NCBI RefSeq assembly: GCF_012935715.1
Contig: NZ_CP052860.1
Span: 1,550,001-1,614,000 of the forward strand
Source: Pseudomonas sp. ADAK13
GTDB lineage: Bacteria; Pseudomonadota; Gammaproteobacteria; Pseudomonadales; Pseudomonadaceae
Direction of reading: 5' to 3'
DNA length: 64,000 nt
The position numbers were made by a program, and so were the translations under genes. This document shows, piece after piece, positions 1 to 64,000 of the stretch. The notes beneath the pieces are model-generated. The model was not told the origin of the DNA. It searched no databases and was given only the letters and a program-made list of their open reading frames with translations. How positions within the stretch are numbered: position 1 is the stretch's first letter; every line of letters begins with the position of its first letter.

Positions 1-73
1 CATTGCCCTGGACATCCTCGACCCGGGCAACAAAGCGGTGAATTACAGCCTGAGCTTCCACTCTCCCGAGTGA
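1..73 (+). CDS. C-terminal end of a protein cut by the window edge (DUF3426-type by position)
   Basis: An open frame enters from the left edge and ends at a TGA at 71-73; the last residues read DPGNKAVNYSLSFHSPE. Only 23 residues are visible. In Pseudomonas the gene before dusB-fis is usually a zinc-ribbon DUF3426 membrane protein after prmA, and this tail is compatible with that, but the identity rests on position and not on a motif. Confidence 0.5.
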   Translation, partial: IALDILDPGNKAVNYSLSFHSPE

Positions 74-258
74 TCCGGCTCATGGGCCGGGGTTTGACGG
101 CAGATTATTGACTGCACCGCGTTTGACCAAACCGGTGGCGATAAGAAAATAACTGCTCAGATTTTATCCAATTCAGCCTTTATCCAGTCATCGAGAGCGG
201 GTATCATGCCAACCCTTTTTCGAACTCTAATGATCCGGCCCCACAACAGGGAAGTCCT

Positions 259-1272
259 ATGTCGGCGGTACGCATCGGCCCATACACATTGCACAACGGC
301 TTGATCCTCGCCCCGATGGCGGGAGTCACCGACCAGCCCTTTCGTCAGCTTTGCAAGCGTTTGGGCGCAGGGCTTGTAGTCTCGGAAATGGTCACCAGCG
401 ACATGAGCTTGTGGAACACCCGCAAATCGCGGATGCGCATGATCCACGAAGGTGATCCCGAGCCCCGCTCGGTACAGATCGCCGGCGGTGATGCGCAAAT
501 GCTGGCGGATGCGGCCCGGGCCAACGTGGAGTTGGGGGCGCAGATTATTGATATCAACATGGGTTGCCCGGCCAAGAAAGTCTGCAACAAGGCCGCAGGC
601 TCTGCCCTGTTGAAGGATGAGCAGTTGGTGAGCGAGATCCTGCATGCCGTTGTCGCTGCAGTGGATGTGCCGGTCACCCTGAAGATCCGCACCGGTTGGG
701 ACCGGGACAACAAGAATGGCCTGACGGTGGCGAAGATCGCCGAGCAGGCGGGCATTACAGCGCTGGCGGTGCATGGCCGCACCCGCGCCGACCTTTACAC
801 CGGTGAAGCCGAGTACGACACCATTGCCGCGATCAAGCAGGCGGTGTCGATTCCCGTCTTTGCCAACGGCGACATCGATTCAGCCGAGAAAGCCCGGCGC
901 GTGTTGCACGCGACCGGCGCCGATGGCCTGTTGATTGGCCGGGCTGCCCAGGGGCGGCCATGGATTTTTCGTGAGATCGAGCATTTTCTGCGTACCGGCG
1001 AAGTGTTGCCGGCACCGGAGTTGATCGAGGTGGAACGTATTCTGCTAGAGCATCTGGCCGCCCTGCACGCCTTCTATGGAGACGTGATGGGAGTACGCAT
1101 TGCTCGCAAGCATGTGGGCTGGTATCTCGCAACCTTGCCGGGCGCCAGGGAGTTTCGCGCCCACTTCAATCGTTTGGATGATACGGAAGCACAGTGCGCC
1201 AACGTTCGTGAGTTCTTCTGCGAGCGTTACAAGAGCCTGGTGACAGGGGACGGAGAAGGGGTGGCCGCATGA
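259..1272 (+). CDS. dusB: tRNA-dihydrouridine synthase B
   Basis: FMN- and NADPH-dependent enzyme that reduces uridine to dihydrouridine in the D-loop of tRNAs. The 337-residue protein has the Dus TIM-barrel start ([13 protein letters not shown], about residues 18-29) and the family active-site segment [18 protein letters not shown], in which Cys109 is the expected catalytic proton donor. An AGGGAAG ribosome-binding site precedes ATG 259. It overlaps fis by four bases (ATGA), the dusB-fis arrangement conserved in gammaproteobacteria, so Fis is translated from the dusB message. Length and motifs are normal. Confidence 0.97.
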
Positions 1273-1589
1273 CGATGATGACCGAGACTTTAGTGAGTGG
1301 AACAACACCCGTGAGCGACAACGTCAATTTGAAACAGCACCTCAACACGCCGAGCGAAGAAGGCCAGACCCTTCGCGGGAGTGTCGAAAAGGCGCTGCAC
1401 AATTATTTCGCCCACCTTGAGGGCGCTGCCGTCACGGACGTGTACAACCTGGTGCTCTCCGAAGTCGAGGCGCCGTTGCTCGAAAGCGTAATGAACTACG
1501 TCAAGGGCAACCAGACCAAGGCCAGTGAGCTGCTCGGTCTGAACCGTGGCACGCTGCGCAAGAAACTCAAGCAGTACGATTTGCTGTAA
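1269..1589 (+). CDS. fis: DNA-binding protein Fis
   Basis: Nucleoid-associated DNA-bending protein that acts on rRNA promoters, recombination and global transcription. It has 106 residues; the C-terminal helix-turn-helix (about residues 81-106, starting [16 protein letters not shown]) is the near-invariant Fis/NtrC-type module. The N-terminal extension starting [11 protein letters not shown] is typical of pseudomonads and longer than in E. coli (98 residues). Its start overlaps the end of dusB by four bases, so the two are co-translated, and a rho-independent terminator follows directly. Confidence 0.97.
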
Positions 1590-1606
1590 GCATTCAATCA
1601 AACCAG

Positions 1607-1639
1607 AAAGGCGCCCGCGTAAAAACGGTCGCCTTTTTT
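1607..1639 (+). terminator. Rho-independent terminator after dusB-fis
   Basis: AAGGCG pairs with CGCCTT across an A-rich loop, followed by a run of T (1633-1639). It lies 18 bases after the fis stop and before purH, so purH probably has its own promoter or depends on read-through. Confidence 0.85.
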
Positions 1640-1670
1640 GCTGACTCCTTTGCTTTTGATGGAAATTGAA

Positions 1671-3278
1671 ATGACCGACCAGACTACCCGCCTGCCGATC
1701 CGCCGTGCCTTGATCAGTGTCTCCGACAAGACCGGGATCCTCGAATTTGCCCGGGAGCTGGAAGCCCTGGGCGTGGAGATTCTCTCCACCGGCGGGACCT
1801 TCAAACTGCTGCAGGACAACGGCGTGGCCGCAGTGGAAGTGGCGGACTACACCGGTTTCGCAGAAATGATGGACGGTCGGGTCAAGACCCTGCACCCGAA
1901 AATCCACGGCGGGATCCTCGGTCGTCGCGGTATCGACGACGCCATCATGACCGAGCACGGCATCAAGCCGATCGACCTGGTGGCCGTTAACCTCTACCCG
2001 TTCGAAGCCACCATCAACAAGCCAGGCTGCGACCTGCCGACCGCCATCGAAAACATCGATATCGGCGGCCCGACCATGGTTCGCTCCGCAGCAAAAAACC
2101 ACAAAGACGTGGCCATCGTGGTGAACGCCAGCGATTACGCCAACGTGCTGGAAAGCCTGAAAGCCGGGGGCCTGACCTACGCCCAGCGCTTCGACCTGAT
2201 GCTCAAGGCCTTCGAACACACCGCTGCCTACGACGGCATGATCGCCAACTACATGGGCACCGTGAACCAGGCGGCTGAAACCCTCAGCACTGAAGGTCGC
2301 AGCCAGTTCCCGCGCACCTTCAACAGCCAGTTCATCAAGGCCCAGGAAATGCGCTACGGCGAGAACCCGCACCAGAGCGCGGCGTTCTACGTGGAAGCCA
2401 AGCCTGCCGAAGTCGGCATCGCCACTGCAACCCAACTGCAAGGCAAAGAGCTTTCCTACAACAACGTGGCCGACACCGACGCCGCGCTGGAATGTGTGAA
2501 GAGCTTCGTCAAGCCAGCCTGCGTGATCGTCAAGCACGCCAACCCGTGCGGCGTGGCCGTGAGCCCGGACGCTGAAGGCGGCATCCGCCAGGCGTACGAG
2601 CTGGCCTACGCCACCGACACCGAGTCGGCCTTCGGCGGCATCATCGCCTTCAACCGTGAGCTGGACGCCGAGACCGCCAAGGCGATCGTTGAGCGTCAGT
2701 TCGTTGAAGTGATCATTGCCCCGTCCGTGAGCGACGAAGCCCGCGCCATCGTGGCTGCTAAGGCCAATGTGCGCCTGTTGGCCTGCGGCGAGTGGTCGGC
2801 CGAGCGTGCTGCTGCCTGGGACTACAAGCGCGTCAACGGCGGCTTGCTGGTACAGAGCCGCGACATCGGCATGATCGGCAGTGCCGACCTGAAAGTGGTC
2901 ACCAAGCGCGCGCCGACCGAACAGGAAATCAACGACCTGATCTTCGCCTGGAAAGTCGCCAAATACGTTAAATCCAACGCCATCGTCTACGCCAAGAACC
3001 GCCAGACCATCGGTGTCGGCGCCGGCCAGATGAGCCGTGTGAACTCGGCGCGTATCGCTGCGATCAAGGCCGAACATGCCGGCCTGCAAGTGCAGGGCTC
3101 GGTGATGGCGTCCGACGCTTTCTTCCCGTTCCGTGATGGCCTCGACAACGCCGCAAAAGCTGGCGTGACTGCAGTAATCCAGCCAGGCGGCTCGATGCGT
3201 GACGCAGAAGTGATTGCAGCGGCTGATGAAGCCGGCATCGCCATGGTGTTTACCGGCATGCGCCACTTCCGCCACTAA
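1671..3278 (+). CDS. purH: Bifunctional AICAR formyltransferase / IMP cyclohydrolase
   Basis: Catalyses the last two steps of de novo IMP synthesis: formylation of AICAR with 10-formyl-THF, then cyclisation to IMP. The 535-residue protein has the N-terminal MGS-like IMP cyclohydrolase domain (about 1-150, with the STGGT loop) and the C-terminal transformylase domain with RYGENPHQ and the catalytic Lys-His pair in KHANPCGVA (Lys288-His289). Start ATG 1671 gives the standard [20 protein letters not shown] beginning; an upstream in-frame start at 1638 would sit inside the fis terminator and is rejected. It forms an operon with purD 20 bases downstream. Confidence 0.97.
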
Positions 3279-3298
3279 CAGAATTCGAGGTTTTTGAA

Positions 3299-4591
3299 AT
3301 GAATGTTTTGATCATTGGCAGCGGTGGCCGTGAACACGCCCTGGCCTGGAAAGTTGCCCAGGACCCACGCGTCCAGAAAGTGTTCGTTGCACCCGGCAAC
3401 GCCGGCACCGCCATTGAAGCCAAGTGCGAAAACGTCGCCATCGATGTGTTGGCCCTTGAGCAACTGGCAGACTTTGCCGAGAAAAACGTTTCCCTGACCA
3501 TCGTCGGTCCGGAAGTGCCGCTGGTGGCCGGCGTTGTGGACCTGTTCCGCAGCCGCGGCCTGGACTGCTTCGGCCCTACTGCCGGTGCTGCCCAGCTGGA
3601 AGGCTCGAAAGCCTTCACCAAGGATTTCCTGGCGCGCCACAAGATCCCGACCGCCGACTACCAGAACTTCACCGAGATCGAGCCGGCCCTGGCTTACCTG
3701 CGTGAGGTCGGTGCACCGATCGTGATCAAGGCCGACGGCCTGGCCGCCGGTAAAGGCGTGATCGTCGCAATGACCCTGGCCGAAGCCGAAGACGCCGTGC
3801 GCGACATGCTCGCCGGCAATGCTTTCGGTGAAGCCGGTTCGCGCGTCGTCATCGAAGAGTTCCTCGACGGCGAAGAAGCCAGCTTCATCGTGATGGTCGA
3901 CGGCAAGAACGTGCTGCCGATGGCCACGAGCCAAGACCACAAACGCGTGGGCGACGGCGACAGCGGCCCGAACACCGGCGGCATGGGTGCCTACTCCCCG
4001 GCCCCAGTGGTCACCGCCGACGTGCACAAACGCGTGATGGACCTGGTGATCTGGCCCACCGTTCGCGGCATGGCGGACGAAGGCAACGTGTACACCGGTT
4101 TCCTGTACGCCGGCTTGATGATCGACAAGGCCGGCAACCCGAAAGTCATCGAGTTCAACTGCCGCTTCGGCGACCCGGAAACCCAGCCGGTAATGCTGCG
4201 CCTGCAGTCGAGCCTGGTGTTGCTGGTGGAAGCTGCGCTGGCCCAGGCCCTGGACAAGGTCGAAGCCCAATGGGACCCGCGCCCAAGCGTCGGCATCGTG
4301 CTGGCCGCCGGCGGCTACCCGGCCGACTACGCCAAGGGCGATGTGATTGAAGGTCTGGACGCGGCTGCTACGCTGGAAGGCAAGGTGTTCCACGCGGGCA
4401 CCGCGCTCAAGGATGGCAAGGTGGTCACCGCCGGTGGTCGCGTATTGTGCGCAACCGCCATGGGCAGCAGCGTAGATGCCGCCCAGCAACAGGCTTACAA
4501 GCTGGCGGCAAAGATCGACTGGAAGGGCTGCTTCTACCGCACCGACATTGGCTACCGCGCCATTGCCCGTGAGCGTGGCGAAAGTCAGTAA
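3299..4591 (+). CDS. purD: Phosphoribosylamine-glycine ligase
   Basis: ATP-dependent ligase that makes GAR from phosphoribosylamine and glycine in purine biosynthesis. The 430-residue protein starts MNVLIIGSGGREHALAWK, the GARS N-domain signature, followed by the ATP-grasp core (KADGLAAGKGVIVA at about 140-153) and the metal-binding segment EFNCRFGDPETQ near residue 285. It lies 20 bases after purH, as in other gammaproteobacteria. Full length, no anomalies. Confidence 0.97.
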   Translation: MNVLIIGSGGREHALAWKVAQDPRVQKVFVAPGNAGTAIEAKCENVAIDVLALEQLADFAEKNVSLTIVGPEVPLVAGVVDLFRSRGLDCFGPTAGAAQLEGSKAFTKDFLARHKIPTADYQNFTEIEPALAYLREVGAPIVIKADGLAAGKGVIVAMTLAEAEDAVRDMLAGNAFGEAGSRVVIEEFLDGEEASFIVMVDGKNVLPMATSQDHKRVGDGDSGPNTGGMGAYSPAPVVTADVHKRVMDLVIWPTVRGMADEGNVYTGFLYAGLMIDKAGNPKVIEFNCRFGDPETQPVMLRLQSSLVLLVEAALAQALDKVEAQWDPRPSVGIVLAAGGYPADYAKGDVIEGLDAAATLEGKVFHAGTALKDGKVVTAGGRVLCATAMGSSVDAAQQQAYKLAAKIDWKGCFYRTDIGYRAIARERGESQ

Positions 4592-4610
4592 ACAGCTATC
4601 CGTTCGGTTA

Positions 4611-4633
4611 GGCAGGGGCCCTTGGCCCTTGCC
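4611..4633 (+). terminator. Hairpin after purD, probable terminator
   Basis: GGCAGGGGC pairs with GCCCTTGCC (one G-T pair) across a CCTTG loop, 20 bases after the purD stop. The downstream tract CTACTCTT is only mildly T-rich, so termination may be partial. Confidence 0.45.
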
Positions 4634-4693
4634 CTACTCTTGTGGCCCCGCGCATAGTTATACCCATGCATCAACCTACGAAGGGATTTCGCC

Positions 4694-7468
4694 GTGCGCT
4701 GGCTCAGGATCGCCATAGGTTTCACTGTCAGTCTGCTGACCTTGCTCTGCTTGCTTCCGGCCCAGGCCGCCGCACAAGGCAGTGGCTGGGCGGTATTGCT
4801 TGATGAACAGGCCGATCTGCAACTGAGCGATATCCGCTCGCCCCGCTACATCAATCAATTCAGCCCCATCGAACTGGACCGGATTACCGCCGCGCAACCG
4901 GACGGTGCGTTGTGGGTGCGCTTCAGGCTGCAACCCGGCAAGCACGAGCAAGTGCTGCGGGTATTCGCCCCCGACCTGTCTCACCTGAACCTGTACGTGC
5001 TCGACGGCGACACCCTGGTGGAGCAGCAAGCCACCGGTACCCGCCAGCCCCAGGCCGAGCGCCCGCTGCCCAGCAGCGACTTCATGCTGCCGATGCCCCA
5101 AAGCCAAAAGCCGCTGGACGTGTACCTGCGCATGGTCTCGGAACACGAACTGCGCCCCTACATCACCCTGGAGCCCGCCGTACTGGCCGCGGCCAACCAG
5201 AACCAGACACTGATCTACGGGCTGCTGTTCGGCTGCCTGGTGATGCTGATCCTGCACAACCTGACCCGCTACGCTTACCATCGCTCCCGCAGCAGCCTGT
5301 GGCTCGCCGCCTGCGAAGTGCTGTTGATGCTCAGCCTGGCGCTGTTGCTCAACGTGGTGGGGCCGTGGCTGCCGAACTGGCACGCGGTACAAACCCCCGG
5401 CGCCTACCTCGCCCTGCTGCTGACCGCACCGTGCGGGCTGATGTTCGCCTACCGTTTTTTTGCCCCCCTGGGCCCGCACCCGCTGAACAAGCTGTTGATG
5501 GCCGACATCCTGCTGATCGTCCTGGTCGGGCTGTTGCTGCTGTTCGTCAATACGCTGCCCCTGAACATCATCACCTACGCCCTGGTGGCGCTGGCCGGCC
5601 TGAGCATGCTGTTCGTCTCGGCCTATCACTGGCAAAAAGGTTATCGCCCGGCGCGGCTGTTCATGGTGGCGATGGTGATCTTCAACATTGGCACGCTGAT
5701 TATCCTGCCCGCGTTGCTGGGCCTGACACTGGTGGCGCCCCAAGGCTTGATCATCACCCTGCTCGGTTTTATCTGCCTCAGCGGCCTGTTGATGAGCCTG
5801 GCATTGGGCGAGCGCCAGCGCGCAATCACCGAAGACAACTTCAGCCTCAGCCGCGACCTGGCGGCCAGCAATGCTGAAATCGCCGCCAAGGCCGAGTTCC
5901 TGGCGAAGATCAGCCACGAAATCCGCACCCCCATGAACGGTGTGCTGGGCATGACCGAACTGCTGCTGGGCACGCCGCTGTCGGTCAAGCAGCGGGACTA
6001 TGTGCAAACCATTCATAGCGCCGGCAATGAACTGCTCACCCTGATCAACGAGATTCTCGACATCTCCAAGCTGGAGTCCGGGCAGATCGAACTGGACGAC
6101 GTGCAATTCGACCTCAATGCGCTGATCGAAGACTGCCTGAGTATTTTCCGCGCCAAGGCCGAACAGCAGAACGTCGAGCTGATCAGCTTTATCCAGCCAC
6201 AAGTGCCACGGGTGATCAGCGGTGACCCGACGCGCCTGCGCCAGGCACTGTTGAGCCTGCTGGAAAACGCCCTGCAAAAAACCGACGAAGGCGAAGTGCT
6301 GATCGTCGTGGCACTGGACGAGCGCAGCAGCAAACCGCGCCTGCGCATCGCCGTGCAAGACAGCGGCCTGCCGATGGAACCCGCCGAGCGCGACGCCCTG
6401 CTGCACAGCGAGTTGCACAGCAAGAACTTCCTGTCTGCCACCCGCTTGAGCGGCCATCTGGGCCTGGTCATCGCCCGCCAGTTGATCCTGTTGATGAACG
6501 GCGAGTTCGGCATCAAGAGCGGTAGCCAACAGGGCAGCACGCTGTGGCTGACCTTGCCGCTGGACCCGGAACGCCTGGAGCATCCGACCTCCGACCTCGA
6601 CGGCCCGCTCAAGGGTGCACGCGTGCTGGTGGTGGACGACAACGACACCTGCCGCAAAGTGCTGGTGCAACAATGCACGGCCTGGGGCCTGAACGTGAGC
6701 GCCGTGCCGTCGGGCAAGGAAGCCTTGGCCCTGCTGCGCACCAAGGCGCACCTGCGGGACTATTTCGACGTGGTGCTGCTGGACCAGAACATGCCTGGCA
6801 TGACCGGCATGCAGCTGGCGGCGAAGATCAAGGAAGACCCGAGCCTGAACCACGACATCTTGCTGATCATGCTCACCGGCATCAGCAATGCGCCGAGCAA
6901 GATCATCGCGCGCAACTGCGGGATCAAGCGCATCCTCGCCAAGCCCGTGGCCGGTTATACCCTCAAGACCACGCTCGCCGACGAACTGACCCAACGCAGC
7001 AAGGGCACCGTGCAGCCTCGCCAGCCGGCGATCAGCGCCCCCGTTCCCGTGACGGTGCCGAGTGATTTCAAGATCCTGGTGGCGGAAGACAACAGCATCT
7101 CCACCAAGGTGATTCGCGGCATGCTCGGCAAGCTCAACCTGCAGCCCGACACCGCGAGCAACGGCGAAGAAGCCCTGCAGGCGATGAAGACCCAGCGCTA
7201 CGACCTGGTGTTGATGGACTGTGAAATGCCGATCCTCGATGGCTTCTCCGCCACCCAGCAACTGCGGGCATGGGAAGTCAGCAACCAGCGGATTCGCACG
7301 CCGATCGTGGCGCTGACGGCGCACATTCTTTCAGAGCATAAAGAGCGTGCACGCCAGGCCGGGATGGACGGGCACATGGCCAAGCCGGTGGAGTTATCGC
7401 AGTTGCGTGAGCTGGTGGAGTATTGGGTGGCGCAGCGCCAACAGCGACCGGAACACGCCCCTACCTGA
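4694..7468 (+). CDS. retS: Hybrid sensor histidine kinase RetS
   Basis: Orphan hybrid sensor that in P. aeruginosa binds GacS and blocks the GacS/GacA-Rsm pathway, switching between virulence and biofilm programmes. 924 residues in the RetS order: signal peptide (about 1-27), periplasmic 7TMR-DISMED2 domain (about 30-165), seven membrane helices (about 175-395), HisKA with His408 in [10 protein letters not shown], a diverged HATPase domain, then two receiver domains with phospho-acceptor Asp697 (LLDQNMPG) and Asp842 (LMDCEMP). No HPt domain. GTG 4694 is the start, with AAGGGA seven bases upstream. The position right after purD matches PA4855-PA4856 in PAO1 (from memory), which separates it from the similar LadS. 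Confidence 0.93.
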
Positions 7469-7486
7469 CCTGAAACAGGATATCCC

Positions 7487-7514
7487 TGTGGGAGCTGGCT
7501 TGCCTGCTCCCACA
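7487..7514. repeat. Short REP-type hairpin
   Basis: TGTGGGAGC and GCTCCCACA form a 9-bp palindrome around TGGCTTGCCT. It is a shortened version of the GTGGGAGC(T/G)GGCTTGCC element found repeatedly in this window, placed between retS and marC where it could also act as a 3' hairpin for retS. Confidence 0.8.
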
Positions 7515-7569
7515 TTTGTTCCGTGGCGCCTGATAGACTCCCCACACGTCCCCGCCGCGAGCCGCGCCC

Positions 7570-8166
7570 ATGCTCCATGTGCTATTCAGCGTTTACCTGA
7601 AGATGCTGGTGCTCTACAGCCCCTTCTTCGTGCTCTCCTGCTTTATCAGCCTGACCCGCGGTTACTCCAGCAAGGAGCGGCGGCGCCTGGCCTGGAAAGT
7701 GGCCCTCGCCACGCTGGTCTCGAGCGTGTTGCTCTACCTGTTCGGCCGGGTGATCTTCAGCGTATTCGGCATCACCGTCGACGCCTTCCGCATCGGCGCC
7801 GGCAGTGTGCTGTTTATCTCGGCCCTGGGCATGGCCCAAGGCAAGTCGGCGGTGCAGACCGACAACGTGCAGCAGGACGTGACCATCGTGCCGCTGACCA
7901 TCCCCCTGACCGTCGGCCCCGGCACCATCGGTGCGCTGCTGGTGATGGGCGTCAGCCAGCCGCACTGGGACGACAAGATCACTGCCATCCTCAGCATTGC
8001 CCTGGCCAGCATGACGGTGGGCGTGGTGCTGTACCTGTCCAACCGAATCGAACGCATCCTCGGCGACCAGGGCTTGCAAATTGTCAGCCGGTTGATGGGG
8101 CTGTTTGTGTGTGCCCTGGCCGCGCAAATCATCTTTACCGGCGTACGCGGCTACCTGGTGCCGTAG
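7570..8166 (+). CDS. MarC-family inner-membrane protein
   Basis: 198-residue integral membrane protein of the MarC/UPF0056 family, with about six hydrophobic helices and the motif VPLTIPLTVGPGTIGALLV near residues 112-130 typical of the family. The family's substrate is unknown; its former link to multiple antibiotic resistance in E. coli was not sustained. The start is ATG 7570. It ends one base before the stop of the convergent gene at 8168, with no room for a terminator. In PAO1 a MarC-like gene also follows retS (from memory). Confidence 0.9.
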   Translation: MLHVLFSVYLKMLVLYSPFFVLSCFISLTRGYSSKERRRLAWKVALATLVSSVLLYLFGRVIFSVFGITVDAFRIGAGSVLFISALGMAQGKSAVQTDNVQQDVTIVPLTIPLTVGPGTIGALLVMGVSQPHWDDKITAILSIALASMTVGVVLYLSNRIERILGDQGLQIVSRLMGLFVCALAAQIIFTGVRGYLVP

Positions 8167-8167
8167 A

Positions 8168-8965
8168 TCAAATCCTGTATTTGGCGATAGCCAGCCGGAC
8201 CTTGTCCCCTGCGCTGTCCCGCAGCAGTTGAAGCGTGGCTTCGTTGACCACCGAGCTGTTCAGCACCAGGCAGGTACGACCACTGAAGGCTTCAACGGAG
8301 CCACTGTCCCACTCCAGAAACGGCACGCCCACCTGCTTGCTGACACCGTGGGAACTGTAGGTCACCAACACCATCGAGACTTCCCCCGCCGTTTCCGAGC
8401 AGGACGCCAAGCCGAAATCACCACCGTCGTGGGTCGTGGTATTTCGTTTGAACAACTCGAATGAGGCCGGGAGCTGCTTCAAGGCCTCCACTGCATCACC
8501 CACCCGCTTGGGCAGCGCGCTGATCAACGGCCCCGACAAGAACGTCGAAGCCACCGTGGCCGCCACCAGATTCAGCGCCGCCAACTGCACCGACAACCCT
8601 TTGCGGGTCGTGTACACCCGCTCAAAACTGCTCCTGACCGGGATCCAGCCCAGGCTGATCATCACCTTGATAAATTCGTCGTACCAGGCCTCCGTTCCCC
8701 GTGCGATGCGCAACACATCGCTGACGTAGCTGCTCGCCAGCAGATAACTCTTGCGGGTGTATTCCTTGTTGAGGCTCGTCATGCCGTCCACAAACGACAT
8801 GACACTGTTGTTCACCACCGCCGCATTCAACCCATCATCCCCCTCGGGCCTCACCGGCGGGACCCACCCGGACGACAGGCCGGACGCCCCCGGAAGCCGG
8901 TAAGCGGCAATCAGCTTCCTGCGTTTTGCACTGTTGATCCGTCTGTTATTTCGCTCCATAGCCAT
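8168..8965 (-). CDS. Uncharacterised protein, Pseudomonas-restricted type
   Basis: 265 residues with a basic N terminus (MERNNRRINSAKRRK), no signal peptide and one moderately hydrophobic helix (about 125-150). The middle segment AWYDEFIKVMISLGWIPV, the following helical part and a C-terminal beta-rich part resemble, from memory, a family of uncharacterised accessory proteins in Pseudomonas and Photorhabdus that share a WY..F..V...GW signature; no function is known. An alternative start at 8959 (third codon) is better spaced from the GGAG motif. It is a single gene, convergent with marC and upstream of nothing obviously related. Confidence 0.7.
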   Translation of the reverse strand: MAMERNNRRINSAKRRKLIAAYRLPGASGLSSGWVPPVRPEGDDGLNAAVVNNSVMSFVDGMTSLNKEYTRKSYLLASSYVSDVLRIARGTEAWYDEFIKVMISLGWIPVRSSFERVYTTRKGLSVQLAALNLVAATVASTFLSGPLISALPKRVGDAVEALKQLPASFELFKRNTTTHDGGDFGLASCSETAGEVSMVLVTYSSHGVSKQVGVPFLEWDSGSVEAFSGRTCLVLNSSVVNEATLQLLRDSAGDKVRLAIAKYRI

Positions 8966-9259
8966 TCTCCAGAACCCCCAACATGGGGCTTAACGCCAAC
9001 ACTAGTCGAGTTGCCGGGGATTTTGAGTTACTGGAAATGGACGACAAAACGCGCTGCAGCACGCAGGAAAAACCACCCCGGGCGGCGGCCCCGAGTAAAC
9101 GCTGGGGATGAACCGGCGGCGTGGAAAGGCTCGGTGTTTTTCTTCAGCCGGTAGAGAAAGGTACGACTCGACCCGATGCAAAAAACATTCGGCAAGCAGA
9201 CCTTTCTTCCATCACCTGAGAGCTTTTTCAAGGCGGCCCCATGGCGGGGCCACCGTTTT
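8966..9259. other. Intergenic region between the uncharacterised gene and cobJ
   Basis: Contains the promoter region for the leftward uncharacterised gene and the 3' end of the leftward cob operon. A GC hairpin (GGCCCC / GGGGCC, about 9234-9255) lies just past the cobJ stop and may terminate the operon, although no T run follows. No convincing gene is visible here. Confidence 0.5.
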
Positions 9260-10900
9260 TCAGGAGGCCGGTTTCTCGCCGTACCAACGTGGCGTGTACA
9301 CCCACTCGCCACCACCGGCCCGGGGGAATACACAGGTGGTGGACGAGCCGATCAGCACCATGGTGCGCATGTCCACTTGCTCCGGGGTCAGTTGCCCCAG
9401 GGTCGTGACGCGCAGGGTCTGGCCCGGGCGGCCAATATCGCGGCCCAACACCACTGGCGTCTCGGCCGTGCGGTGCTGCGCGACGATCTCAAGGGCGCGC
9501 CCCAACTGCCAGGGCCGCGCACGGGAAATCGGGTTGTAGAACGCCAACGCCAGGTCGGCCTGGGACGCCAGGTCCAGGCGCTTCTCGATGATCGCCCAGG
9601 GCTTGAGGTTGTCCGACAGCGACATCACGCAGAAGTCATGCCCCAACGGCGCACCCGCCTGGGCCGCCGTGGCGAGGGATGCCGACACGCCCGGCAGGAT
9701 CTCCAGGTCGACCTGGTGCCAGGCCGGGTTGCTGGACTCGTGCAGGGCTTCGATCACCGCTGCGGCCATGGCGAATACGCCCGGGTCACCCGAAGACACC
9801 ACCACCACCGAGCGCCCTTGCGCCGCGAGCTCAAAGGCGTGACGAGCGCGCTGCATTTCTTCGCGGTTATCGGTGCAATGCTGGATCTGGTCCGGGCGGA
9901 ATGGCCCGGCCATGCGCACGTAGGTTTCGTAACCCAGCACATCGGTGCAGCGGGCCAGCTCGGCCTTCACGGCGGGCACCATCAGTTCGGCAGCGCCGGG
10001 GCCCAGGCCGATGACCGCCAGGCGACCACGGGGGCGACCGATCTGGGACAGGTCCAGAGGTGCCTCGGACACCGTGATCGCAATGTCCGCTGGCGTCTCC
10101 AAACCGGCGAAGCGCAATGGCACGCCCAACTCCAATGCCGCTTCATGCAACGACGAATCGGCCATCTCGGTTTCAGCTGCCAGCAAACACGCCAGGGACT
10201 GCACGGCGAGCCCTGCGTCCTGCAACGCCGCACGAATGCGGCCGGCCAATTGCGGCCCCGGCTGGCAGGTGACCAACACGTTCTTCGGGTAAATCAGCAG
10301 TTCATTAGCCGCAGGCGTGCGCTCGGCGCTGCCCACATGAATCGCCAGACGCGCTTGCTGATCCTGCGGCAAGTTGGCCTGATCCAGCCACGGTGCCGCG
10401 CCTTCGATACGCACCGACTCGCCCGCCAGCAAGTCCGACACAAAGCGCTTGCCCAGTTCCAGATCCCCGAGTTGATAACCGCTGGGTGGGTTGAGCAGGC
10501 AGGTGCCAAAACGCAGCTCGCCGCTGGTGGTGATCGCAGCGGCAACGCCCAAGGCGGCGGCAATTTCCCGCGCCAGTACGTTCACACCACCGAGGCCGCC
10601 GAGCAGCGGCACCACGGCGCTGCCGTCTTCGGCGACCGCGAGCACGGCAGGCTCCACGCCTTTCTCCAACAGCAGCGGCGCCAGCGTGCGGATCACAATC
10701 CCGGCGGCGCACAACGCAATGATCGGCGTGCCCTGTTGATACAACTGGCGCACGGCAGCGCCGAATTCGGCGTAGGGCTGGTCTGCGCCCTCGACCCGTC
10801 CGGCCAGGCCGTGGATCAACGCGTCGGGATACACCTGCTGGATAGCCCGGGCCGTGGCGAGGCTGCCCTGCCCCAGGATGACAATCGCGGGAGCCGTCAT
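9260..10900 (-). CDS. cobJ: CbiG-CobJ fusion: precorrin-3B C17-methyltransferase
   Basis: SAM-dependent methyltransferase of the aerobic cobalamin pathway that methylates C17 and contracts the ring of precorrin-3B. 546 residues: an N-terminal CbiG/CobE-like part (about 1-285, with IIALCAAGIVIRTLAPLL and GGLGGVN), then the tetrapyrrole methylase domain from about 290 (RLAVIGLGPGAAELM, SSGDPGVFAMA, FYNPISRARPWQL). The fusion is usual in pseudomonads. The start ATG 10900 overlaps the cobI stop by one base (TGATG). It is the last gene of the leftward cobGHIJ operon. Confidence 0.93.
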   Translation of the reverse strand: MTAPAIVILGQGSLATARAIQQVYPDALIHGLAGRVEGADQPYAEFGAAVRQLYQQGTPIIALCAAGIVIRTLAPLLLEKGVEPAVLAVAEDGSAVVPLLGGLGGVNVLAREIAAALGVAAAITTSGELRFGTCLLNPPSGYQLGDLELGKRFVSDLLAGESVRIEGAAPWLDQANLPQDQQARLAIHVGSAERTPAANELLIYPKNVLVTCQPGPQLAGRIRAALQDAGLAVQSLACLLAAETEMADSSLHEAALELGVPLRFAGLETPADIAITVSEAPLDLSQIGRPRGRLAVIGLGPGAAELMVPAVKAELARCTDVLGYETYVRMAGPFRPDQIQHCTDNREEMQRARHAFELAAQGRSVVVVSSGDPGVFAMAAAVIEALHESSNPAWHQVDLEILPGVSASLATAAQAGAPLGHDFCVMSLSDNLKPWAIIEKRLDLASQADLALAFYNPISRARPWQLGRALEIVAQHRTAETPVVLGRDIGRPGQTLRVTTLGQLTPEQVDMRTMVLIGSSTTCVFPRAGGGEWVYTPRWYGEKPAS

Positions 10901-11631
10901 CAGCCTTGCCACCTTTCGCCGGGAACAATGATCAGCGAGAAGTACGGCGAGGACGTTGGATCGACCTGGTCCAGGGCGACGATTTTCTGATTGGCCATGG
11001 TCGCGCGCTCGACGTACAACGCCCGGCTCGCCAGCCCCAACTCTTCCAATACCTGGCGCACCTTGGTGAAGTTGCGCCCCAGCTTCATGATCACCGCCGC
11101 ATCGGCATCCGCCAGGCGACGTTTGAGTTCGTCATGGGGCAATACGCCGGAAAGCACCGACAGGCTCTGGTTGCGGTACACCAACGGCGCGCCCAGCACA
11201 GAGGCGCCACCGAGCATCGAGCACACGCCCGGGATCACCTGGGCTTCGTAACGCTCGGCCAGGCGGTCGTGCAAATACATGTAGGAACCGTAGAAGAACG
11301 GGTCGCCTTCGCAGATCACTGCCACGTCGCGCCCGGCATCCAGGTGCGCCGCCACGTCGACACTGGCGGTGTCGTAGAAATCGCTGATCACTTGTTCGTA
11401 GGACAACGGCGCCGGCAATACTTCCGTGGTCACCGGGTACACCAGCGGCATCAGGGTTTGCTGGGGCACCAGATGGTCTTCGATGATGCCGAAGGCGTTG
11501 CCCTTCTTGCCTTTGGCCACGAAGTACGCCACCACCGGCGATTCGCGCAGCAGGCGCAGGGCTTTCAGGGTAATCAGTTCCGGGTCGCCGGGGCCTACGC
11601 CCAGGCCAATCAAACGTCCGCGTGCCGGCAT
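10900..11631 (-). CDS. cobI: Precorrin-2 C20-methyltransferase
   Basis: SAM-dependent methylase converting precorrin-2 to precorrin-3A. 243 residues; the start [19 protein letters not shown] carries the family glycine-rich loop, and further motifs are [20 protein letters not shown] and [13 protein letters not shown]. The open frame continues upstream through cobH, but the conserved N terminus fixes the start at ATG 11631, which overlaps the cobH stop by one base. Translationally coupled on both sides. Confidence 0.95.
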
Positions 11632-12257
11632 TATTCGACCTCCGTGGCCAAGGCGTTCACCGCGGCGGCGGCCATCGCACTGCCGCCCAGGCGGCCCTGC
11701 ATGATCACGAACGGTACGCCACGGCTGTCTGCAGCCAGCATGGCCTTGGATTCGGCGGCGCCGACAAAACCCACCGGGAAACCGAGGATCAGCGCGGGTT
11801 TTGGCGCGCCGGCGTCGAGCATTTCCAGCAGGTAGAACAAGGCAGTCGGCGCATTGCCGATCACCACCACGCTGCCTTCCAGGTGCGGGCGCCACAGTTC
11901 CAGGGCGGCGGCGGAACGGGTGTTACCCAGCTCGCGGGCCAACTCCGGCACGCTGTCATCGCGCAGGGTGCAGATCACTGGGTTATTGGCCGGCAGGCGC
12001 GTACGGGTCACGCCTTCGGAGACCATCCGCGCATCACACAGGATCGGCGCGCCAGCGGCCAGGGCTTCGCGCCCGGCCTTGCCCGCGCCCTCGGAAAATT
12101 GCAGGCCGTCGATGGCGTCGACCATGCCGCAAGCATGAATCACCCGCACGGCGAGTTTTTCCAGGTCGGCAGGAATGCGATCCAGCTTGGCTTCTGCGCG
12201 AATGATCGCGAAGGAGTTGCGATAGATCTCCTGACCGTCGCGGATGTAATCAATCAT
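11631..12257 (-). CDS. cobH: Precorrin-8X methylmutase
   Basis: Moves the methyl group from C11 to C12 to give hydrogenobyrinate. 208 residues starting [16 protein letters not shown]; the conserved catalytic histidine is in [11 protein letters not shown] (about residue 43) and the C-terminal glycine-rich loop [13 protein letters not shown] is present. ATG 12257 is chosen because the family N terminus begins there; it overlaps the cobG end by eight bases. Normal length for the family (about 210). Confidence 0.95.
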
Positions 12258-13551
12258 CGGTGTTGCTCCGTGGGTGGGCGCGCAACACGGCGCCCGCCGC
12301 TTCAATAGAAAGAGTGCGCGCGTGCAGACGGCCGAAGCCGGGCAGGCCTGCGTCGCGAAAATAGAGGTCGTAGTGGCCGGGGCTCACGGCCAGCAACGTG
12401 ACCGGCGCGGTGTGTGCGGCAGCGCAGGAACGCGGGCAGCCGGACACATGCACACTGTGGCCGGGGGCAAGCGTCGCCAGTTGCAGGGCGTCGGCCTTGG
12501 TATCGGACAGGCCTTTGGCGCAACCGCTGGAACCGGTGCAGGCAATCAGGCGCGCCAGGGGTTGGTCCACTGAACACAGAAAGCCAAGCTGTTCGAGGCG
12601 TTCGGTCACAGCCGCCGCATCCCGGATATTGGGCAGTAGCAGACCTTGCCAGGGCGTGACGCGCAGGGTGGCGTCGCCATGGTCGACGGCCAGTTGCGCG
12701 GCGCCCCTGAGCATCGCCGAATCCAGGCGGCCCAAGGGGGCGACAGCGGCGACGTAGCGCCGATTTTTTTGGCGCTGTGGATAACTTCCCAGGTGCAGCG
12801 GCGCGGGGTTTTCGCGGCGTGAGAAGCCGTCGACAGGCTGCAACGGCAGGTTTATTTGTCCCAGAAAGTTATCCACAGACGTTTCGGCCAGCAGGTGCCG
12901 CATACGGGTGTGTTCGGGCCGGGCCAGCTCAAGGAATAATTCCAGCACCGCCACCACCAGTGCATGCCCCTGCGCCAAAGGCACGGCCGCCAGGGGCGCG
13001 TCCTGTGCCGGGCAGCCTGCCAGGCCGAACGCCAATAGCGTCTGGCCATTGGCGTTGAAGGCCGACAACCAGAGGTCGTGGTGGTGTTCGAGCATCGCCA
13101 GGGCCTCACCGCCGTCCAGCTGCACGGCGAACTTGGCCGACAACCCATGGAAACGCGGGTGGGTTTCCAGGGTAGCGAGAATCTCGTCTGCCAACGGTCG
13201 GGTATCGAACAGCATGTCGCGGTCGATGCCGGCGCTGGGGCTGAGCATCAGGTTGCGCACATCGTCCCCGGCGGGGCTCCTGGGCCCCAGGTCGGCGGCC
13301 AGCAAGGCGGCGATCAATGCGTCCGGTTCGGCGCCGATCCCGCGAATCTGCAGGTTGGCGCGGTTGGTCGCCTCGATCACCCCGCCGGCATAGGCCCGGG
13401 CCGCGTCGGCCACGGCAAACGCCTGCTCGGCGCGGATCGAACCGCCCGCCAGTTTGATCCGGCAAATCCCGCCATCCAACGCCTGGACAATACGCAGCAA
13501 CCCCGGACAAGCCGAGGGGCGCAAGGTATTGGACAGTGGTGGTGGTTTCAC
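12250..13551 (-). CDS. cobG: Precorrin-3B synthase
   Basis: Oxygen-dependent monooxygenase of the aerobic B12 route that hydroxylates precorrin-3A. 433 residues, related to nitrite/sulfite reductases. The C-terminal cluster ligands appear as CTGSSGCAKG followed by SGCPRSCAAAHT, expected to bind a 4Fe-4S centre; two ferredoxin-like half-domains precede it. Its presence marks the aerobic pathway. First gene of the leftward operon; the promoter must lie in the 95 bases shared with cobL. Confidence 0.93.
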   Translation of the reverse strand: MKPPPLSNTLRPSACPGLLRIVQALDGGICRIKLAGGSIRAEQAFAVADAARAYAGGVIEATNRANLQIRGIGAEPDALIAALLAADLGPRSPAGDDVRNLMLSPSAGIDRDMLFDTRPLADEILATLETHPRFHGLSAKFAVQLDGGEALAMLEHHHDLWLSAFNANGQTLLAFGLAGCPAQDAPLAAVPLAQGHALVVAVLELFLELARPEHTRMRHLLAETSVDNFLGQINLPLQPVDGFSRRENPAPLHLGSYPQRQKNRRYVAAVAPLGRLDSAMLRGAAQLAVDHGDATLRVTPWQGLLLPNIRDAAAVTERLEQLGFLCSVDQPLARLIACTGSSGCAKGLSDTKADALQLATLAPGHSVHVSGCPRSCAAAHTAPVTLLAVSPGHYDLYFRDAGLPGFGRLHARTLSIEAAGAVLRAHPRSNTDD

Positions 13552-13646
13552 AGGGCTACCGGTTCACGGGTAAAGGCGCGGTATTATGCCTGCTTTGTCC
13601 GGCGGCATGAAAAGCCTGCCCGTCGGATGTCGTTCAAGGAATTCAT

Positions 13647-14852
13647 ATGTCGCCCTGGCTGACGGTAGTAGGCATCGGTGAAGACGGCTTCAAGGGCCTG
13701 GGCAGAAACGCCCGGCACGCCCTGTTGCGCGCCTCGAGAATTGTAGGCGGCCAACGTCAGTTGGACCTGTTGCCGGTGTGTATCCGTGGCGAGCGCCAGT
13801 TGTGGCCCAGCCCGTTTTCCCTGGAGCCGGTGCTGGCGCGCCGGGGTGAGGCGGTGTGCGTGCTGGCCAGCGGCGACCCCATGTTCTATGGCGTGGGCGC
13901 GAGCCTGGCTCGGCAGATTCCGGCCGACGAACTGCTGATTTTGCCGGCGCCTTCTTCCGTGTCGCTGGCAGCAGCGCGGTTGGGCTGGCCGTTGCAGGAC
14001 GTAGTGACGCTGTCGGTGGTTGCCCGGCCATTGGCGGCGCTGAATGCTCACCTCGCTACCGGCGTGCGTTTGCTGGTGCTGAGCAATGACGGCCAGAGCC
14101 CGGCGGCTATCGCGGCGCAATTGGCCGAGCGCGGGTTTGGCGAAAGTCGCCTGAGTGTGTTTGAACACCTCGGTGGGCCGGATGAGCGGCGCATCGATAG
14201 CATCGCCCGGGATTGGCCGGGCGAGCCGATTGCCGCGTTGAATCTGGTGGCTATCGACTGCGTGGCCGACGCCAGTACACAGCACCTGTCACGCCTGGCA
14301 GGGCTACCGGATTCGGCCTTCGAGCACGACGGCCAACTGACCAAACGCGACGTACGCGCCATGACCCTCGCCCGCCTCGCGCCACTGCCCGGTGAACTGC
14401 TGTGGGACGTGGGCGCGGGCAGCGGCTCCATCGGGATCGAATGGATGCGTGCCCACCCCAGTTGTCGCGCGCTGGCGATCGAAGCCGATGAAGGTCGGCA
14501 ACTGTTGATCGAACACAACCGTGACGCCCTCGGCGTTCCCGGCTTGCAACTGATTCGCGGCACCGCGCCCCACGCACTCGCAGGCCTGGAAGCGCCGGAC
14601 GCGATCTTCATCGGCGGCGGCGTAACCCGCGACGGCGTGCTCGACACCTGCTGGCACCACCTGCGCCCCGGCGGCCGGCTGGTTGCCAACGCGGTGACCC
14701 TGCAAAGCGAAATGACCCTGATGGCCTGGCGCGAACAACACGGCGGCGAGCTGACCCGCATTCATGTGGCCCAGGCCCAGCCGCTTGGGGATTTCGATAC
14801 CTGGCGCCAGGCACTGCCGATCACCTTGCTGGAAGTGATCAAGCCGCTATGA
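13647..14852 (+). CDS. cobL: Precorrin-6Y C5,15-methyltransferase (decarboxylating)
   Basis: Bifunctional enzyme that methylates C5 and C15 and decarboxylates the C12 acetate side chain. 401 residues: N-terminal CbiE methylase (about 1-200, [11 protein letters not shown] and [12 protein letters not shown]) joined to a C-terminal CbiT domain (about 215-401) with the SAM-binding motif [15 protein letters not shown]. Divergent from cobG and overlapping cobK by four bases (ATGA). Confidence 0.94.
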
Positions 14853-15568
14853 AACGCATCCTGCTATTGGGCGGCGTGACGGAAGCCCTGGCCATCGCCC
14901 GTACACTGGGCCCCGAGCATATCTACAGCCTGGCGGGTGTGGGGCGGGTGCCTACCGATCTCACCTGTCAGGTACGGGTTGGCGGGTACGGCGGCGCTGA
15001 AGGCCTGGCGCAGTTTATTCGCGATGAAGGCATCGAACTGGTGCTGGACGCGACCCATCCGTATGCCGCGCAGATCAGCGCCAATGCTGCCCGCGCCGCT
15101 GGTTTGTGCGGCGTAGCCTGCTGGGCCCTGCGCCGCCCGGCATGGCAGCCACAGGCCGGTGATGACTGGCGCGAGGTGAGTGACTGGGCCGAGCTGATCG
15201 AAGCCCTCAAGCCCTTCAAGCGACCGCTGTTCACTCTTGGCCGGGAGCCACTGCAACACCTGCACGAAATCCCCGCTGAACAGTTCTGGACGCTGCGCGC
15301 ACTGGACGTGTACCCCGGCAATCAACGCTGCGAAGTGATTGGCGCCCGTGGGCCGTTTTTGATCGAGGATGAGCGTGCGTTGTTTGAGCGGCGGCAGATT
15401 GATGTGCTGATCAGCAAGAACAGCGGCAGCACGGCTACCGAGCCGAAGCTGGAAGTGGCACGGGAGCGGGGGGTGCCGGTGTTGGTTTTGAGGCGGCCGG
15501 TGTTGGCGCAGGTGGATATGGAGTTCACGACAGTCAACTCGGTACTGGAAGCATTCCAGTCTGTATGA
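14849..15568 (+). CDS. cobK: Cobalt-precorrin-6A/precorrin-6A reductase
   Basis: NADPH-dependent reductase that gives precorrin-6B. 239 residues starting [20 protein letters not shown]; the family motif [17 protein letters not shown] is near residues 68-84, and [13 protein letters not shown] near the C terminus matches the nucleotide-binding end of CbiJ/CobK. It is co-translated with cobL and followed by a REP palindrome. Confidence 0.94.
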
Positions 15569-15585
15569 CGCAACACGAAACAAAG

Positions 15586-15670
15586 GTGGGAGCTGGCTTG
15601 CCTGCGATACAGACGACGCGGTCGTTCAGATACACCGCGGCGATGCCATCGCAGGCAAGCCAGCTCCCAC
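15586..15670. repeat. Paired REP palindrome
   Basis: GTGGGAGCTGGCTTGCCTGC and its reverse complement face each other about 45 bases apart, the divergent REP doublet arrangement common in P. fluorescens. It lies between the convergent ends of cobK and the DUF3077-like gene. Confidence 0.9.
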
Positions 15671-15689
15671 ACTGATCTGCGTCGGTCAG

Positions 15690-15941
15690 TCAGTTCCTCG
15701 CGGCGGCTGTCTGTCCAGCACCTTCGTGCACCCGGTCAGCCAGCAACTCCGCCAGTTCGATCAACTGAGCAACGCCCAGCAATTCCTCTCGCTTCGATCC
15801 TTCCAGGCTAAACGCCAAGTCGCAACTCAGCGCGTTGGCCGAGGCAAGTGTTTCGATGAGGTTGATCAACAAGTCTTCGGTGCTGATTCCGTCGGTTACG
15901 GTGAACAGCCGAAAAGGGGGATTGGGGGTAGGTTTAATCAT
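15690..15941 (-). CDS. Small DUF3077/DUF6124-like protein
   Basis: 83-residue acidic helical protein starting MIKPTPNPPFRLFTVTDGIS. The pattern proline-rich start, F.V..G...EDLL, then two helices (LANALSC-like and VAQLIELAELL) matches, from memory, the small DUF3077/DUF6124 families that occur in many copies in pseudomonads and have no known function. No signal peptide or catalytic motif. Start ATG 15941 has a good AGGAGC site at 15948-15953. The frame stays open upstream, but that part is structured leader and lacks protein-like composition. Confidence 0.75.
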   Translation of the reverse strand: MIKPTPNPPFRLFTVTDGISTEDLLINLIETLASANALSCDLAFSLEGSKREELLGVAQLIELAELLADRVHEGAGQTAAARN

Positions 15942-16181
15942 TGTGAAGCTCCTAAGGGAAGTGGAGCTGCCACTGATCGCCGCGACGCGATGGAGGGTGG
16001 CAGCTGTGCGCAGGTTCGCGGACCGGTCCCTAGGCAACCCGGCATACCCGAAGGTATCCCGCGCACAGCCGCCATAGCGCCGCACAGTAGACGATAAAAA
16101 AGCGCCAACTGAAAGCAGACGATGGCGCTTAGCGCCTATAGGGATCCGGGCCGCGACGCCCGCCCGCTGAGTTTGCAGCGG
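15942..16181 (-). promoter_or_regulatory. Highly structured 5' leader of the DUF3077-like gene, candidate riboswitch-like RNA
   Basis: Read leftward, the leader shows a hairpin (16164-16181), a palindrome GGCGC-TAA-GCGCC (16124-16136), a terminator hairpin sharing one arm with it (16096-16130), then a 13-bp helix joining 16061-16073 to 15999-16011 that encloses an ATACC-TTCG-GGTAT tetraloop hairpin (16044-16057). A competing 9-bp helix (15997-16005 with 15965-15973) uses the same strand. The segment GGAGC at 15963-15967 can also pair with the ribosome-binding site. The pairings are seen directly; the regulatory role is inferred. No known riboswitch class is recognised. Confidence 0.6.
16096..16130 (-). 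terminator. Intrinsic terminator inside the leader (attenuator candidate)
   Basis: On the minus strand AAGCGCCA pairs with TGGCGCTT across a 15-base loop and runs into a stretch of T (16096-16101). The 5' arm is also the 3' arm of the palindrome at 16124-16136, so terminator and palindrome cannot form together. Confidence 0.7.
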
Positions 16182-16582
16182 TGTACGGAGACTAGAGATT
16201 GAGTTTCCCAAGGACAACCGCCAATCGCTGTCGGAAATTTCTGTGGAAGGCCGCCACATTCGAATCGGGCACAATCCAAACTGTGGGAGCTGGCTTGCCT
16301 GCGATAGCATCACCTCAAACCAGCAGGAAGACCGAGTCGCCGGTATCGCAAGGTGCAATGACCTCGTAGGAAAACGCCTCAATCATCGACGTCCTTTTGA
16401 CAACCCCGCTTTAAAAACCGATTCGCCTTACAACCCCCTCCGAACCAGCCGGCTGGTTCAGCCAAAAGCCCTCGCCCTAAGCTCCCCTCTCGCAGTTTTG
16501 CACCAGAGTCTGCGATGGGGATGCACTGCTTTTGCGGCGCATCGTGACTTGTCATTCTGTATCCCAAGGAATACGATCAAAG
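16182..16582. other. Intergenic region upstream of the toxin gene
   Basis: Holds the presumed start region of the leftward leader RNA near 16190-16260 and the promoter of the toxin-antitoxin pair. A single half REP (16281-16309, CTGTGGGAGCTGGCTTGCCT) occurs without its partner. Short open frames exist here, but none has a ribosome-binding site or a recognisable protein. Confidence 0.5.
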
Positions 16583-16885
16583 ATGATTCACTTCAAGAAA
16601 TCCGAGCATTTCCTGGAGTGGCTTGATTCGTTAAACAATAAACCGGCCCGTGCACGCGTACTGGCAAGGTTGGATAACGCACAATCAGGTAACTTCGGAG
16701 ACTGTGAAACAGTAGGAAATGGCGTTTCGGAAATGCGCATCCACTACGGCCCTGGATACCGGGTTTATTTCACTCGTAGAGAGGAGGTGGTTTACCTGTT
16801 GTTGATAGGCGGCGATAAATCAACGCAGAAACGCGATATCCAGCGCGCTAAGCAAATTGCAGCAGACTTTGAAAAAAAGGAGTAA
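16583..16885 (+). CDS. RelE/HigB-type toxin, addiction module killer protein
   Basis: 100-residue RelE/ParE-fold protein of the 'addiction module killer' (Gp49/HigB-like) group, expected to be a ribosome-dependent mRNase. Visible family features are FLEWLDSLNNKPARARVLARL, the central GVSEMRIHYGPGYRVYFTRR and VYLLLIGGDKSTQKRDIQRA. The frame is open back to 16532, but the family N terminus begins at ATG 16583. The antitoxin starts three bases after its stop. GC content is lower than in neighbouring genes, which fits a horizontally mobile module. Confidence 0.9.
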   Translation: MIHFKKSEHFLEWLDSLNNKPARARVLARLDNAQSGNFGDCETVGNGVSEMRIHYGPGYRVYFTRREEVVYLLLIGGDKSTQKRDIQRAKQIAADFEKKE

Positions 16886-16888
16886 GCC

Positions 16889-17176
16889 ATGACTGAATTT
16901 ACAGACTTCGACATAGCGGAGCACCTCAAGACTCCTGAAGATATGGCCGAGTATCTTGAAGCGTGCTTCGAGGAGGATACCGGTGACGGACTGCTTATTC
17001 GTTCAGCCCTCAACAACATCGCTCGCGCCCAAGGAATGACTCAAGTAGCCCGCGACGCCGGCCTCGGACGCGAAAGTTTATATAAAGCCCTCTCCAGCAC
17101 TGGCAATCCCGAGTTCGCAACTATCATGAAGGTTATGAAAGCGCTCGGCCTGAAGCTGCACGCCACGGCTGATTGA
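16889..17176 (+). CDS. Addiction module antidote protein (HTH antitoxin)
   Basis: 95-residue partner of the preceding toxin. The N-terminal part DIAEHLKTPEDMAEYLEACFEE is the family signature of HigA-like 'putative addiction module antidote' proteins, followed by an Xre-type helix-turn-helix (ARAQGMTQVARDAGLGRESL, about 48-67). It is expected to neutralise the toxin and repress the operon through DNA binding. An AAAGGAG site lies just before ATG 16889. Confidence 0.9.
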   Translation: MTEFTDFDIAEHLKTPEDMAEYLEACFEEDTGDGLLIRSALNNIARAQGMTQVARDAGLGRESLYKALSSTGNPEFATIMKVMKALGLKLHATAD

Positions 17177-17273
17177 CAGCACTGCGACACCAAACCACAC
17201 CGCCCCTTTTTACTTATCCCCCACGATCAGGCTAAATACCCACCTGATCGATTAACCCTACGGATTGTCCGCC

Positions 17274-17669
17274 ATGGCCCGTCAACGCTTTGCAATTGCC
17301 TGGATAGCCTGCCTTGCAGTGCTGTTCAATGCGTTTGCCATGCCGCTGGCGAGTGCGATGCAGCAGGCGGACGACCCGGTCAAGCAATTGCTGTGGGGCA
17401 GTTTCTGCTCCTCCAATGCCACCAAGCTGACGGCCATTACCCTGGGCAAGCTGGAAATTCCAGCACCGCAGCAGGACGATCACTCCACCATGCAGCATTG
17501 CTGGTGCTGCTCCGGCCCGGCGCCATTAGTGGCGCTGCCGGGGCATTCGCCCACGCTGTATTTCGCACGATTCGACGCGGTGCAAGACCTGCCACCGCCG
17601 TCATTGCAATCCCCTGCCCCGCGCCAGCAATGGCCGAGCCTTAACCCCCGCGCCTCTCCAACGGTCTGA
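17274..17669 (+). CDS. DUF2946 family protein, copper-cluster small protein
   Basis: 131-residue protein with an N-terminal signal or anchor (about 1-26, ARQRFAIAWIACLAVLFNAF) and a His/Cys segment HSTMQHCWCCSGPAP near 75-90, features of the DUF2946 family found beside copper transport genes in pseudomonads. Function unknown; the CxCC cluster suggests metal contact. ATG 17274 is preferred over TTG 17265. It is the first gene of a five-gene rightward copper cluster. Confidence 0.78.
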   Translation: MARQRFAIAWIACLAVLFNAFAMPLASAMQQADDPVKQLLWGSFCSSNATKLTAITLGKLEIPAPQQDDHSTMQHCWCCSGPAPLVALPGHSPTLYFARFDAVQDLPPPSLQSPAPRQQWPSLNPRASPTV

Positions 17670-17715
17670 TTTCTTCGCAAGTGAACTGCGTTTAGAACCG
17701 TTCTGGAGAACTGCC

Positions 17716-18198
17716 ATGCTTAAATCTTCCCTGCTTCTGGCTGCGTTGTTGCTGCCGGTGTGTGCTGCTGCCAATGCCGAAGACTTCAAGGTCGGCGAAC
17801 TGGTGGTCAGCGAACCCTGGTCCCAGGAACTGCCGCCCAATGCGCCGACCGTCGCGGCGTATTTCGTGATTCATAACCAGGGCGAGCATGCGGATCGCCT
17901 GCTCAGCGTCGACACGCCCGTGGCCGCCAAGGCCGAGCTGCATGAGCATGTGATGCAGGGCGATCTGATGAAGATGCAGCAGGTGGCCAGCGTCGCGGTG
18001 CCGGCCAAAGGTGACCTGACGTTCGCGCCCATGGCCTACCACGTGATGCTGCTGGACCTGAAGGACCGCAGCGTATTGCGCGACGGCCAGCATTTCCCGC
18101 TGACCCTGAACTTCGAGAAAGCAGGACCCGTGAAGGTGGAAGTGTCGGTGCAGAAGCAACCGCCCATGGCCAGTCACGAGCACATGCACGCCCAGTAG
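17716..18198 (+). CDS. Periplasmic copper chaperone PCu(A)C
   Basis: 160 residues, signal peptide about 1-21 (ending NAEDFK). The PCu(A)C fold is marked by the histidine- and methionine-bearing segments AELHEHVMQGDLMKM and APMAYHVMLLDLK, which hold the conserved H...M...H.M copper ligands. The protein carries Cu(I) in the periplasm, in other bacteria delivering it to cytochrome oxidase. The C-terminal tail MASHEHMHAQ adds further possible ligands. Flanked by two DUF2946 genes and followed by the OprC receptor gene. Confidence 0.92.
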   Translation: MLKSSLLLAALLLPVCAAANAEDFKVGELVVSEPWSQELPPNAPTVAAYFVIHNQGEHADRLLSVDTPVAAKAELHEHVMQGDLMKMQQVASVAVPAKGDLTFAPMAYHVMLLDLKDRSVLRDGQHFPLTLNFEKAGPVKVEVSVQKQPPMASHEHMHAQ

Positions 18199-18253
18199 AT
18201 AAACCTTCGTGGGCGCCCCACGCGCCAGGTTGTCCCCACACCGCCGTAAGCCA

Positions 18254-18634
18254 ATGAGCCTTATGCGCGGCAGCTGGATCAGCCTGTTCGCCATGCTGAT
18301 GATCTTTATCGGTCCGCTGATTTCCCAAGCGATGCCGATGGATCATCACGCCGGTATGTCGATGGCAATGTCCATGGACGCCCCGAGCTGTCATGGCGAT
18401 GAAAAGCCTGCCACCGACCACCACAAGGCCCCCGACGAGCACCACGTGCTTTGGGAAAAGTGCGGCTATTGCAGCCTGCTCTTCAGTTGCCCGGCGCTGC
18501 CTGGCAGCGTGTCGTTTGTCACCCTCGGCAGCCCGCCGCCCGCCAATGCCCTCACCCCCGCCCCACGCCTGGGCCATGCCCGGCAAACCGTGTTCCCCGG
18601 CGCCCGCAGCCGAGCCCCGCCCATCATCGCGTAG
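18254..18634 (+). CDS. DUF2946 family protein, second copy
   Basis: 126 residues with an N-terminal hydrophobic helix (about 6-25) and a His/Met-rich stretch (PMDHHAGMSMAMSMD, then HDHHK-like residues) followed by a Cys-containing segment (EKCGYCSLLFSCPALP). This matches the DUF2946 pattern, more strongly metal-rich than the first copy. The start ATG 18254 (MSLMRGSW) is chosen because the upstream open frame lacks a site. Probably part of the same copper-responsive operon. Confidence 0.78.
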   Translation: MSLMRGSWISLFAMLMIFIGPLISQAMPMDHHAGMSMAMSMDAPSCHGDEKPATDHHKAPDEHHVLWEKCGYCSLLFSCPALPGSVSFVTLGSPPPANALTPAPRLGHARQTVFPGARSRAPPIIA

Positions 18635-18727
18635 GCACTTCACACCGTTACTTCACCCCGGCCGACTTTAGACAGATAGCCGCAGGCTGCTGGCCGTGTT
18701 GTTTACGAATGAATGATGGAATTTTTC

Positions 18728-20800
18728 ATGTCCAGGTTTTCTGCTGACACCCGTTTGGGATGCACTCCCGTGTTCGCCGTTCTATGCGGCGCGCTGCTGG
18801 TTCCACAGGCCCATGCCGACGAGCACGCCGACCACAATGAACTGAGCCCGACGGTGATCACTGCGATCGCCCCCAGCTCCCCCCTGACCGTCGTCACCAA
18901 CCCCAAGGACCCGCGCCAACCGGTGCCCGCCAGCGACGGCGGCGACTACCTCAAGACCATCCCCGGCTTCGCCCTGGTGCGCAACGGCGGCACCAATGGC
19001 GACCCGGTGCTTCGGGGCATGTTCGGCTCGCGCCTGAATATCCTCACCAACGGCAGCATGATGCTCGGTGCGTGTCCGGGGCGGATGGACGCACCCACCT
19101 CCTACATCTCGCCGGAAACCTACGACAAGCTGACGGTGATCAAGGGCCCGCAAACCGTGCTCTGGGGCCCGGGCGCTTCGGCGGGCACGATCCTGTTCGA
19201 GCGCGAGCCCGAGCAGTTCGGCGAGCTGGGTACGCGGGTCAACGCGAGCATCCTGGCGGGCTCCAACGGGCGCTTCGATAAAGTCGTCGATGCGGCCGCC
19301 GGCGGGCCGTTGGGGTATGTGCGGGTGATCGGCAACCAGGCCCACGCCGATGACTACAAGGACGGCAACAACGACACCGTCGCCTCGCGCTACGACAAGT
19401 GGAACGGCGACGTGGCCGTAGGCTGGACCCCGGACGCCGACACCCTGCTGGAACTCACCGCCGGCCGTGGCGATGGCGAAGCCCGCTACGCCGGGCGTGG
19501 CATGGACGGTTCGCAGTTCTTGCGCGAAAGCCTCGGCCTGCGCTTCGAGAAATCCAACATCGGCGAGGTGCTGGACAAGGTCGAGGCGCAGGTCTACTAC
19601 AACTACGCCGACCACGTGATGGACAACTACACCCTGCGCGTCCCGTCGGGCACCGGGATGATGGCCGGGCCCATGGCGGCCAACGTCGACCGCCGCACCC
19701 TCGGCGCCCGCATCAAGGCCACCTGGCGCTGGGCCGATGTGCAGTTGATCAGCGGCCTGGATGCGCAAACCAACGAGCACCGCGAACGCAGCGCCATGGG
19801 CATCGACACCTACAAGGACCTGCCCCGCAGCAAGGACGCCAACTTCCACAACTACGGCGTGTTCGGCGAACTGACCTGGTACGCCGCCGACCACGACCGC
19901 CTGATCACCGGCGCCCGCGTCGACCGCGCCTCGGCCAAGGATTTCCGGCAAACCATTGGCTCCGGGATGATGAGCAGCCCCAACCCCACTGCCGGCAACA
20001 CCCGCGCCGATACGCTGCCATCGGGCTTTGTGCGCTATGAGCACGACCTGGCCGACAGCCCCACTACCCTGTACGCAGGGCTTGGGCACTCGGAGCGTTT
20101 CCCGGATTACTGGGAACTGTTTTCCCCCGACACCGGGGCAGCCGGAGCGGTGAATGCCTTCGACGGCGTGAAGCCCGAGAAAACCACCCAGCTGGATTTC
20201 GGCCTGCAATACAAGTCCGCCGACCTCGACGCCTGGGCCTCGGGCTACGTCGGCCAGGTGCGGGACTTCATCCTGTTCGACTACCAGCCGGGAATGATGG
20301 GCACCACCTCCCAGGCGCGCAATGTGGATGCGCGAATCATGGGCGGTGAATTGGGTGCAGCGTACAAGCTGACCTCACACTGGAAAGCCGACGCCACCTT
20401 CGCCTACGCCTGGGGCAAGAACACCAGCGACGGCAAACCGCTGCCGCAAATCCCGCCACTGGATGCACGCTTCGGGCTCACCTACAACCAGGACGACTGG
20501 AGCGCCGGTGCCTTGTGGCGGGTGGTCGCGGCGCAAAACCGCATCGACCAGAACAAGGGCAACGTGGTCGGCAAGGACTTCGACAAGAGCTCGGGGTTTG
20601 GCGTGTTCTCGCTGAACGCGGCGTATCGCATCAACAAAAACTTCAAGGTCAGCACGGGCGTCGACAACCTGTTCGGCAAGGCGTACGCCGAGCACTTGAA
20701 CCTGGCCGGCAATGCCGGGTTCGGCTACCCGGCCAATGACCCGCAAGCCATCAAGGAACCGGGGCGCACGCTCTGGACCAAGGTGGACATGAGTTTCTAA
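18728..20800 (+). CDS. oprC: TonB-dependent copper receptor OprC
   Basis: Outer-membrane 22-strand receptor for copper. 690 residues: signal peptide (about 1-31), N-terminal plug with the OprC hallmark MLGACPGRMDAPTSYISPE (methionine, cysteine and nearby residues bind copper in P. aeruginosa OprC), VIKGPQTVLWGPGASAGT, and a beta-barrel ending in the C-terminal phenylalanine VDMSF. An alternative start five codons upstream is less likely. It follows the chaperone and DUF2946 genes and precedes a PepSY membrane protein. Confidence 0.95.
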   Translation: MSRFSADTRLGCTPVFAVLCGALLVPQAHADEHADHNELSPTVITAIAPSSPLTVVTNPKDPRQPVPASDGGDYLKTIPGFALVRNGGTNGDPVLRGMFGSRLNILTNGSMMLGACPGRMDAPTSYISPETYDKLTVIKGPQTVLWGPGASAGTILFEREPEQFGELGTRVNASILAGSNGRFDKVVDAAAGGPLGYVRVIGNQAHADDYKDGNNDTVASRYDKWNGDVAVGWTPDADTLLELTAGRGDGEARYAGRGMDGSQFLRESLGLRFEKSNIGEVLDKVEAQVYYNYADHVMDNYTLRVPSGTGMMAGPMAANVDRRTLGARIKATWRWADVQLISGLDAQTNEHRERSAMGIDTYKDLPRSKDANFHNYGVFGELTWYAADHDRLITGARVDRASAKDFRQTIGSGMMSSPNPTAGNTRADTLPSGFVRYEHDLADSPTTLYAGLGHSERFPDYWELFSPDTGAAGAVNAFDGVKPEKTTQLDFGLQYKSADLDAWASGYVGQVRDFILFDYQPGMMGTTSQARNVDARIMGGELGAAYKLTSHWKADATFAYAWGKNTSDGKPLPQIPPLDARFGLTYNQDDWSAGALWRVVAAQNRIDQNKGNVVGKDFDKSSGFGVFSLNAAYRINKNFKVSTGVDNLFGKAYAEHLNLAGNAGFGYPANDPQAIKEPGRTLWTKVDMSF

Positions 20801-20803
20801 GAG

Positions 20804-20872
20804 CGTCGCAGGCAAGCCGGCTCCCACAGTTGAAATGCATTCCCCTGTGGGAGCGGGCTTGCCCGCGATGGC
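20804..20872. repeat. Paired REP palindrome
   Basis: Two REP halves (GTCGCAGGCAAGCCGGCTCC and the GTGGGAGCGGGCTTGCCCGC type) in opposite orientation right after the oprC stop. Confidence 0.9.
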
Positions 20873-20917
20873 GGCCTCGATAACACAAAATTCCAAGCCT
20901 TTGCGGAGCACACCCTG

Positions 20918-22300
20918 ATGAACCCACCAAAGATTTCCTTCTACAACCTGGCCTGGCGCTGGCATTTCTACGCCGGGCTGTTTGTCGCGCCGTTCATGGT
21001 GCTGCTGGCCCTGACCGGCATCATCTACCTGTTCAAACCCCAGCTCGACCCGCTGATGTACGGCCACCTGCTGACCGTGCAAAGCGCCGAGCACGCATTG
21101 AGTGCGGACGAGCAACTGCAACGCGCCCAGGCCGCCTACCCACAAGGCAAGATCAGCAAATACCTGCCGCCTGCCGACGCCACCAGCAGCGCGCAATTCG
21201 TGATGCGCAACGACGGGCACGAAGTGACCGTATTCGTCGACCCGTATCGCGGCACCGTACTCGGTGAGCAAGACGCGAAGAACAATCTGCAAGCCATCGC
21301 CCGTGCGTTGCATGGCGAATTGATGATCGGCACCGTCGGCGATCGCCTGGTGGAACTCGCCGCCGGCTGGGGCGTGATGCTGGTGATTTCGGGGCTGTAT
21401 CTGTGGTGGCCGCGAGGCACGTCGGCGGCGGGCATTCTGTGGCCCCGGCTGGGCAGTCGCGGCCGTTTGTTCTGGCGCGATTTGCACGCGGTCGCGGGCT
21501 TCTGGGGTGCGGCCTTTCTGCTGGTGATGCTGCTCAGCGGCATGACCTGGACCGGCTTCTGGGGCAAGCAATACGCCGAGCTGTGGAATAAATTTCCGGC
21601 GGCGATGTGGAACAACGTTCCCCAGTCCGACCAACAGGCCCGCAGCCTCAACACGGCGAGCCAACAGACCGTGCCGTGGGCCATGGAAAACACGCCGATG
21701 CCGATGTCCGGCGACCACGCCGAGCACATGAACCACGCCGGCATGAGCCACGGCCCCGCGGCCCCGGGCATCCGCCTGCAACAGGTGGTAGACCTCGCTC
21801 AGTCGCGCAAGGTCGAGCCCGGCTACAGCATCACCTTCCCCACCACCGCCGAAGGCGTATTCACTGTCGCGGTGTTCGCCAACGACCCGCGCAACGACGC
21901 CACCCTGCATGTGGATCAATACACCGGCAAGATCCTCGCCGATGTGCGCTGGGAGCAGTACAACGGTGTGGCCCGCGCCACCGAAATGGGCGTGATGCTG
22001 CATGAAGGCAAGATGTTCGGGCCGGTCAACCAGATCATCGTGCTGCTGATTTGCCTGATGATCCTGCTCAGTGCCGTCAGCGGTGTGGTGATCTGGTGGA
22101 AGCGTCGTCCACAGGGCGGGCTGGGCGTTCCGCCGTTGCGGCACGACCTGCCGAAATGGAAAACCGCGATGGTGATCATGCTCGGGCTGGCGATTGTCTT
22201 TCCGCTGGTGGGCGCCTCGTTGATCGTGGTCTGGGCGTTGGACCGGCTAGTGCTTTCACGCGTGTTTGGCCAACGTGAATCTGCCTCAGGTTCAGCATGA
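20918..22300 (+). CDS. PepSY-associated membrane protein (PiuB-like), copper cluster
   Basis: 460-residue inner-membrane protein. N-terminal helix about 8-36 (AWRWHFYAGLFVAPFMVLL), two PepSY periplasmic segments, further helices near 150-175, 190-215, 365-395 and 410-440. The periplasmic loop MPMSGDHAEHMNHAGMSHGP (near 265-285) is rich in Met and His, which fits copper handling. The family is often found with TonB receptors and may act as a metal reductase or link in uptake; the exact reaction is unknown. Confidence 0.85.
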   Translation: MNPPKISFYNLAWRWHFYAGLFVAPFMVLLALTGIIYLFKPQLDPLMYGHLLTVQSAEHALSADEQLQRAQAAYPQGKISKYLPPADATSSAQFVMRNDGHEVTVFVDPYRGTVLGEQDAKNNLQAIARALHGELMIGTVGDRLVELAAGWGVMLVISGLYLWWPRGTSAAGILWPRLGSRGRLFWRDLHAVAGFWGAAFLLVMLLSGMTWTGFWGKQYAELWNKFPAAMWNNVPQSDQQARSLNTASQQTVPWAMENTPMPMSGDHAEHMNHAGMSHGPAAPGIRLQQVVDLAQSRKVEPGYSITFPTTAEGVFTVAVFANDPRNDATLHVDQYTGKILADVRWEQYNGVARATEMGVMLHEGKMFGPVNQIIVLLICLMILLSAVSGVVIWWKRRPQGGLGVPPLRHDLPKWKTAMVIMLGLAIVFPLVGASLIVVWALDRLVLSRVFGQRESASGSA

Positions 22301-22366
22301 AGCAGGCGAGATGCCCTGCTTAGAGGCGTTATGTAGTCTTGCGCGGGCTTTCGCCCACGCCATGCA

Positions 22367-22387
22367 AAGTGTTACATTATAACACTT
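22367..22387. promoter_or_regulatory. Zur box upstream of the TonB receptor operon
   Basis: A perfect inverted repeat with arms AAGTGTTA and TAACACTT around a CATTA spacer. It aligns over its whole length with the gammaproteobacterial Zur consensus (GAAATGTTATA-N-TATAACATTTC). It lies 66 bases before the receptor start. Confidence 0.82.
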
Positions 22388-22452
22388 AGTGTATTTCCCG
22401 ACTCGCCGCGCCCTGCGGCGAGTACCGCCTCGAAGAAGCGATTTATCGTCCG

Positions 22453-24561
22453 ATGAACAAGTACCTTGCGTCCGGCCTGTGCCTGCTCGCCCTGCAAAAC
22501 AGCGCCCAGGCCCTGACTCTTCCCGCCAGTGCCGTCTCCGCGCCGGCGGTCGATGACGAGCGCGTCGACCTGAACACCCCGACCACCGCAGGTTCGCGCC
22601 TGAACCTTACAGCCCTGCAAACCCCTGGCAGCGTTGAAAGCCAGACCGGCGAGCAGATTCGCGCACGGGGCGATGCCACGGTGCAGGACGCCATTTCCCG
22701 CGCCACCGGCATCAGCCGCACCGGCACCCCGGGCGACGGCGGCACCTCATTGTCGGCGCGCGGTTTTACCGGCCAGAGTTCGGTGCTGCAACTGTACGAC
22801 GGCGCCCGCATGTTCGATGGCGCGGGCACGTCCACCTTCCCGGTCGACACCTGGTCCGTGGAGCGTGTGGACGTGCTGCGCGGCCCGGCCTCGGTGATGT
22901 ATGGCCAGGGCGCCACCGGGGCGGTGATCAACACGATCCCGAAGAAGCCCTTCGAAGGCGACATCGAAAACCATATCCGCCTGGGCTACGGTTCTTATGA
23001 TCGCCAGCAACAAGCCCTCGACAGCGGCGGCTCGCTGACCGACACCCTGAGCTACCGCCTGAACATCAACCGCCTGCGCAGCAACGGTTTCATCGACCGT
23101 GGCGACTCCGGCAGCGACTTCGTCAGCGGAGCCCTGCGCTGGCAGGCGGCCGACAACCTGAGCTTCACCCTGGCCACTGACTACGGCGACCAGACCCCGC
23201 AAAACGACTACGGCACGCCATTGATCAACGGCCAGTTGCACAAGGGCCTGCGGGACAAGAACTACAACGTCAGCAACGATATCCAGCACTACAACGACCA
23301 GTGGACGCGCCTGACCAGCGAGTGGCAGATCAACGATAACGTCACGGCCACCAACGAACTGTCGTACCTGAAAAACCAGCGCCGCTGGCAGAACGCCGAG
23401 AGCTACAACGCTGTCGACGGCGGCCTGGTACGCCAGAGCTACCTGGGCATCAAGCACAATCAGGAACAGGTCGGCGACCGCCAGACCTTTACCTTCAAGC
23501 ACACCCTGTTCGGCCTCGACAGCCAGACCGTGACAGGCGTCGAGTACAACCGCATTCGCTTCCGCCTGGCCAGCAACTCGCCGTTCGATGACGTCACGAA
23601 TGCCGGCCAGCCAGTGGACATTCTGCACCCGGTGCCGCAGCCGTTTGAAAGTGCCGACCCGTTCATTCCGCAGTCCGTGAGCACCACCAGGCAGTTGGCG
23701 GCCTTCGCCGAAAACCGCCTGCAACTGACCGATAAACTGTCGCTGATCACCGGTGTGCGCCGCGATTACCTGCACATTGATCGTGAAGACCTGACACAGG
23801 ATCACAACGACTCCAACAAAACCCTCACCGGCAACAACTGGAAAGCCGGCCTGGTCTACGCCATCACCCCGGACACCTCGGTGTACGGCCAGTACGCCAC
23901 CAGCACCGACGGCGTCGGCAGCCTGATCACCCTGAGCCCGAGCCAGCAGAATTTCGGCCTGTCCACCGCCAAGCAGACCGAGATCGGCCTCAAGCAGGCG
24001 TTCTGGGACTCTCGCGGCGAATGGACCCTGGCGGCCTACCACATCGTCAAAAAGAAATTGTTGGTCAGCATTCCCGGCACCGACTTGAAAGAACAAGTGG
24101 GCCAGCAATCCTCCAACGGCCTGGAAGCCAGCCTCGACCTGCAGCTGCCAAACGCCTGGCAGTTGCAAGCCAACGCCGCCATCGTGCGGGCGCAGTACGA
24201 CGACTTCTCCGAAGTGGTCAACGGCCAGGCCGTGTCCCGCGACGGCAACCGCCCCACCGACGTGCCGCGCCGCACCGCCAACCTGTGGCTGAGCAAAGCG
24301 GTGACCGACGACATCCGCGCGGGTGCCGGCGTGCGTTATGTCGACGCGCGTTTCGCCAACACCGCCAACACCAGCGAAGTGCCGAGCTACACCGTGGTGG
24401 ACGCCACCGTGTCATGGAAAGCCATGCGCAACACGACATTGGGCCTGCAATTGAATAACCTGTTCGACCGCACCTACGCCGTCAGCCAATACAATGACGG
24501 CCAGCAATGGATTCTTGGCGAGCCCAGGTCGTTCTTTGTGACGGCGGACTACACTTTCTAA
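22453..24561 (+). CDS. TonB-dependent receptor, probable zinc/zincophore uptake
   Basis: 702-residue outer-membrane receptor of the siderophore-receptor type: signal peptide (about 1-21), plug domain with VDVLRGPASVMYGQGATGAVIN, and a barrel ending in the C-terminal TADYTF. It heads an operon with an ABC transporter (genes start 10, -4 and -4 bases apart). The Zur box upstream points to repression by zinc. The same gene order next to cob genes exists in PAO1 as PA2911-PA2914 (from memory). The sequence alone does not give the substrate; a metallophore complex of zinc is the best inference, ferric siderophore the alternative. Confidence 0.85.
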   Translation: MNKYLASGLCLLALQNSAQALTLPASAVSAPAVDDERVDLNTPTTAGSRLNLTALQTPGSVESQTGEQIRARGDATVQDAISRATGISRTGTPGDGGTSLSARGFTGQSSVLQLYDGARMFDGAGTSTFPVDTWSVERVDVLRGPASVMYGQGATGAVINTIPKKPFEGDIENHIRLGYGSYDRQQQALDSGGSLTDTLSYRLNINRLRSNGFIDRGDSGSDFVSGALRWQAADNLSFTLATDYGDQTPQNDYGTPLINGQLHKGLRDKNYNVSNDIQHYNDQWTRLTSEWQINDNVTATNELSYLKNQRRWQNAESYNAVDGGLVRQSYLGIKHNQEQVGDRQTFTFKHTLFGLDSQTVTGVEYNRIRFRLASNSPFDDVTNAGQPVDILHPVPQPFESADPFIPQSVSTTRQLAAFAENRLQLTDKLSLITGVRRDYLHIDREDLTQDHNDSNKTLTGNNWKAGLVYAITPDTSVYGQYATSTDGVGSLITLSPSQQNFGLSTAKQTEIGLKQAFWDSRGEWTLAAYHIVKKKLLVSIPGTDLKEQVGQQSSNGLEASLDLQLPNAWQLQANAAIVRAQYDDFSEVVNGQAVSRDGNRPTDVPRRTANLWLSKAVTDDIRAGAGVRYVDARFANTANTSEVPSYTVVDATVSWKAMRNTTLGLQLNNLFDRTYAVSQYNDGQQWILGEPRSFFVTADYTF

Positions 24562-24571
24562 TGAGAACGGC

Positions 24572-25360
24572 ATGACCTCACTCAATCTCACCGACCTCGC
24601 CTGGACCCCACCAGGCCACGAGCACTGTCATCACCAGTTCCAACTGCGTGACGCCAGCCTGCACGTGAGCGCCGGTGAATTTGTCGGGCTGATCGGCCCC
24701 AACGGCAGCGGCAAGACCAGCCTGCTGCGTTGCGCCTATCGGTTCAGCAAACCGGCCGAGGGTGAGGTGCTGCTGGAACACCAGAACGTGTGGAAGCAAT
24801 CCTCGAAGTGGTGCGCGCAACGTATCGCCGTGGTGCTCCAGGAGTTTCCCGACGCGTTCGGCCTGCGGGTGGATGAAGTGGTCGCCATGGGCCGCACACC
24901 TCACAAGGGCCTGTTCGACAGCGACACGGTTGAAGACCGCAACCTGATCCGCCAGGCCCTGGATAACGTCGGCCTGCTGGGCTTTGAAGACCACGCCTTC
25001 GCCACCCTCTCGGGCGGTGAAAAGCAGCGGGTGATCCTCGCCCGCGCCCTGGCCCAGCAACCGCAACTGCTGATCCTCGACGAACCGACCAACCACCTCG
25101 ACCCGCGCTACCAACTGCAATTGCTGCAACTGGTCAAGCGCCTGAACATCGGCACCCTCGCCAGCATCCACGACCTGAACCTGGCCGCCGCGTTCTGTGA
25201 TCGCCTGTACGTGATCAACCACGGGCGCATCGTCGCCAGCGGCACGCCTCACGCAGTGCTGACCGCCGAACTGCTGCGCGAGGTGTTCGGCGTTGAAGCA
25301 TTGATCGACACCCACCCCTTGTCCGGCTACCCCCGAATTACCTGGATAACCCAACCATGA
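24572..25360 (+). CDS. ABC transporter ATP-binding protein (FecE-like)
   Basis: 262-residue ATPase of the iron/cobalamin-type importer group. Walker [10 protein letters not shown] (about 47-55), signature LSGGEKQR (about 148-155), Walker [13 protein letters not shown] and the H-loop Asp-Leu [13 protein letters not shown] His/Cys motif HEHCHHQF near the N terminus is unusual. Overlaps the binding-protein gene by four bases. Supplies energy for import of the receptor's ligand. Confidence 0.9.
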
Positions 25361-26304
25361 TCCTGCGCTCCCTGCTGTCTCTCGCTTTGCTGCTCGGCAC
25401 TTCCCAGGCGTTCGCCGAAGCGACCCGTTACCCGCTGAAAATCCAGAGTTGCAACCGCGAAGTGAGCTTCGCCGAGGCGCCGAAACACGCGGTCAGCCAC
25501 GACATCAACATGACCCAGATGATGCTCGCCCTGGGCCTCAAGTCGCACATGGCCGGCTACAGCGGCGTCACCGGCTGGAAGTCGGTGACCCCGGAAATGG
25601 CGCAGATCCTCGACGGCCTGCCGGAACTGGCGAGCAAATACCCGTCGGTGGAAACCCTGCTGAATGCCAACGTCGACTTCTTCTTCGCCGGCTGGGACTA
25701 CGGCATGCGCGTCGGTGGCGACCTCACCCCGCAAACCCTGCAGCCGCTGGGCATCAACGTCTATGAGCTGACCGAGTCCTGCGCCTTCGTGATGAAGCGC
25801 CCGGCCGCCACCCTGGAAGACACCTACAACGACCTGCGCAACCTGGGCAAAATCTTCGACGTACAGGACCGCGCCAACGCACTGATCGCGCAGATGCAGG
25901 CGCAGGTCGCCGACGTGCAGAAAACCCTGCCGGCCGAAAAGCCTCGGGTATTCCTCTACGACAGCGGTGAAGACCGCGCCATGACCTCCGGCCGCCTGGG
26001 CATGCCCCAGGCGCTGATCGACGCCGCCGGTGGGCGCAATATCCTCGACGACGTGGACGCCAGCTGGACCCGCGTCAACTGGGAAACCGTGGTGGAGCGC
26101 AACCCGCAGGTCATCGTGATCGTCGACTACAGCGAAATCACCGCGGACCAAAAAGAGCAGTTCCTGCTGAACAACCCGGCCCTGCAATCGGTGGACGCCA
26201 TCAAGAACCAACGCTTTATCGTGATTCCCTACGTGCAGGCCACGCCGGGCATCGACAACGTGCTGGCGGTTGAAACCCTGGCCAAGGGGTTCCACGGCGA
26301 ATGA
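25357..26304 (+). CDS. Periplasmic metal-chelate binding protein
   Basis: 315 residues, signal peptide about 1-20 (ending QAFAEA). Class III (TroA/BtuF-like) fold: the VSHDINMTQMMLALGLKSHM segment and a long central helix (about 150-185), with the C-terminal lobe around WETVVERNPQVIVIVDY. Residues such as Cys146 in ESCAFVMKR could contact ligand. Co-translated with both neighbours. Family members bind ferric siderophores, haem, cobalamin or metal chelates; the Zur box favours a zinc complex. Confidence 0.88.
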   Translation: MILRSLLSLALLLGTSQAFAEATRYPLKIQSCNREVSFAEAPKHAVSHDINMTQMMLALGLKSHMAGYSGVTGWKSVTPEMAQILDGLPELASKYPSVETLLNANVDFFFAGWDYGMRVGGDLTPQTLQPLGINVYELTESCAFVMKRPAATLEDTYNDLRNLGKIFDVQDRANALIAQMQAQVADVQKTLPAEKPRVFLYDSGEDRAMTSGRLGMPQALIDAAGGRNILDDVDASWTRVNWETVVERNPQVIVIVDYSEITADQKEQFLLNNPALQSVDAIKNQRFIVIPYVQATPGIDNVLAVETLAKGFHGE

Positions 26305-27311
26305 TCACCCGTCGCTACGCCCTGCTGCTGAGTGCCCTTGGCGCGTTGTTGCTGATCTCGTGCGTGGTCTCGCTGGGGTTCGGCTCGGCGCGGGTGCCGG
26401 TGGACGTGGTGTGGCGAATTTTGCTGCACAAAGCCTTCGGCCTTGGCGAGGTGGACTGGAGCGCAGGGCAGGAACACATCGTGTGGCTGATCCGCGTGCC
26501 GCGCATGTTGCTCGGGGCCTTGGTCGGCGCCGGGCTGGCGTTGATTGGTGCGGTGTTGCAGGCCGTCACACGCAACCCGCTGGCGGACCCGCACCTGCTG
26601 GGCGTGACCTCCGGCGCCACCCTGGGCGCGGTGATTGTAGTGCTGCATGTGGGCGAAGTGATCGGTTTGCTCACCCTGCCTATCGCGGCGTTTATCGGTG
26701 CCTTGTTGAGCATGATCGTGGTGCTGGCGGTGGCCAGTCGCAACGGTCGGCTGGAGAGCGACCGGTTGCTTTTGTGCGGTGTGGCGGTGTCGTTCGTGAT
26801 GATGGCGGTGGCCAACCTGCTGCTGTTCATGGGTGACCATCGCGCGGCGTCGGCGGTGATGTTCTGGATGCTCGGCGGCCTCGGCCTGGCGCGCTGGGAG
26901 TTGCTGGCAATTCCCTTCGCTACGGTGTTGCTGGGGCTGGTGTTGCTGCTGGGCATGGCGCGTCCGTTGAACGCGCTGATGGCCGGTGAACAGACCGCCG
27001 TGACCCTGGGCCTGAACGCGCGCAACGTGCGGCTCAAGGTGTTTTTGATCGCCTCGCTGATGACCGGCGTGCTGGTGTCCATCAGCGGCTCCATCGGCTT
27101 TGTCGGGCTGATGGTGCCGCACATTGCCCGGCGTCTTGTGGGCGCCGAGCACCGCCGGCTATTGCCGGTGTGCGTGCTGCTGGGCAGCGTGTTCCTGGTG
27201 TGGGTCGATGTGGCCGCCCGCACGATGATCGCCCCGGAAGACCTGCCCATCGGCGTGGCCACGGCGGCCATCGGCGGGCTGTTTTTTATCGGTTTGATGC
27301 GCAAGCGTTAA
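26301..27311 (+). CDS. ABC transporter permease (FecCD family)
   Basis: 336-residue inner-membrane permease with about nine to ten helices and the FecCD signatures PRMLLGALVGAGLALIGAVL, NPLADPHLLGVTSGATLGA and GFVGLMVPHIARRLVGAEHR. Last gene of the receptor-ABC operon, overlapping the binding-protein gene by four bases. It ends 15 bases before the stop of the convergent 1523-residue gene. Confidence 0.92.
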   Translation: MITRRYALLLSALGALLLISCVVSLGFGSARVPVDVVWRILLHKAFGLGEVDWSAGQEHIVWLIRVPRMLLGALVGAGLALIGAVLQAVTRNPLADPHLLGVTSGATLGAVIVVLHVGEVIGLLTLPIAAFIGALLSMIVVLAVASRNGRLESDRLLLCGVAVSFVMMAVANLLLFMGDHRAASAVMFWMLGGLGLARWELLAIPFATVLLGLVLLLGMARPLNALMAGEQTAVTLGLNARNVRLKVFLIASLMTGVLVSISGSIGFVGLMVPHIARRLVGAEHRRLLPVCVLLGSVFLVWVDVAARTMIAPEDLPIGVATAAIGGLFFIGLMRKR

Positions 27312-27326
27312 ACACCGGCGCAGCCT

Positions 27327-30300
27327 TCAAAGCTCATCTCGATCCCGCCCAAACTCCATGTCATCTTCGCCCGACCCTTGCAGCTCGTCGGCTTGCCACT
27401 GCTCACCCACCGCGCCACGATGGGTCCAGAACGCGTCGGTGTCGAGCACGGAGAGGTTGCCGAACACCCTCAGGCGCCCGACCAACTCGCTGGGAGACGG
27501 CGGCAAGCTGGGTTGCAGCAGCGCAATCTCCTGGGTCGAAAAGCTCGGGATGTATTTGAGCAACGCGCCTCCCCGGCATGTCAGATAGCAACTTTCGCCC
27601 CCCGGCGAATTACGCTGCAGCACTGCTACATAGCGTCGCAAATCCTGAACGGCGACGAAATTGTCCAGCAGGCTCTGGTCGATTGCCGCTTTGCTTGATG
27701 TCGACGGGATGACTTTGTAGAACGCCTGCACTGCGGCGATCACGTACGGATGAAGCGAATGCGAGGGGGGCAGGTACAGCCCTGCGTGATCGCTCCAGAA
27801 CAACAGGTCCAGGGTCGGGCGGTTCTCGTCGACTACATTCACGTCTTGCACCGGGTCGAGCGCGACATAGCCGGGTGTCAGGGGAGGCACCAGAACGGCG
27901 CCCAGATAGTCTTTCCCCGAGAAAGGTCCCACGCGATCCCGGGCAGACCGGGCCGCATCATCGGCATGGGTAAACAGCGGGCCGCAAAATGAATGGAGAT
28001 GCGGATTGTCGCTGAAGCTGTGTGGTTTCCTCTCGGAATGCCATTGCGCGGAGACCGGTTCCTGGCGACCCCAAATCCGGCTCGTCAACCGGATATACAG
28101 GTCGCCCTTGGTGGCCAGGTCCAGAACGTAGTCCTGCACGCGCATGGAACCTTCGAGCAGCCGCGTACTGACGCTGTGCGCCTCATTGACCAAACCGTAT
28201 ACCGCATCCGTTGCCGTCAGCTGATAGCTGAGCAATGCACCGTCGGCACAGAGCAGATACAGCGGGGGCACACGCCCGTTGGCCGAGTTCTTGACGAAGT
28301 TCAGTGCATTGGCGATCTCCTGCGGCCCGAAGAAGCTGTAGACCATGTCATCACCAGGTTCGCTGATCGCCTCGTTGTGGGCGCACAAGTACAAACCCTC
28401 GATGCGGTACCCCTGGGGCAACTGGCCGCCGACAAACACTTGTGCAAGCCGGGCGTAACTGTCCCTCACCAGTGGCAAGGTGGCCATGTACAGCGGCTGC
28501 TTGATTGCCTTGAGTACGTAACCAAACGCCAGTTGGGCAGTCGGTTTGTACAGCAGTTGAACATGACGCACCGCATCGAAGGCACGGGTAAATATCGGGC
28601 TGCAGGGCGGGTCGGCCTGGGTTGCACGGATCAACAGCGGCGGCGTGGGAAAGATATTGGCAATGAACGCCTCCCTGACCGGACGTGCAGGCCCCCACAA
28701 CACACTGCCCTCAATCACGCGCAAGCTGCCCGCCTTCGCGACCTGAGTCACAAAGTCCAACGGCCGCAGTGTGCCTTCACGAATCTGCTGTTCGACCTGG
28801 TTGTCTGCGTAGTCCCCCCGGACCAGGTTGCGCGCCGCCAGCCTGTTTTTGAGGGCCTCTTCAAGGGCGGAATTCGACAGCTGGTAACTGAGGATAGAAC
28901 CGTGAAAACCCAAGACATATTCACGCTTGATGTGCGCCTCGCGGTGCAACAAGGTCGACAACACCGCCGTGGGGATCATGCCGGTGTAGATGGCTTTTTC
29001 GGTGGCTGACAACAGGATCGGCACCTCCTGTTCCACCAGCGATGAGTATCGCGCGACGATCGTACTGCCCGTCGGATAAAGGCCCTTGGTAACGATTTGC
29101 CCAGGGTAAATCCAGTCGATGGTGAAGCCCCGTGGAGGCACCGCCAACGGCTCGGTCGCCGCAAACAAACCATTGCGCAACCTGAGGACCACCCCGCCGT
29201 AGATACGACGACGGCCCTCACCGACCAGCGCCGCGACATGGCGCACAGCATCATCGGGGCTGGCAAACGCCGGGCTCAAGCGCCGTCGCATGATGTTCTC
29301 GTAGCCCGACCAGGCACCACTCACCGCCCCCAATTTGTCCCAACATGGGCTGGTGCGCACCACATGAAGCTGCCCGCGTTGCGCCCAGGTCCTGACAAAG
29401 TCCAGTACCGGTGTCTGACCAGACGCCAGCAATGCCTCGCTCTCTTCAAATTCGGCGTCCACCGGCCCACCACTGCCGATGGTAATGGGTGACGGTACGT
29501 ACCGCAGCAGCGCGCCCTCAAGGTTGGAAAAGTACACCGGCAGGTTGCTGCCGTTGTTGTATTTGCGGCCCCTGCGCACCGAGTCGTAGAGCGCGACGTA
29601 CAGCACATTCGGCCTCACGAAATAAGCCGTCAGCCAGTCGATTGCCGCGTTCAAGCCCGTTGGCTTCCATTGTTGCGAGCGAAACAGGCTGTGCAGCACA
29701 AAGCCATTGGGAAACCGGTAGTCACCGCCGCCGGTCGCGGCAAACAGACTATTGAGTTTGAACAGGGTGTTAACCCCATCAATACACACCACCTCAGTGG
29801 CAATGAACTGCTGCTTGTCCTCGTGTTTGAGCACAAACGCAAAACAGTCCTGTGACGCCAGGTTGCGCCCATGCACCCGCGCATGCAGATTTCGCGCAGC
29901 CAGATCGGCCGTGGTAAATACCGCCCCGTAAGTGGTGTAGTCGGGCGGGCCGAGTCGGCGAGCGTAGTTGAAATGTGGCAGCCAATTGCGCTGAACCTTC
30001 GCGCGTGGCCCCCATAAAGGATTGCCGTCGATCACTCTCAAATCGCCGCTTTCAGCCAGCCGGGCAACCCACTGGGCTGGCTTGACCGCGTCGATGGCGA
30101 ACGGCTCAATTCTGGAGGTGCTGCCGGGTGTATAGGACAACAACACGTCTTGCCCACCCGACAGATAAGCCGTTTGCCGCGATGCGATGACCGAGCGTGC
30201 TTCCTCGGGGGAAAACACCTGCAGATTGATCAACGCCTCTTCTCGCGACCAGCGACGCTGCTCGACCCAGGCAGGGTCTACCATCGACAGTGCTGGATGG

Positions 30301-31898
30301 GAGCCGTAACGCCCGTGCAACTCATAGTTCGGCGGAGGAATCAGCGGGCCCTGGGCATCCACCGGGAAAAACAGTGTGCCGTCAAACGGATTGGTCGGGC
30401 TTTCCACTGGCCGGGTGGCGATAAAACGCCCGTCTTCACCCTTGAGAATATAACCGCCGTAGTAACGGTCCCGACGATTGCCGACCTGTTCATGGGCGTA
30501 CACCGCCGCATCGGTGGCCGAGAGAAATGAGCCGTTCCAACTCATGGCGTGCAACGAGGTCAGCAACGCGGAGCGTGTATCCACCGGCCCCACATCGCGC
30601 CACAGTGCGCCTGGCTGCACCACTGACAACTCGGTGACGGCAATTACTCGACGCACATAGTCCCTCGGGCTCAGGGTACCGTCCGCCAGCGCCGCCTGGG
30701 CGCCATTGTCGTCGAGTACGCCGTCAGGGCTCTGGTTGACCAGATCGCCCGCCGCACTGGCATGTGGCACCTTGATCTTGAGCAGTGCGCCATCTGCGAC
30801 CTGCGCGTAAAGCCCCAGCCCAAGGCCCGGCTCCTGATTGATCCGGGTCGCACGCGCCTGGTTGATGGCGGACATCATCTGCGCCGGGGTCACAAAGGTG
30901 GAATACAACCAGCCTTCCCTGGCGCTGACTTCGGTTTCCGAAGGGGAGGCACGAACGTAGATGGCCTCAATGCCATGGTTGGCGGGTAACGCCCACTCGT
31001 TGTCGGCCTTCTTCGGAAAAACCCCAGTGGGTGAGAACGACGGCTGGCTCTGTGCGCTGGGAAAGGTCGCGACGTAGCGCTCCTCACCTGCCTGCTTGAG
31101 GACAAAACCAAATGAGTTAACCGCCGATTCAACCTGTGCGGCCTTCACCGCGTCTTCAGCACGGGTGAATATCGAGGTGCAGAGCGGTGGCGTCAGCGCC
31201 TTGGAGGTGAAGGGCTCGAACACCACCCAGTCCGCCGGTACTTTGCCTGCGTCGCCGCCCCACAAGGCGGTCGGCACGATCAGGCTGAGTTCGCCCAGCG
31301 TAGAGATTTTTTTCACCAGTTGATCGAATGAGCCGTATACCCCGACGGGATTACCCGGTCTTTTTCCGCTCCGGATCCACAGGGCGAAGCGGTGCTCTTG
31401 ATACGAACCGCTGGGCGCGTAGCGAATCAGCGAGCCATCGGGGCCGGAGAGATACGCGGCCGGGAAGAACTCCCTATCATCAACGTCATGAGTAAAATCC
31501 GAGCCCGAGAAAAACCCCAGGAAGGCTTTCACCATCCGTGCATCAAATGAAGGATTCCGCGCCTGGATGAGGGCATGTTGCGCCGGGTGCGAATGGTAGC
31601 TGGCCACACAGGTGTAGCCCTTGGGCTGCTGGTAGTAACCTTCGGCGCTGAGCGCCAGGACCTTGAGCAAATCGAACTGCATGTCGGCGCCGGGCAGCGG
31701 TTCGGTGGCAAAGTACTTACCCGTCGCATCCCGCAGGATCACACCGCCGTACTCGCGCTCCCGGCGCGTGCCGATTTGCAGGTGAGCCCAGTAAGCCGCG
31801 TCCTCTTCCTTTAAAAATGCCGGACTCACTGGAGGCAGGCGTGTGGCGCCCCGGTTTGAAGCGGCCGCACGTTGTTGCCGCGATAGTCTGATAGCCAT
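27327..31898 (-). CDS. Giant protein with seven DUF4329-like modules
   Basis: 1523 residues, no signal peptide or membrane helix. It is built of seven repeats starting near 24, 240, 456, 655, 874, 1098 and 1305. Each opens with F.....DA...A, then (Y/F)GG(V/Y)(I/V)L and a (F/Y)(V/I/A)AT.P strand, and closes with a DG.LL.Y strand and L.V....LWG. Module 1 alone has E49-Y-G-G, H102-S-H104-P and S131-G-S-D134, resembling the JAMM metallopeptidase motif; module 3 has G-S-H-P and S-P-E-E, and the others have lost it. Single-gene unit, divergent from urtA. Family known in pseudomonads; function unknown. Confidence 0.82.
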   Translation of the reverse strand: MAIRLSRQQRAAASNRGATRLPPVSPAFLKEEDAAYWAHLQIGTRREREYGGVILRDATGKYFATEPLPGADMQFDLLKVLALSAEGYYQQPKGYTCVASYHSHPAQHALIQARNPSFDARMVKAFLGFFSGSDFTHDVDDREFFPAAYLSGPDGSLIRYAPSGSYQEHRFALWIRSGKRPGNPVGVYGSFDQLVKKISTLGELSLIVPTALWGGDAGKVPADWVVFEPFTSKALTPPLCTSIFTRAEDAVKAAQVESAVNSFGFVLKQAGEERYVATFPSAQSQPSFSPTGVFPKKADNEWALPANHGIEAIYVRASPSETEVSAREGWLYSTFVTPAQMMSAINQARATRINQEPGLGLGLYAQVADGALLKIKVPHASAAGDLVNQSPDGVLDDNGAQAALADGTLSPRDYVRRVIAVTELSVVQPGALWRDVGPVDTRSALLTSLHAMSWNGSFLSATDAAVYAHEQVGNRRDRYYGGYILKGEDGRFIATRPVESPTNPFDGTLFFPVDAQGPLIPPPNYELHGRYGSHPALSMVDPAWVEQRRWSREEALINLQVFSPEEARSVIASRQTAYLSGGQDVLLSYTPGSTSRIEPFAIDAVKPAQWVARLAESGDLRVIDGNPLWGPRAKVQRNWLPHFNYARRLGPPDYTTYGAVFTTADLAARNLHARVHGRNLASQDCFAFVLKHEDKQQFIATEVVCIDGVNTLFKLNSLFAATGGGDYRFPNGFVLHSLFRSQQWKPTGLNAAIDWLTAYFVRPNVLYVALYDSVRRGRKYNNGSNLPVYFSNLEGALLRYVPSPITIGSGGPVDAEFEESEALLASGQTPVLDFVRTWAQRGQLHVVRTSPCWDKLGAVSGAWSGYENIMRRRLSPAFASPDDAVRHVAALVGEGRRRIYGGVVLRLRNGLFAATEPLAVPPRGFTIDWIYPGQIVTKGLYPTGSTIVARYSSLVEQEVPILLSATEKAIYTGMIPTAVLSTLLHREAHIKREYVLGFHGSILSYQLSNSALEEALKNRLAARNLVRGDYADNQVEQQIREGTLRPLDFVTQVAKAGSLRVIEGSVLWGPARPVREAFIANIFPTPPLLIRATQADPPCSPIFTRAFDAVRHVQLLYKPTAQLAFGYVLKAIKQPLYMATLPLVRDSYARLAQVFVGGQLPQGYRIEGLYLCAHNEAISEPGDDMVYSFFGPQEIANALNFVKNSANGRVPPLYLLCADGALLSYQLTATDAVYGLVNEAHSVSTRLLEGSMRVQDYVLDLATKGDLYIRLTSRIWGRQEPVSAQWHSERKPHSFSDNPHLHSFCGPLFTHADDAARSARDRVGPFSGKDYLGAVLVPPLTPGYVALDPVQDVNVVDENRPTLDLLFWSDHAGLYLPPSHSLHPYVIAAVQAFYKVIPSTSSKAAIDQSLLDNFVAVQDLRRYVAVLQRNSPGGESCYLTCRGGALLKYIPSFSTQEIALLQPSLPPSPSELVGRLRVFGNLSVLDTDAFWTHRGAVGEQWQADELQGSGEDDMEFGRDRDEL

Positions 31899-31990
31899 GA
31901 AAAACTCCTTGTCAGGCGGATGTGTCTTTTCAGTTGGCTAGCATTCTCGCCACACCCGCCTGTGCCCAAGCGGTAGGTAATTAGCGTGCA

Positions 31991-32005
31991 GCACCGTTAG
32001 GGTGC
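31991..32005. promoter_or_regulatory. NtrC-type enhancer site
   Basis: GCACCGTTAGGGTGC fits GCAC-N7-GTGC, the NtrC consensus. It lies about 95 bases upstream of the sigma-54 promoter, a usual enhancer distance. Nitrogen control of urea uptake and urease is expected from other bacteria. Confidence 0.75.
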
Positions 32006-32098
32006 GCCGCCGTGCACGACCACCACCCAACGCTTCGACTTGGTGCGCCGCCCCACAAAGTGGCGCCCAAAACCCTCATAAACAGGCGATCTCCCCCC

Positions 32099-32115
32099 TC
32101 GGCACAGCCTTTGCA
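32099..32115 (+). promoter_or_regulatory. Sigma-54 promoter of urtA
   Basis: GGCACAGCCTTTGC gives the required GG-N10-GC of a -24/-12 promoter, with GGCAC and TTTGC close to the TGGCAC-N5-TTGC consensus. The predicted start site is about 40 bases before the urtA ATG. Confidence 0.75.
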
Positions 32116-32166
32116 AAAGCCTGTGCAACGCCCTCATAACAACATTGAGTTCCTGGAGATCGCACC

Positions 32167-33432
32167 ATGAAGCGTCGCAGCTTGATCAAGGCTTTCACAC
32201 TGTCGGCATCCATCGCCGCGATGGGCATGACCTGGACCGTACAGGCCGCCGAGACCATCAAGGTCGGCATCCTGCACTCGCTGTCCGGGACCATGGCGAT
32301 CTCCGAAACCTCGCTGAAAGACATGGCACTGATGACCATCGACGAGATCAACGCCAAGGGTGGTGTGAACGGCAAGATGCTCGAACCGGTAGTAGTCGAC
32401 CCCGCGTCGAACTGGCCGCTGTTCGCTGAAAAAGGCCGGCAGTTGCTGACCCAGGACAAGGTCGCCGTGGTGTTCGGTTGCTGGACCTCGGTGTCGCGCA
32501 AATCGGTACTGCCGGTGTTCGAAGAGCTCAACGGCTTGCTGTTCTACCCGGTGCAATACGAAGGCGAAGAGATGTCGCCCAACGTGTTCTATACCGGTGC
32601 GGCGCCGAACCAGCAGGCGATCCCGGCGGTGGAATACCTGATGAGCGAAGAAGGCGGCGGCGCCAAGCGTTTCTTCCTGCTGGGCACCGACTACGTGTAC
32701 CCGCGCACCACCAACAAGATTTTGCGTTCGTTCCTGCACTCCAAAGGCGTAGCGGATAAAGACATCGAAGAGGTCTACACCCCGTTCGGCCACAGCGATT
32801 ACCAAACCATCGTGGCCAACATCAAAAAATTCTCGGCCGGCGGCAAGACCGCGGTGATCTCCACCGTGAACGGCGACTCCAACGTACCGTTCTATAAAGA
32901 ACTGGCCAACCAGGGCCTGAAAGCCACCGACGTGCCGGTCGTCGCCTTCTCCGTGGGCGAAGAAGAACTGCGCGGCATCGACACCAAGCCACTGGTGGGC
33001 AACCTCGCGGCCTGGAACTACTTCCAGTCGGTGGAGAACCCGGTGAACAAGAAATTCGTGGCCGACTGGAAAGCCTACGCCAAGGCCCACAACCTGCCGG
33101 GCGCGGACAAAGCCGTGACCAACGACCCGATGGAAGCCACCTACGTGGGCATCCATATGTGGGCGCAGGCGGTGGAGAAAGCCAAGTCCACCGACGTCGA
33201 CAAAGTGCGTGAAGCCATGGCCGGGCAGACCTTTGCCGCGCCGTCCGGTTTCACTCTGACCATGGACAAGACCAACCACCACCTGCACAAGCCGGTGATG
33301 ATCGGTGAGATCCAGTCCGACGGGCAGTTCTCGGTGGTGTGGCAGACCCAGGAGCCGATCCGTGCCCAGCCGTGGAGCCCGTATATCCCTGGCAATGACA
33401 AGAAGCCGGATTACGCCGTCAAGAGCAACTGA
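32167..33432 (+). CDS. urtA: Urea ABC transporter substrate-binding protein
   Basis: 421-residue periplasmic binding protein that captures urea for the UrtBCDE importer. The N terminus MKRRSLIKAFTLSASIAAMG has a twin-arginine-type signal (Arg3-Arg4), cleaved near residue 27 (VQAAET). The body shows the HAAT/Amt-like binding fold (VGILHSLSGTMAISE, VFGCWTSVSRKSVLPV, YEGEEMSPNVFYTG) typical of UrtA. It follows a sigma-54/NtrC promoter. Length is normal. Confidence 0.95.
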   Translation: MKRRSLIKAFTLSASIAAMGMTWTVQAAETIKVGILHSLSGTMAISETSLKDMALMTIDEINAKGGVNGKMLEPVVVDPASNWPLFAEKGRQLLTQDKVAVVFGCWTSVSRKSVLPVFEELNGLLFYPVQYEGEEMSPNVFYTGAAPNQQAIPAVEYLMSEEGGGAKRFFLLGTDYVYPRTTNKILRSFLHSKGVADKDIEEVYTPFGHSDYQTIVANIKKFSAGGKTAVISTVNGDSNVPFYKELANQGLKATDVPVVAFSVGEEELRGIDTKPLVGNLAAWNYFQSVENPVNKKFVADWKAYAKAHNLPGADKAVTNDPMEATYVGIHMWAQAVEKAKSTDVDKVREAMAGQTFAAPSGFTLTMDKTNHHLHKPVMIGEIQSDGQFSVVWQTQEPIRAQPWSPYIPGNDKKPDYAVKSN

Positions 33433-33470
33433 ACCAAGGGGTGTCGGCACCTGAGAGCTGACACAAACCC

Positions 33471-33549
33471 TGTGGGAGCTGGCTTGCCTGCGATGCGGAC
33501 ACCTCGGTATGTCTGATGCACCGCTATCGCAGGCAAGCCAGCTCCCACA
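33471..33549. repeat. Paired REP palindrome inside the urt operon
   Basis: TGTGGGAGCTGGCTTGCCTG faces its complement about 40 bases away, between urtA and urtB. Such a hairpin may protect the urtA message and lower urtBCDE expression relative to the binding protein. Confidence 0.9.
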
Positions 33550-33573
33550 TTTGTTCGAGCAAGGCCCAAGAAT

Positions 33574-35076
33574 ATGCCCACTGCCCTCCACCGCTTCATC
33601 CTCGCCGTCCTGCTGTTGCTGCCCTTCGCCGCACACGCCAGCGACGCCGAAGACTTCCTTGCCGCCAACCCGATGCAACAAGCCAAGCTGCTCCAGGACT
33701 GGGCCGCCCAGCCCGACCCGGCACGCATCGAGCTGGTGGACGCCCTGCAACAAGGCCAGATCACGGTCAACGGTGAAGCCAAAACCGTGCGCCTGAACAA
33801 CCGCCTGCGCGGCCTGATCGACAACGTACAAGCGAGCCAGGCACTGCTCGCCGCCGACCCCAAGGTGCGCCTCGCCGCCGCGCAAACCCTGCAAAAAAGC
33901 GCTACACCTGCGCAGCTGAAATTCCTCGACCAGCAACTCGCCGGCGAAACCAACGACGACGTGCACGTGGCCCTGAGCCTCGCCCTGGCCAACCTGCAAT
34001 TGGTGGACGCCGACCCGGCCGTGCGCCTCGCCGCTGTGCGCTTGCTCGGTGGCACCGGCGACCCGCTGGCCCGCACTCGCCTGGAAGCCTTGCTCGCCCC
34101 CGGCGTCGAAGCCGACGCCGCCGTGCACACCGCCGCCGAAACCAGCCTGGCCCAGGTCAAGCGCAAGCTGATGGTGGGCGAGATCCTCGGCCAGGCCTTC
34201 AGCGGCATGTCCCTGGGTTCGATCCTGCTGCTGGCCGCGCTCGGCCTGGCGATCACGTTCGGCCTGCTCGGGGTGATCAACATGGCCCATGGCGAAATGC
34301 TGATGCTCGGCGCCTACTCCACCTACGTGGTGCAGTTGCTGATGCAGCGCTACATGCCCCAGGCCATCGAGTTCTACCCGCTGATCGCGCTGCCGGTGGC
34401 GTTTTTTGTCACCGCCGCCATCGGCATGGCCCTGGAGCGCACGGTGATTCGTCACCTCTACGGTCGCCCTCTGGAAACCCTGCTCGCCACCTGGGGCATC
34501 AGCCTGATGCTGATCCAGCTGGTGCGCCTGGTGTTCGGTGCGCAGAACGTTGAAGTGGCCAACCCGGAGTGGCTCTCCGGCGGGATTCAGGTGTTGCCCA
34601 ACCTGGTGCTGCCGTACAACCGCATCGTGATCATCGCCTTCGCGCTGTTCGTGGTGGTGCTGACCTGGCTGCTGCTGAACAAGACACGCCTGGGCCTAAA
34701 CGTACGGGCCGTGACCCAGAACCGCAACATGGCGGCCTGCTGCGGCGTGCCCACCGGGCGCGTGGACATGCTCGCCTTTGGCCTCGGCTCCGGCATCGCA
34801 GGCTTGGGCGGCGTAGCCCTGAGCCAGATCGGCAACGTCGGCCCGGACCTCGGCCAGAGCTACATCATCGACTCGTTCCTGGTGGTGGTGCTCGGTGGTG
34901 TCGGCCAGTTGGCCGGCAGCGTCATGGCGGCCTTTGGCTTGGGTATCGCCAACAAGATTCTCGAACCGCAGATCGGTGCCGTGCTCGGCAAGATCCTGAT
35001 CCTCGCGCTGATCATTCTGTTTATCCAGAAACGCCCGCAGGGACTCTTCGCACTGAAAGGACGGGTGATCGACTGA
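33574..35076 (+). CDS. urtB: Urea ABC transporter permease
   Basis: 500 residues: signal peptide about 1-22, a periplasmic helical HEAT-like N-terminal extension (about 25-200) characteristic of proteobacterial UrtB, then a LivH-type permease with eight or so helices (GITFGLLGVINMAHGEMLML-like segment near 225-245 and GSGIAGLGGVALSQ). Stop overlaps the urtC start by one base (TGATG). Confidence 0.94.
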   Translation: MPTALHRFILAVLLLLPFAAHASDAEDFLAANPMQQAKLLQDWAAQPDPARIELVDALQQGQITVNGEAKTVRLNNRLRGLIDNVQASQALLAADPKVRLAAAQTLQKSATPAQLKFLDQQLAGETNDDVHVALSLALANLQLVDADPAVRLAAVRLLGGTGDPLARTRLEALLAPGVEADAAVHTAAETSLAQVKRKLMVGEILGQAFSGMSLGSILLLAALGLAITFGLLGVINMAHGEMLMLGAYSTYVVQLLMQRYMPQAIEFYPLIALPVAFFVTAAIGMALERTVIRHLYGRPLETLLATWGISLMLIQLVRLVFGAQNVEVANPEWLSGGIQVLPNLVLPYNRIVIIAFALFVVVLTWLLLNKTRLGLNVRAVTQNRNMAACCGVPTGRVDMLAFGLGSGIAGLGGVALSQIGNVGPDLGQSYIIDSFLVVVLGGVGQLAGSVMAAFGLGIANKILEPQIGAVLGKILILALIILFIQKRPQGLFALKGRVID

Positions 35077-36155
35077 TGAACCAGCCATTGATGCTCACAG
35101 CCGCGCAAAAGGCCGGCCCCAAGTTGACCGTCGCGGTCGGCGCAGTGGTGCTGATCCTGCTGCTGGCGTTGCCATTGTTCTCGCTGCTGTCACCGGAAAA
35201 TCCGCTGCACGTTTCCGCCTACACCCTGACGCTGGTGGGCAAGATTCTGTGTTACGCCATCGTCGCCCTCGCGCTGGATTTGGTGTGGGGTTATGCCGGG
35301 ATGTTGTCCCTCGGCCACGGCCTGTTCTTTGCGCTGGGCGGTTACGCGATGGGCATGTACCTGATGCGCCAGGCCTCCGGTGATGAATTGCCGGCGTTCA
35401 TGACGTTTTTGTCGTGGACCGAACTGCCGTGGTACTGGACCGGCACCAGCCACTTCCTCTGGGCCATGTGCCTGGTGGTGTTGGCGCCGGGATTGCTGGC
35501 GCTGGTGTTCGGTTTCTTCGCCTTTCGCTCGCGGATCAAGGGCGTGTATTTCTCGATCATGACCCAGGCCCTGACGTTTGCCGGGATGCTGTTGTTCTTT
35601 CGCAACGAGACCGGGTTTGGCGGCAATAACGGCTTTACCAATTTCCGCAGCATCCTCGGGTTTGGCATCACCGAACCGGGCACCCGGGCGGCGTTGTTTG
35701 TGGCCACCGTGGCGCTGTTGGTGGCGAGCCTGTACATCGGCTGGCGCCTGGCCCAGAGCAAGTTCGGCCGGGTGCTGACCGCGCTGCGGGATGCGGAAAA
35801 CCGCCTGATGTTCTGCGGTTACGACCCACGCGGCTTCAAGCTGTTTGTGTGGGTGTTGAGCGCGGTGTTGTGCGGTTTGGCGGGGGCGTTGTATGTGCCG
35901 CAAGTGGGCATCATCAACCCCAGCGAGATGTCGCCAACCAACTCCATCGAAGCCGCTGTGTGGGTGGCCCTCGGTGGTCGCGGAACATTGATCGGCCCGT
36001 TGCTGGGCGCCGGTGTGGTCAACGGCATGAAGAGCTGGTTCACCGTGGCCTTTCCTGAGTACTGGCTGTTCTTCCTCGGTGCGCTGTTCATCATCGTCAC
36101 CCTGTATTTGCCCAAGGGCGTGATCGGCCTGCTGAAGAAAAGGGGCGACCAATGA
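35076..36155 (+). CDS. urtC: Urea ABC transporter permease
   Basis: 359-residue LivM-type permease, partner of UrtB. Start ATG 35076 gives MNQPLMLTAAQKAG; the open frame extends far upstream inside urtB but is not coding there. Motifs include DLVWGYAGMLSLGHGLFFAL and GVYFSIMTQALTFAGM. Overlaps urtB by one base and urtD by four (ATGA), so the urtBCD genes are translationally coupled. Confidence 0.95.
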   Translation: MNQPLMLTAAQKAGPKLTVAVGAVVLILLLALPLFSLLSPENPLHVSAYTLTLVGKILCYAIVALALDLVWGYAGMLSLGHGLFFALGGYAMGMYLMRQASGDELPAFMTFLSWTELPWYWTGTSHFLWAMCLVVLAPGLLALVFGFFAFRSRIKGVYFSIMTQALTFAGMLLFFRNETGFGGNNGFTNFRSILGFGITEPGTRAALFVATVALLVASLYIGWRLAQSKFGRVLTALRDAENRLMFCGYDPRGFKLFVWVLSAVLCGLAGALYVPQVGIINPSEMSPTNSIEAAVWVALGGRGTLIGPLLGAGVVNGMKSWFTVAFPEYWLFFLGALFIIVTLYLPKGVIGLLKKRGDQ

Positions 36156-37012
36156 GAATCACAGCGACGGCCGAATTCATGCTCGAACCCATCCTCGAAC
36201 CGAACAAAGACCAGGGCAGTGCCCGCGATGCCATCGGCCTCGGCCAGGCGGCAGGCAAAGGCCTGAACACCCGCCACGGCACGATCCTGACCCTGGAAGA
36301 CATCAGCGTCAGCTTCGACGGCTTCAAGGCGTTGAACGACCTGAACCTGTACATCGGTGTCGGCGAATTGCGCTGCATCATCGGCCCCAACGGCGCGGGC
36401 AAGACCACGCTGATGGACGTGATCACCGGCAAGACCCGGCCCAGCCACGGCAAGGCCTGGTTCGGCGAAACCCTTGACCTGACCAGCATGAGCGAAGTGC
36501 AGATCGCCCAGGCCGGCATCGGGCGCAAGTTCCAGAAACCCACGGTGTTCGAAGCCCTCAGCGTGTTCGAAAACCTCGAACTGGCGCAGAAGACCGACAA
36601 GTCCGTATGGGCCAGCCTGCGGGCGCGCCTGAGCGGTGAACAGAAAGACCGCATCAGCGAAGTGCTCGACACCATCCGCCTCACCGCTTCGGTCAATCGC
36701 CCCGCCGGCTTGCTGTCCCACGGCCAGAAGCAGTTCCTGGAAATCGGCATGCTGCTGATGCAAGACCCGCAACTGTTGCTGCTGGACGAACCGGTGGCGG
36801 GCATGACCGACGCCGAAACCGAATTCACCGCCGAGCTGTTCAAGCGCCTGGCAGGCAAGCATTCGCTGATGGTGGTGGAGCACGACATGGGGTTTGTCGG
36901 TTCGATTGCCGACCACGTGACCGTGTTGCACCAGGGCAGCGTGCTGGCGGAAGGGTCGCTGGAACAGGTGCAGGAAAATGAGCGGGTGATCGAGGTTTAC
37001 CTCGGTCGCTGA
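36152..37012 (+). CDS. urtD: Urea ABC transporter ATP-binding protein
   Basis: 286-residue LivG-type ATPase. Walker A GPNGAGKTT (about 80-88), signature LLSHGQKQFLEIGM, Walker B LLLLDEPVAGMTDAE. About 45 residues precede the ABC core, longer than in LivG but usual for UrtD. Overlaps urtC by four bases. One of the two ATPases of the urea importer. Confidence 0.95.
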   Translation: MRITATAEFMLEPILEPNKDQGSARDAIGLGQAAGKGLNTRHGTILTLEDISVSFDGFKALNDLNLYIGVGELRCIIGPNGAGKTTLMDVITGKTRPSHGKAWFGETLDLTSMSEVQIAQAGIGRKFQKPTVFEALSVFENLELAQKTDKSVWASLRARLSGEQKDRISEVLDTIRLTASVNRPAGLLSHGQKQFLEIGMLLMQDPQLLLLDEPVAGMTDAETEFTAELFKRLAGKHSLMVVEHDMGFVGSIADHVTVLHQGSVLAEGSLEQVQENERVIEVYLGR

Positions 37013-37019
37013 TGCTTTA

Positions 37020-37106
37020 TGTGGGAGCTGGCTTGCCTGCGATGGCATCGACACGGTGCAACTGATACACCGAGTCGCCTGCATCGCAGGCAAGCCAGCT
37101 CCCACA
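37020..37106. repeat. Paired REP palindrome inside the urt operon
   Basis: GTGGGAGCTGGCTTGCCTGC and its complement enclose about 45 bases between urtD and urtE. It is the second REP pair within this operon. Confidence 0.9.
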
Positions 37107-37128
37107 AGGAATTGAGGAGGTTTTGAAC

Positions 37129-37827
37129 ATGCTGCAAGTCGACAAGCTGCACCAGTACTACGGCGGTAGCCACATCCTGCGCGGGCTTTCCTTTGAGGTG
37201 AAAGTCGGCGAAGTCACCTGCCTGCTGGGCCGCAACGGCGTGGGCAAGACCACCTTGCTCAAGTGCCTGATGGGTTTGCTGCCCGCCAAGGAAGGTGCGG
37301 TGAACTGGGAAGGCAAGGCCATTACCGGTTTCAAACCGCACCAGCGCGTACACGCCGGGATCGCCTATGTGCCTCAGGGCCGGGAGATTTTTGGCCGGCT
37401 GACGGTGGAAGAAAACCTGCTGATGGGCCTGTCCCGTTTCCCCGGCGCCGAGGCCAGGGAAGTGCCGGCGTTCATCTACGAGCTGTTCCCGGTGCTGCTG
37501 CAAATGAAGCAGCGCCGTGGCGGTGATTTGTCCGGTGGCCAACAACAGCAGCTGGCGATCGGCCGGGCCCTGGCCAGCCGCCCGCGCCTGTTGATCCTCG
37601 ACGAGCCCACCGAAGGCATCCAGCCGTCGGTGATCAAGGAGATCGGCGCGGTGATCAAAAAACTCGCGGCACGCGGTGACATGGCAATTCTGCTGGTGGA
37701 GCAGTTCTACGATTTTGCTGCTGAACTGGCCGACCAGTACCTGGTGATGTCCCGGGGCGAAATCGTCCAGCAGGGGCGTGGAGAAAATATGGAAAGCGAG
37801 GGTGTGCGCGGGCTCGTTACGATCTAA
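37129..37827 (+). CDS. urtE: Urea ABC transporter ATP-binding protein
   Basis: 232-residue LivF-type ATPase: Walker A GRNGVGKTT (about 37-45), signature LSGGQQQQLAIGRAL, Walker [15 protein letters not shown]. Start ATG 37129 (MLQVDKLHQYYGG) with a strong GAGGAGG site eight bases upstream; TTG 37123 is less likely. Last gene of urtABCDE, 30 bases before ureD. Confidence 0.95.
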   Translation: MLQVDKLHQYYGGSHILRGLSFEVKVGEVTCLLGRNGVGKTTLLKCLMGLLPAKEGAVNWEGKAITGFKPHQRVHAGIAYVPQGREIFGRLTVEENLLMGLSRFPGAEAREVPAFIYELFPVLLQMKQRRGGDLSGGQQQQLAIGRALASRPRLLILDEPTEGIQPSVIKEIGAVIKKLAARGDMAILLVEQFYDFAAELADQYLVMSRGEIVQQGRGENMESEGVRGLVTI

Positions 37828-37857
37828 TCTGTAGCGTCCTAACGATAAGCACTGACC

Positions 37858-38697
37858 ATGACCCTACCAGCCCCCACCGCGCTGTTCACCCCCAGCTGGC
37901 ACGCCGAGCTGGAACTCGGCTACGCGCGTTTCGGCGACACCACACGCCCGGTGATGCGCCGCCACCTCGGCCCGCTGCGGGTGCAAAAGCACCTGTACGC
38001 CGAGGGCCCCGAGGTGTGCCAGCACATCATCGTGCACCCGCCGGGCGGGATTGCCGGCGGTGATCGCCTCGATATCACAGCGCATGTGGCCGAAGGTGCC
38101 TGGGCGCAATTGACCAGCCCCGGCGCGGCCAAGTGGTACCGCGCCGGCGGCCCGGCCTACCAGAAGCTGGAGCTGACGGTTGAGGCCGGCGCCACCCTGG
38201 AATGGCTGCCGCAGGAGACCATCGTGTTCAGCGCGGCCCAGGCCGAACTCACCACCCGCATCGACCTGCAAGGCGATGCCCGGCTGTTTTACTGGGACGT
38301 GGTCGCCCTCGGACGCCCTGCCAGCGGCGAGCGTTTCGACCTCGGGCACTTCCAGTCACACCTGGATATCCGCCGCGACGGCCAGTTGATTTGGCATGAA
38401 CGCCAGCGCATTGTGGGCGCCGACGGTTTGCTCGAATCGCCCATCGGGCTGGACGGGCAACCGGTGTTCGCGACCTTGCTGGTGACCGGTGAAATCGACA
38501 GTGAATTACTCGAACACTGCCGCTCGCTGCCCCACGCGGTACGCGGCGACCTGACCCAACTGCCCGGCCTGCTGGTGGCCCGCTGCCTGGCCAGTGAAGC
38601 GCTGCTGGCCCGCGGCTGGCTGATCGCGCTGTGGCGCCTGCTGCGCCCGGCGGTGTTGGGCCGAGAAGCGGTATCACCGAGAATCTGGAGCACATGA
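37858..38697 (+). CDS. ureD: Urease accessory protein UreD
   Basis: 279-residue maturation factor that binds apo-urease and, with UreF and UreG, delivers nickel and CO2 to the active site. Family segments: [14 protein letters not shown] (about 60-73), [11 protein letters not shown], and [12 protein letters not shown]. Normal length. In the same transcription unit as the transporter, 30 bases behind urtE. Confidence 0.95.
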
Positions 38698-38720
38698 AGA
38701 TCAAACGTTGACCCTGTCCC

Positions 38721-38810
38721 CTGTGGGAGCCAGGCTTGCCCGCGATGGCATCACCTCGGTGCATCAGCCCTACCGAGTCGTCAGCATCGCAGGCAAGCCA
38801 GCTCCCACAG
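38721..38810. repeat. Paired REP palindrome
   Basis: Two REP halves (GTGGGAGCCAGGCTTGCCCG type and its complement) between ureD and ureA. Confidence 0.88.
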
Positions 38811-38874
38811 AAAGCAGCTTTCACATTGGATCTCCGGTGTTTTTACGAATGTATTTCATAGTGGACCTTGAACG

Positions 38875-39177
38875 ATGGACCTGACCCCACGGGAAAAAGA
38901 CAAACTGCTGATCTTCACCGCCGGCCTGGTAGCCGAGCGGCGGTTGGCGCGCGGTGTAAAGCTCAACTACCCGGAAACCATCGCCTACATCTCTGCCGCG
39001 CTGATGGAAGGCGCCCGTGATGGCCGCACCGTCGCCGAGCTGATGCACTTCGGCACCACCCTGCTCACCCGCGAACAGGTGATGGAAGGCATTCCGGAAA
39101 TGATCCCGGACATCCAGGTGGAAGCGACCTTTCCCGACGGCACCAAGCTGGTCACCGTCCACCAACCCATCGCCTGA
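38875..39177 (+). CDS. ureA: Urease gamma subunit
   Basis: 100-residue small subunit of urease, starting [20 protein letters not shown] and ending in VTVHQPIA, the normal UreA sequence. Forms the (UreABC)3 holoenzyme with UreB and UreC. In many bacteria ureA and ureB are adjacent; here two acetyltransferase genes separate them, as in P. aeruginosa. Confidence 0.97.
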
Positions 39178-39185
39178 GGCCTGCC

Positions 39186-40545
<1,360 letters not shown>

Positions 40546-40570
40546 TTTTTCTGGTGTCTGCTCGGGCCTC

Positions 40571-40636
40571 ATCGCAGGCAAGCCTGCTCCCACAGGGGAA
40601 TGCGTTCCAAATGTGGGAGCGGGCTTGCCCGCGATA
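40571..40636. repeat. Paired REP palindrome
   Basis: ATCGCAGGCAAGCCTGCTCC and a GTGGGAGCGGGCTTGCCCGC half face each other between ureB and ureC. Confidence 0.88.
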
Positions 40637-40685
40637 GAGAGCGAAGCGAACGATTTCAAACTTTCCTGAATCTCAAGGCATGCAC

Positions 40686-42386
<1,701 letters not shown>

Positions 42387-42395
42387 ACAGCCGAA

Positions 42396-42425
42396 AAGGC
42401 CTGGGTCGTTGAACACCCAGGCCTT
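42396..42425. terminator. Hairpin between ureC and the convergent pseudogene
   Basis: AAGGCCTGGGT pairs with ACCCAGGCCTT (11 bp). On the minus strand the stem is followed by TT and a T-rich end, on the plus strand by GATCTTC, so it can serve both converging units. Confidence 0.7.
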
Positions 42426-42430
42426 GATCT

Positions 42431-42805
42431 TCAGAGCGGATGCTCAGCCAACAGTTGTCGACTTAACCTCTCGATCAATCCGGCCTCCTCAATCTGCAAC
42501 TGCCCCTCCAGGTCATCGGATTGTTGCGTGTAGGCCTCCTGCGTCAACGCCCCGGACTCAAAGCGCTGATGCAGGCCGGCCTGGGTTTACGCCTTCAAGG
42601 TCGTGCGTTGTTGAAGCGTCAGTGCCTGGAACCAGAGCAGGTGCTCCAAGTCATTCAACTTGAGTTGCATGCGCCGTTGCGCTGACGCCTTGATGAGCCA
42701 TTCGGGGAGGCTGTTGTTTATAAAATCCCCATGGATACTGCTGCTTCCTGGCTGTGCTGAGACCTTGGCGGGGAGGTCGGCTGCTTGAGGGTCTGGCATA
42801 CACAA
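42431..42805 (-). pseudogene. Broken N-terminal fragment of a dermonecrotic-toxin-like (DUF6543-type) gene
   Basis: A 125-codon frame runs leftward from ATG 42805 with an internal TAA after 72 residues (about 42587-42589), then continues in the same frame to TGA 42431-42433. The first part has DFINNSLPEWLIKASAQRR, resembling, from memory, the start of large Pseudomonas dermonecrotic-toxin-type proteins; the part past the stop is helical (TQAGLHQRFESGALTQEAY). No downstream C-terminal region exists, so it is a truncated remnant or at most a 72-residue peptide. Confidence 0.55.
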
Positions 42806-42882
42806 ATACCTTGGAATCGGAGAGAGGCGATTACCTTAATCAGCCCGGTTCCAAGGTCGGATGTAAGTATGTAGAGCGGCCG

Positions 42883-43188
42883 TTATTCGACGACCAGACG
42901 CCCCAGCCGCTGCTTGAGCATCTGGTTCTCGGCACGCAGTTGCTGCACTTCTTCCAGCAGGTCCAGCGCCAGGGCGACGCCTTCCCATTCCAGCTCCAGG
43001 TCTTTTTGCAGCGCCGACGCACGCTTGGCCAGGGCCAGTTCGTAATCGGTAAACCGCCAGGACTCAGGGCTTTGCCCCGCCGGTTCAAGAATGCCGTGCT
43101 CGACGATTTCGATCACGTAGGCCACCGACAGGTCGGTGGCCTCACAAAATTCTGCCATGTTCACTTGAACCACACGGGGACTGCTCAT
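42883..43188 (-). CDS. cbpM: Chaperone modulatory protein CbpM
   Basis: 101-residue MerR-like HTH-fold protein that inhibits the DnaJ-like CbpA in E. coli. It has FCEATDLSVAYVIEIVEHGI near residues 14-33 and a C-terminal coiled coil (LDLLEEVQQLRAENQMLKQR). Start ATG 43188 is two bases downstream of the cbpA stop, so cbpA-cbpM are translated together. Confidence 0.9.
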   Translation of the reverse strand: MSSPRVVQVNMAEFCEATDLSVAYVIEIVEHGILEPAGQSPESWRFTDYELALAKRASALQKDLELEWEGVALALDLLEEVQQLRAENQMLKQRLGRLVVE

Positions 43189-43190
43189 TG

Positions 43191-44138
43191 TTAGCTACTC
43201 CATGTTTCTCTCGGATCGAAAGCGGCCTTTTCAGCCAATGCCTGCCACAACGCCTTGACCTCGTCGTCGGTGTTTTTCGGCATGACCGCCTTGAGTTGCA
43301 CAAACAGGTAACCGCGCTGCCCGGCCTTGTTCAGCAAGCCGTGGCCCTTGGCGCGCATGCGCTGGCCGTTCTGGCTGCCGGCCGGCACCTTGAGGTTGAT
43401 CTTGCCGGTGAGGGTCGGCACGGCTACCTCAGTACCCAGCGCCAGCTCCCACGGGGCCAGCGGCAGGGTGATGATCAGGTTCTCGCCTTCCACGTCGAAC
43501 TTGGGGTGTGGCGCGAACTTGATGATCAAGTACAGATCACCGTTGGCACCACCGCCAATCCCCGGCGCGCCCTGGCCCTTGAGGCGGATGCGTTCACCGT
43601 CGGCCACACCGGCCGGGATCTTCACGTTCAGGCTCTTGGTGGTGTTGCTGACGTGCTGGCCGGCGGCGTTGTACTGCGGCACCTGGAAGGTGACCGGCTT
43701 GGACTCGTTGGACAGGGTCTCTTCGAGGAAGACCGGCAGTTCCATTTCCACATCTTGCCCTCGACGCCCGGCACTACGGCCCTGGGCACCACCAAAACCA
43801 TTGCCGCGCGAACCGAAGATCGAGCTGAAGAAGTCCGAGAAGTCACCAGTGTCCTGGCCACCGCCGCCGTAGCCGCCACGGCTCTGCCAGCCTGGCGGGC
43901 CCTGGAATGGCTGGCCGTGCTGGCCGTATTTGCGCAAATCGTCGTATTCAGCGCGCTTGTCGGCGCTTTTCAGCGCTTCATAGGCTTCGGACGCGTCCTT
44001 GAACTTGGCTTCGGCGTCCTTTTCCTTGCTCACGTCCGGGTGATATTTGCGCGCCAGCTTGCGATAGGCGGCCTTGATCGTCTTGTCGTCGGCAGTCGGC
44101 TCGACGCCGAGAATCTTGTAATAGTCTTTGAAGTCCAT
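43191..44138 (-). CDS. cbpA: DnaJ-like co-chaperone CbpA (curved DNA-binding protein)
   Basis: 315 residues: J-domain (about 1-70, [20 protein letters not shown] with the HPD triad in [11 protein letters not shown]), Gly/Phe-rich linker (about 75-135), then two CTD substrate domains ([36 protein letters not shown]). No zinc fingers, which separates CbpA from DnaJ. ATG 44138 is the normal start; the frame is open a few codons upstream. Modulated by CbpM encoded just after it. Confidence 0.94.
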
Positions 44139-44426
44139 CGGGAGTATCACCGTCCGTTATCGATATCGCACTGCCAGCGTCACAGCATGCGCCTGTTTGC
44201 GGCGTCTGGATTGACCGATCTCAATCTTGTGACCCGGGGGTGCGTCAGAAGTTTATCGGCGCTGCGGGCAGAAACTTGCAGCCACCAACCGTATGGGGAG
44301 GATTTGGGGGCAAAGGCCGGGCTTTCAAGGTAACAAGTGTGTTGTATTTAGCGGATAGTCGGCCTACGCATCTGCACGCGGGTGGCATACACTGCGCGGC
44401 CGTTTTTCAACCGGAACCCGATTGAC
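44139..44426. other. Divergent intergenic region between cbpA and the Hsp70-like gene
   Basis: Contains promoters of both chaperone genes. No clear sigma-32 or other motif was identified by eye, and no gene or repeat is seen. Confidence 0.5.
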
Positions 44427-45695
44427 ATGAAAAACCCATCCCCAGCCCGTGCCTGCGGTATCGACTTCGGCACGTCCAACTCCACCGTCGGCTGGATTCG
44501 TCCCGGCATGGAAACGCTTATCGCGCTGGAGGACGACAAGATCACGCTGCCGTCGGTGGTGTTCTTCAACTTCGAAGAGCGTCGCCCGGTGTACGGTCGC
44601 CTGGCCCTGCACGAGTACCTGGAAAACTACGAAGGCCGGCTGATGCGCTCGCTCAAGAGCCTGCTGGGTTCCAAATTGATCAAGCACGACACCAGCGTAC
44701 TGGGCACGGCCATGCCGTTCACCGACCTGCTGGCGCTGTTTATCGGCCAACTCAAGAGCCGCGCCGAGACCACCGCCGGCCGTGAGTTCGACGAAGTCGT
44801 GCTGGGCCGCCCGGTGTTCTTCGTGGATGACGACCCGATGGCCGACCAGGAAGCCGAAAACACCCTGGTGGACGTGGCCCGCAAGATCGGCTTCAAGGAC
44901 ATCTCGTTCCAGTACGAACCGATCGCCGCAGCCTTCGACTATGAGTCCACCATCGAGAAAGAAGAACTGGTGCTGATCGTCGACATCGGCGGTGGTACGT
45001 CCGACTTCTCCCTGGTGCGCCTGTCGCCCGAGCGTCGCCAGATCGACAACCGCCACGACGACATCCTCGCCACCGGCGGCGTGCACATCGGCGGTACCGA
45101 CTTTGACAAGCAACTCTCGCTGGCCGGCATGATGCCGCTGTTCGGCTACGGCAGCCGCATGAAGAGCGGCGCCTACATGCCCACCAGCCACCACATGAAC
45201 CTGGCGACATGGCACACCATCAACTCGGTGTACTCGCAGAAATCCAAGCTGGCGCTGGGCAGCATGCGCTACGACATCGAGGACACCGGCGGCATCGACC
45301 GCCTGTTCAACCTGATCGAACAGCGCGCCGGGCACTGGCTGGCGATGGAAGTGGAAGAAACCAAGATCCAGCTGACGCAGCAGGACAGCCGCCATGTGCT
45401 GCTGGACCGGGTGGAGCCGGGGCTGAGCGTGGAGTTGAGCCGGGCGCTGTTCGAATCGGCCATCGACGGCTTGCTGGAGCGCGTGCGCAACAGCGTGACC
45501 CAGTTGCTCAACGACGCCTCGGTGGACGTGGCCCAGGTGGACACGGTGTTCTTTACCGGGGGTTCCAGCGGCATCCCGGCACTGCGCCACAGCATCTCGG
45601 CGATGCTGCCGAACGCGCAGCATGTGGAAGGGAATATCTTTGGCAGTATCGGCAGTGGTCTGGCGATTGAGGCCAGCAAGCGCTACGGCTACTGA
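44427..45695 (+). CDS. Hsp70-family chaperone, YegD-like
   Basis: 422-residue Hsp70 homologue with the ATPase fold only: phosphate-1 loop ACGIDFGTSNSTVGW near the N terminus, phosphate-2 VLIVDIGGGTSDFSL (about 187-201) and the adenosine motif VFFTGGSSGIPALRHS (about 373-388). It lacks the usual substrate-binding C-terminal domain and EEVD tail, as in E. coli YegD. Start ATG 44427 (MKNPSPARA). Lies divergently from cbpA-cbpM; client proteins are unknown. Confidence 0.9.
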   Translation: MKNPSPARACGIDFGTSNSTVGWIRPGMETLIALEDDKITLPSVVFFNFEERRPVYGRLALHEYLENYEGRLMRSLKSLLGSKLIKHDTSVLGTAMPFTDLLALFIGQLKSRAETTAGREFDEVVLGRPVFFVDDDPMADQEAENTLVDVARKIGFKDISFQYEPIAAAFDYESTIEKEELVLIVDIGGGTSDFSLVRLSPERRQIDNRHDDILATGGVHIGGTDFDKQLSLAGMMPLFGYGSRMKSGAYMPTSHHMNLATWHTINSVYSQKSKLALGSMRYDIEDTGGIDRLFNLIEQRAGHWLAMEVEETKIQLTQQDSRHVLLDRVEPGLSVELSRALFESAIDGLLERVRNSVTQLLNDASVDVAQVDTVFFTGGSSGIPALRHSISAMLPNAQHVEGNIFGSIGSGLAIEASKRYGY

Positions 45696-45728
45696 GTGAC
45701 AAACCCCACTCCTTTTGCTGAAGGAGCT

Positions 45729-45867
45729 TGTTGTGGCGAGGGGGCTTGTCCCCCGTTGGGCTGCGAAGCGGCCCTATCAAGGTAAACGCATTTTTTCAGA
45801 TTAAACGCGTTACCTGGTTTGGGGCCGCTTCGCAGCCCAACGGGGGACAAGCCCCCTCGCCACAACA
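45729..45867. repeat. Long inverted REP-type pair, second family
   Basis: A long inverted repeat begins TGTTGTGGCGAGGGGGCTTG and closes with CAAGCCCCCTCGCCACAACA; inner arms include GTTGGGCTGCGAAGCGGCCC and its complement. This differs from the GTGGGAGC family and lies between the Hsp70 gene and a convergent permease. Confidence 0.9.
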
Positions 45868-45897
45868 GCCCTCCCGCCAAAGGGCCGGTGCTGGCTG

Positions 45898-46911
45898 TTA
45901 AACCATCCCCGCCAGCTTCAACTCGCTCTTCAAGTACGCATAATAAATCGGCCCAGCCACCACTCCCGGCAGGCCAAAGGCGGCTTCGAACACCAGCATC
46001 GCCAACAACAATTCCCACGACTTGGCACTGATCTGCCCACCGACGATGCGCGCGTTGAGGAAGTACTCGACCTTGTGGATGACGATCAGGTAACCCAACG
46101 CCGCCACCGCTACCCAGATCGACAGCGACAAGGCCACGATGGTGATCAGGGTGTTGGACATCAGGTTGCCGATCACCGGCAACAGGCCCAGCAGGAACGT
46201 CAGCACGATCAGGGTCTTGGTCAACGGCAGGTGGATCCCGCACAGCGGCAGCACCACGGCGAGGAAGATCGCGGTGAAGGCGGTGTTCAGTGCGGCGATC
46301 TTGATCTGGGCGAAGACGATGTTGCGAAAGGCCTGAACCAGCAGGTGCAGACGATCAAACAGCGCGGCGGCCAGGGGTTTGCGCTTGGTGAGGTCTGGCA
46401 CGCGTTGCAGGGCGATGATCGCCCCCAGCACCATGCCGATCAGCAAGGTCACGAACATGTGCGCGGCGTCTTTGCCCACCAGCTGCAATTCGCTGAGGTG
46501 TTTGCTCAGCCATTCGCCGATGGCCACGCGGAACTCGGCGGCGCTGGCCGGCAGGTAGGCGTCGAGAAACGGCGGCAACTGGCCGCGCGCACGGTCAACC
46601 ACGCCCATGAATTTATCGAGGGAAGCCCCCGGGTTTTCCGCTTCGTGCAACAGGAAGCTGATGGCCCCGGCAAAGATCAGGGTCAGGATGCTGACGATCA
46701 AGGTCCCCAGCAACGCCACCGCCAACCAGCGCGCACGCCGGCCTTCGATCAACCGCTGCAACTGCGGGGTGAGCATGTTGACCAGCTCATACACCAGCAA
46801 TCCGGCCAGCAGGCTCGGCAGCAACTTCAACGGCAAAACCAGCAGCAGCCCGCCAAAAATAAGCACGCAACTGACCAACAACAACACGTGACGCTGAGAA
46901 AACGTTGGCAT
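45898..46911 (-). CDS. AI-2E family transporter (PerM/TqsA-like)
   Basis: 337-residue inner-membrane protein with about eight helices; the pattern of three N-terminal helices, a soluble domain (about 100-150) and the C-terminal segment PLTKTLIVLTFLLGLLPVIG matches the AI-2E transporter (UPF0118) family. Family members export diverse molecules, including AI-2 for TqsA and other substrates; none can be assigned here. Confidence 0.9.
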   Translation of the reverse strand: MPTFSQRHVLLLVSCVLIFGGLLLVLPLKLLPSLLAGLLVYELVNMLTPQLQRLIEGRRARWLAVALLGTLIVSILTLIFAGAISFLLHEAENPGASLDKFMGVVDRARGQLPPFLDAYLPASAAEFRVAIGEWLSKHLSELQLVGKDAAHMFVTLLIGMVLGAIIALQRVPDLTKRKPLAAALFDRLHLLVQAFRNIVFAQIKIAALNTAFTAIFLAVVLPLCGIHLPLTKTLIVLTFLLGLLPVIGNLMSNTLITIVALSLSIWVAVAALGYLIVIHKVEYFLNARIVGGQISAKSWELLLAMLVFEAAFGLPGVVAGPIYYAYLKSELKLAGMV

Positions 46912-46943
46912 ACAGCCTCAAAACGAACGGCGTTAAAGGATGC

Positions 46944-46969
46944 GCAGGAACGAGCATGCTCGCTCCTGC
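46944..46969. other. Intergenic hairpin with GCAGGA-type arms
   Basis: GCAGGAACGAGC pairs with GCTCGCTCCTGC with one mismatch across an AT loop. It sits after the psiF stop region and before the AI-2E transporter; a REP-like or terminator role is possible. Confidence 0.5.
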
Positions 46970-47014
46970 AGAGGGCTGTGTGCGAGTGTCGCAGCCTTCT
47001 ATGGCACCCGGCTA

Positions 47015-47329
47015 TTATTTCTTCAGGCAGGTGCTCATAAAGGTTTTACGCGCATCGCCGGTCAGTGCCTGTGTTTTCGCCGTGGCGTTGCAGTCTTTCA
47101 TCTTCTGCTGCTGTGGCGTGAGGGTCTTGGCGTCGTTGGCGGCCGGAGCGGCCTTGAGGCAAGTACTCATGAACGCCTTGCGCTCATCACCGGTTTTGCC
47201 ACTGGTCTTGGCTTCGGCGTTGCACGTGGTCATTTTTTGTTGCTGAGCCGTCTGTGCGGCAGTCGCGGCAAAGCCTTGGGAACACAGCAGCAGGCCCATC
47301 ATCAACAGCGGAATACGCAGCATCTTCAT
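47015..47329 (-). CDS. PsiF repeat family protein
   Basis: 104-residue secreted protein: signal peptide about 1-21, then two PsiF repeats of the pattern QQQKM..CNA.AK....GD.RK.FMSTCLK (about 27-58 and 71-103), each with two cysteines, probably disulphide-linked. E. coli PsiF is phosphate-starvation inducible with no assigned function. No Pho box was recognised by eye upstream. Length normal. Confidence 0.9.
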   Translation of the reverse strand: MKMLRIPLLMMGLLLCSQGFAATAAQTAQQQKMTTCNAEAKTSGKTGDERKAFMSTCLKAAPAANDAKTLTPQQQKMKDCNATAKTQALTGDARKTFMSTCLKK

Positions 47330-47392
47330 GGAGTTTTCTCCCTGTTACCGTGCCGAGGGGCACGGCCTCCCCAGCAGTGTAGTCAAACCCTG

Positions 47393-48187
47393 TTACACCT
47401 TCCTACTGCGTATATTCGTTCGGCGGTACTGCTCCGGGGTACAGCCGGCCTGGCGCTGAAACATCGCGATAAACGCCGAGGCGGTGCTGTAGCCCAGGTC
47501 AAACGCCACTTCCTGCACGCTGCGGGGGCTGTCCAGCGCCTCGATGGCCGCCAGGAATCGCAGGCGCTGGCGCCATTCGCCGAAGCTCATCCCCAGGTCA
47601 CGCGCAAATTGCCGGGCCAGGGTGCGTTCGCTGACATGCACCTGCTCCGCCCATTGGGCCAGCGCGCGGTTATCCCCGGGATCGGCTTGCATGCCCTCGA
47701 GCACACTGAGCAACCCGGGGCGGCTGGCGTACGGCAGGAAACAATCATGCACCGGCGCCTGCCTGAGCTGGTCGACCAACACTTGGGCCAGGCGTATATC
47801 GGCTTCACTCTCGGGAATATTGACATCACGGTCGGCGAAATCACTGAGGATCGCCTTGAGGATATCGCTGATGGCCAGGGTGCACGGCTGCGGCGGCAAT
47901 TGCTCGCACAGCGCGGGCCCCAGGTACACCGAGCGGTAGACAATCGCCTGGGCGTTGTAGGAACTGTGTTGGGTGTTCGGGGGGATCCACACCGCGTATT
48001 GCGGCGGCGACATGAAGCGACTCCCGGCCACTTCAAAGCGCATCACGCCGCGGGCCGAGTAGTCCAGGGAACCCCAGGCATGCTGGTGCGCGCTGGCGTG
48101 GGTGTCAGCCTCGAACTCCGAATAACGGAAGTACACCGGGGACGGCAACTGGTCGAAATCGGGTAGGTTGATGTACTTCTTGAGCAT
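47393..48187 (-). CDS. AraC family transcriptional regulator
   Basis: 264 residues, N-terminal cupin sensor domain (about 15-125, with QHAWGSLDYSARGVMRFEV and YAVWIPPNTQHSSYN) and a C-terminal AraC DNA-binding domain with two HTH motifs (about 165-260; SERTLARQFARDLGMSFGEW and VAFDLGYSTASAFIAMFQRQ). Divergent from the EamA transporter gene 97 bases away, a pairing that suggests it controls that exporter. Start MLKKYINLP at 48187. Confidence 0.9.
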   Translation of the reverse strand: MLKKYINLPDFDQLPSPVYFRYSEFEADTHASAHQHAWGSLDYSARGVMRFEVAGSRFMSPPQYAVWIPPNTQHSSYNAQAIVYRSVYLGPALCEQLPPQPCTLAISDILKAILSDFADRDVNIPESEADIRLAQVLVDQLRQAPVHDCFLPYASRPGLLSVLEGMQADPGDNRALAQWAEQVHVSERTLARQFARDLGMSFGEWRQRLRFLAAIEALDSPRSVQEVAFDLGYSTASAFIAMFQRQAGCTPEQYRRTNIRSRKV

Positions 48188-48284
48188 GTTGTCTGGATAC
48201 AAAGGTCGGATGGCTGGATCGAAGTATAGGCTTCGATACAGACAAAGGATAATCGCCCCTCATAGACGCAACTGGTTCTTCTCG

Positions 48285-49160
48285 ATGCAATACGCTTATC
48301 CGTTATTGGCCATTTTTATCTGGGCCGGCAATACCGTGGTCAACAAACTCGCGGTAGGGACGATTTTCCCCGCCGAGATCGGCTTTTATCGCTGGCTGCT
48401 GGCCGGCCTGCTGTTTACCCCGTTCATGCTCAAGCCCGTCATCGCCAATTGGCCGCTGATTCGCCCTAATTTGGGCAAGATTTTCATCCTCGGCGTGCTG
48501 GGCATGGCGGTGTATCAGAGCCTGGCGTATTACGCCGCGAACCTGACCTCGGCCACCAACATGGGCATCATCCTCTCGTTGATGCCGCTGATGGCCCTCA
48601 CCGCCGCAATCATCAGCCTCGGCCAGCGCCTGACCTTCGGCGCCCTCACCGGTGCCGTGCTGTCGTTCGCCGGTGTGGTGGTCGTCGTGTCGGCCGGCAG
48701 CCTCAGCGCCCTGCTGCAACACGGCCTGAACCTGGGTGACGCGATGATGCTGGTGGCCACCCTTGCCTACGCGGTCTACAGCACCCTGCTGAAAAAATGG
48801 CAGCTGCGGTTGCCGCCGCTGGTATTGCTGTATTTGCAGGTGCTGGTGGCGGTCGTGGTGCTGTTTCCGCTGTTCCTGTTCTCCGACAAGGCCGGCCTTG
48901 GCTGGTCGAACATCCCGCTGGTGCTGTATGCCTGCCTGTTGGCCTCGATGCTGGCGCCGTTGGCGTGGATGCACTCGGTGAAGACCCTGGGCCCGAGCCG
49001 TACCACGCTGTTTTTCAACCTGCTGCCGCTGATCACGGCGCTGATTGCGGCGGTGGTGCTGAAGGAGCAGTTGGCGATGTATCACCTGGTGGGTGGACTG
49101 CTGACGCTGGGCGGGGTGATTTTGTCGGAGCGTTGGACAACACCGGTCAGGCCAGGCTAA
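48285..49160 (+). CDS. EamA/DMT family transporter
   Basis: 291-residue drug/metabolite transporter with ten predicted helices in two EamA repeats. It starts MQYAYPLLAIFIWAGNTVVN; second repeat around AYAVYSTLLKKWQLRLPPL. Substrate unknown. The start is chosen because upstream in-frame ATG codons lie in the AraC promoter region. Its stop overlaps the convergent lipase stop. Confidence 0.9.
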   Translation: MQYAYPLLAIFIWAGNTVVNKLAVGTIFPAEIGFYRWLLAGLLFTPFMLKPVIANWPLIRPNLGKIFILGVLGMAVYQSLAYYAANLTSATNMGIILSLMPLMALTAAIISLGQRLTFGALTGAVLSFAGVVVVVSAGSLSALLQHGLNLGDAMMLVATLAYAVYSTLLKKWQLRLPPLVLLYLQVLVAVVVLFPLFLFSDKAGLGWSNIPLVLYACLLASMLAPLAWMHSVKTLGPSRTTLFFNLLPLITALIAAVVLKEQLAMYHLVGGLLTLGGVILSERWTTPVRPG

Positions 49161-50047
49161 ACCCCGGCCTCCTTCAGGCGCCGGGCATGCTCGACAAACA
49201 GCCGGATCGGCTCGGCGCCCTTGCCCACCAGTCCCAGGGACTGGTTGACGATGTCGAAGTGGTCCAGGGCGTAGTCATCGCCAATCACAGTGCCCAGATG
49301 CGAGCTGCAGCGGCCGACCATGCCGTCGCACTGGCCCTTCTCCCGCACAAAGGCTCTGGCGAACAACCGGCAACTGCGATTCGTCCCGTCCAGCAGGTTG
49401 CGGCCACGGTCCGTCTTGCCCGGTTGCAAGGTGCCGGACCAGGAGTAATAGCGCACGCCATTGACCTCCCCGGCGCCCTGCCCGCCCCAGGTGTCCGGGA
49501 TGCCCTGGGGATACTGGCGATTGAACAAGGCCACGCCTTCGCTCGTCAGTGACTGGTGGGACGCATGAATGTCCGCCGCAAAACGCGGGCCGCGGTAGCC
49601 GGTTTCCAGCAGGCCCATCAGCACGCCGACCAGCCGCAGCAACACACTCAGGATACGCCCCCTGGCGCTGTGCGCCGGGTAATGGGTGTGGAAGTAATCC
49701 GCCAGTTCCGAGCCATGGTTGGGCCCGGCCACCGAGGTCACCGACGCCACCCAGTCCGGGCGTTTGGCCGCCGCATACCGCGCCGTCAGCGAGCCCTGGC
49801 TATGGCCGATCAGGTTGACCTTGTCGGCTCCGGTTTCCCGGCGAATCGTCTCGATCTGCGCCAGCAGCTGTTCGCCCCGCACCTCATTGGAATTGAGCGG
49901 AGCCACCTGTACCGCAAACACCTGCGCCCCGCCGGCACGCAGCGCCGGGACGATGCCGTACCAATACGGGTACAGCACCAGGCGCACAAACCCCAACATC
50001 CCCGGCACCAGCACCAGCGGATAACGTGTAGCCAATGACTGCGGCAT
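49157..50047 (-). CDS. Triacylglycerol lipase-like alpha/beta hydrolase
   Basis: 296 residues. The lipase signature GHSQGSLTARYAAA (nucleophile Ser near 100), an oxyanion region LVLVPGMLGF and the later Asp and His candidates in DYALDHFDIVN fit family I lipases of Pseudomonas. No strong signal peptide: the N terminus MPQSLATRYP is short, so export or a periplasmic role is uncertain, and a cognate foldase gene is not seen nearby. Start ATG 50047 has AAGGA at about ten bases. Confidence 0.85.
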   Translation of the reverse strand: MPQSLATRYPLVLVPGMLGFVRLVLYPYWYGIVPALRAGGAQVFAVQVAPLNSNEVRGEQLLAQIETIRRETGADKVNLIGHSQGSLTARYAAAKRPDWVASVTSVAGPNHGSELADYFHTHYPAHSARGRILSVLLRLVGVLMGLLETGYRGPRFAADIHASHQSLTSEGVALFNRQYPQGIPDTWGGQGAGEVNGVRYYSWSGTLQPGKTDRGRNLLDGTNRSCRLFARAFVREKGQCDGMVGRCSSHLGTVIGDDYALDHFDIVNQSLGLVGKGAEPIRLFVEHARRLKEAGV

Positions 50048-50116
50048 GGAGCGAACGTCCTTGAAAGCGAGGCGATGGGCCCATCCTAGACCAGCCTCCG
50101 TGACCAAGCCATGACG

Positions 50117-50422
50117 CTACTTGAGGCCCACCACGCCGGCGACGATCAGCCCCACCGACACCAGCTTGATCAGCGTCAGGCTCTCCCCCAGCAACGCAAA
50201 CCCGAGAAACACCGTGCCCAGCGAGCCAATCGCGGTCCAGATCGGGTAGGCGACGCTCACCGGCAACTCCCGCATGGCCAGGGTCAGGAAGTAGATCCCG
50301 CCCACGGCCGCGATGACGGTGATCAGCGATGGCCACAGCCGGGTGAAACCGTCGGCGTATTTCATGCTCATGGCAAAGGTCACCTCGAACCCGGCCGCAA
50401 TCAGCAGGAAGAGCCAGGACAC
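50117..50422 (-). CDS. SMR family multidrug/guanidinium exporter-like protein
   Basis: 101-residue four-helix small multidrug resistance protein starting with GTG 50422 (SWLFLLIAAGFEVTFAMSM). It has the conserved membrane-embedded Glu near residue 14 and the core PVSVAYPIWTAIGSLGTV. It resembles SugE/Gdx proteins, but the substrate cannot be deduced. The start lies one base after the stop of the quinone reductase gene, so translation is coupled. Confidence 0.85.
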   Translation of the reverse strand: MSWLFLLIAAGFEVTFAMSMKYADGFTRLWPSLITVIAAVGGIYFLTLAMRELPVSVAYPIWTAIGSLGTVFLGFALLGESLTLIKLVSVGLIVAGVVGLK

Positions 50423-50423
50423 G

Positions 50424-51065
50424 TCAGAAGCTCCCTGCCAGGTCCCGCAACTGACCTTCGACCGCATCGCAGGAGCGGCGGAAAACGCTGGGGTCGGACT
50501 CTTCACCTTCAGCGGCAATCACCATGACGTCTTCGATGCCGATAAACCCCAAGGCGGTTCGCAGGTGCGGGTCGGCGTGATTCATCGCCTCGTTTTCACC
50601 GCCCGGGCCAAAGCCGCTGCCGCCGCGACTGGTGATGATCAATGCCTTTTTGCCCAACAGCAAAGGCTTGTACTGGGCAATGCCCTGGCTGTCCTGGGTG
50701 ATGTCCACCGTCAGCCCCATACGCACGATCTGGTCGATCCAGGCCTTGAGGCCGCTGGGAATCCCGAAGTTGTACATCGGCACGGAAATCACCAGCAGTT
50801 CATGCTCGACCAACTCGCGGACCAGCTCATTGCTCAGTTGCAAATCCGCGTGCATGGCCAGGGGCATGGACTGGGGTTCGGGGTGGAAGCTGGCGGCAAT
50901 AAACGCTTCGCTGACATGGGGAATCGACGCGCGGCCGACTTCGCGGCGGGTCAGGTGCGCGTCCGGGTTGGCGGTGTGCCAGGCGGCCAGAAACACCTCC
51001 GCCAGGCGCCGGGAATGGGAACGTTCGCCACGGGGGCTGGAATGGATCGCAAGCATTTTTTTCAT
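50424..51065 (-). CDS. FMN-dependent NADH:quinone reductase / azoreductase
   Basis: 213-residue flavodoxin-fold NAD(P)H oxidoreductase (AzoR type). N-terminal [17 protein letters not shown] binds FMN phosphate, followed by [16 protein letters not shown] and [16 protein letters not shown], typical of AzoR. Reduces quinones and azo compounds. Start MKKMLAIHS. First gene of a two-gene unit with the SMR exporter and divergent from a LysR regulator, the arrangement that usually reports quinone or electrophile stress. Confidence 0.88.
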
Positions 51066-51169
51066 CTGTAAGCCTTCACGCGTTAGACTCGGGCAACCTG
51101 AATGGCGGCCTCTCTTGCGCACAAATCTAGAGCCGGGCCGCCAGCCTCACAAATGAGCAATAGTTGCTT

Positions 51170-51190
51170 TGGATGAAATCATTTCATCCA
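51170..51190. promoter_or_regulatory. Palindromic operator between azoR-like gene and lysR
   Basis: TGGATGAAAT and ATTTCATCCA are 10-bp perfect inverted arms around a central C, ending 12 bases before the LysR start. Position and symmetry fit an operator for autoregulation and divergent control. Confidence 0.7.
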
Positions 51191-51201
51191 TGGAGCCCCA
51201 C

Positions 51202-52101
51202 ATGTTTGCCTCGCTGCCCCTGACCGCCCTGCGTGCCTTTGAATCGGCCTCGCGCCTGCTGAGCTTCAAGGCCGCCGCCCAGGAGTTGTCGGTGACACCC
51301 ACAGCGGTGTCCCACCAGATTCGCTCCCTGGAAACCTGGCTCGGCGTGCCATTGTTCGAACGCCTGCCGCGCCAGGTACGCCTGACAGAGTGTGGCGAGC
51401 GACTGTTCAGCAGCCTGCATGGCGCACTGCTGGACGTAGCGCAAAGCGTCGACACCCTGCGACCGCAGCGCAGCGCCGGCCATCTCACCTTGTCCACCAC
51501 GCCCGCGTTCGCCGCCTTATGGCTGGTGCCGCGGCTGGGACGCTTCTATGCCGCTCACCCGAACATCAACCTGCGCCTGGACACCAACTGCGCCGTCGTG
51601 GACTTGCAGCAAGATGCCAGCGTCGATTTGGTAATCCGCTACAGCCTGGACGACTACACGAACCTGCATGGCTTGTGTCTGTTCGACGAGTGTTTTGCGG
51701 TGTACGGCTCTCCCGAGCAGGTCGCCCTGGCCAGCCAGCGCACCCCGACCTTGATCAGCGTGCGCTGGCACAACTCCAGGCTCTACGCCCTGGGCTGGCA
51801 GGCCTGGTGCGAAAAGGCCGGGGAACACTGGCTGCAATCCGCCTCGCCACTGCGCGAATACGATGAAGAACACTATGCCCTGCAAGCGGCGATTGCCGGC
51901 CAGGGCCTGGTGTTGGCGAGCAATATCCTGGTCTCGGAAACACTCGCCAGTGGGCTGCTGGTGCCCTACCGGCCAGAGATCCGCGTCGACGGCGCCGGCT
52001 ACAGCGCCCTGTGCGTACCGGGCCGCGAACGGCACCCGCCGGTCCGGGCGTTTTTTGAGTGGTTGCAGGAGGAAGCACGGCTGTCGGGGCACGCGTTGTA
52101 A
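51202..52101 (+). CDS. LysR family transcriptional regulator
   Basis: 299 residues of the GcvA-like LysR subgroup: N-terminal winged HTH (about 5-64; LTALRAFESASRLLSFKAAA, ELSVTPTAVSHQIRSLE) and a periplasmic-binding-like effector domain from about 95. Start ATG 51202 (MFASLPLTALRAF) with GGAG six bases upstream; ATG 51169 and 51190 would place the start in the palindrome. Probably regulates the divergent quinone reductase-SMR unit. Confidence 0.9.
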   Translation: MFASLPLTALRAFESASRLLSFKAAAQELSVTPTAVSHQIRSLETWLGVPLFERLPRQVRLTECGERLFSSLHGALLDVAQSVDTLRPQRSAGHLTLSTTPAFAALWLVPRLGRFYAAHPNINLRLDTNCAVVDLQQDASVDLVIRYSLDDYTNLHGLCLFDECFAVYGSPEQVALASQRTPTLISVRWHNSRLYALGWQAWCEKAGEHWLQSASPLREYDEEHYALQAAIAGQGLVLASNILVSETLASGLLVPYRPEIRVDGAGYSALCVPGRERHPPVRAFFEWLQEEARLSGHAL

Positions 52102-52199
52102 AATCCGATAAAACTTTTTGCGTTGCCTGGGACTCACAACTTGGAGCGATCACGCCGGCAGAGCGTGGCGCAAAACCGGATTAGTACCAGGAGAATGAG

Positions 52200-52730
52200 A
52201 TGACTGACTCACATTTGTCTGACGTAGCCACCTTACGTGAGCGCGCCCGCAAGAACGTCGAAAACGGTGCCGTAACCGAAGGCTATGACGCCGACCGCCA
52301 GGAAATCCTGCGCTTGCTCAACGAATCGCTGGCCACCGAGTTGGTGTGCGTGCTGCGCTACAAACGCCACTATTTCATGGCCAATGGCGTCAAGGCGCAT
52401 GTCGCCGCCGAGGAATTCCTCGAACACGCCACCCAGGAAGCGGAACACGCCGACAAGCTGGCCGAGCGCATCGTGCAGCTGGGCGGCGAGCCGGAGTTCA
52501 ACCCCGACCTGCTGTCGAAGAACTCCCACGCCCAGTACGTGGCCGGCAATACGCTGAAGGAAATGGTCTACGAAGACCTGGTCGCCGAGCGCATCGCGGT
52601 AGACAGCTATCGCGAGATCATTCAATACATCGGCGATAAAGACCCGACCACCCGCCGGATCTTCGAAGACATCCTGGCCCAGGAAGAAGAACACGCCGAC
52701 GACATGGCGGATATTCTGCAGGACCTGTAA
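52200..52730 (+). CDS. Ferritin-like / bacterioferritin-type protein
   Basis: 176-residue four-helix di-iron protein. The ligand pattern is visible as ESLATELVCVLRYKRHYFMA with E in the first helix, EHATQEAEHADKLAERI, then EDILAQEEEHADDMADI in the last helix. It is close to the Pseudomonas bacterioferritin-like protein at PA4880 and distant from classical Bfr (no haem Met evident). Stores or detoxifies iron. A strong bidirectional terminator follows. Confidence 0.88.
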   Translation: MTDSHLSDVATLRERARKNVENGAVTEGYDADRQEILRLLNESLATELVCVLRYKRHYFMANGVKAHVAAEEFLEHATQEAEHADKLAERIVQLGGEPEFNPDLLSKNSHAQYVAGNTLKEMVYEDLVAERIAVDSYREIIQYIGDKDPTTRRIFEDILAQEEEHADDMADILQDL

Positions 52731-52743
52731 GCAACCGCCGCAC

Positions 52744-52779
52744 AAAAAAAGGGGGAGCCAAATGGCTCCCCCTTTTTTT
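52744..52779. terminator. Bidirectional rho-independent terminator
   Basis: GGGGGAGCC and GGCTCCCCC form a nine-pair stem with an AAAT loop, flanked by A7 and T7 tracts. It serves the ferritin-like gene on the plus strand and the AsmA-family gene on the minus strand; the latter's stop codon lies in the T tract. Confidence 0.95.
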
Positions 52780-54847
52780 AGCCTTTCACCGTCTTCGGTG
52801 CCTTGCCTTCCCTCATCTGTTGCAGCAACGGCGCACACTGGTTCGGCTCATCGCCGCTCGGTGCCACCAGCGCCAGCAAGCCCGCCGCCGGCCCGGCAAT
52901 AACCCCCAGTGCAACCATGCCCGCGCCACGCAACATCAACGGCACGGCTTTCACCCCGGCATTGGGCTTGATAAACGGCCCGTTGACGTACAACGGCGAG
53001 CGCAGGGAGAACAGGCGGAAGCCCTTGGACTCTGGCGTGATGGTCAGGTCCAACTGCTCGCTGGCCATGTTCGCCGTGCCATCGATGTAGATGATGGCGT
53101 TCTCGGTATCGAACACAAACAGGCGAGTCGTCGCCAGGCCGGACTTGATGCCAAAGTCGGCGGCCGCGCAGTTGATCTTCACTTCCTTGTCGCCAAACAG
53201 GCGGCCGACCACGTAGTTGCCGACGTTAAGCCCGGCGATTTCCATCAGCCCGCGGCTGATGGCGCCGTCGTTGATCAACATCTTCAGATCGCCATTCGAC
53301 GTTCCGAGCAACGCCGCCACGGAGTTGCCGCGCCCAGAAATGTCCGCGTCACCGTTGAGTTCACCAAAGCTGGTTTTCATCGGTTCGAAGGTTGGGAACA
53401 GCTGCTTGAGCTTGAAATTCCGCGCGGTGAGTTTGGCCTGGCCTTCCATCGGCGTGGTACGCCCGTTGAGGCGGATCTGCGCGTCTAGCTTGCCGCCCGC
53501 CACGCCGAAACGCAGGGGCTCGAGGCTCAACTGACCATCGTTCAGCACCAGGTGGGTGTAAAGGTCAGTGAACGGCAGCTCGGCACTGTGGACGATGCGC
53601 TTGCCGGTGAATTCAACATCGGCATCCATGTCGCGCCAGCGCTCGGTGCGGAACTCTTCCACCGGCAGCACTTTGGTTGCCGGCTGCTTGCTTTCGCCGC
53701 CACGGGCTTTTTGCTTGGCGTTGGAATCGGCGCCAATCAATGGCGCGAGGTCAGTCATCAGCAGTTGGTTGGAGACCAACGCGCCCGTGAGCTTGGGCCG
53801 TGGCTGGCTGGCGACGTAACCGAGGTTGCCGTGGATATCACTGTTGCCGATCTTGCCGTTGAAGTTTTCATACTGGAACGACGCGCCGCTGGCTTCGTGC
53901 AGCTTGGCGATCAGGTGGCCGTCGGTGGAATAGGCCGGCGAATCCGGCAGCGTCACGCCGGTGAGCGGATACAGGTTGCCCAGGCTGCTGCCCGAGAGTT
54001 TGAGGCGCAGGTCGAGGGCGCCGAGGTTCATTGGGTCGGTCAGGGTGCCGGCCAGCGCGATGCTGGTGTCGCCGATCCTGGCCTGGGCTTGCAGCGGGAA
54101 CGGCTTGGCCGCGTCCTGCAATGCCAGCAGGCCACCGATCTTGCCAGTGCCATCGAGTTTCTGGCCGTGGTATTGGCCTTTGACCTTGAGCCCGAACGCG
54201 TAATCCTGCGGCGCCGAGCCTTTTTCCAATGCTTTCTTGGCATCGGCATCGCCGACGATTTCGCCGAAGGGAATCGGCTTGCCGAGCAAATCGATCACCA
54301 CGTCGAGTTGGGTCTTGAGGGTTTGATCGTCGAGGGTCACGTGGCCTTTGTCGAAGCCGATCGCGCCGATGTCCACCACCCAGCTGGACGGTTCGGCGTC
54401 GGGGTCCTTGGGGTCGAACTTGAAGGTCCAGTTGGCGCGGCCGTCGGCCAGGCGCTGCAACTGTGCACTCGGTTCGGTGAGGTCGATCCGCGGGATCACC
54501 ACGCGCTGGGCCAGCAACGCCAGGGGCGAAATGCGCAGCTCCACACGCTTGAGGGTGACCATCTGCGGGGTTTTCGACCAGTCGGGATTACCCAGGGTCA
54601 GGTCTTCGGCAATCACATGGGGCCACGGAACCCAGGCGCGCCAGCCGCCTTCATCGGGCTCGCGCTGCCACACCACCGCCAGGTTGCCGTTGATGGCAAA
54701 GGCGCGGTGCAGCTCTTCGGAGACCTTGGCATTGAGTGGCGGCTTGATCCGGTTCCAGTCAAAGAACACCAGGACCAACACCACAATGGCGATTAACAAA
54801 GCGAAGCTGGCGCAGCTCCAGGCGAGAATTTTACGAGTGCGCGTCAT
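52778..54847 (-). CDS. AsmA family protein
   Basis: 689 residues with one N-terminal membrane helix (about 8-29, LAWSCASFALLIAIVVLVLV) and a long periplasmic part, AsmA-domain at the N terminus and the C-terminal AsmA_2-like part (GRGNSVAALLGTSNGDLKML near 530, TANMASEQLDLTITPE). Family members are bridge-like lipid-transport proteins important for outer-membrane balance. Length agrees with YhjG/AsmA-type proteins. Single gene. Confidence 0.9.
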   Translation of the reverse strand: MTRTRKILAWSCASFALLIAIVVLVLVFFDWNRIKPPLNAKVSEELHRAFAINGNLAVVWQREPDEGGWRAWVPWPHVIAEDLTLGNPDWSKTPQMVTLKRVELRISPLALLAQRVVIPRIDLTEPSAQLQRLADGRANWTFKFDPKDPDAEPSSWVVDIGAIGFDKGHVTLDDQTLKTQLDVVIDLLGKPIPFGEIVGDADAKKALEKGSAPQDYAFGLKVKGQYHGQKLDGTGKIGGLLALQDAAKPFPLQAQARIGDTSIALAGTLTDPMNLGALDLRLKLSGSSLGNLYPLTGVTLPDSPAYSTDGHLIAKLHEASGASFQYENFNGKIGNSDIHGNLGYVASQPRPKLTGALVSNQLLMTDLAPLIGADSNAKQKARGGESKQPATKVLPVEEFRTERWRDMDADVEFTGKRIVHSAELPFTDLYTHLVLNDGQLSLEPLRFGVAGGKLDAQIRLNGRTTPMEGQAKLTARNFKLKQLFPTFEPMKTSFGELNGDADISGRGNSVAALLGTSNGDLKMLINDGAISRGLMEIAGLNVGNYVVGRLFGDKEVKINCAAADFGIKSGLATTRLFVFDTENAIIYIDGTANMASEQLDLTITPESKGFRLFSLRSPLYVNGPFIKPNAGVKAVPLMLRGAGMVALGVIAGPAAGLLALVAPSGDEPNQCAPLLQQMREGKAPKTVKG

Positions 54848-55215
54848 TGCACAGGACTCCAGGTTACGACTGAGCGGGCGCCTTGCGGCGCACGTTTTGA
54901 CTACAGCTTATATGGCTACGACTGACAAACGGCGCGGGGGTTTAACCCCATTGAAGAATTACCCGTAAAAACCGCGTTTCCTGACCAACTCGACAGTTTC
55001 TATCATCGACGGCGCACCGTTGTTACCCACGATCGTGTCGAAAATACCCACCACGGTGCAAAAGCGCGGGCTTGAGACCTGCGAGATAGAGCCCTCGCCG
55101 AGAACAATCAATTCTGTTGATTATTACCATTGTGTTTATGAACTTTTATATCGACTTATCAAGAGTAGCATTAGCCCTGTACCCAATTTATCGCCCTCCC
55201 AAGGAGCAACCCATC
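54848..55215. other. Intergenic region upstream of the secreted repeat protein
   Basis: Lower-GC stretch of 368 bases holding the promoter of the rightward gene and the start region of the leftward AsmA gene. A small palindrome GGGGTTTAACCCC lies at about 54938-54950. The open frame running into the repeat gene from 55117 is not coding by its content; nothing else is recognised. Confidence 0.5.
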
Positions 55216-55665
55216 ATGAAACGCCAATTACTCGCAAGCTTTGTACTTTCCGTCCTGGCCACCAGCGCATTTGCCCTGCCAGCGGCTGAACAGGCCACAC
55301 CACAAGTGAAAGCCGACGCTTCCCACGTTAGCCAAACCCTGGCGCGCAGCGGTGCTTCGGACAAGAACAACACCGACTACAACGGCAGCATCACTGAAAA
55401 CGGTTCGGAACAAGCCAACAAACGCGCTTACACCGAAGGTGTTGCTGAAGGCGGCCGTGATCGCCTTGAACAGAAAGGCCTGGTTGAAGGTGGCGCTGAT
55501 CGCCTGATGGAACGCAACGCTGTTGCCGAAGGTGGCCGTGATCGCCTGGAACAGAAAGGTCTGGTTGAAGACGGTTCGAGCCGTGCCAACAAACGCGCTT
55601 ATGCCGACGGCGTAGCGGAAGGCGGTGCTGACCGTCTGCAAGAACTGCATCAAGCACAGAGCTAA
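55216..55665 (+). CDS. Secreted Gly-rich repeat protein, uncharacterised
   Basis: 149 residues, signal peptide about 1-18 (MKRQLLASFVLSVLATSA), then an approximately 14-residue repeat. EGG(R/A)DRL occurs four times, and the unit VAEGGRDRLEQKGLVE occurs twice almost unchanged, framed by two copies of NKRAY..GVAEGG. Charged and glycine-rich with no cysteine, it may be a periplasmic or cell-envelope protein; no function is known to me. GGAGCA before ATG 55216, terminator after. Confidence 0.82.
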   Translation: MKRQLLASFVLSVLATSAFALPAAEQATPQVKADASHVSQTLARSGASDKNNTDYNGSITENGSEQANKRAYTEGVAEGGRDRLEQKGLVEGGADRLMERNAVAEGGRDRLEQKGLVEDGSSRANKRAYADGVAEGGADRLQELHQAQS

Positions 55666-55685
55666 GCCCGTGCTGGCCCTGGAAA

Positions 55686-55711
55686 AAAGCCCGATCACCC
55701 GATCGGGCTTT
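55686..55711 (+). terminator. Rho-independent terminator after the repeat protein
   Basis: AAGCCCGATC and GATCGGGCTT form a ten-pair stem with an ACCC loop, then TGACTTT. Confidence 0.9.
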
Positions 55712-55816
55712 GACTTTGTGTGAACCGCAACGCCCTTCTCCCTTTTGAAGTTCGACGCTGGCAAAGCTGATTTGCTAGAGTGCGTCGCTGTCCTTGTCCA
55801 CAAAGCCCGCCTGCCA

Positions 55817-56449
55817 ATGCTGCCCCGTGCCGAACAGAAGCAACAGACCCGACTCGCCCTGATGGACGCAGCCCGCCATCTGATGGAGTGTGGCCGTGGG
55901 TTTGGCAGCCTGAGCCTGCGTGAAGTGGCCAAGACCGCCGGCATTGTGCCCACCGGTTTCTACCGTCACTTTGCCGATATGGATCAACTGGGCCTGGTAT
56001 TGGTCAGTGAAGTCGGCCAGACCTTCCGCGCGACGATCCGCCTGGTGCGCCACAATGAATTCGTGATGGGCGGCATCATCGATGCCTCGGTGCGGATTTT
56101 CCTCGATGTGGTCGCCGCCAACCGTTCGCAATTCCTGTTCCTGGCCCGTGAGCAATACGGTGGCAGCCTTGCCGTTCGCCAAGCCATCGGCGCCTTGCGC
56201 GAAGACATCGCCAGCGACCTCGCCGCCGACCTGACCTTGATGCCCAAGCTCCAGCACCTGGATGCTGACGGCTTGCACGTGATGGCCGACCTGATCGTCA
56301 AGAGCGTGTTCGCCACCCTGCCCGACATCATTGACCCGCCCGCCGAAGCGCTGCCGTCCCATCTCACGCCCCAGGCCAAGATCACCCAGCAACTGCGCTT
56401 CATCTTTATCGGCCTCAAGCATTGGCAAGGCCTGGGCAGCACCGAATAA
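55817..56449 (+). CDS. desT: TetR family regulator DesT (fatty-acid desaturation)
   Basis: 210-residue TetR/FabR-type repressor. In P. aeruginosa DesT senses the saturated:unsaturated acyl-CoA ratio and represses the desCB acyl-CoA desaturase genes. Start MLPRAEQKQQTRLALMDAAR; HTH about 30-55 (SLREVAKTAGIVPTGFYRHF). Ligand domain contains FLFLAREQYGGSLAVRQAIG as in DesT. ATG 55817 is preferred over 55745. In PAO1 desCB lies beside it; here neighbours are a repeat protein and an NlpC/P60 gene. Confidence 0.85.
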   Translation: MLPRAEQKQQTRLALMDAARHLMECGRGFGSLSLREVAKTAGIVPTGFYRHFADMDQLGLVLVSEVGQTFRATIRLVRHNEFVMGGIIDASVRIFLDVVAANRSQFLFLAREQYGGSLAVRQAIGALREDIASDLAADLTLMPKLQHLDADGLHVMADLIVKSVFATLPDIIDPPAEALPSHLTPQAKITQQLRFIFIGLKHWQGLGSTE

Positions 56450-56450
56450 C

Positions 56451-56939
56451 TCAGCGCACGGCGTGAAACCGCTTGGCGGTGGTGTAGTTCCTGCTCCAGT
56501 AACGGTTGGCCAGCGAATCGATGCGCACACTTTTGCCCGTACGTGGCGAGTGAATGAACTTGCCTTCGCCTATATAAAGGCCGACATGGCTGACCTGGCC
56601 ACGCCCATTCCCCCTGAAAAACACCGCATCACCCGGTTGCAGTGCATCGCGCTTGACCGTGGCTGCCGTTGAGCGGTGCATCGCAGCGGTGGTGCGTGGC
56701 AGATGAATATTGGCTTCGGTCTTGAACAGGTACACCAGGAAACTGCTGCAATCGAAACCCTGGGCCACTGACGTCCCGCCCATCCTGTAAGGGGTGCCCA
56801 ACAGAGAATGGGCGCGATCAATCACGCTGGTGATGGAAGATGATGCCTCCAGTGAGACCGGGCGCTGGAGGTTGGCCGAGGCGGATGAAATGGCCAACGA
56901 CAGGCTGACAATCAGTAAACAGAAAAATGACTTGTACAT
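56451..56939 (-). CDS. NlpC/P60 family peptidase
   Basis: 162-residue secreted cysteine peptidase acting on peptidoglycan stem peptides. Signal peptide about 1-22, then the NlpC/P60 domain (about 37-160) with the catalytic cysteine in GFDCSSFLVYLF (Cys64), His in VSHVGLYIG (His118) and a third polar residue (His130). Convergent with desT, stops one base apart. Confidence 0.92.
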   Translation of the reverse strand: MYKSFFCLLIVSLSLAISSASANLQRPVSLEASSSITSVIDRAHSLLGTPYRMGGTSVAQGFDCSSFLVYLFKTEANIHLPRTTAAMHRSTAATVKRDALQPGDAVFFRGNGRGQVSHVGLYIGEGKFIHSPRTGKSVRIDSLANRYWSRNYTTAKRFHAVR

Positions 56940-57276
56940 GGTGGAAACCGCTGTGGATTAAATACGGAGCGGAATCCTAATGAAGCAGCACGTAATCCAA
57001 TGAACTCCGAATCCTTTAACTGCGTGGGAAAAATCCGAAACAATTCGATTTCCATAAAGATGAAAGAAATTTCACGCGCCGCTTACTGCATTTCAACGCC
57101 GAACGCCCGAATCCAGTGCTATAAATCCCGTCACGCACCAAAATGAAACATTTTGGAATAATTTCCTGCGCCATCAGGTGGCACAAGCCGCCTGCCTACA
57201 GGGAATTCCCACTCCCCGCGTGGTTGGCAAGACCCTTGCTCTAGCTTGCTTATCGCTCATAGCTGGAAGCTTTCTG
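56940..57276. other. Intergenic region upstream of ureE
   Basis: AT-rich for this genome. It separates the divergent NlpC gene from ureE and must contain promoters for both. A GGCAC...GC sequence near 57179 does not meet sigma-54 spacing (12 instead of 10 bases). No gene is seen apart from the upstream extension of the ureE frame. Confidence 0.5.
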
Positions 57277-57777
57277 ATGCTGGTGATCCACCGCCGAATC
57301 GCCCCCGAACCCGTCTGGGCCGCTGAGTTGCTGCTGAACTTCGAAGCCCGCAGCAAAAGCCGCTTGCGCTGTTTCAGTGCCGACGGAGAAGACGTCGGCC
57401 TGTTTCTGGAGCGCGGCCAACCGCCGCTGCACGATGGCGAATTCCTACAGGCCGAAGACGGACGTGTCGTACGCGTGTGTGCCCGCCCTGAACACCTGCT
57501 GCACGTCACCTGCAGCAGTGCCTTCGAACTGACCCGTGCCGCCTATCACCTGGGCAACCGGCACGTGGCCCTGCAAGTGGGTGACGGCTGGCTGCGCCTG
57601 CTCGATGACTACGTGCTCAAGGCCATGCTCGAGCAGTTGGGTGCGACGACTGAAACCATCGAAGCGCCGTTCCAGCCGGAACACGGCGCCTATGGCGGCG
57701 GCCATCATCATTCCCGCCATGGCGACGAAGACTTCAACTACCCGCCCAAGCTGCACCAGTTCGGCGTACGTCTATGA
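57277..57777 (+). CDS. ureE: Urease accessory protein UreE (nickel chaperone)
   Basis: 166-residue homodimeric nickel metallochaperone delivering nickel to UreG. The UreE fold shows LRCFSADGEDVGLFLERG and YHLGNRHVALQVGDGWLRLL; the C-terminal tail GGGHHHSRHGDED binds additional nickel. Start ATG 57277 follows GGAAG; the frame is open 33 codons further upstream but without family similarity. Overlaps ureF by four bases and lies about 15 kb from ureC. Confidence 0.95.
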   Translation: MLVIHRRIAPEPVWAAELLLNFEARSKSRLRCFSADGEDVGLFLERGQPPLHDGEFLQAEDGRVVRVCARPEHLLHVTCSSAFELTRAAYHLGNRHVALQVGDGWLRLLDDYVLKAMLEQLGATTETIEAPFQPEHGAYGGGHHHSRHGDEDFNYPPKLHQFGVRL

Positions 57778-58448
57778 ACCCAGCCTGGGCGCTGTTGCGT
57801 CTGGCCAGTCCGCAGCTGCCGATTGGTGGCTACAGCTATTCCCAGGGCCTGGAAATGGCCGTGGAGCAAGCGCGCGTGACCGACCCGGCGAGTGCCGGGC
57901 GCTGGATCAGCGATCAACTGCTGTTCAATTTGGCGCGCTTCGAGGCGCCGCTGTTGCTCGCGCACTGCAAGGCCGCAGCCGAAGAAGACTGGCCGCGCCT
58001 CGCGCAGTTGTGTGAAGAGCACCGTGCCAGCCGCGAAACCCGCGAGCTGTATCAGGAAAGCCGGCAGATGGGTTATTCCCTGGCACAACTGCTCAACGGC
58101 TTGCCGGAGCTGGACGCCGCCGCCCGGGATTTTCTGGCGCAACGCGGCGAACCTCATCTCGCACTCGGCTGGGCGCTGGCCGCCCGCGCCTGGCAGATCA
58201 GCCCCGACGACGCCCTGGCCGCCTGGCTGTGGAGCTGGCTGGAAAACCAGTTGGCAGTGCTGATGAAAACCCTGCCCCTGGGCCAGCAAGCCGCCCAGCG
58301 CCTGACCAGTGAACTGCTGCCGCTGCTGCAACAGGCTCAGCAGGATGCCAGCCAACTCGACCCCAATCACTACGGCAGCGCCGCGTTCGGCCTGTCCCTG
58401 GCGTGCATGGCCCATGAGCGCCAGTACAGCCGCCTGTTCCGTTCCTAG
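57774..58448 (+). CDS. ureF: Urease accessory protein UreF
   Basis: 224-residue all-helical maturation factor that acts in the UreDFG complex as a GTPase regulator. Family motifs LLRLASPQLPIGGYSYSQGL near the start and the later SAAFGLSLACMAHERQYSRL. Overlaps ureE by four bases (ATGA) and precedes ureG by ten bases. Confidence 0.95.
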   Translation: MNPAWALLRLASPQLPIGGYSYSQGLEMAVEQARVTDPASAGRWISDQLLFNLARFEAPLLLAHCKAAAEEDWPRLAQLCEEHRASRETRELYQESRQMGYSLAQLLNGLPELDAAARDFLAQRGEPHLALGWALAARAWQISPDDALAAWLWSWLENQLAVLMKTLPLGQQAAQRLTSELLPLLQQAQQDASQLDPNHYGSAAFGLSLACMAHERQYSRLFRS

Positions 58449-58457
58449 GAGAAGCAT

Positions 58458-59072
58458 ATGAACACACAACCCCTGCGCGTCGGCATCGGCGGCCCGGTCG
58501 GCTCCGGCAAGACCGCCCTGACCCTGGCCCTGTGCCTGGCCCTGCGCGACCGCTACAACCTGGCGGTGGTCACCAACGATATTTATACCCGCGAAGACGC
58601 CGACTTCCTGGTGCGCAACCAGGCCCTGGCGCCCGAGCGCATCATCGGCGTGGAAACCGGCGGCTGCCCGCACACCGCAATTCGCGAAGACGCCTCGATC
58701 AACCTCGAGGCGGTAGACCAACTCAACCGGCGCTTTCCCGGCCTGGACCTGATCCTGGTGGAATCCGGCGGCGACAACCTGTCGGCCACCTTCAGCCCGG
58801 AACTGTCGGACCTGACCATCTACGTGATCGATGTGTCCGCTGGCGACAAGCTGCCACGCAAGGGCGGCCCGGGGATCTGCAAATCCGACCTGCTGGTGAT
58901 CAACAAGATCGACCTGGCACCACTGGTGGGCGCGTCCCTGGAGCTGATGAACAGCGACACCCAGCGCATGCGCGCAGGCAAACCCTTTGTCTTCAGCAAT
59001 CAGAAAACCGGCGTCGGCCTGGAAGAAATCGTCGCCTTCATCGAACGCCAGGGCTTGCTGACCGCAGCCTGA
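58458..59072 (+). CDS. ureG: Urease accessory GTPase UreG
   Basis: 204-residue SIMIBI-class GTPase that drives nickel insertion. P-loop [15 protein letters not shown] (about 12-26), the Ni-site CPH in [30 protein letters not shown] and the specificity motif [17 protein letters not shown] precedes ATG 58458. Normal length. Confidence 0.97.
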
Positions 59073-59096
59073 CCACCCCCAACAAGGAGCTTGTCC

Positions 59097-59669
59097 ATGC
59101 GCCTCAATACACTTCTCGCCGCCGCAGCGTTGCTGCTCACCCCCGCCCTCGCCTTCGCCCACCCCGGCCATGGCGACAACGGCCTAGTGGCCGGTATCAG
59201 CCACCCGCTGGGCGGCATCGACCACTTGCTGGCGATGGTCGCCGTGGGCCTGTGGGCCGCCCAGCAAAAAGGCGCGGCGCGCTGGGCGCTGCCGTGCACC
59301 TTCGTCGGCACCATGTTGATCGGCGGAATGCTGGGTTTTGAAGGCCTGGCATTGCCGGCGCTGGAAAGCGGGATTGCCGCGTCGGTGCTGGCGCTGGGTC
59401 TGGCGGTGGCACTGGCAGTGCGTCCGCCGTTGTTTGTGGCGGTCGCAGCGACGGCGCTGTTTGCGCTGTTCCATGGCGTCGCTCACGGTTTGGAGCTGCC
59501 GGACATGTCCGGCCCTTGGGCATATGCGGTCGGGTTCGTCGGTGCGACGGCGGTTCTGCATGCGGCGGGTTATGCCGTGGTGCGCTTCCTGCCGGCGGCC
59601 GCAGCGCCGCTGGTGCGGGTGGCCGGGGCGGCTTCGGCGGCGACTGGGGTATGGTTGCTCGCTGCCTGA
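59097..59669 (+). CDS. ureJ: HupE/UreJ family nickel/cobalt transporter
   Basis: 190 residues, N-terminal signal (about 1-21) followed by the family start HPGHGDNGLVAGISHPLGGI, which carries the HPG-H metal motif, and six membrane helices. HupE/UreJ proteins are thought to transport nickel; its place after ureG supports supply of nickel to urease. ATG 59097 with AAGGAG is chosen over TTG 59091. Confidence 0.92.
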   Translation: MRLNTLLAAAALLLTPALAFAHPGHGDNGLVAGISHPLGGIDHLLAMVAVGLWAAQQKGAARWALPCTFVGTMLIGGMLGFEGLALPALESGIAASVLALGLAVALAVRPPLFVAVAATALFALFHGVAHGLELPDMSGPWAYAVGFVGATAVLHAAGYAVVRFLPAAAAPLVRVAGAASAATGVWLLAA

Positions 59670-59693
59670 GATTTACGGCGTTTCCAATGGCCT

Positions 59694-59760
59694 CATCGCG
59701 GGCAAGCCCGGCTCCCACAGGAGTACTCATTCAACTGTGGGAACCGGGCTTGCCCGCGAT
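59694..59760. repeat. Paired REP palindrome
   Basis: ATCGCGGGCAAGCCCGGCTC and GTGGGAACCGGGCTTGCCCG face each other between ureJ and the epimerase gene. Confidence 0.88.
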
Positions 59761-59837
59761 GACGGACTCACAGCCACCACCTCCCTCAAGCCTGATACCA
59801 TGTCGCGCAAACACCCCTGCCGTGACGACGCCAGCCG

Positions 59838-60968
59838 ATGCCCATCGCTCCAAGCTCCGCCCTCAAGCCTCAATTGACCGCTGTGTTGACGCACTTCCAC
59901 GACCTGATCGTGCCGCTCTGGCAAGGCCCGGGCTGGAATGCCGACCTGGCGCTGCCGTATGAAGCCCTGGACGCCGACCACCGGCCTTTGCCGCCGCAAC
60001 GCTATCGCGCCATGGCCTGCGCCCGGCAGTTGTACCTGTTCGCCAGCCTGATCGGCGAGCCCGGTGCAGCCTTTGCCGAGGAGCGCGCCGCCGCGCTGTT
60101 CCGGTCCCTGCAACGGCACTTCCACGACGCCGAACACGGCGGCTGGTTCTACAGCATCGACGCCCACGGCAAGCCGCTGGATAAACGCAAAGACCTCTAC
60201 ACCCACGCCTTCATCATCTTCGCCTGTGCCCACTATTGGGCCAAGGTGCGCGAGTCCTTGGTGGAGTCGGTACTCGATGCGGCCCTGGAAGTGGTCGCCG
60301 AACGCTTCGCCACCGGCGACGGCCTGTACGAAGCGGTGCTGGAGCGTAACTGGTCATCCCTCAAGTCCGGCCCGCTGCAAAACCCGCTGATGCACCTCGC
60401 CGAAGGTTTCCTCGCCACCCTGGCCGTGCGTGAAGACGCCGTGACGCAAGACGCATTGCTGGACCTGGCCAATGCCATGCAGAAGCGCTTCATCGACCGC
60501 CAGCACGGCGTGATGATGGAAAAACCCCTGGGCGCTGTGGATAACTGGTTTGAGCCGGGGCACCAGTTCGAATGGTTCTTCCTGCTGGAGTCTTCAGACT
60601 TGCTGCGCGGCACGCCGCTGCACGCCTCTCTGAACAAAGCGTTCACCTATGCCGAGCAGAAGGGTGTGGATAACGCGACGGGCGCGGTCAGCGGCATGCT
60701 GGCCCTGGACGGCAGCGTACGCGACGGCACCCAGCGTATCTGGGCCCAGGCCGAATACCTGCGGGCGCTGACCTTGCGGCCCAACAGTGAAGTCGTGCTG
60801 CAACGCCAATTGCTGGCGCTGCAACAGCGCTTCCTGCACGACAAAGGCTGGAATGAATGCCTGGATGCCAAAGGGCAAGTCAGCCGACGGGACATGCCGT
60901 CAACCACGCCCTACCACTTGGCCACGTGCTACCTGGGCCTTACGCAATCCATTTGCGGTCCCCGGTAA
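59838..60968 (+). CDS. AGE family epimerase/isomerase
   Basis: 376-residue (alpha/alpha)6-barrel enzyme of the N-acylglucosamine 2-epimerase family. Visible features are SIDAHGKPLDKRKDLYTHAF, LEGFL-type helix NPLMHLAEGFLATL, and the histidine-containing FEPGHQFEWFFLL. These enzymes isomerise sugars such as mannose/glucose, cellobiose or sialic acid precursors; the substrate is not assignable. ATG 59838 is the first plausible start. Its end overlaps the convergent cation transporter gene by 29 bases. Confidence 0.85.
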   Translation: MPIAPSSALKPQLTAVLTHFHDLIVPLWQGPGWNADLALPYEALDADHRPLPPQRYRAMACARQLYLFASLIGEPGAAFAEERAAALFRSLQRHFHDAEHGGWFYSIDAHGKPLDKRKDLYTHAFIIFACAHYWAKVRESLVESVLDAALEVVAERFATGDGLYEAVLERNWSSLKSGPLQNPLMHLAEGFLATLAVREDAVTQDALLDLANAMQKRFIDRQHGVMMEKPLGAVDNWFEPGHQFEWFFLLESSDLLRGTPLHASLNKAFTYAEQKGVDNATGAVSGMLALDGSVRDGTQRIWAQAEYLRALTLRPNSEVVLQRQLLALQQRFLHDKGWNECLDAKGQVSRRDMPSTTPYHLATCYLGLTQSICGPR

Positions 60969-61845
60969 AGCTGATCGTCAGCCAGCGCGCCGCGTCAGGC
61001 TTGCCAAGCCCTGTGGATATCTCTTCGCGCAGCCCGTCCAGGGTGGCGACGTTATCCACCGGGTAATCCGCCGGCAACACCACATGAATCTCGATAAACC
61101 GCGCCCGCCCGTGCTTCTGCACGTAGGACACATAGTCGTCGAAACCATGTTTGGCCTGGGCCGCGTCCATCACTTCGCGCACTGTGCCGTCCAGTTGGTC
61201 CGGCACAATCCCCAGCACGTCCCGTAGCGCCGGGCGCAGGATCTTGAAGGCCGGCGCCAGCATGCTCAACGCCAGCAGGATCAGGATCAACGGGTCGACA
61301 TACACCGCCCACTGCCCGTAGCCCTGGGACTTGAGCAACAGCGCAGCCAGGAAGCTCACCAGCAGCCCCACCGACAGCATCGCGTCCACCAGCCAACTGA
61401 TGTTGTCGAACTGGATCAGCGACGATTTGAGCGTGCGGTTGCGATAGCGCACATAGAAGAAATAGGCGAACTCGACGACGGTAAACACCGCCGCGTAGAT
61501 GATCACCAGGCCCAGCTCGATATCGCGACCGCCATTGATAATGCCGAACACACCGTTGAGAAACGCGTAGATGGCGATCAACAGCAAAAAGCTGCCTTCG
61601 ATCAGCAGCACCATGGGTTCCAGGTGCCAGTAGCCGAACTGGAAGCGTTCGTTGCTTTTCTTGGCGATCAGCTTGGCCGTGATCAGCATCAACACCTTGA
61701 TGGCGGTGGCGATCAGCGAGAAAAAGCCGTCGAATAAAATCGATTGGGCGCCCGACACCACACCCGTGACAATCCCGGCGATCGCGACCGCGAACATCAG
61801 AATCGTCGATTGTTTGAGCAGCGACTGCTCACCTCGGTTACTCAC
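60940..61845 (-). CDS. Cation diffusion facilitator transporter
   Basis: 301-residue CDF-family antiporter for divalent metals. Six helices and a cytoplasmic C-terminal domain (about 210-300). It starts with GTG 61845 (SNRGEQSLLKQST), preceded by GGAGG at six bases. Several CDF features are visible: the DGFFSLIATAIKV stretch in helix II and FQFGYWHLEPM after it, and DAMLSVGLLVS in helix V. The HXXXD site is D-centred, so Fe/Zn or another metal is possible. Confidence 0.88.
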   Translation of the reverse strand: MSNRGEQSLLKQSTILMFAVAIAGIVTGVVSGAQSILFDGFFSLIATAIKVLMLITAKLIAKKSNERFQFGYWHLEPMVLLIEGSFLLLIAIYAFLNGVFGIINGGRDIELGLVIIYAAVFTVVEFAYFFYVRYRNRTLKSSLIQFDNISWLVDAMLSVGLLVSFLAALLLKSQGYGQWAVYVDPLILILLALSMLAPAFKILRPALRDVLGIVPDQLDGTVREVMDAAQAKHGFDDYVSYVQKHGRARFIEIHVVLPADYPVDNVATLDGLREEISTGLGKPDAARWLTISFTGDRKWIA

Positions 61846-61960
61846 ATATCCTCCTGTCAAAACCTTAAAACCGCACAACGCGGCGGGGTTTTCAGGGGTG
61901 GAGTGTACCTTATGTCCTGTTTTGGCCGATTTGCCGTATTTTCCAGGCTGACAAAAACCC

Positions 61961-62056
61961 TGTGGCGAGGGAGCTTGCTCCCGCTGGGGCGCGGAGCGGC
62001 CCTGGCTTTTTTGGGGCCGCTTCACAGCCCGGCGGGAGCAAGCTCCCTCGCCACAA
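61961..62056. repeat. Inverted REP-type pair, second family
   Basis: TGTGGCGAGGGAGCTTGCTC pairs with GAGCAAGCTCCCTCGCCACA, with inner arms GGGGCGCGGAGCGGCCC and its complement. Same family as 45729-45867. Confidence 0.88.
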
Positions 62057-62069
62057 AAGCTCGCCGTAC

Positions 62070-62837
62070 TTAGCCCTTGGCGCCACGCTCAATCGCAAAC
62101 CCGGCCCAGGTCTGGCTCACCGGCATCAGCTCCAGGCGATTGATGTTCACGTGCGCCGGGGTGTTCAGCACCCAGAAGATCGTGTCCGCAATGTCCTGCG
62201 GCTGGATCGGCTCGGCACCGGCATAAGTCGCGTCATAACGCGCCTGGTCACCGGCAAAGCGCACCAGGGAGAACTCGCTTTCGCACAGGCCCGGCTCGAT
62301 GTTGGTCACACGCACGCCGGTGCCTTGCAGGTCGCACCGCAGGTTCAGCGAGAACTGTTTGACGAAGGCTTTGGTGCCGCCATACACGTGGCTGCCCGGG
62401 TACGGGTAGCTGCCAGCGATGGAGCCGAGGTTGATGATGCCGGCGCCACGGCCGTGGGCGATCAGGCGCGGCAACAGCAGGCTGGTGGTGGTCAGCAGGC
62501 CCTTGATGTTGGTGTCGACCATGGTTTCCCAATCGTCGAGGCTGCACTTGGGCGCAGGGTCAGTGCCCACTGCCAGGCCGGCGTTGTTGATCAGCCCGCG
62601 CAGGGTGCTGAAGGACGGCGGCAGGTTGGCGATCGCCTCTTCCATGGCCTTGCGGTCACGTACGTCCACCACTAGGCCGTGCACTTCGGTCTGCTTGGAA
62701 AGCTCGGCACACAGGGCGTTCAGACGCTCTGCGCGGCGGCCGGTGAGCACCAGTTTCCAGCCGGCTTCGGCAAAACGCCGGGCACAGGCTTCGCCAAAAC
62801 CTGAGGTCGCGCCAGTAATAAACAGCGTATTGGACAT
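62070..62837 (-). CDS. Short-chain dehydrogenase/reductase, YdfG-like
   Basis: 255-residue classical SDR. Cofactor motif TGATSGFGEACARRF (about 8-22), NNAG (about 86-89), and the catalytic Ser (GSIAGSYPYPGSHVYGGTK) with Tyr and Lys. It resembles E. coli YdfG, an NADP-dependent 3-hydroxy acid dehydrogenase. PAO1 has an SDR at the same place before the liv operon (PA4907, from memory). Start ATG 62837 (MSNTLFITGATSG). Confidence 0.92.
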   Translation of the reverse strand: MSNTLFITGATSGFGEACARRFAEAGWKLVLTGRRAERLNALCAELSKQTEVHGLVVDVRDRKAMEEAIANLPPSFSTLRGLINNAGLAVGTDPAPKCSLDDWETMVDTNIKGLLTTTSLLLPRLIAHGRGAGIINLGSIAGSYPYPGSHVYGGTKAFVKQFSLNLRCDLQGTGVRVTNIEPGLCESEFSLVRFAGDQARYDATYAGAEPIQPQDIADTIFWVLNTPAHVNINRLELMPVSQTWAGFAIERGAKG

Positions 62838-63523
62838 GGTGTTCTCCTTGCAGGGCTACGAGGTAAAAAATCAGCCAGCAGAATGCCCGGCTGCCGGGCT
62901 GGCGGCAACTGATACACGCTGTGGGGAGAGGTGAACGCCTCTCATGTTGTACGAAATTCAACCAATCACTTGAAACCCATACGGGCCGTGGCGTGCAGCC
63001 ATGTGCGCGCACCTTATCCACAGCCCCGTCCACAGTCTTTGGGGGCAAGTGCAAAAGCTGAAAGCCGCGGTATACAAGGCTTTCAGCGCGATTCAAAAAG
63101 TTTTTTGCTTGACCTGAGCCAAGCCCTATGTAGCCCGGTTCAAAACAGTGCAACCAGGACGATGGCTCCAGGCCAGTCATTCCGGCCCCTGCGGCACTCT
63201 TTCCAGAGTTTAGTCACAGACTTATCCACAGGATGGAATGACATATTCCGGTCATATACCTGTGTCTTTAAACAGGTTGACAAACCCTTCGGGTGGTCAC
63301 GAAAAAACCGCTGATCAAAAAACAACCACAGCGCTGCAAGCCACGAAAACAAAGGCCTCCAGCCAGCTACTCCCACGTTACCCACAGCCGGTTCCACAGT
63401 GGTTGGGGACAAGTCAAAACTGTGACAAAACAGGGATTTGCGGCGGCTATATGTCGCGCTTTGGCAGGTGCCTGGATTTGTTGTCCACAATTTCGGGAAA
63501 GCACTGTGGATAGCCAAAAACAA
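62838..63523. other. Long intergenic region with a cluster of DnaA-box-like sequences
   Basis: No convincing gene in 686 bases; open frames are short and unlike proteins. It contains TTATCCACA (63014-63022 and 63222-63230), TTACCCACA (63378-63386), TTGTCCACA (63481-63489) and CTATCCACA in reverse (63505-63513). A related 42-base block (CCACAGCC...CCACAGT...TTGGGG(G/A)CAAGT) occurs at about 63014-63055 and 63378-63419. Confidence 0.6.
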
Positions 63524-63547
63524 GTGTGGGAGCCGAAGCTCCCACAC
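63524..63547 (-). terminator. Hairpin terminator downstream of livF
   Basis: GTGTGGGAGC pairs with GCTCCCACAC across a TTCG loop (10 pairs). On the minus strand it is followed by TTGTTTTT, giving a terminator for the leftward liv operon. It may derive from a REP half. Confidence 0.85.
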
Positions 63548-63570
63548 AGGTATTACCGCTGAATCAGCAA

Positions 63571-64000
63571 TCAATGCCCGCCCAGATAAGCGTTACGCAC
63601 CTCCTCATTCACCAGCAGCTCCTTGCCGGTGCCTGTGAGGCGAATCTCGCCGTTGACCATCACGTATGCCCGGTCCGACAAGCGCAACGCATGGTTGGCG
63701 TTCTGCTCCACCAGGAAGATGGTCATGCCGGTGGACGCCAGCTCCCGCAGCGTGGCGAAGATCTGCTTCACCACAATCGGCGCCAGCCCCAGGCTCGGCT
63801 CGTCCAGCAGCAACAGCTTCGGCCGGCTCATCAGTGCACGGGCGATGGCGAGCATCTGCTGTTCGCCACCGGACATGGTCATCGCCCGCTGGTTACGCCG
63901 CTCCTTGAGCCGCGGGAACAGCTCGAACATGCGCTGCATGTCCTCGGTGGCGAACTTGTCGCCAATCGGGATGGTGCCCATCAACAGGTTTTCCTCGACG
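63571..64000 (-). CDS. livF: Branched-chain amino acid ABC transporter ATP-binding protein LivF (5' end beyond window)
   Basis: The last 143 or so residues of a LivF ATPase: VEENL at the window edge, then ELFPRLKERRNQRAMTMSGG with signature MSGGEQQMLAIARAL, Walker B LLLLDEPSLGLAP and FLVEQNANHALRLSDRAYVM. The C-terminal NEEVRNAYLGGH is typical. Walker A and the start lie to the right of the window. It belongs to a leftward liv operon, probably livKHMGF. Confidence 0.93.
   Translation of the reverse strand, partial: VEENLLMGTIPIGDKFATEDMQRMFELFPRLKERRNQRAMTMSGGEQQMLAIARALMSRPKLLLLDEPSLGLAPIVVKQIFATLRELASTGMTIFLVEQNANHALRLSDRAYVMVNGEIRLTGTGKELLVNEEVRNAYLGGH

Follow-up and report, generated by a model that had tools for sequence, protein, structure and literature searches.

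What kind of RNA would carry a series of mutually exclusive helices in front of a single small gene, and what might it control? The question was raised by the minus-strand leader of a DUF6124 gene in the window, by which we mean the whole 64,000-nucleotide stretch of Pseudomonas sp. ADAK13 that was analysed (NZ_CP052860.1, positions 1,550,001 to 1,614,000). The first-pass annotation, made from the letters alone, had described a palindrome sharing an arm with a terminator, a 13-bp helix enclosing a TTCG hairpin, a 9-bp competing helix and a GGAGC complement able to mask the ribosome-binding site, and had read them as a regulatory RNA of no established class, possibly responding to a ligand, that could act on both transcription and translation. 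All of these helices were found on the minus strand at the coordinates given for them (Table 1). The palindrome GGCGC-TAA-GCGCC is the antiterminator, formed by arms 1 and 2 of a three-arm attenuator that it builds together with the terminator hairpin and T run; the 13-bp helix is a portion of the 17-pair P1 stem of a C4 antisense RNA, of which the TTCG hairpin is also a part; the 9-bp helix pairs a segment lying downstream of the C4 with the C4 3' arm; and the AGCTCC/GGAGCT pair that would mask the ribosome-binding site is present. The 261-nt leader had a folding energy of -118.7 kcal/mol (z -3.72), which none of 200 shuffles equalled. The reading as a structured regulatory leader with mutually exclusive helices was supported, and an action on both transcription and translation is plausible.

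The absence of an established class proved to be wrong, because RF01695 (C4 antisense RNA) and RF03163 (c4-a1b1) both scored over their curated cut-offs, the latter barely, and the isrK family (RF01394) scored below its own (Table 1). C4 RNAs are processed by RNase P to an RNA of about 77 nt and repress the translation of their target. As in the rest of the class, the a' and b' segments of the window copy are complementary to sites around the downstream ribosome-binding site, with a perfect 6 bp between a' and a2 and a bulge between b' and b2, and in the C4 stem pairing was kept despite change on both sides in 10 of 27 pairs. The Rfam families over cut-off in the window were 5_ureB_sRNA, C4 and c4-a1b1, with no known riboswitch aptamer family among them; the 5' ureB sRNA match lies elsewhere (RF02514, 40835-41118 on the minus strand, 139.4 bits). 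A metabolite riboswitch, to which a structured leader with exclusive helices could point, was rejected because the element is a C4, and we regard it as hardly credible: the match is to an antisense family, and the variable parts co-vary with target sites. We conclude that the leader is a C4 antisense RNA of the phage type, which probably switches off the small gene behind it. It is a genuine member of an established RNA class, met where it would not be expected, namely in what would be a multi-copy, mostly private antisense control of small genes that is widespread in Pseudomonas.

Table 1 Features of the C4-DUF6124 unit in window coordinates; scores are given where a family match was obtained.
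Feature	Position	Strand	Basis
Promoter -35-like hexamer TTGTCC	16212-16217	-	position
Promoter -10-like hexamer TAGTCT, 17 nt from -35	16189-16194	-	
c4-a1b1 element, upstream C4 target	16143-16195	-	RF03163, 46.8 bits (cut-off 46.7)
isrK-like match, below family cut-off	16095-16182	-	RF01394, 42.8 bits (cut-off 50)
a1 core UCGCGG, complement of C4 a' (CCGCGA)	16151-16156	-	
b1, complement of C4 b' loop, imperfect in window copy	16135-16144	-	
Antiterminator hairpin GGCGC-TAA-GCGCC, arms 1 and 2	16124-16136	-	
Intrinsic-terminator hairpin, arm 2 with arm 3 (GGCGC, 16102-16106); T6 run 16096-16101	16096-16129	-	
C4 antisense RNA	15993-16079	-	RF01695, 81.7 bits (cut-off 45), E 1.8e-14
C4 UUCG hairpin (TTCG in DNA)	16044-16057	-	
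C4 b' loop (GUUGCCUAGGG), pairing b1 and SD region b2	16028-16038	-	
C4 a' junction (UCCGCGAA), pairing a1 and a2	16015-16022	-	
a2 hairpin, core UCGCGG at 15980-15985	15975-15992	-	
Segment s (GUGGCAGCU), alternative partner (versus C4 5' arm) of C4 3' arm 15997-16005	15965-15973	-	
SD-sequestering hairpin AGCUCC...GGAGCU; b2 (CCCUUAGG, 15951-15958) in and beside the loop	15947-15968	-	
DUF6124 gene, 83 aa	15690-15941	-	PF19619, 82.6 bits

The unit is very probably a domesticated, chromosomal form of the phage P1 C4 switch in which, judging from the sequence, translation of DUF6124 would be repressed and, in part of the units, the unit's own transcript would be attenuated. From this layout we infer a single transcript that would start just upstream of the a1/b1 hairpins and run through a1/b1, the attenuator, the C4, a2/b2 and the DUF6124 gene. 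The C4 would fold, be excised and act back on like transcripts, its a' junction anchoring on a2 and its b' loop pairing with b2, which would block DUF6124 translation because b2 overlaps the ribosome-binding site. Pairing of the C4 with a1/b1 would in addition free arm 2 for arm 3, since b1 runs into antiterminator arm 1, and the terminator so formed would leave less C4 and less mRNA. The outcome would be autogenous negative control with a built-in delay, that is, a burst of DUF6124 at promoter firing followed by shut-off. Since the leader that a C4 matches best is mostly its own, this control would for the most part stay within the unit. A promoter pattern drawn up after the first loci had been read (TTG[TA]NC-16..18-TANNNT, start about 90-140 nt 5' of the C4) occurred in 63/154 leaders, compared to a mean of 1.85 and a maximum of 5 after shuffling; the leader set was thinned by a k-mer filter rather than by phylogenetic correction, and L082 represents the window in it. 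A conserved block, CAGAATCCGCCGGCTTGTGC, extends into the -35 box of many units (L009, L013, L014) and may be a shared operator; tried as an operator common to the units, it was rejected, with six places in the window's genome at three mismatches or fewer, four of them at C4 or DUF6124 loci.

The antisense reading was supported by the match between each C4 and its own leader, which we compared with re-paired units in the window's genome (G000; 21 units) and in the C4-richest genome (G049; 52 of 55 C4s, three without a start in range being left out), using 10,000 permutations that treat units as independent. Own-unit pairing was never reached by any permutation, with z values in G049 of 20.2 for b' with the SD region, 17.6 for a' with a2, 12.5 for b' with the upstream target and 14.5 for a' with the upstream target, and of 11.2, 9.9, 8.5 and 9.2, respectively, in G000. 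Swapped-site controls were flat in both genomes (b' with a2, z -0.6 in G049 and -0.1 in G000; a' with the SD region, z -0.4 and -1.2). When only Watson-Crick pairs were counted, at least 6 bp between a' and a2 were found in 51/52 cognate pairs of G049 compared to 9.9% of non-cognate pairs and in 21/21 compared to 10.7% in G000; for b' with the SD region the corresponding figures were 41/52 versus 5.4% and 17/21 versus 6.7%. The two segments together identified their unit best: the own target was ranked first by b' alone in 27/52 (G049) and 16/21 (G000) cases, by a' alone in 28/52 and 17/21, and by the sum of a' and b' in 43/52 and 18/21; ranking by b' duplex energy placed it first in 9/21 of the G000 units. 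The privacy of the units is, by these scores, incomplete. All loops were distinct (52/52 and 21/21), and there were 33 and 14 different junction cores. The window's own b'-b2 pairing was among the weakest (CCUAGGG to CCCUUAGG with a bulge; CCTAGGG with CCCTTAGG), and its unit took combined rank 2 of 21. Selection against cross-talk was not seen, the mean non-cognate b'-SD score being 12.16 and 11.43 within the two genomes versus 11.79 between them.

Co-variation of this kind is unable to separate pairing in trans from pairing in cis, because antisense and target share one transcript. An alternative explanation is therefore a leader switch acting in cis only, in which the C4 fold is not excised and alternative folds of one mRNA set translation, the 5' arm and segment s competing for the C4 3' arm and the b' loop pairing with the SD. 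Such cis pairing is compatible with the co-variation, the helix between the 3' arm and s is frequent and cognate (a run of at least 7 bp in 94/154 leaders; cognate versus swapped z 3.2 and 4.7, with 11 and 0 of 10,000 permutations as high), and the window leader is predicted to use this helix when the C4 5' arm is removed, the full leader retaining P1 and the SD hairpin. The target, however, occurs twice, upstream and downstream of the C4, and processing is known for the C4 of P1/P7 and for C4-like RNAs of Acinetobacter, according to the available text of PMC5320573. We therefore consider a switch confined to cis improbable. Pairing of the anti-SD with the SD over at least 5 bp was found in 121/154 leaders (cognate versus swapped z 2.5 and 3.1; 87 and 11 of 10,000); like the competitor helix, it was assessed by cognate permutations, and both pairings have the weaker support.

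A further point against cis-only action came from L226, a DUF6124 locus of G000 that has no C4 and retains a1/b1; its a1 (TGTGCAAG) is complementary to the a' junction of the C4 at L021. L223, likewise a C4-less DUF6124 locus of G000, also retains a1/b1, and its a1 matches the a' of L001, L009, L013 and L014. Both loci may be trans targets, and control between units is possible given the complementarity of the L226 a1 to the L021 junction. As near-identical repeats flank the C4, recombination between a1 and a2 could delete it, which would fit C4-less units such as L226, though we offer this only as a suggestion.

The antisense reading was also borne out by close relatives of the window unit, of which we found 28 with a protein identity of 81-98%. 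Six neighbour genes were tested, and 21 of the relatives have one or more of them in common with the window (cobK in 20 cases); the other seven have none, two of the seven sitting on short pieces, so that claims about one chromosomal place rest on 22 units, the window's and 21 others. At this place the a' core CCGCGA was unchanged, and its complement UCGCGG was kept by a2 in 22/22 units and by a1 in 21/22. The b' loop, on the other hand, occurred in 16 forms, which both b2 (z 7.9) and b1 (z 5.6) followed, with 0 of 10,000 permutations as high; pooling all 29 units gave 19 b' forms and z values of 10.1 for b2 and 7.0 for b1. Examples of matched loops are CCTTAATCT with AGATTAAGG (L084) and CCTTAGGA with TCCTAAGG (L094). 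Concerted change of this sort at three sites is expected of an antisense RNA but not of an aptamer. The first-pass annotation had held that its switch would fall if homologous leaders had no compensatory changes, and such changes were found; its suggestion of a ligand gained no support, variation being highest where the RNA pairs with the leader of its own unit, as in an antisense RNA. L081 has flanking proteins with about 95-99% identity to the window's, but a b', b1 and b2 unlike those of the window and L082, as if the code had been exchanged in one step.

The attenuator arms were present in a minority of units, the window's included. A strict search recovered the three-arm form in 37/154 leaders, compared to a shuffled mean of 2.55 (maximum 6) and to 2/154 in a control stretch further upstream; by the definition used, it is absent from the other 117/154. 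In 27 of the 37 leaders b1 overlaps arm 1, and in the window it overlaps the first two bases of that arm. The window arms (GGCGC, GCGCC, and GGCGC followed by T6) have variants that preserve pairing, namely GACGC/GCGTC/GACGC in L094 and, with one G-U pair, GGCAC/GTGCC/GGCGC in L034. The free window stretch was predicted to pair arm 1 with arm 2 as antiterminator (-13.1 kcal/mol), and blocking CCCTATAGG (b1 and the first two bases of arm 1), which is what a bound C4 would do, shifted the prediction to the arm 2:arm 3 terminator (-12.5 kcal/mol), the gap between the two being only 0.6 kcal/mol. Five close relatives (L084, L087, L096, L098, L102) lack arms 1 and 2 and have kept the T run.

The same region admits a second reading, in which the short terminated RNA, consisting of a1/b1 and the terminator, acts like IsrK as a decoy that soaks up C4 and turns the gene on. 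The isrK-like match over this region and the presence of the same C4 sites in a1/b1 as in a2/b2 agree with it, as does the activation of anrP translation by short IsrK in Salmonella (available text of PMC4825925). Considering that the score is below the isrK cut-off and that such a terminator occurs only in a minority of leaders, we hold this activation to be unlikely as the main mode of control; a decoy could be an extra step of the C4 switch preferred here.

The proposal that similar leaders precede DUF3077/DUF6124 genes in other pseudomonads was confirmed in many of them. The window's genome has 21 C4s, 21 DUF6124 matches and five DUF3077 matches (four inside DUF6124 genes); by position, 17/21 C4s lie directly before a DUF6124/DUF3077 gene and 16/21 DUF6124 genes come with a C4. 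At the five others, nothing credible as a C4 emerged when the search filters were turned off, so that such a gene can live without one. As for the remaining four C4s, the gene behind L010 is Bro-N anti-repressor-like, that behind L005 has a QslA domain, and L012 and L016 precede small unassigned proteins. Between the L005 C4 and the gene for its 178-aa QslA-domain protein (LasR antiactivator; PF18226, 40.4 bits) there is a 28-codon ORF, which overlaps the beginning of that gene. A c4-a1b1 match at E <= 0.001 accompanied 20/21 C4 loci of this genome, nine of these over the cut-off.

Across the genus, C4 was present in 54 of 59 sampled genomes, the window's included (53 over the cut-off), with a maximum of 54 copies; a finer search of the richest genome, G049, gave 55, of which 52 were over the cut-off. 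The copy numbers of C4 and DUF6124 correlated in these 59 genomes (Spearman 0.88, uncorrected for kinship). In a sample of 274 genomes of the class, for which 15 candidates were scored per genome (15 of the 21 C4s of G000 thus show up), C4 occurred in 18, the window's own and 17 others with 1-6 copies each, none of the 17 belonging to the window's genus; none was found in 14 control genomes. Starting from the protein instead, a DUF6124 search of named Pseudomonas genomes had a C4 upstream in 79 of the best 80 of 295 confirmed loci, the sole exception (L106) having lost it. An iterated profile identified a DUF6124/3077-type ORF 3' of the C4 in 41/55 units of G049 and 32/43 units of other genus genomes, where the first profile pass had given 35 and 16.

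The spacing between C4 and gene was constant. For the 59 loci in which the protein was matched from residue 1 onwards, it was always 47-55 nt, and in 194/197 units the start codon lay 45-57 nt after the C4, a figure partly given by construction because starts were sought only 36-69 nt after the C4, favouring 49; this unit set was built from 98/101 and 81/82 matches of two match lists, truncated or repeated rows being dropped. Otherwise unlike proteins (DUF6124, or the Bro-N anti-repressor-like protein of L010) often begin with M-x-K-x-x-P-[ND]-P-P directly behind the leader, and 149/197 units have P[ND]P[PASL] close to the N-terminus, as if leader and first codons travelled together. Downstream of some C4s (L023, L048, L197, L218) we observed 'NPSA', a small protein (about 53 aa) that recurs in the C4 operon of the Pseudomonas phage phiAH14b and has relatives in viral contigs; the 'NPSA' units are probably the phage form of the unit.

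Cognate matching was likewise found in 34 distinct viral C4s (z 16.0), and the code therefore came with the phage form. Another reading makes the chromosomal C4s an immunity library that mainly silences incoming phage or satellite mRNAs in trans, with DUF6124 being secondary, an idea already raised for Acinetobacter (available text of PMC5320573). Pseudomonas phages and satellites do have C4s in a like layout, and vB_Pae_U10 and the chromosomal L010 share the loop core CCTAACGT and the junction CTTCCAC. Against the 34 viral targets, however, the best chromosomal C4 of G000 or G049 did not stand out from a re-paired null, which reached its score in 581 and 733 of 1000 cases, and 4 and 7 targets, respectively, were matched at at least 90% of the cognate score (three C4s of the viral set were flagged for doubtful ends), which makes a library of this kind very unlikely as the main role. 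A DUF6124/3077-type ORF lies downstream of 40 of the 77 C4s that were taken from three phages and from IMG/VR contigs, although these stretches may include host flank. Among 50,697 phage records the DUF6124 protein itself turned up once, in a prophage record and at its edge; 72,556 plasmid records had none.

The model of the DUF6124 protein is a helical hairpin (helices 21-45 and 48-81; AlphaFold2 mean pLDDT 88.8, confident), a predicted two-helix fold that is too plain to interpret. No NCBIfam, PHROG or PADLOC family was found for the window protein (Csf1 was weakly matched by 3/50 relatives, best E 0.0061), no sequence relative in the PDB (best E 0.12), and nothing at E <= 0.001 by Foldseek against PDB and BFVD. 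In P. fluorescens SBW25 the gene has a relative, PFLU_0601, with 86% identity. On the basis of the Bro-N and QslA-type genes behind sister C4s, it is a weak guess that DUF6124 binds and antagonises another protein. The unit is adjoined by a Gp49/HI1420-type toxin-antitoxin-like gene pair (16532-17176, plus strand; PF05973 and PF21716) and flanked on both sides (15586-15671 and 16281-16310) by GTGGGAGCTGGCTTGCCTGCGAT and its inverse, which we take to be REP-like.

It is an even call whether the following broader statement holds: Pseudomonas chromosomes carry paralogous C4-target units in large number, as many as about 50 in a genome, mostly privately coded and in part with a decoy-attenuator, a phage immunity circuit turned into a general controller of small-protein genes, and at one place the code has been rewritten fast (16 loop forms in 22 genomes, with b1 and b2 following and the a' core unchanged) in front of a protein about 80-98% identical. 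If true, this would be an unusually large set of paralogous antisense-RNA switches within single bacterial genomes and a natural data set on how RNA-RNA specificity is rewritten without loss of function, and it would give a handle on the regulation of DUF6124/DUF3077 genes and make phage immunity regions their likely source. Rfam lets annotators flag C4-DUF6124 units directly.

Both the C4 of phage P1 and the multicopy C4-like sRNAs of Acinetobacter have been described before, and Weinberg et al. 2010 gave the range of C4 as 'Proteobacteria, phages' (available text of PMC2864571). Judged by titles and the starts of abstracts, no paper on Pseudomonas C4-DUF6124 units was found in a search that covered few subscription papers. 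According to the available portions of PMC5320573, PMC12197685 and PMC8201110, RNase P cuts the C4 of P1/P7 from a longer transcript, the b' loop lies partly over the ribosome-binding site and the a' loop binds upstream. The window unit is similar to these in its fold, its a' and b' sites, its targets on both sides and the way in which b' covers the downstream gene's ribosome-binding site (PMC5320573 and PMC12197685, as available). In contrast to P1, the units described here are solitary and chromosomal, precede one small gene and occur in tens per genome in many species. P1 C4 governs Ant and Icd (available text of PMC8201110), whereas the gene downstream in the window is DUF6124 and the icd/ant genes expected downstream in P1 immI were not found there; L010 of the same genome still precedes a Bro-N anti-repressor-like gene.

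The units also resemble the Group 1 C4-like sRNAs of Acinetobacter baumannii, which the available text of PMC5320573 describes as numbering 21 in one genome, apparently processed, and variable in the a' loop; the Pseudomonas units vary in both a' and b'. That text names no cognate downstream gene for the Acinetobacter RNAs, whereas Pseudomonas C4s are mostly tied to their own gene. The window P1 stem begins with GGC, as in two of the Acinetobacter RNAs, most of which have GGW (same text). Similar to CI of P4 with seqA and seqC, the window leader has an antisense RNA that would pair with sites before and after itself; CI pairing leads to premature transcription termination (available text of PMC4825925), and the window has the terminator and competing arms that termination of this kind would need. 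It differs from P4 CI, compared here by description rather than by sequence, in its downstream gene and in that an SD-overlapping target is also clear. Gifsy-1 IsrK, finally, is likewise a terminated leader RNA resembling a1/b1 with the terminator, in which alternative structures control translation and the short form activates its operon (available text of PMC4825925); the window differs from it in scoring below the Rfam isrK cut-off and in its downstream gene.
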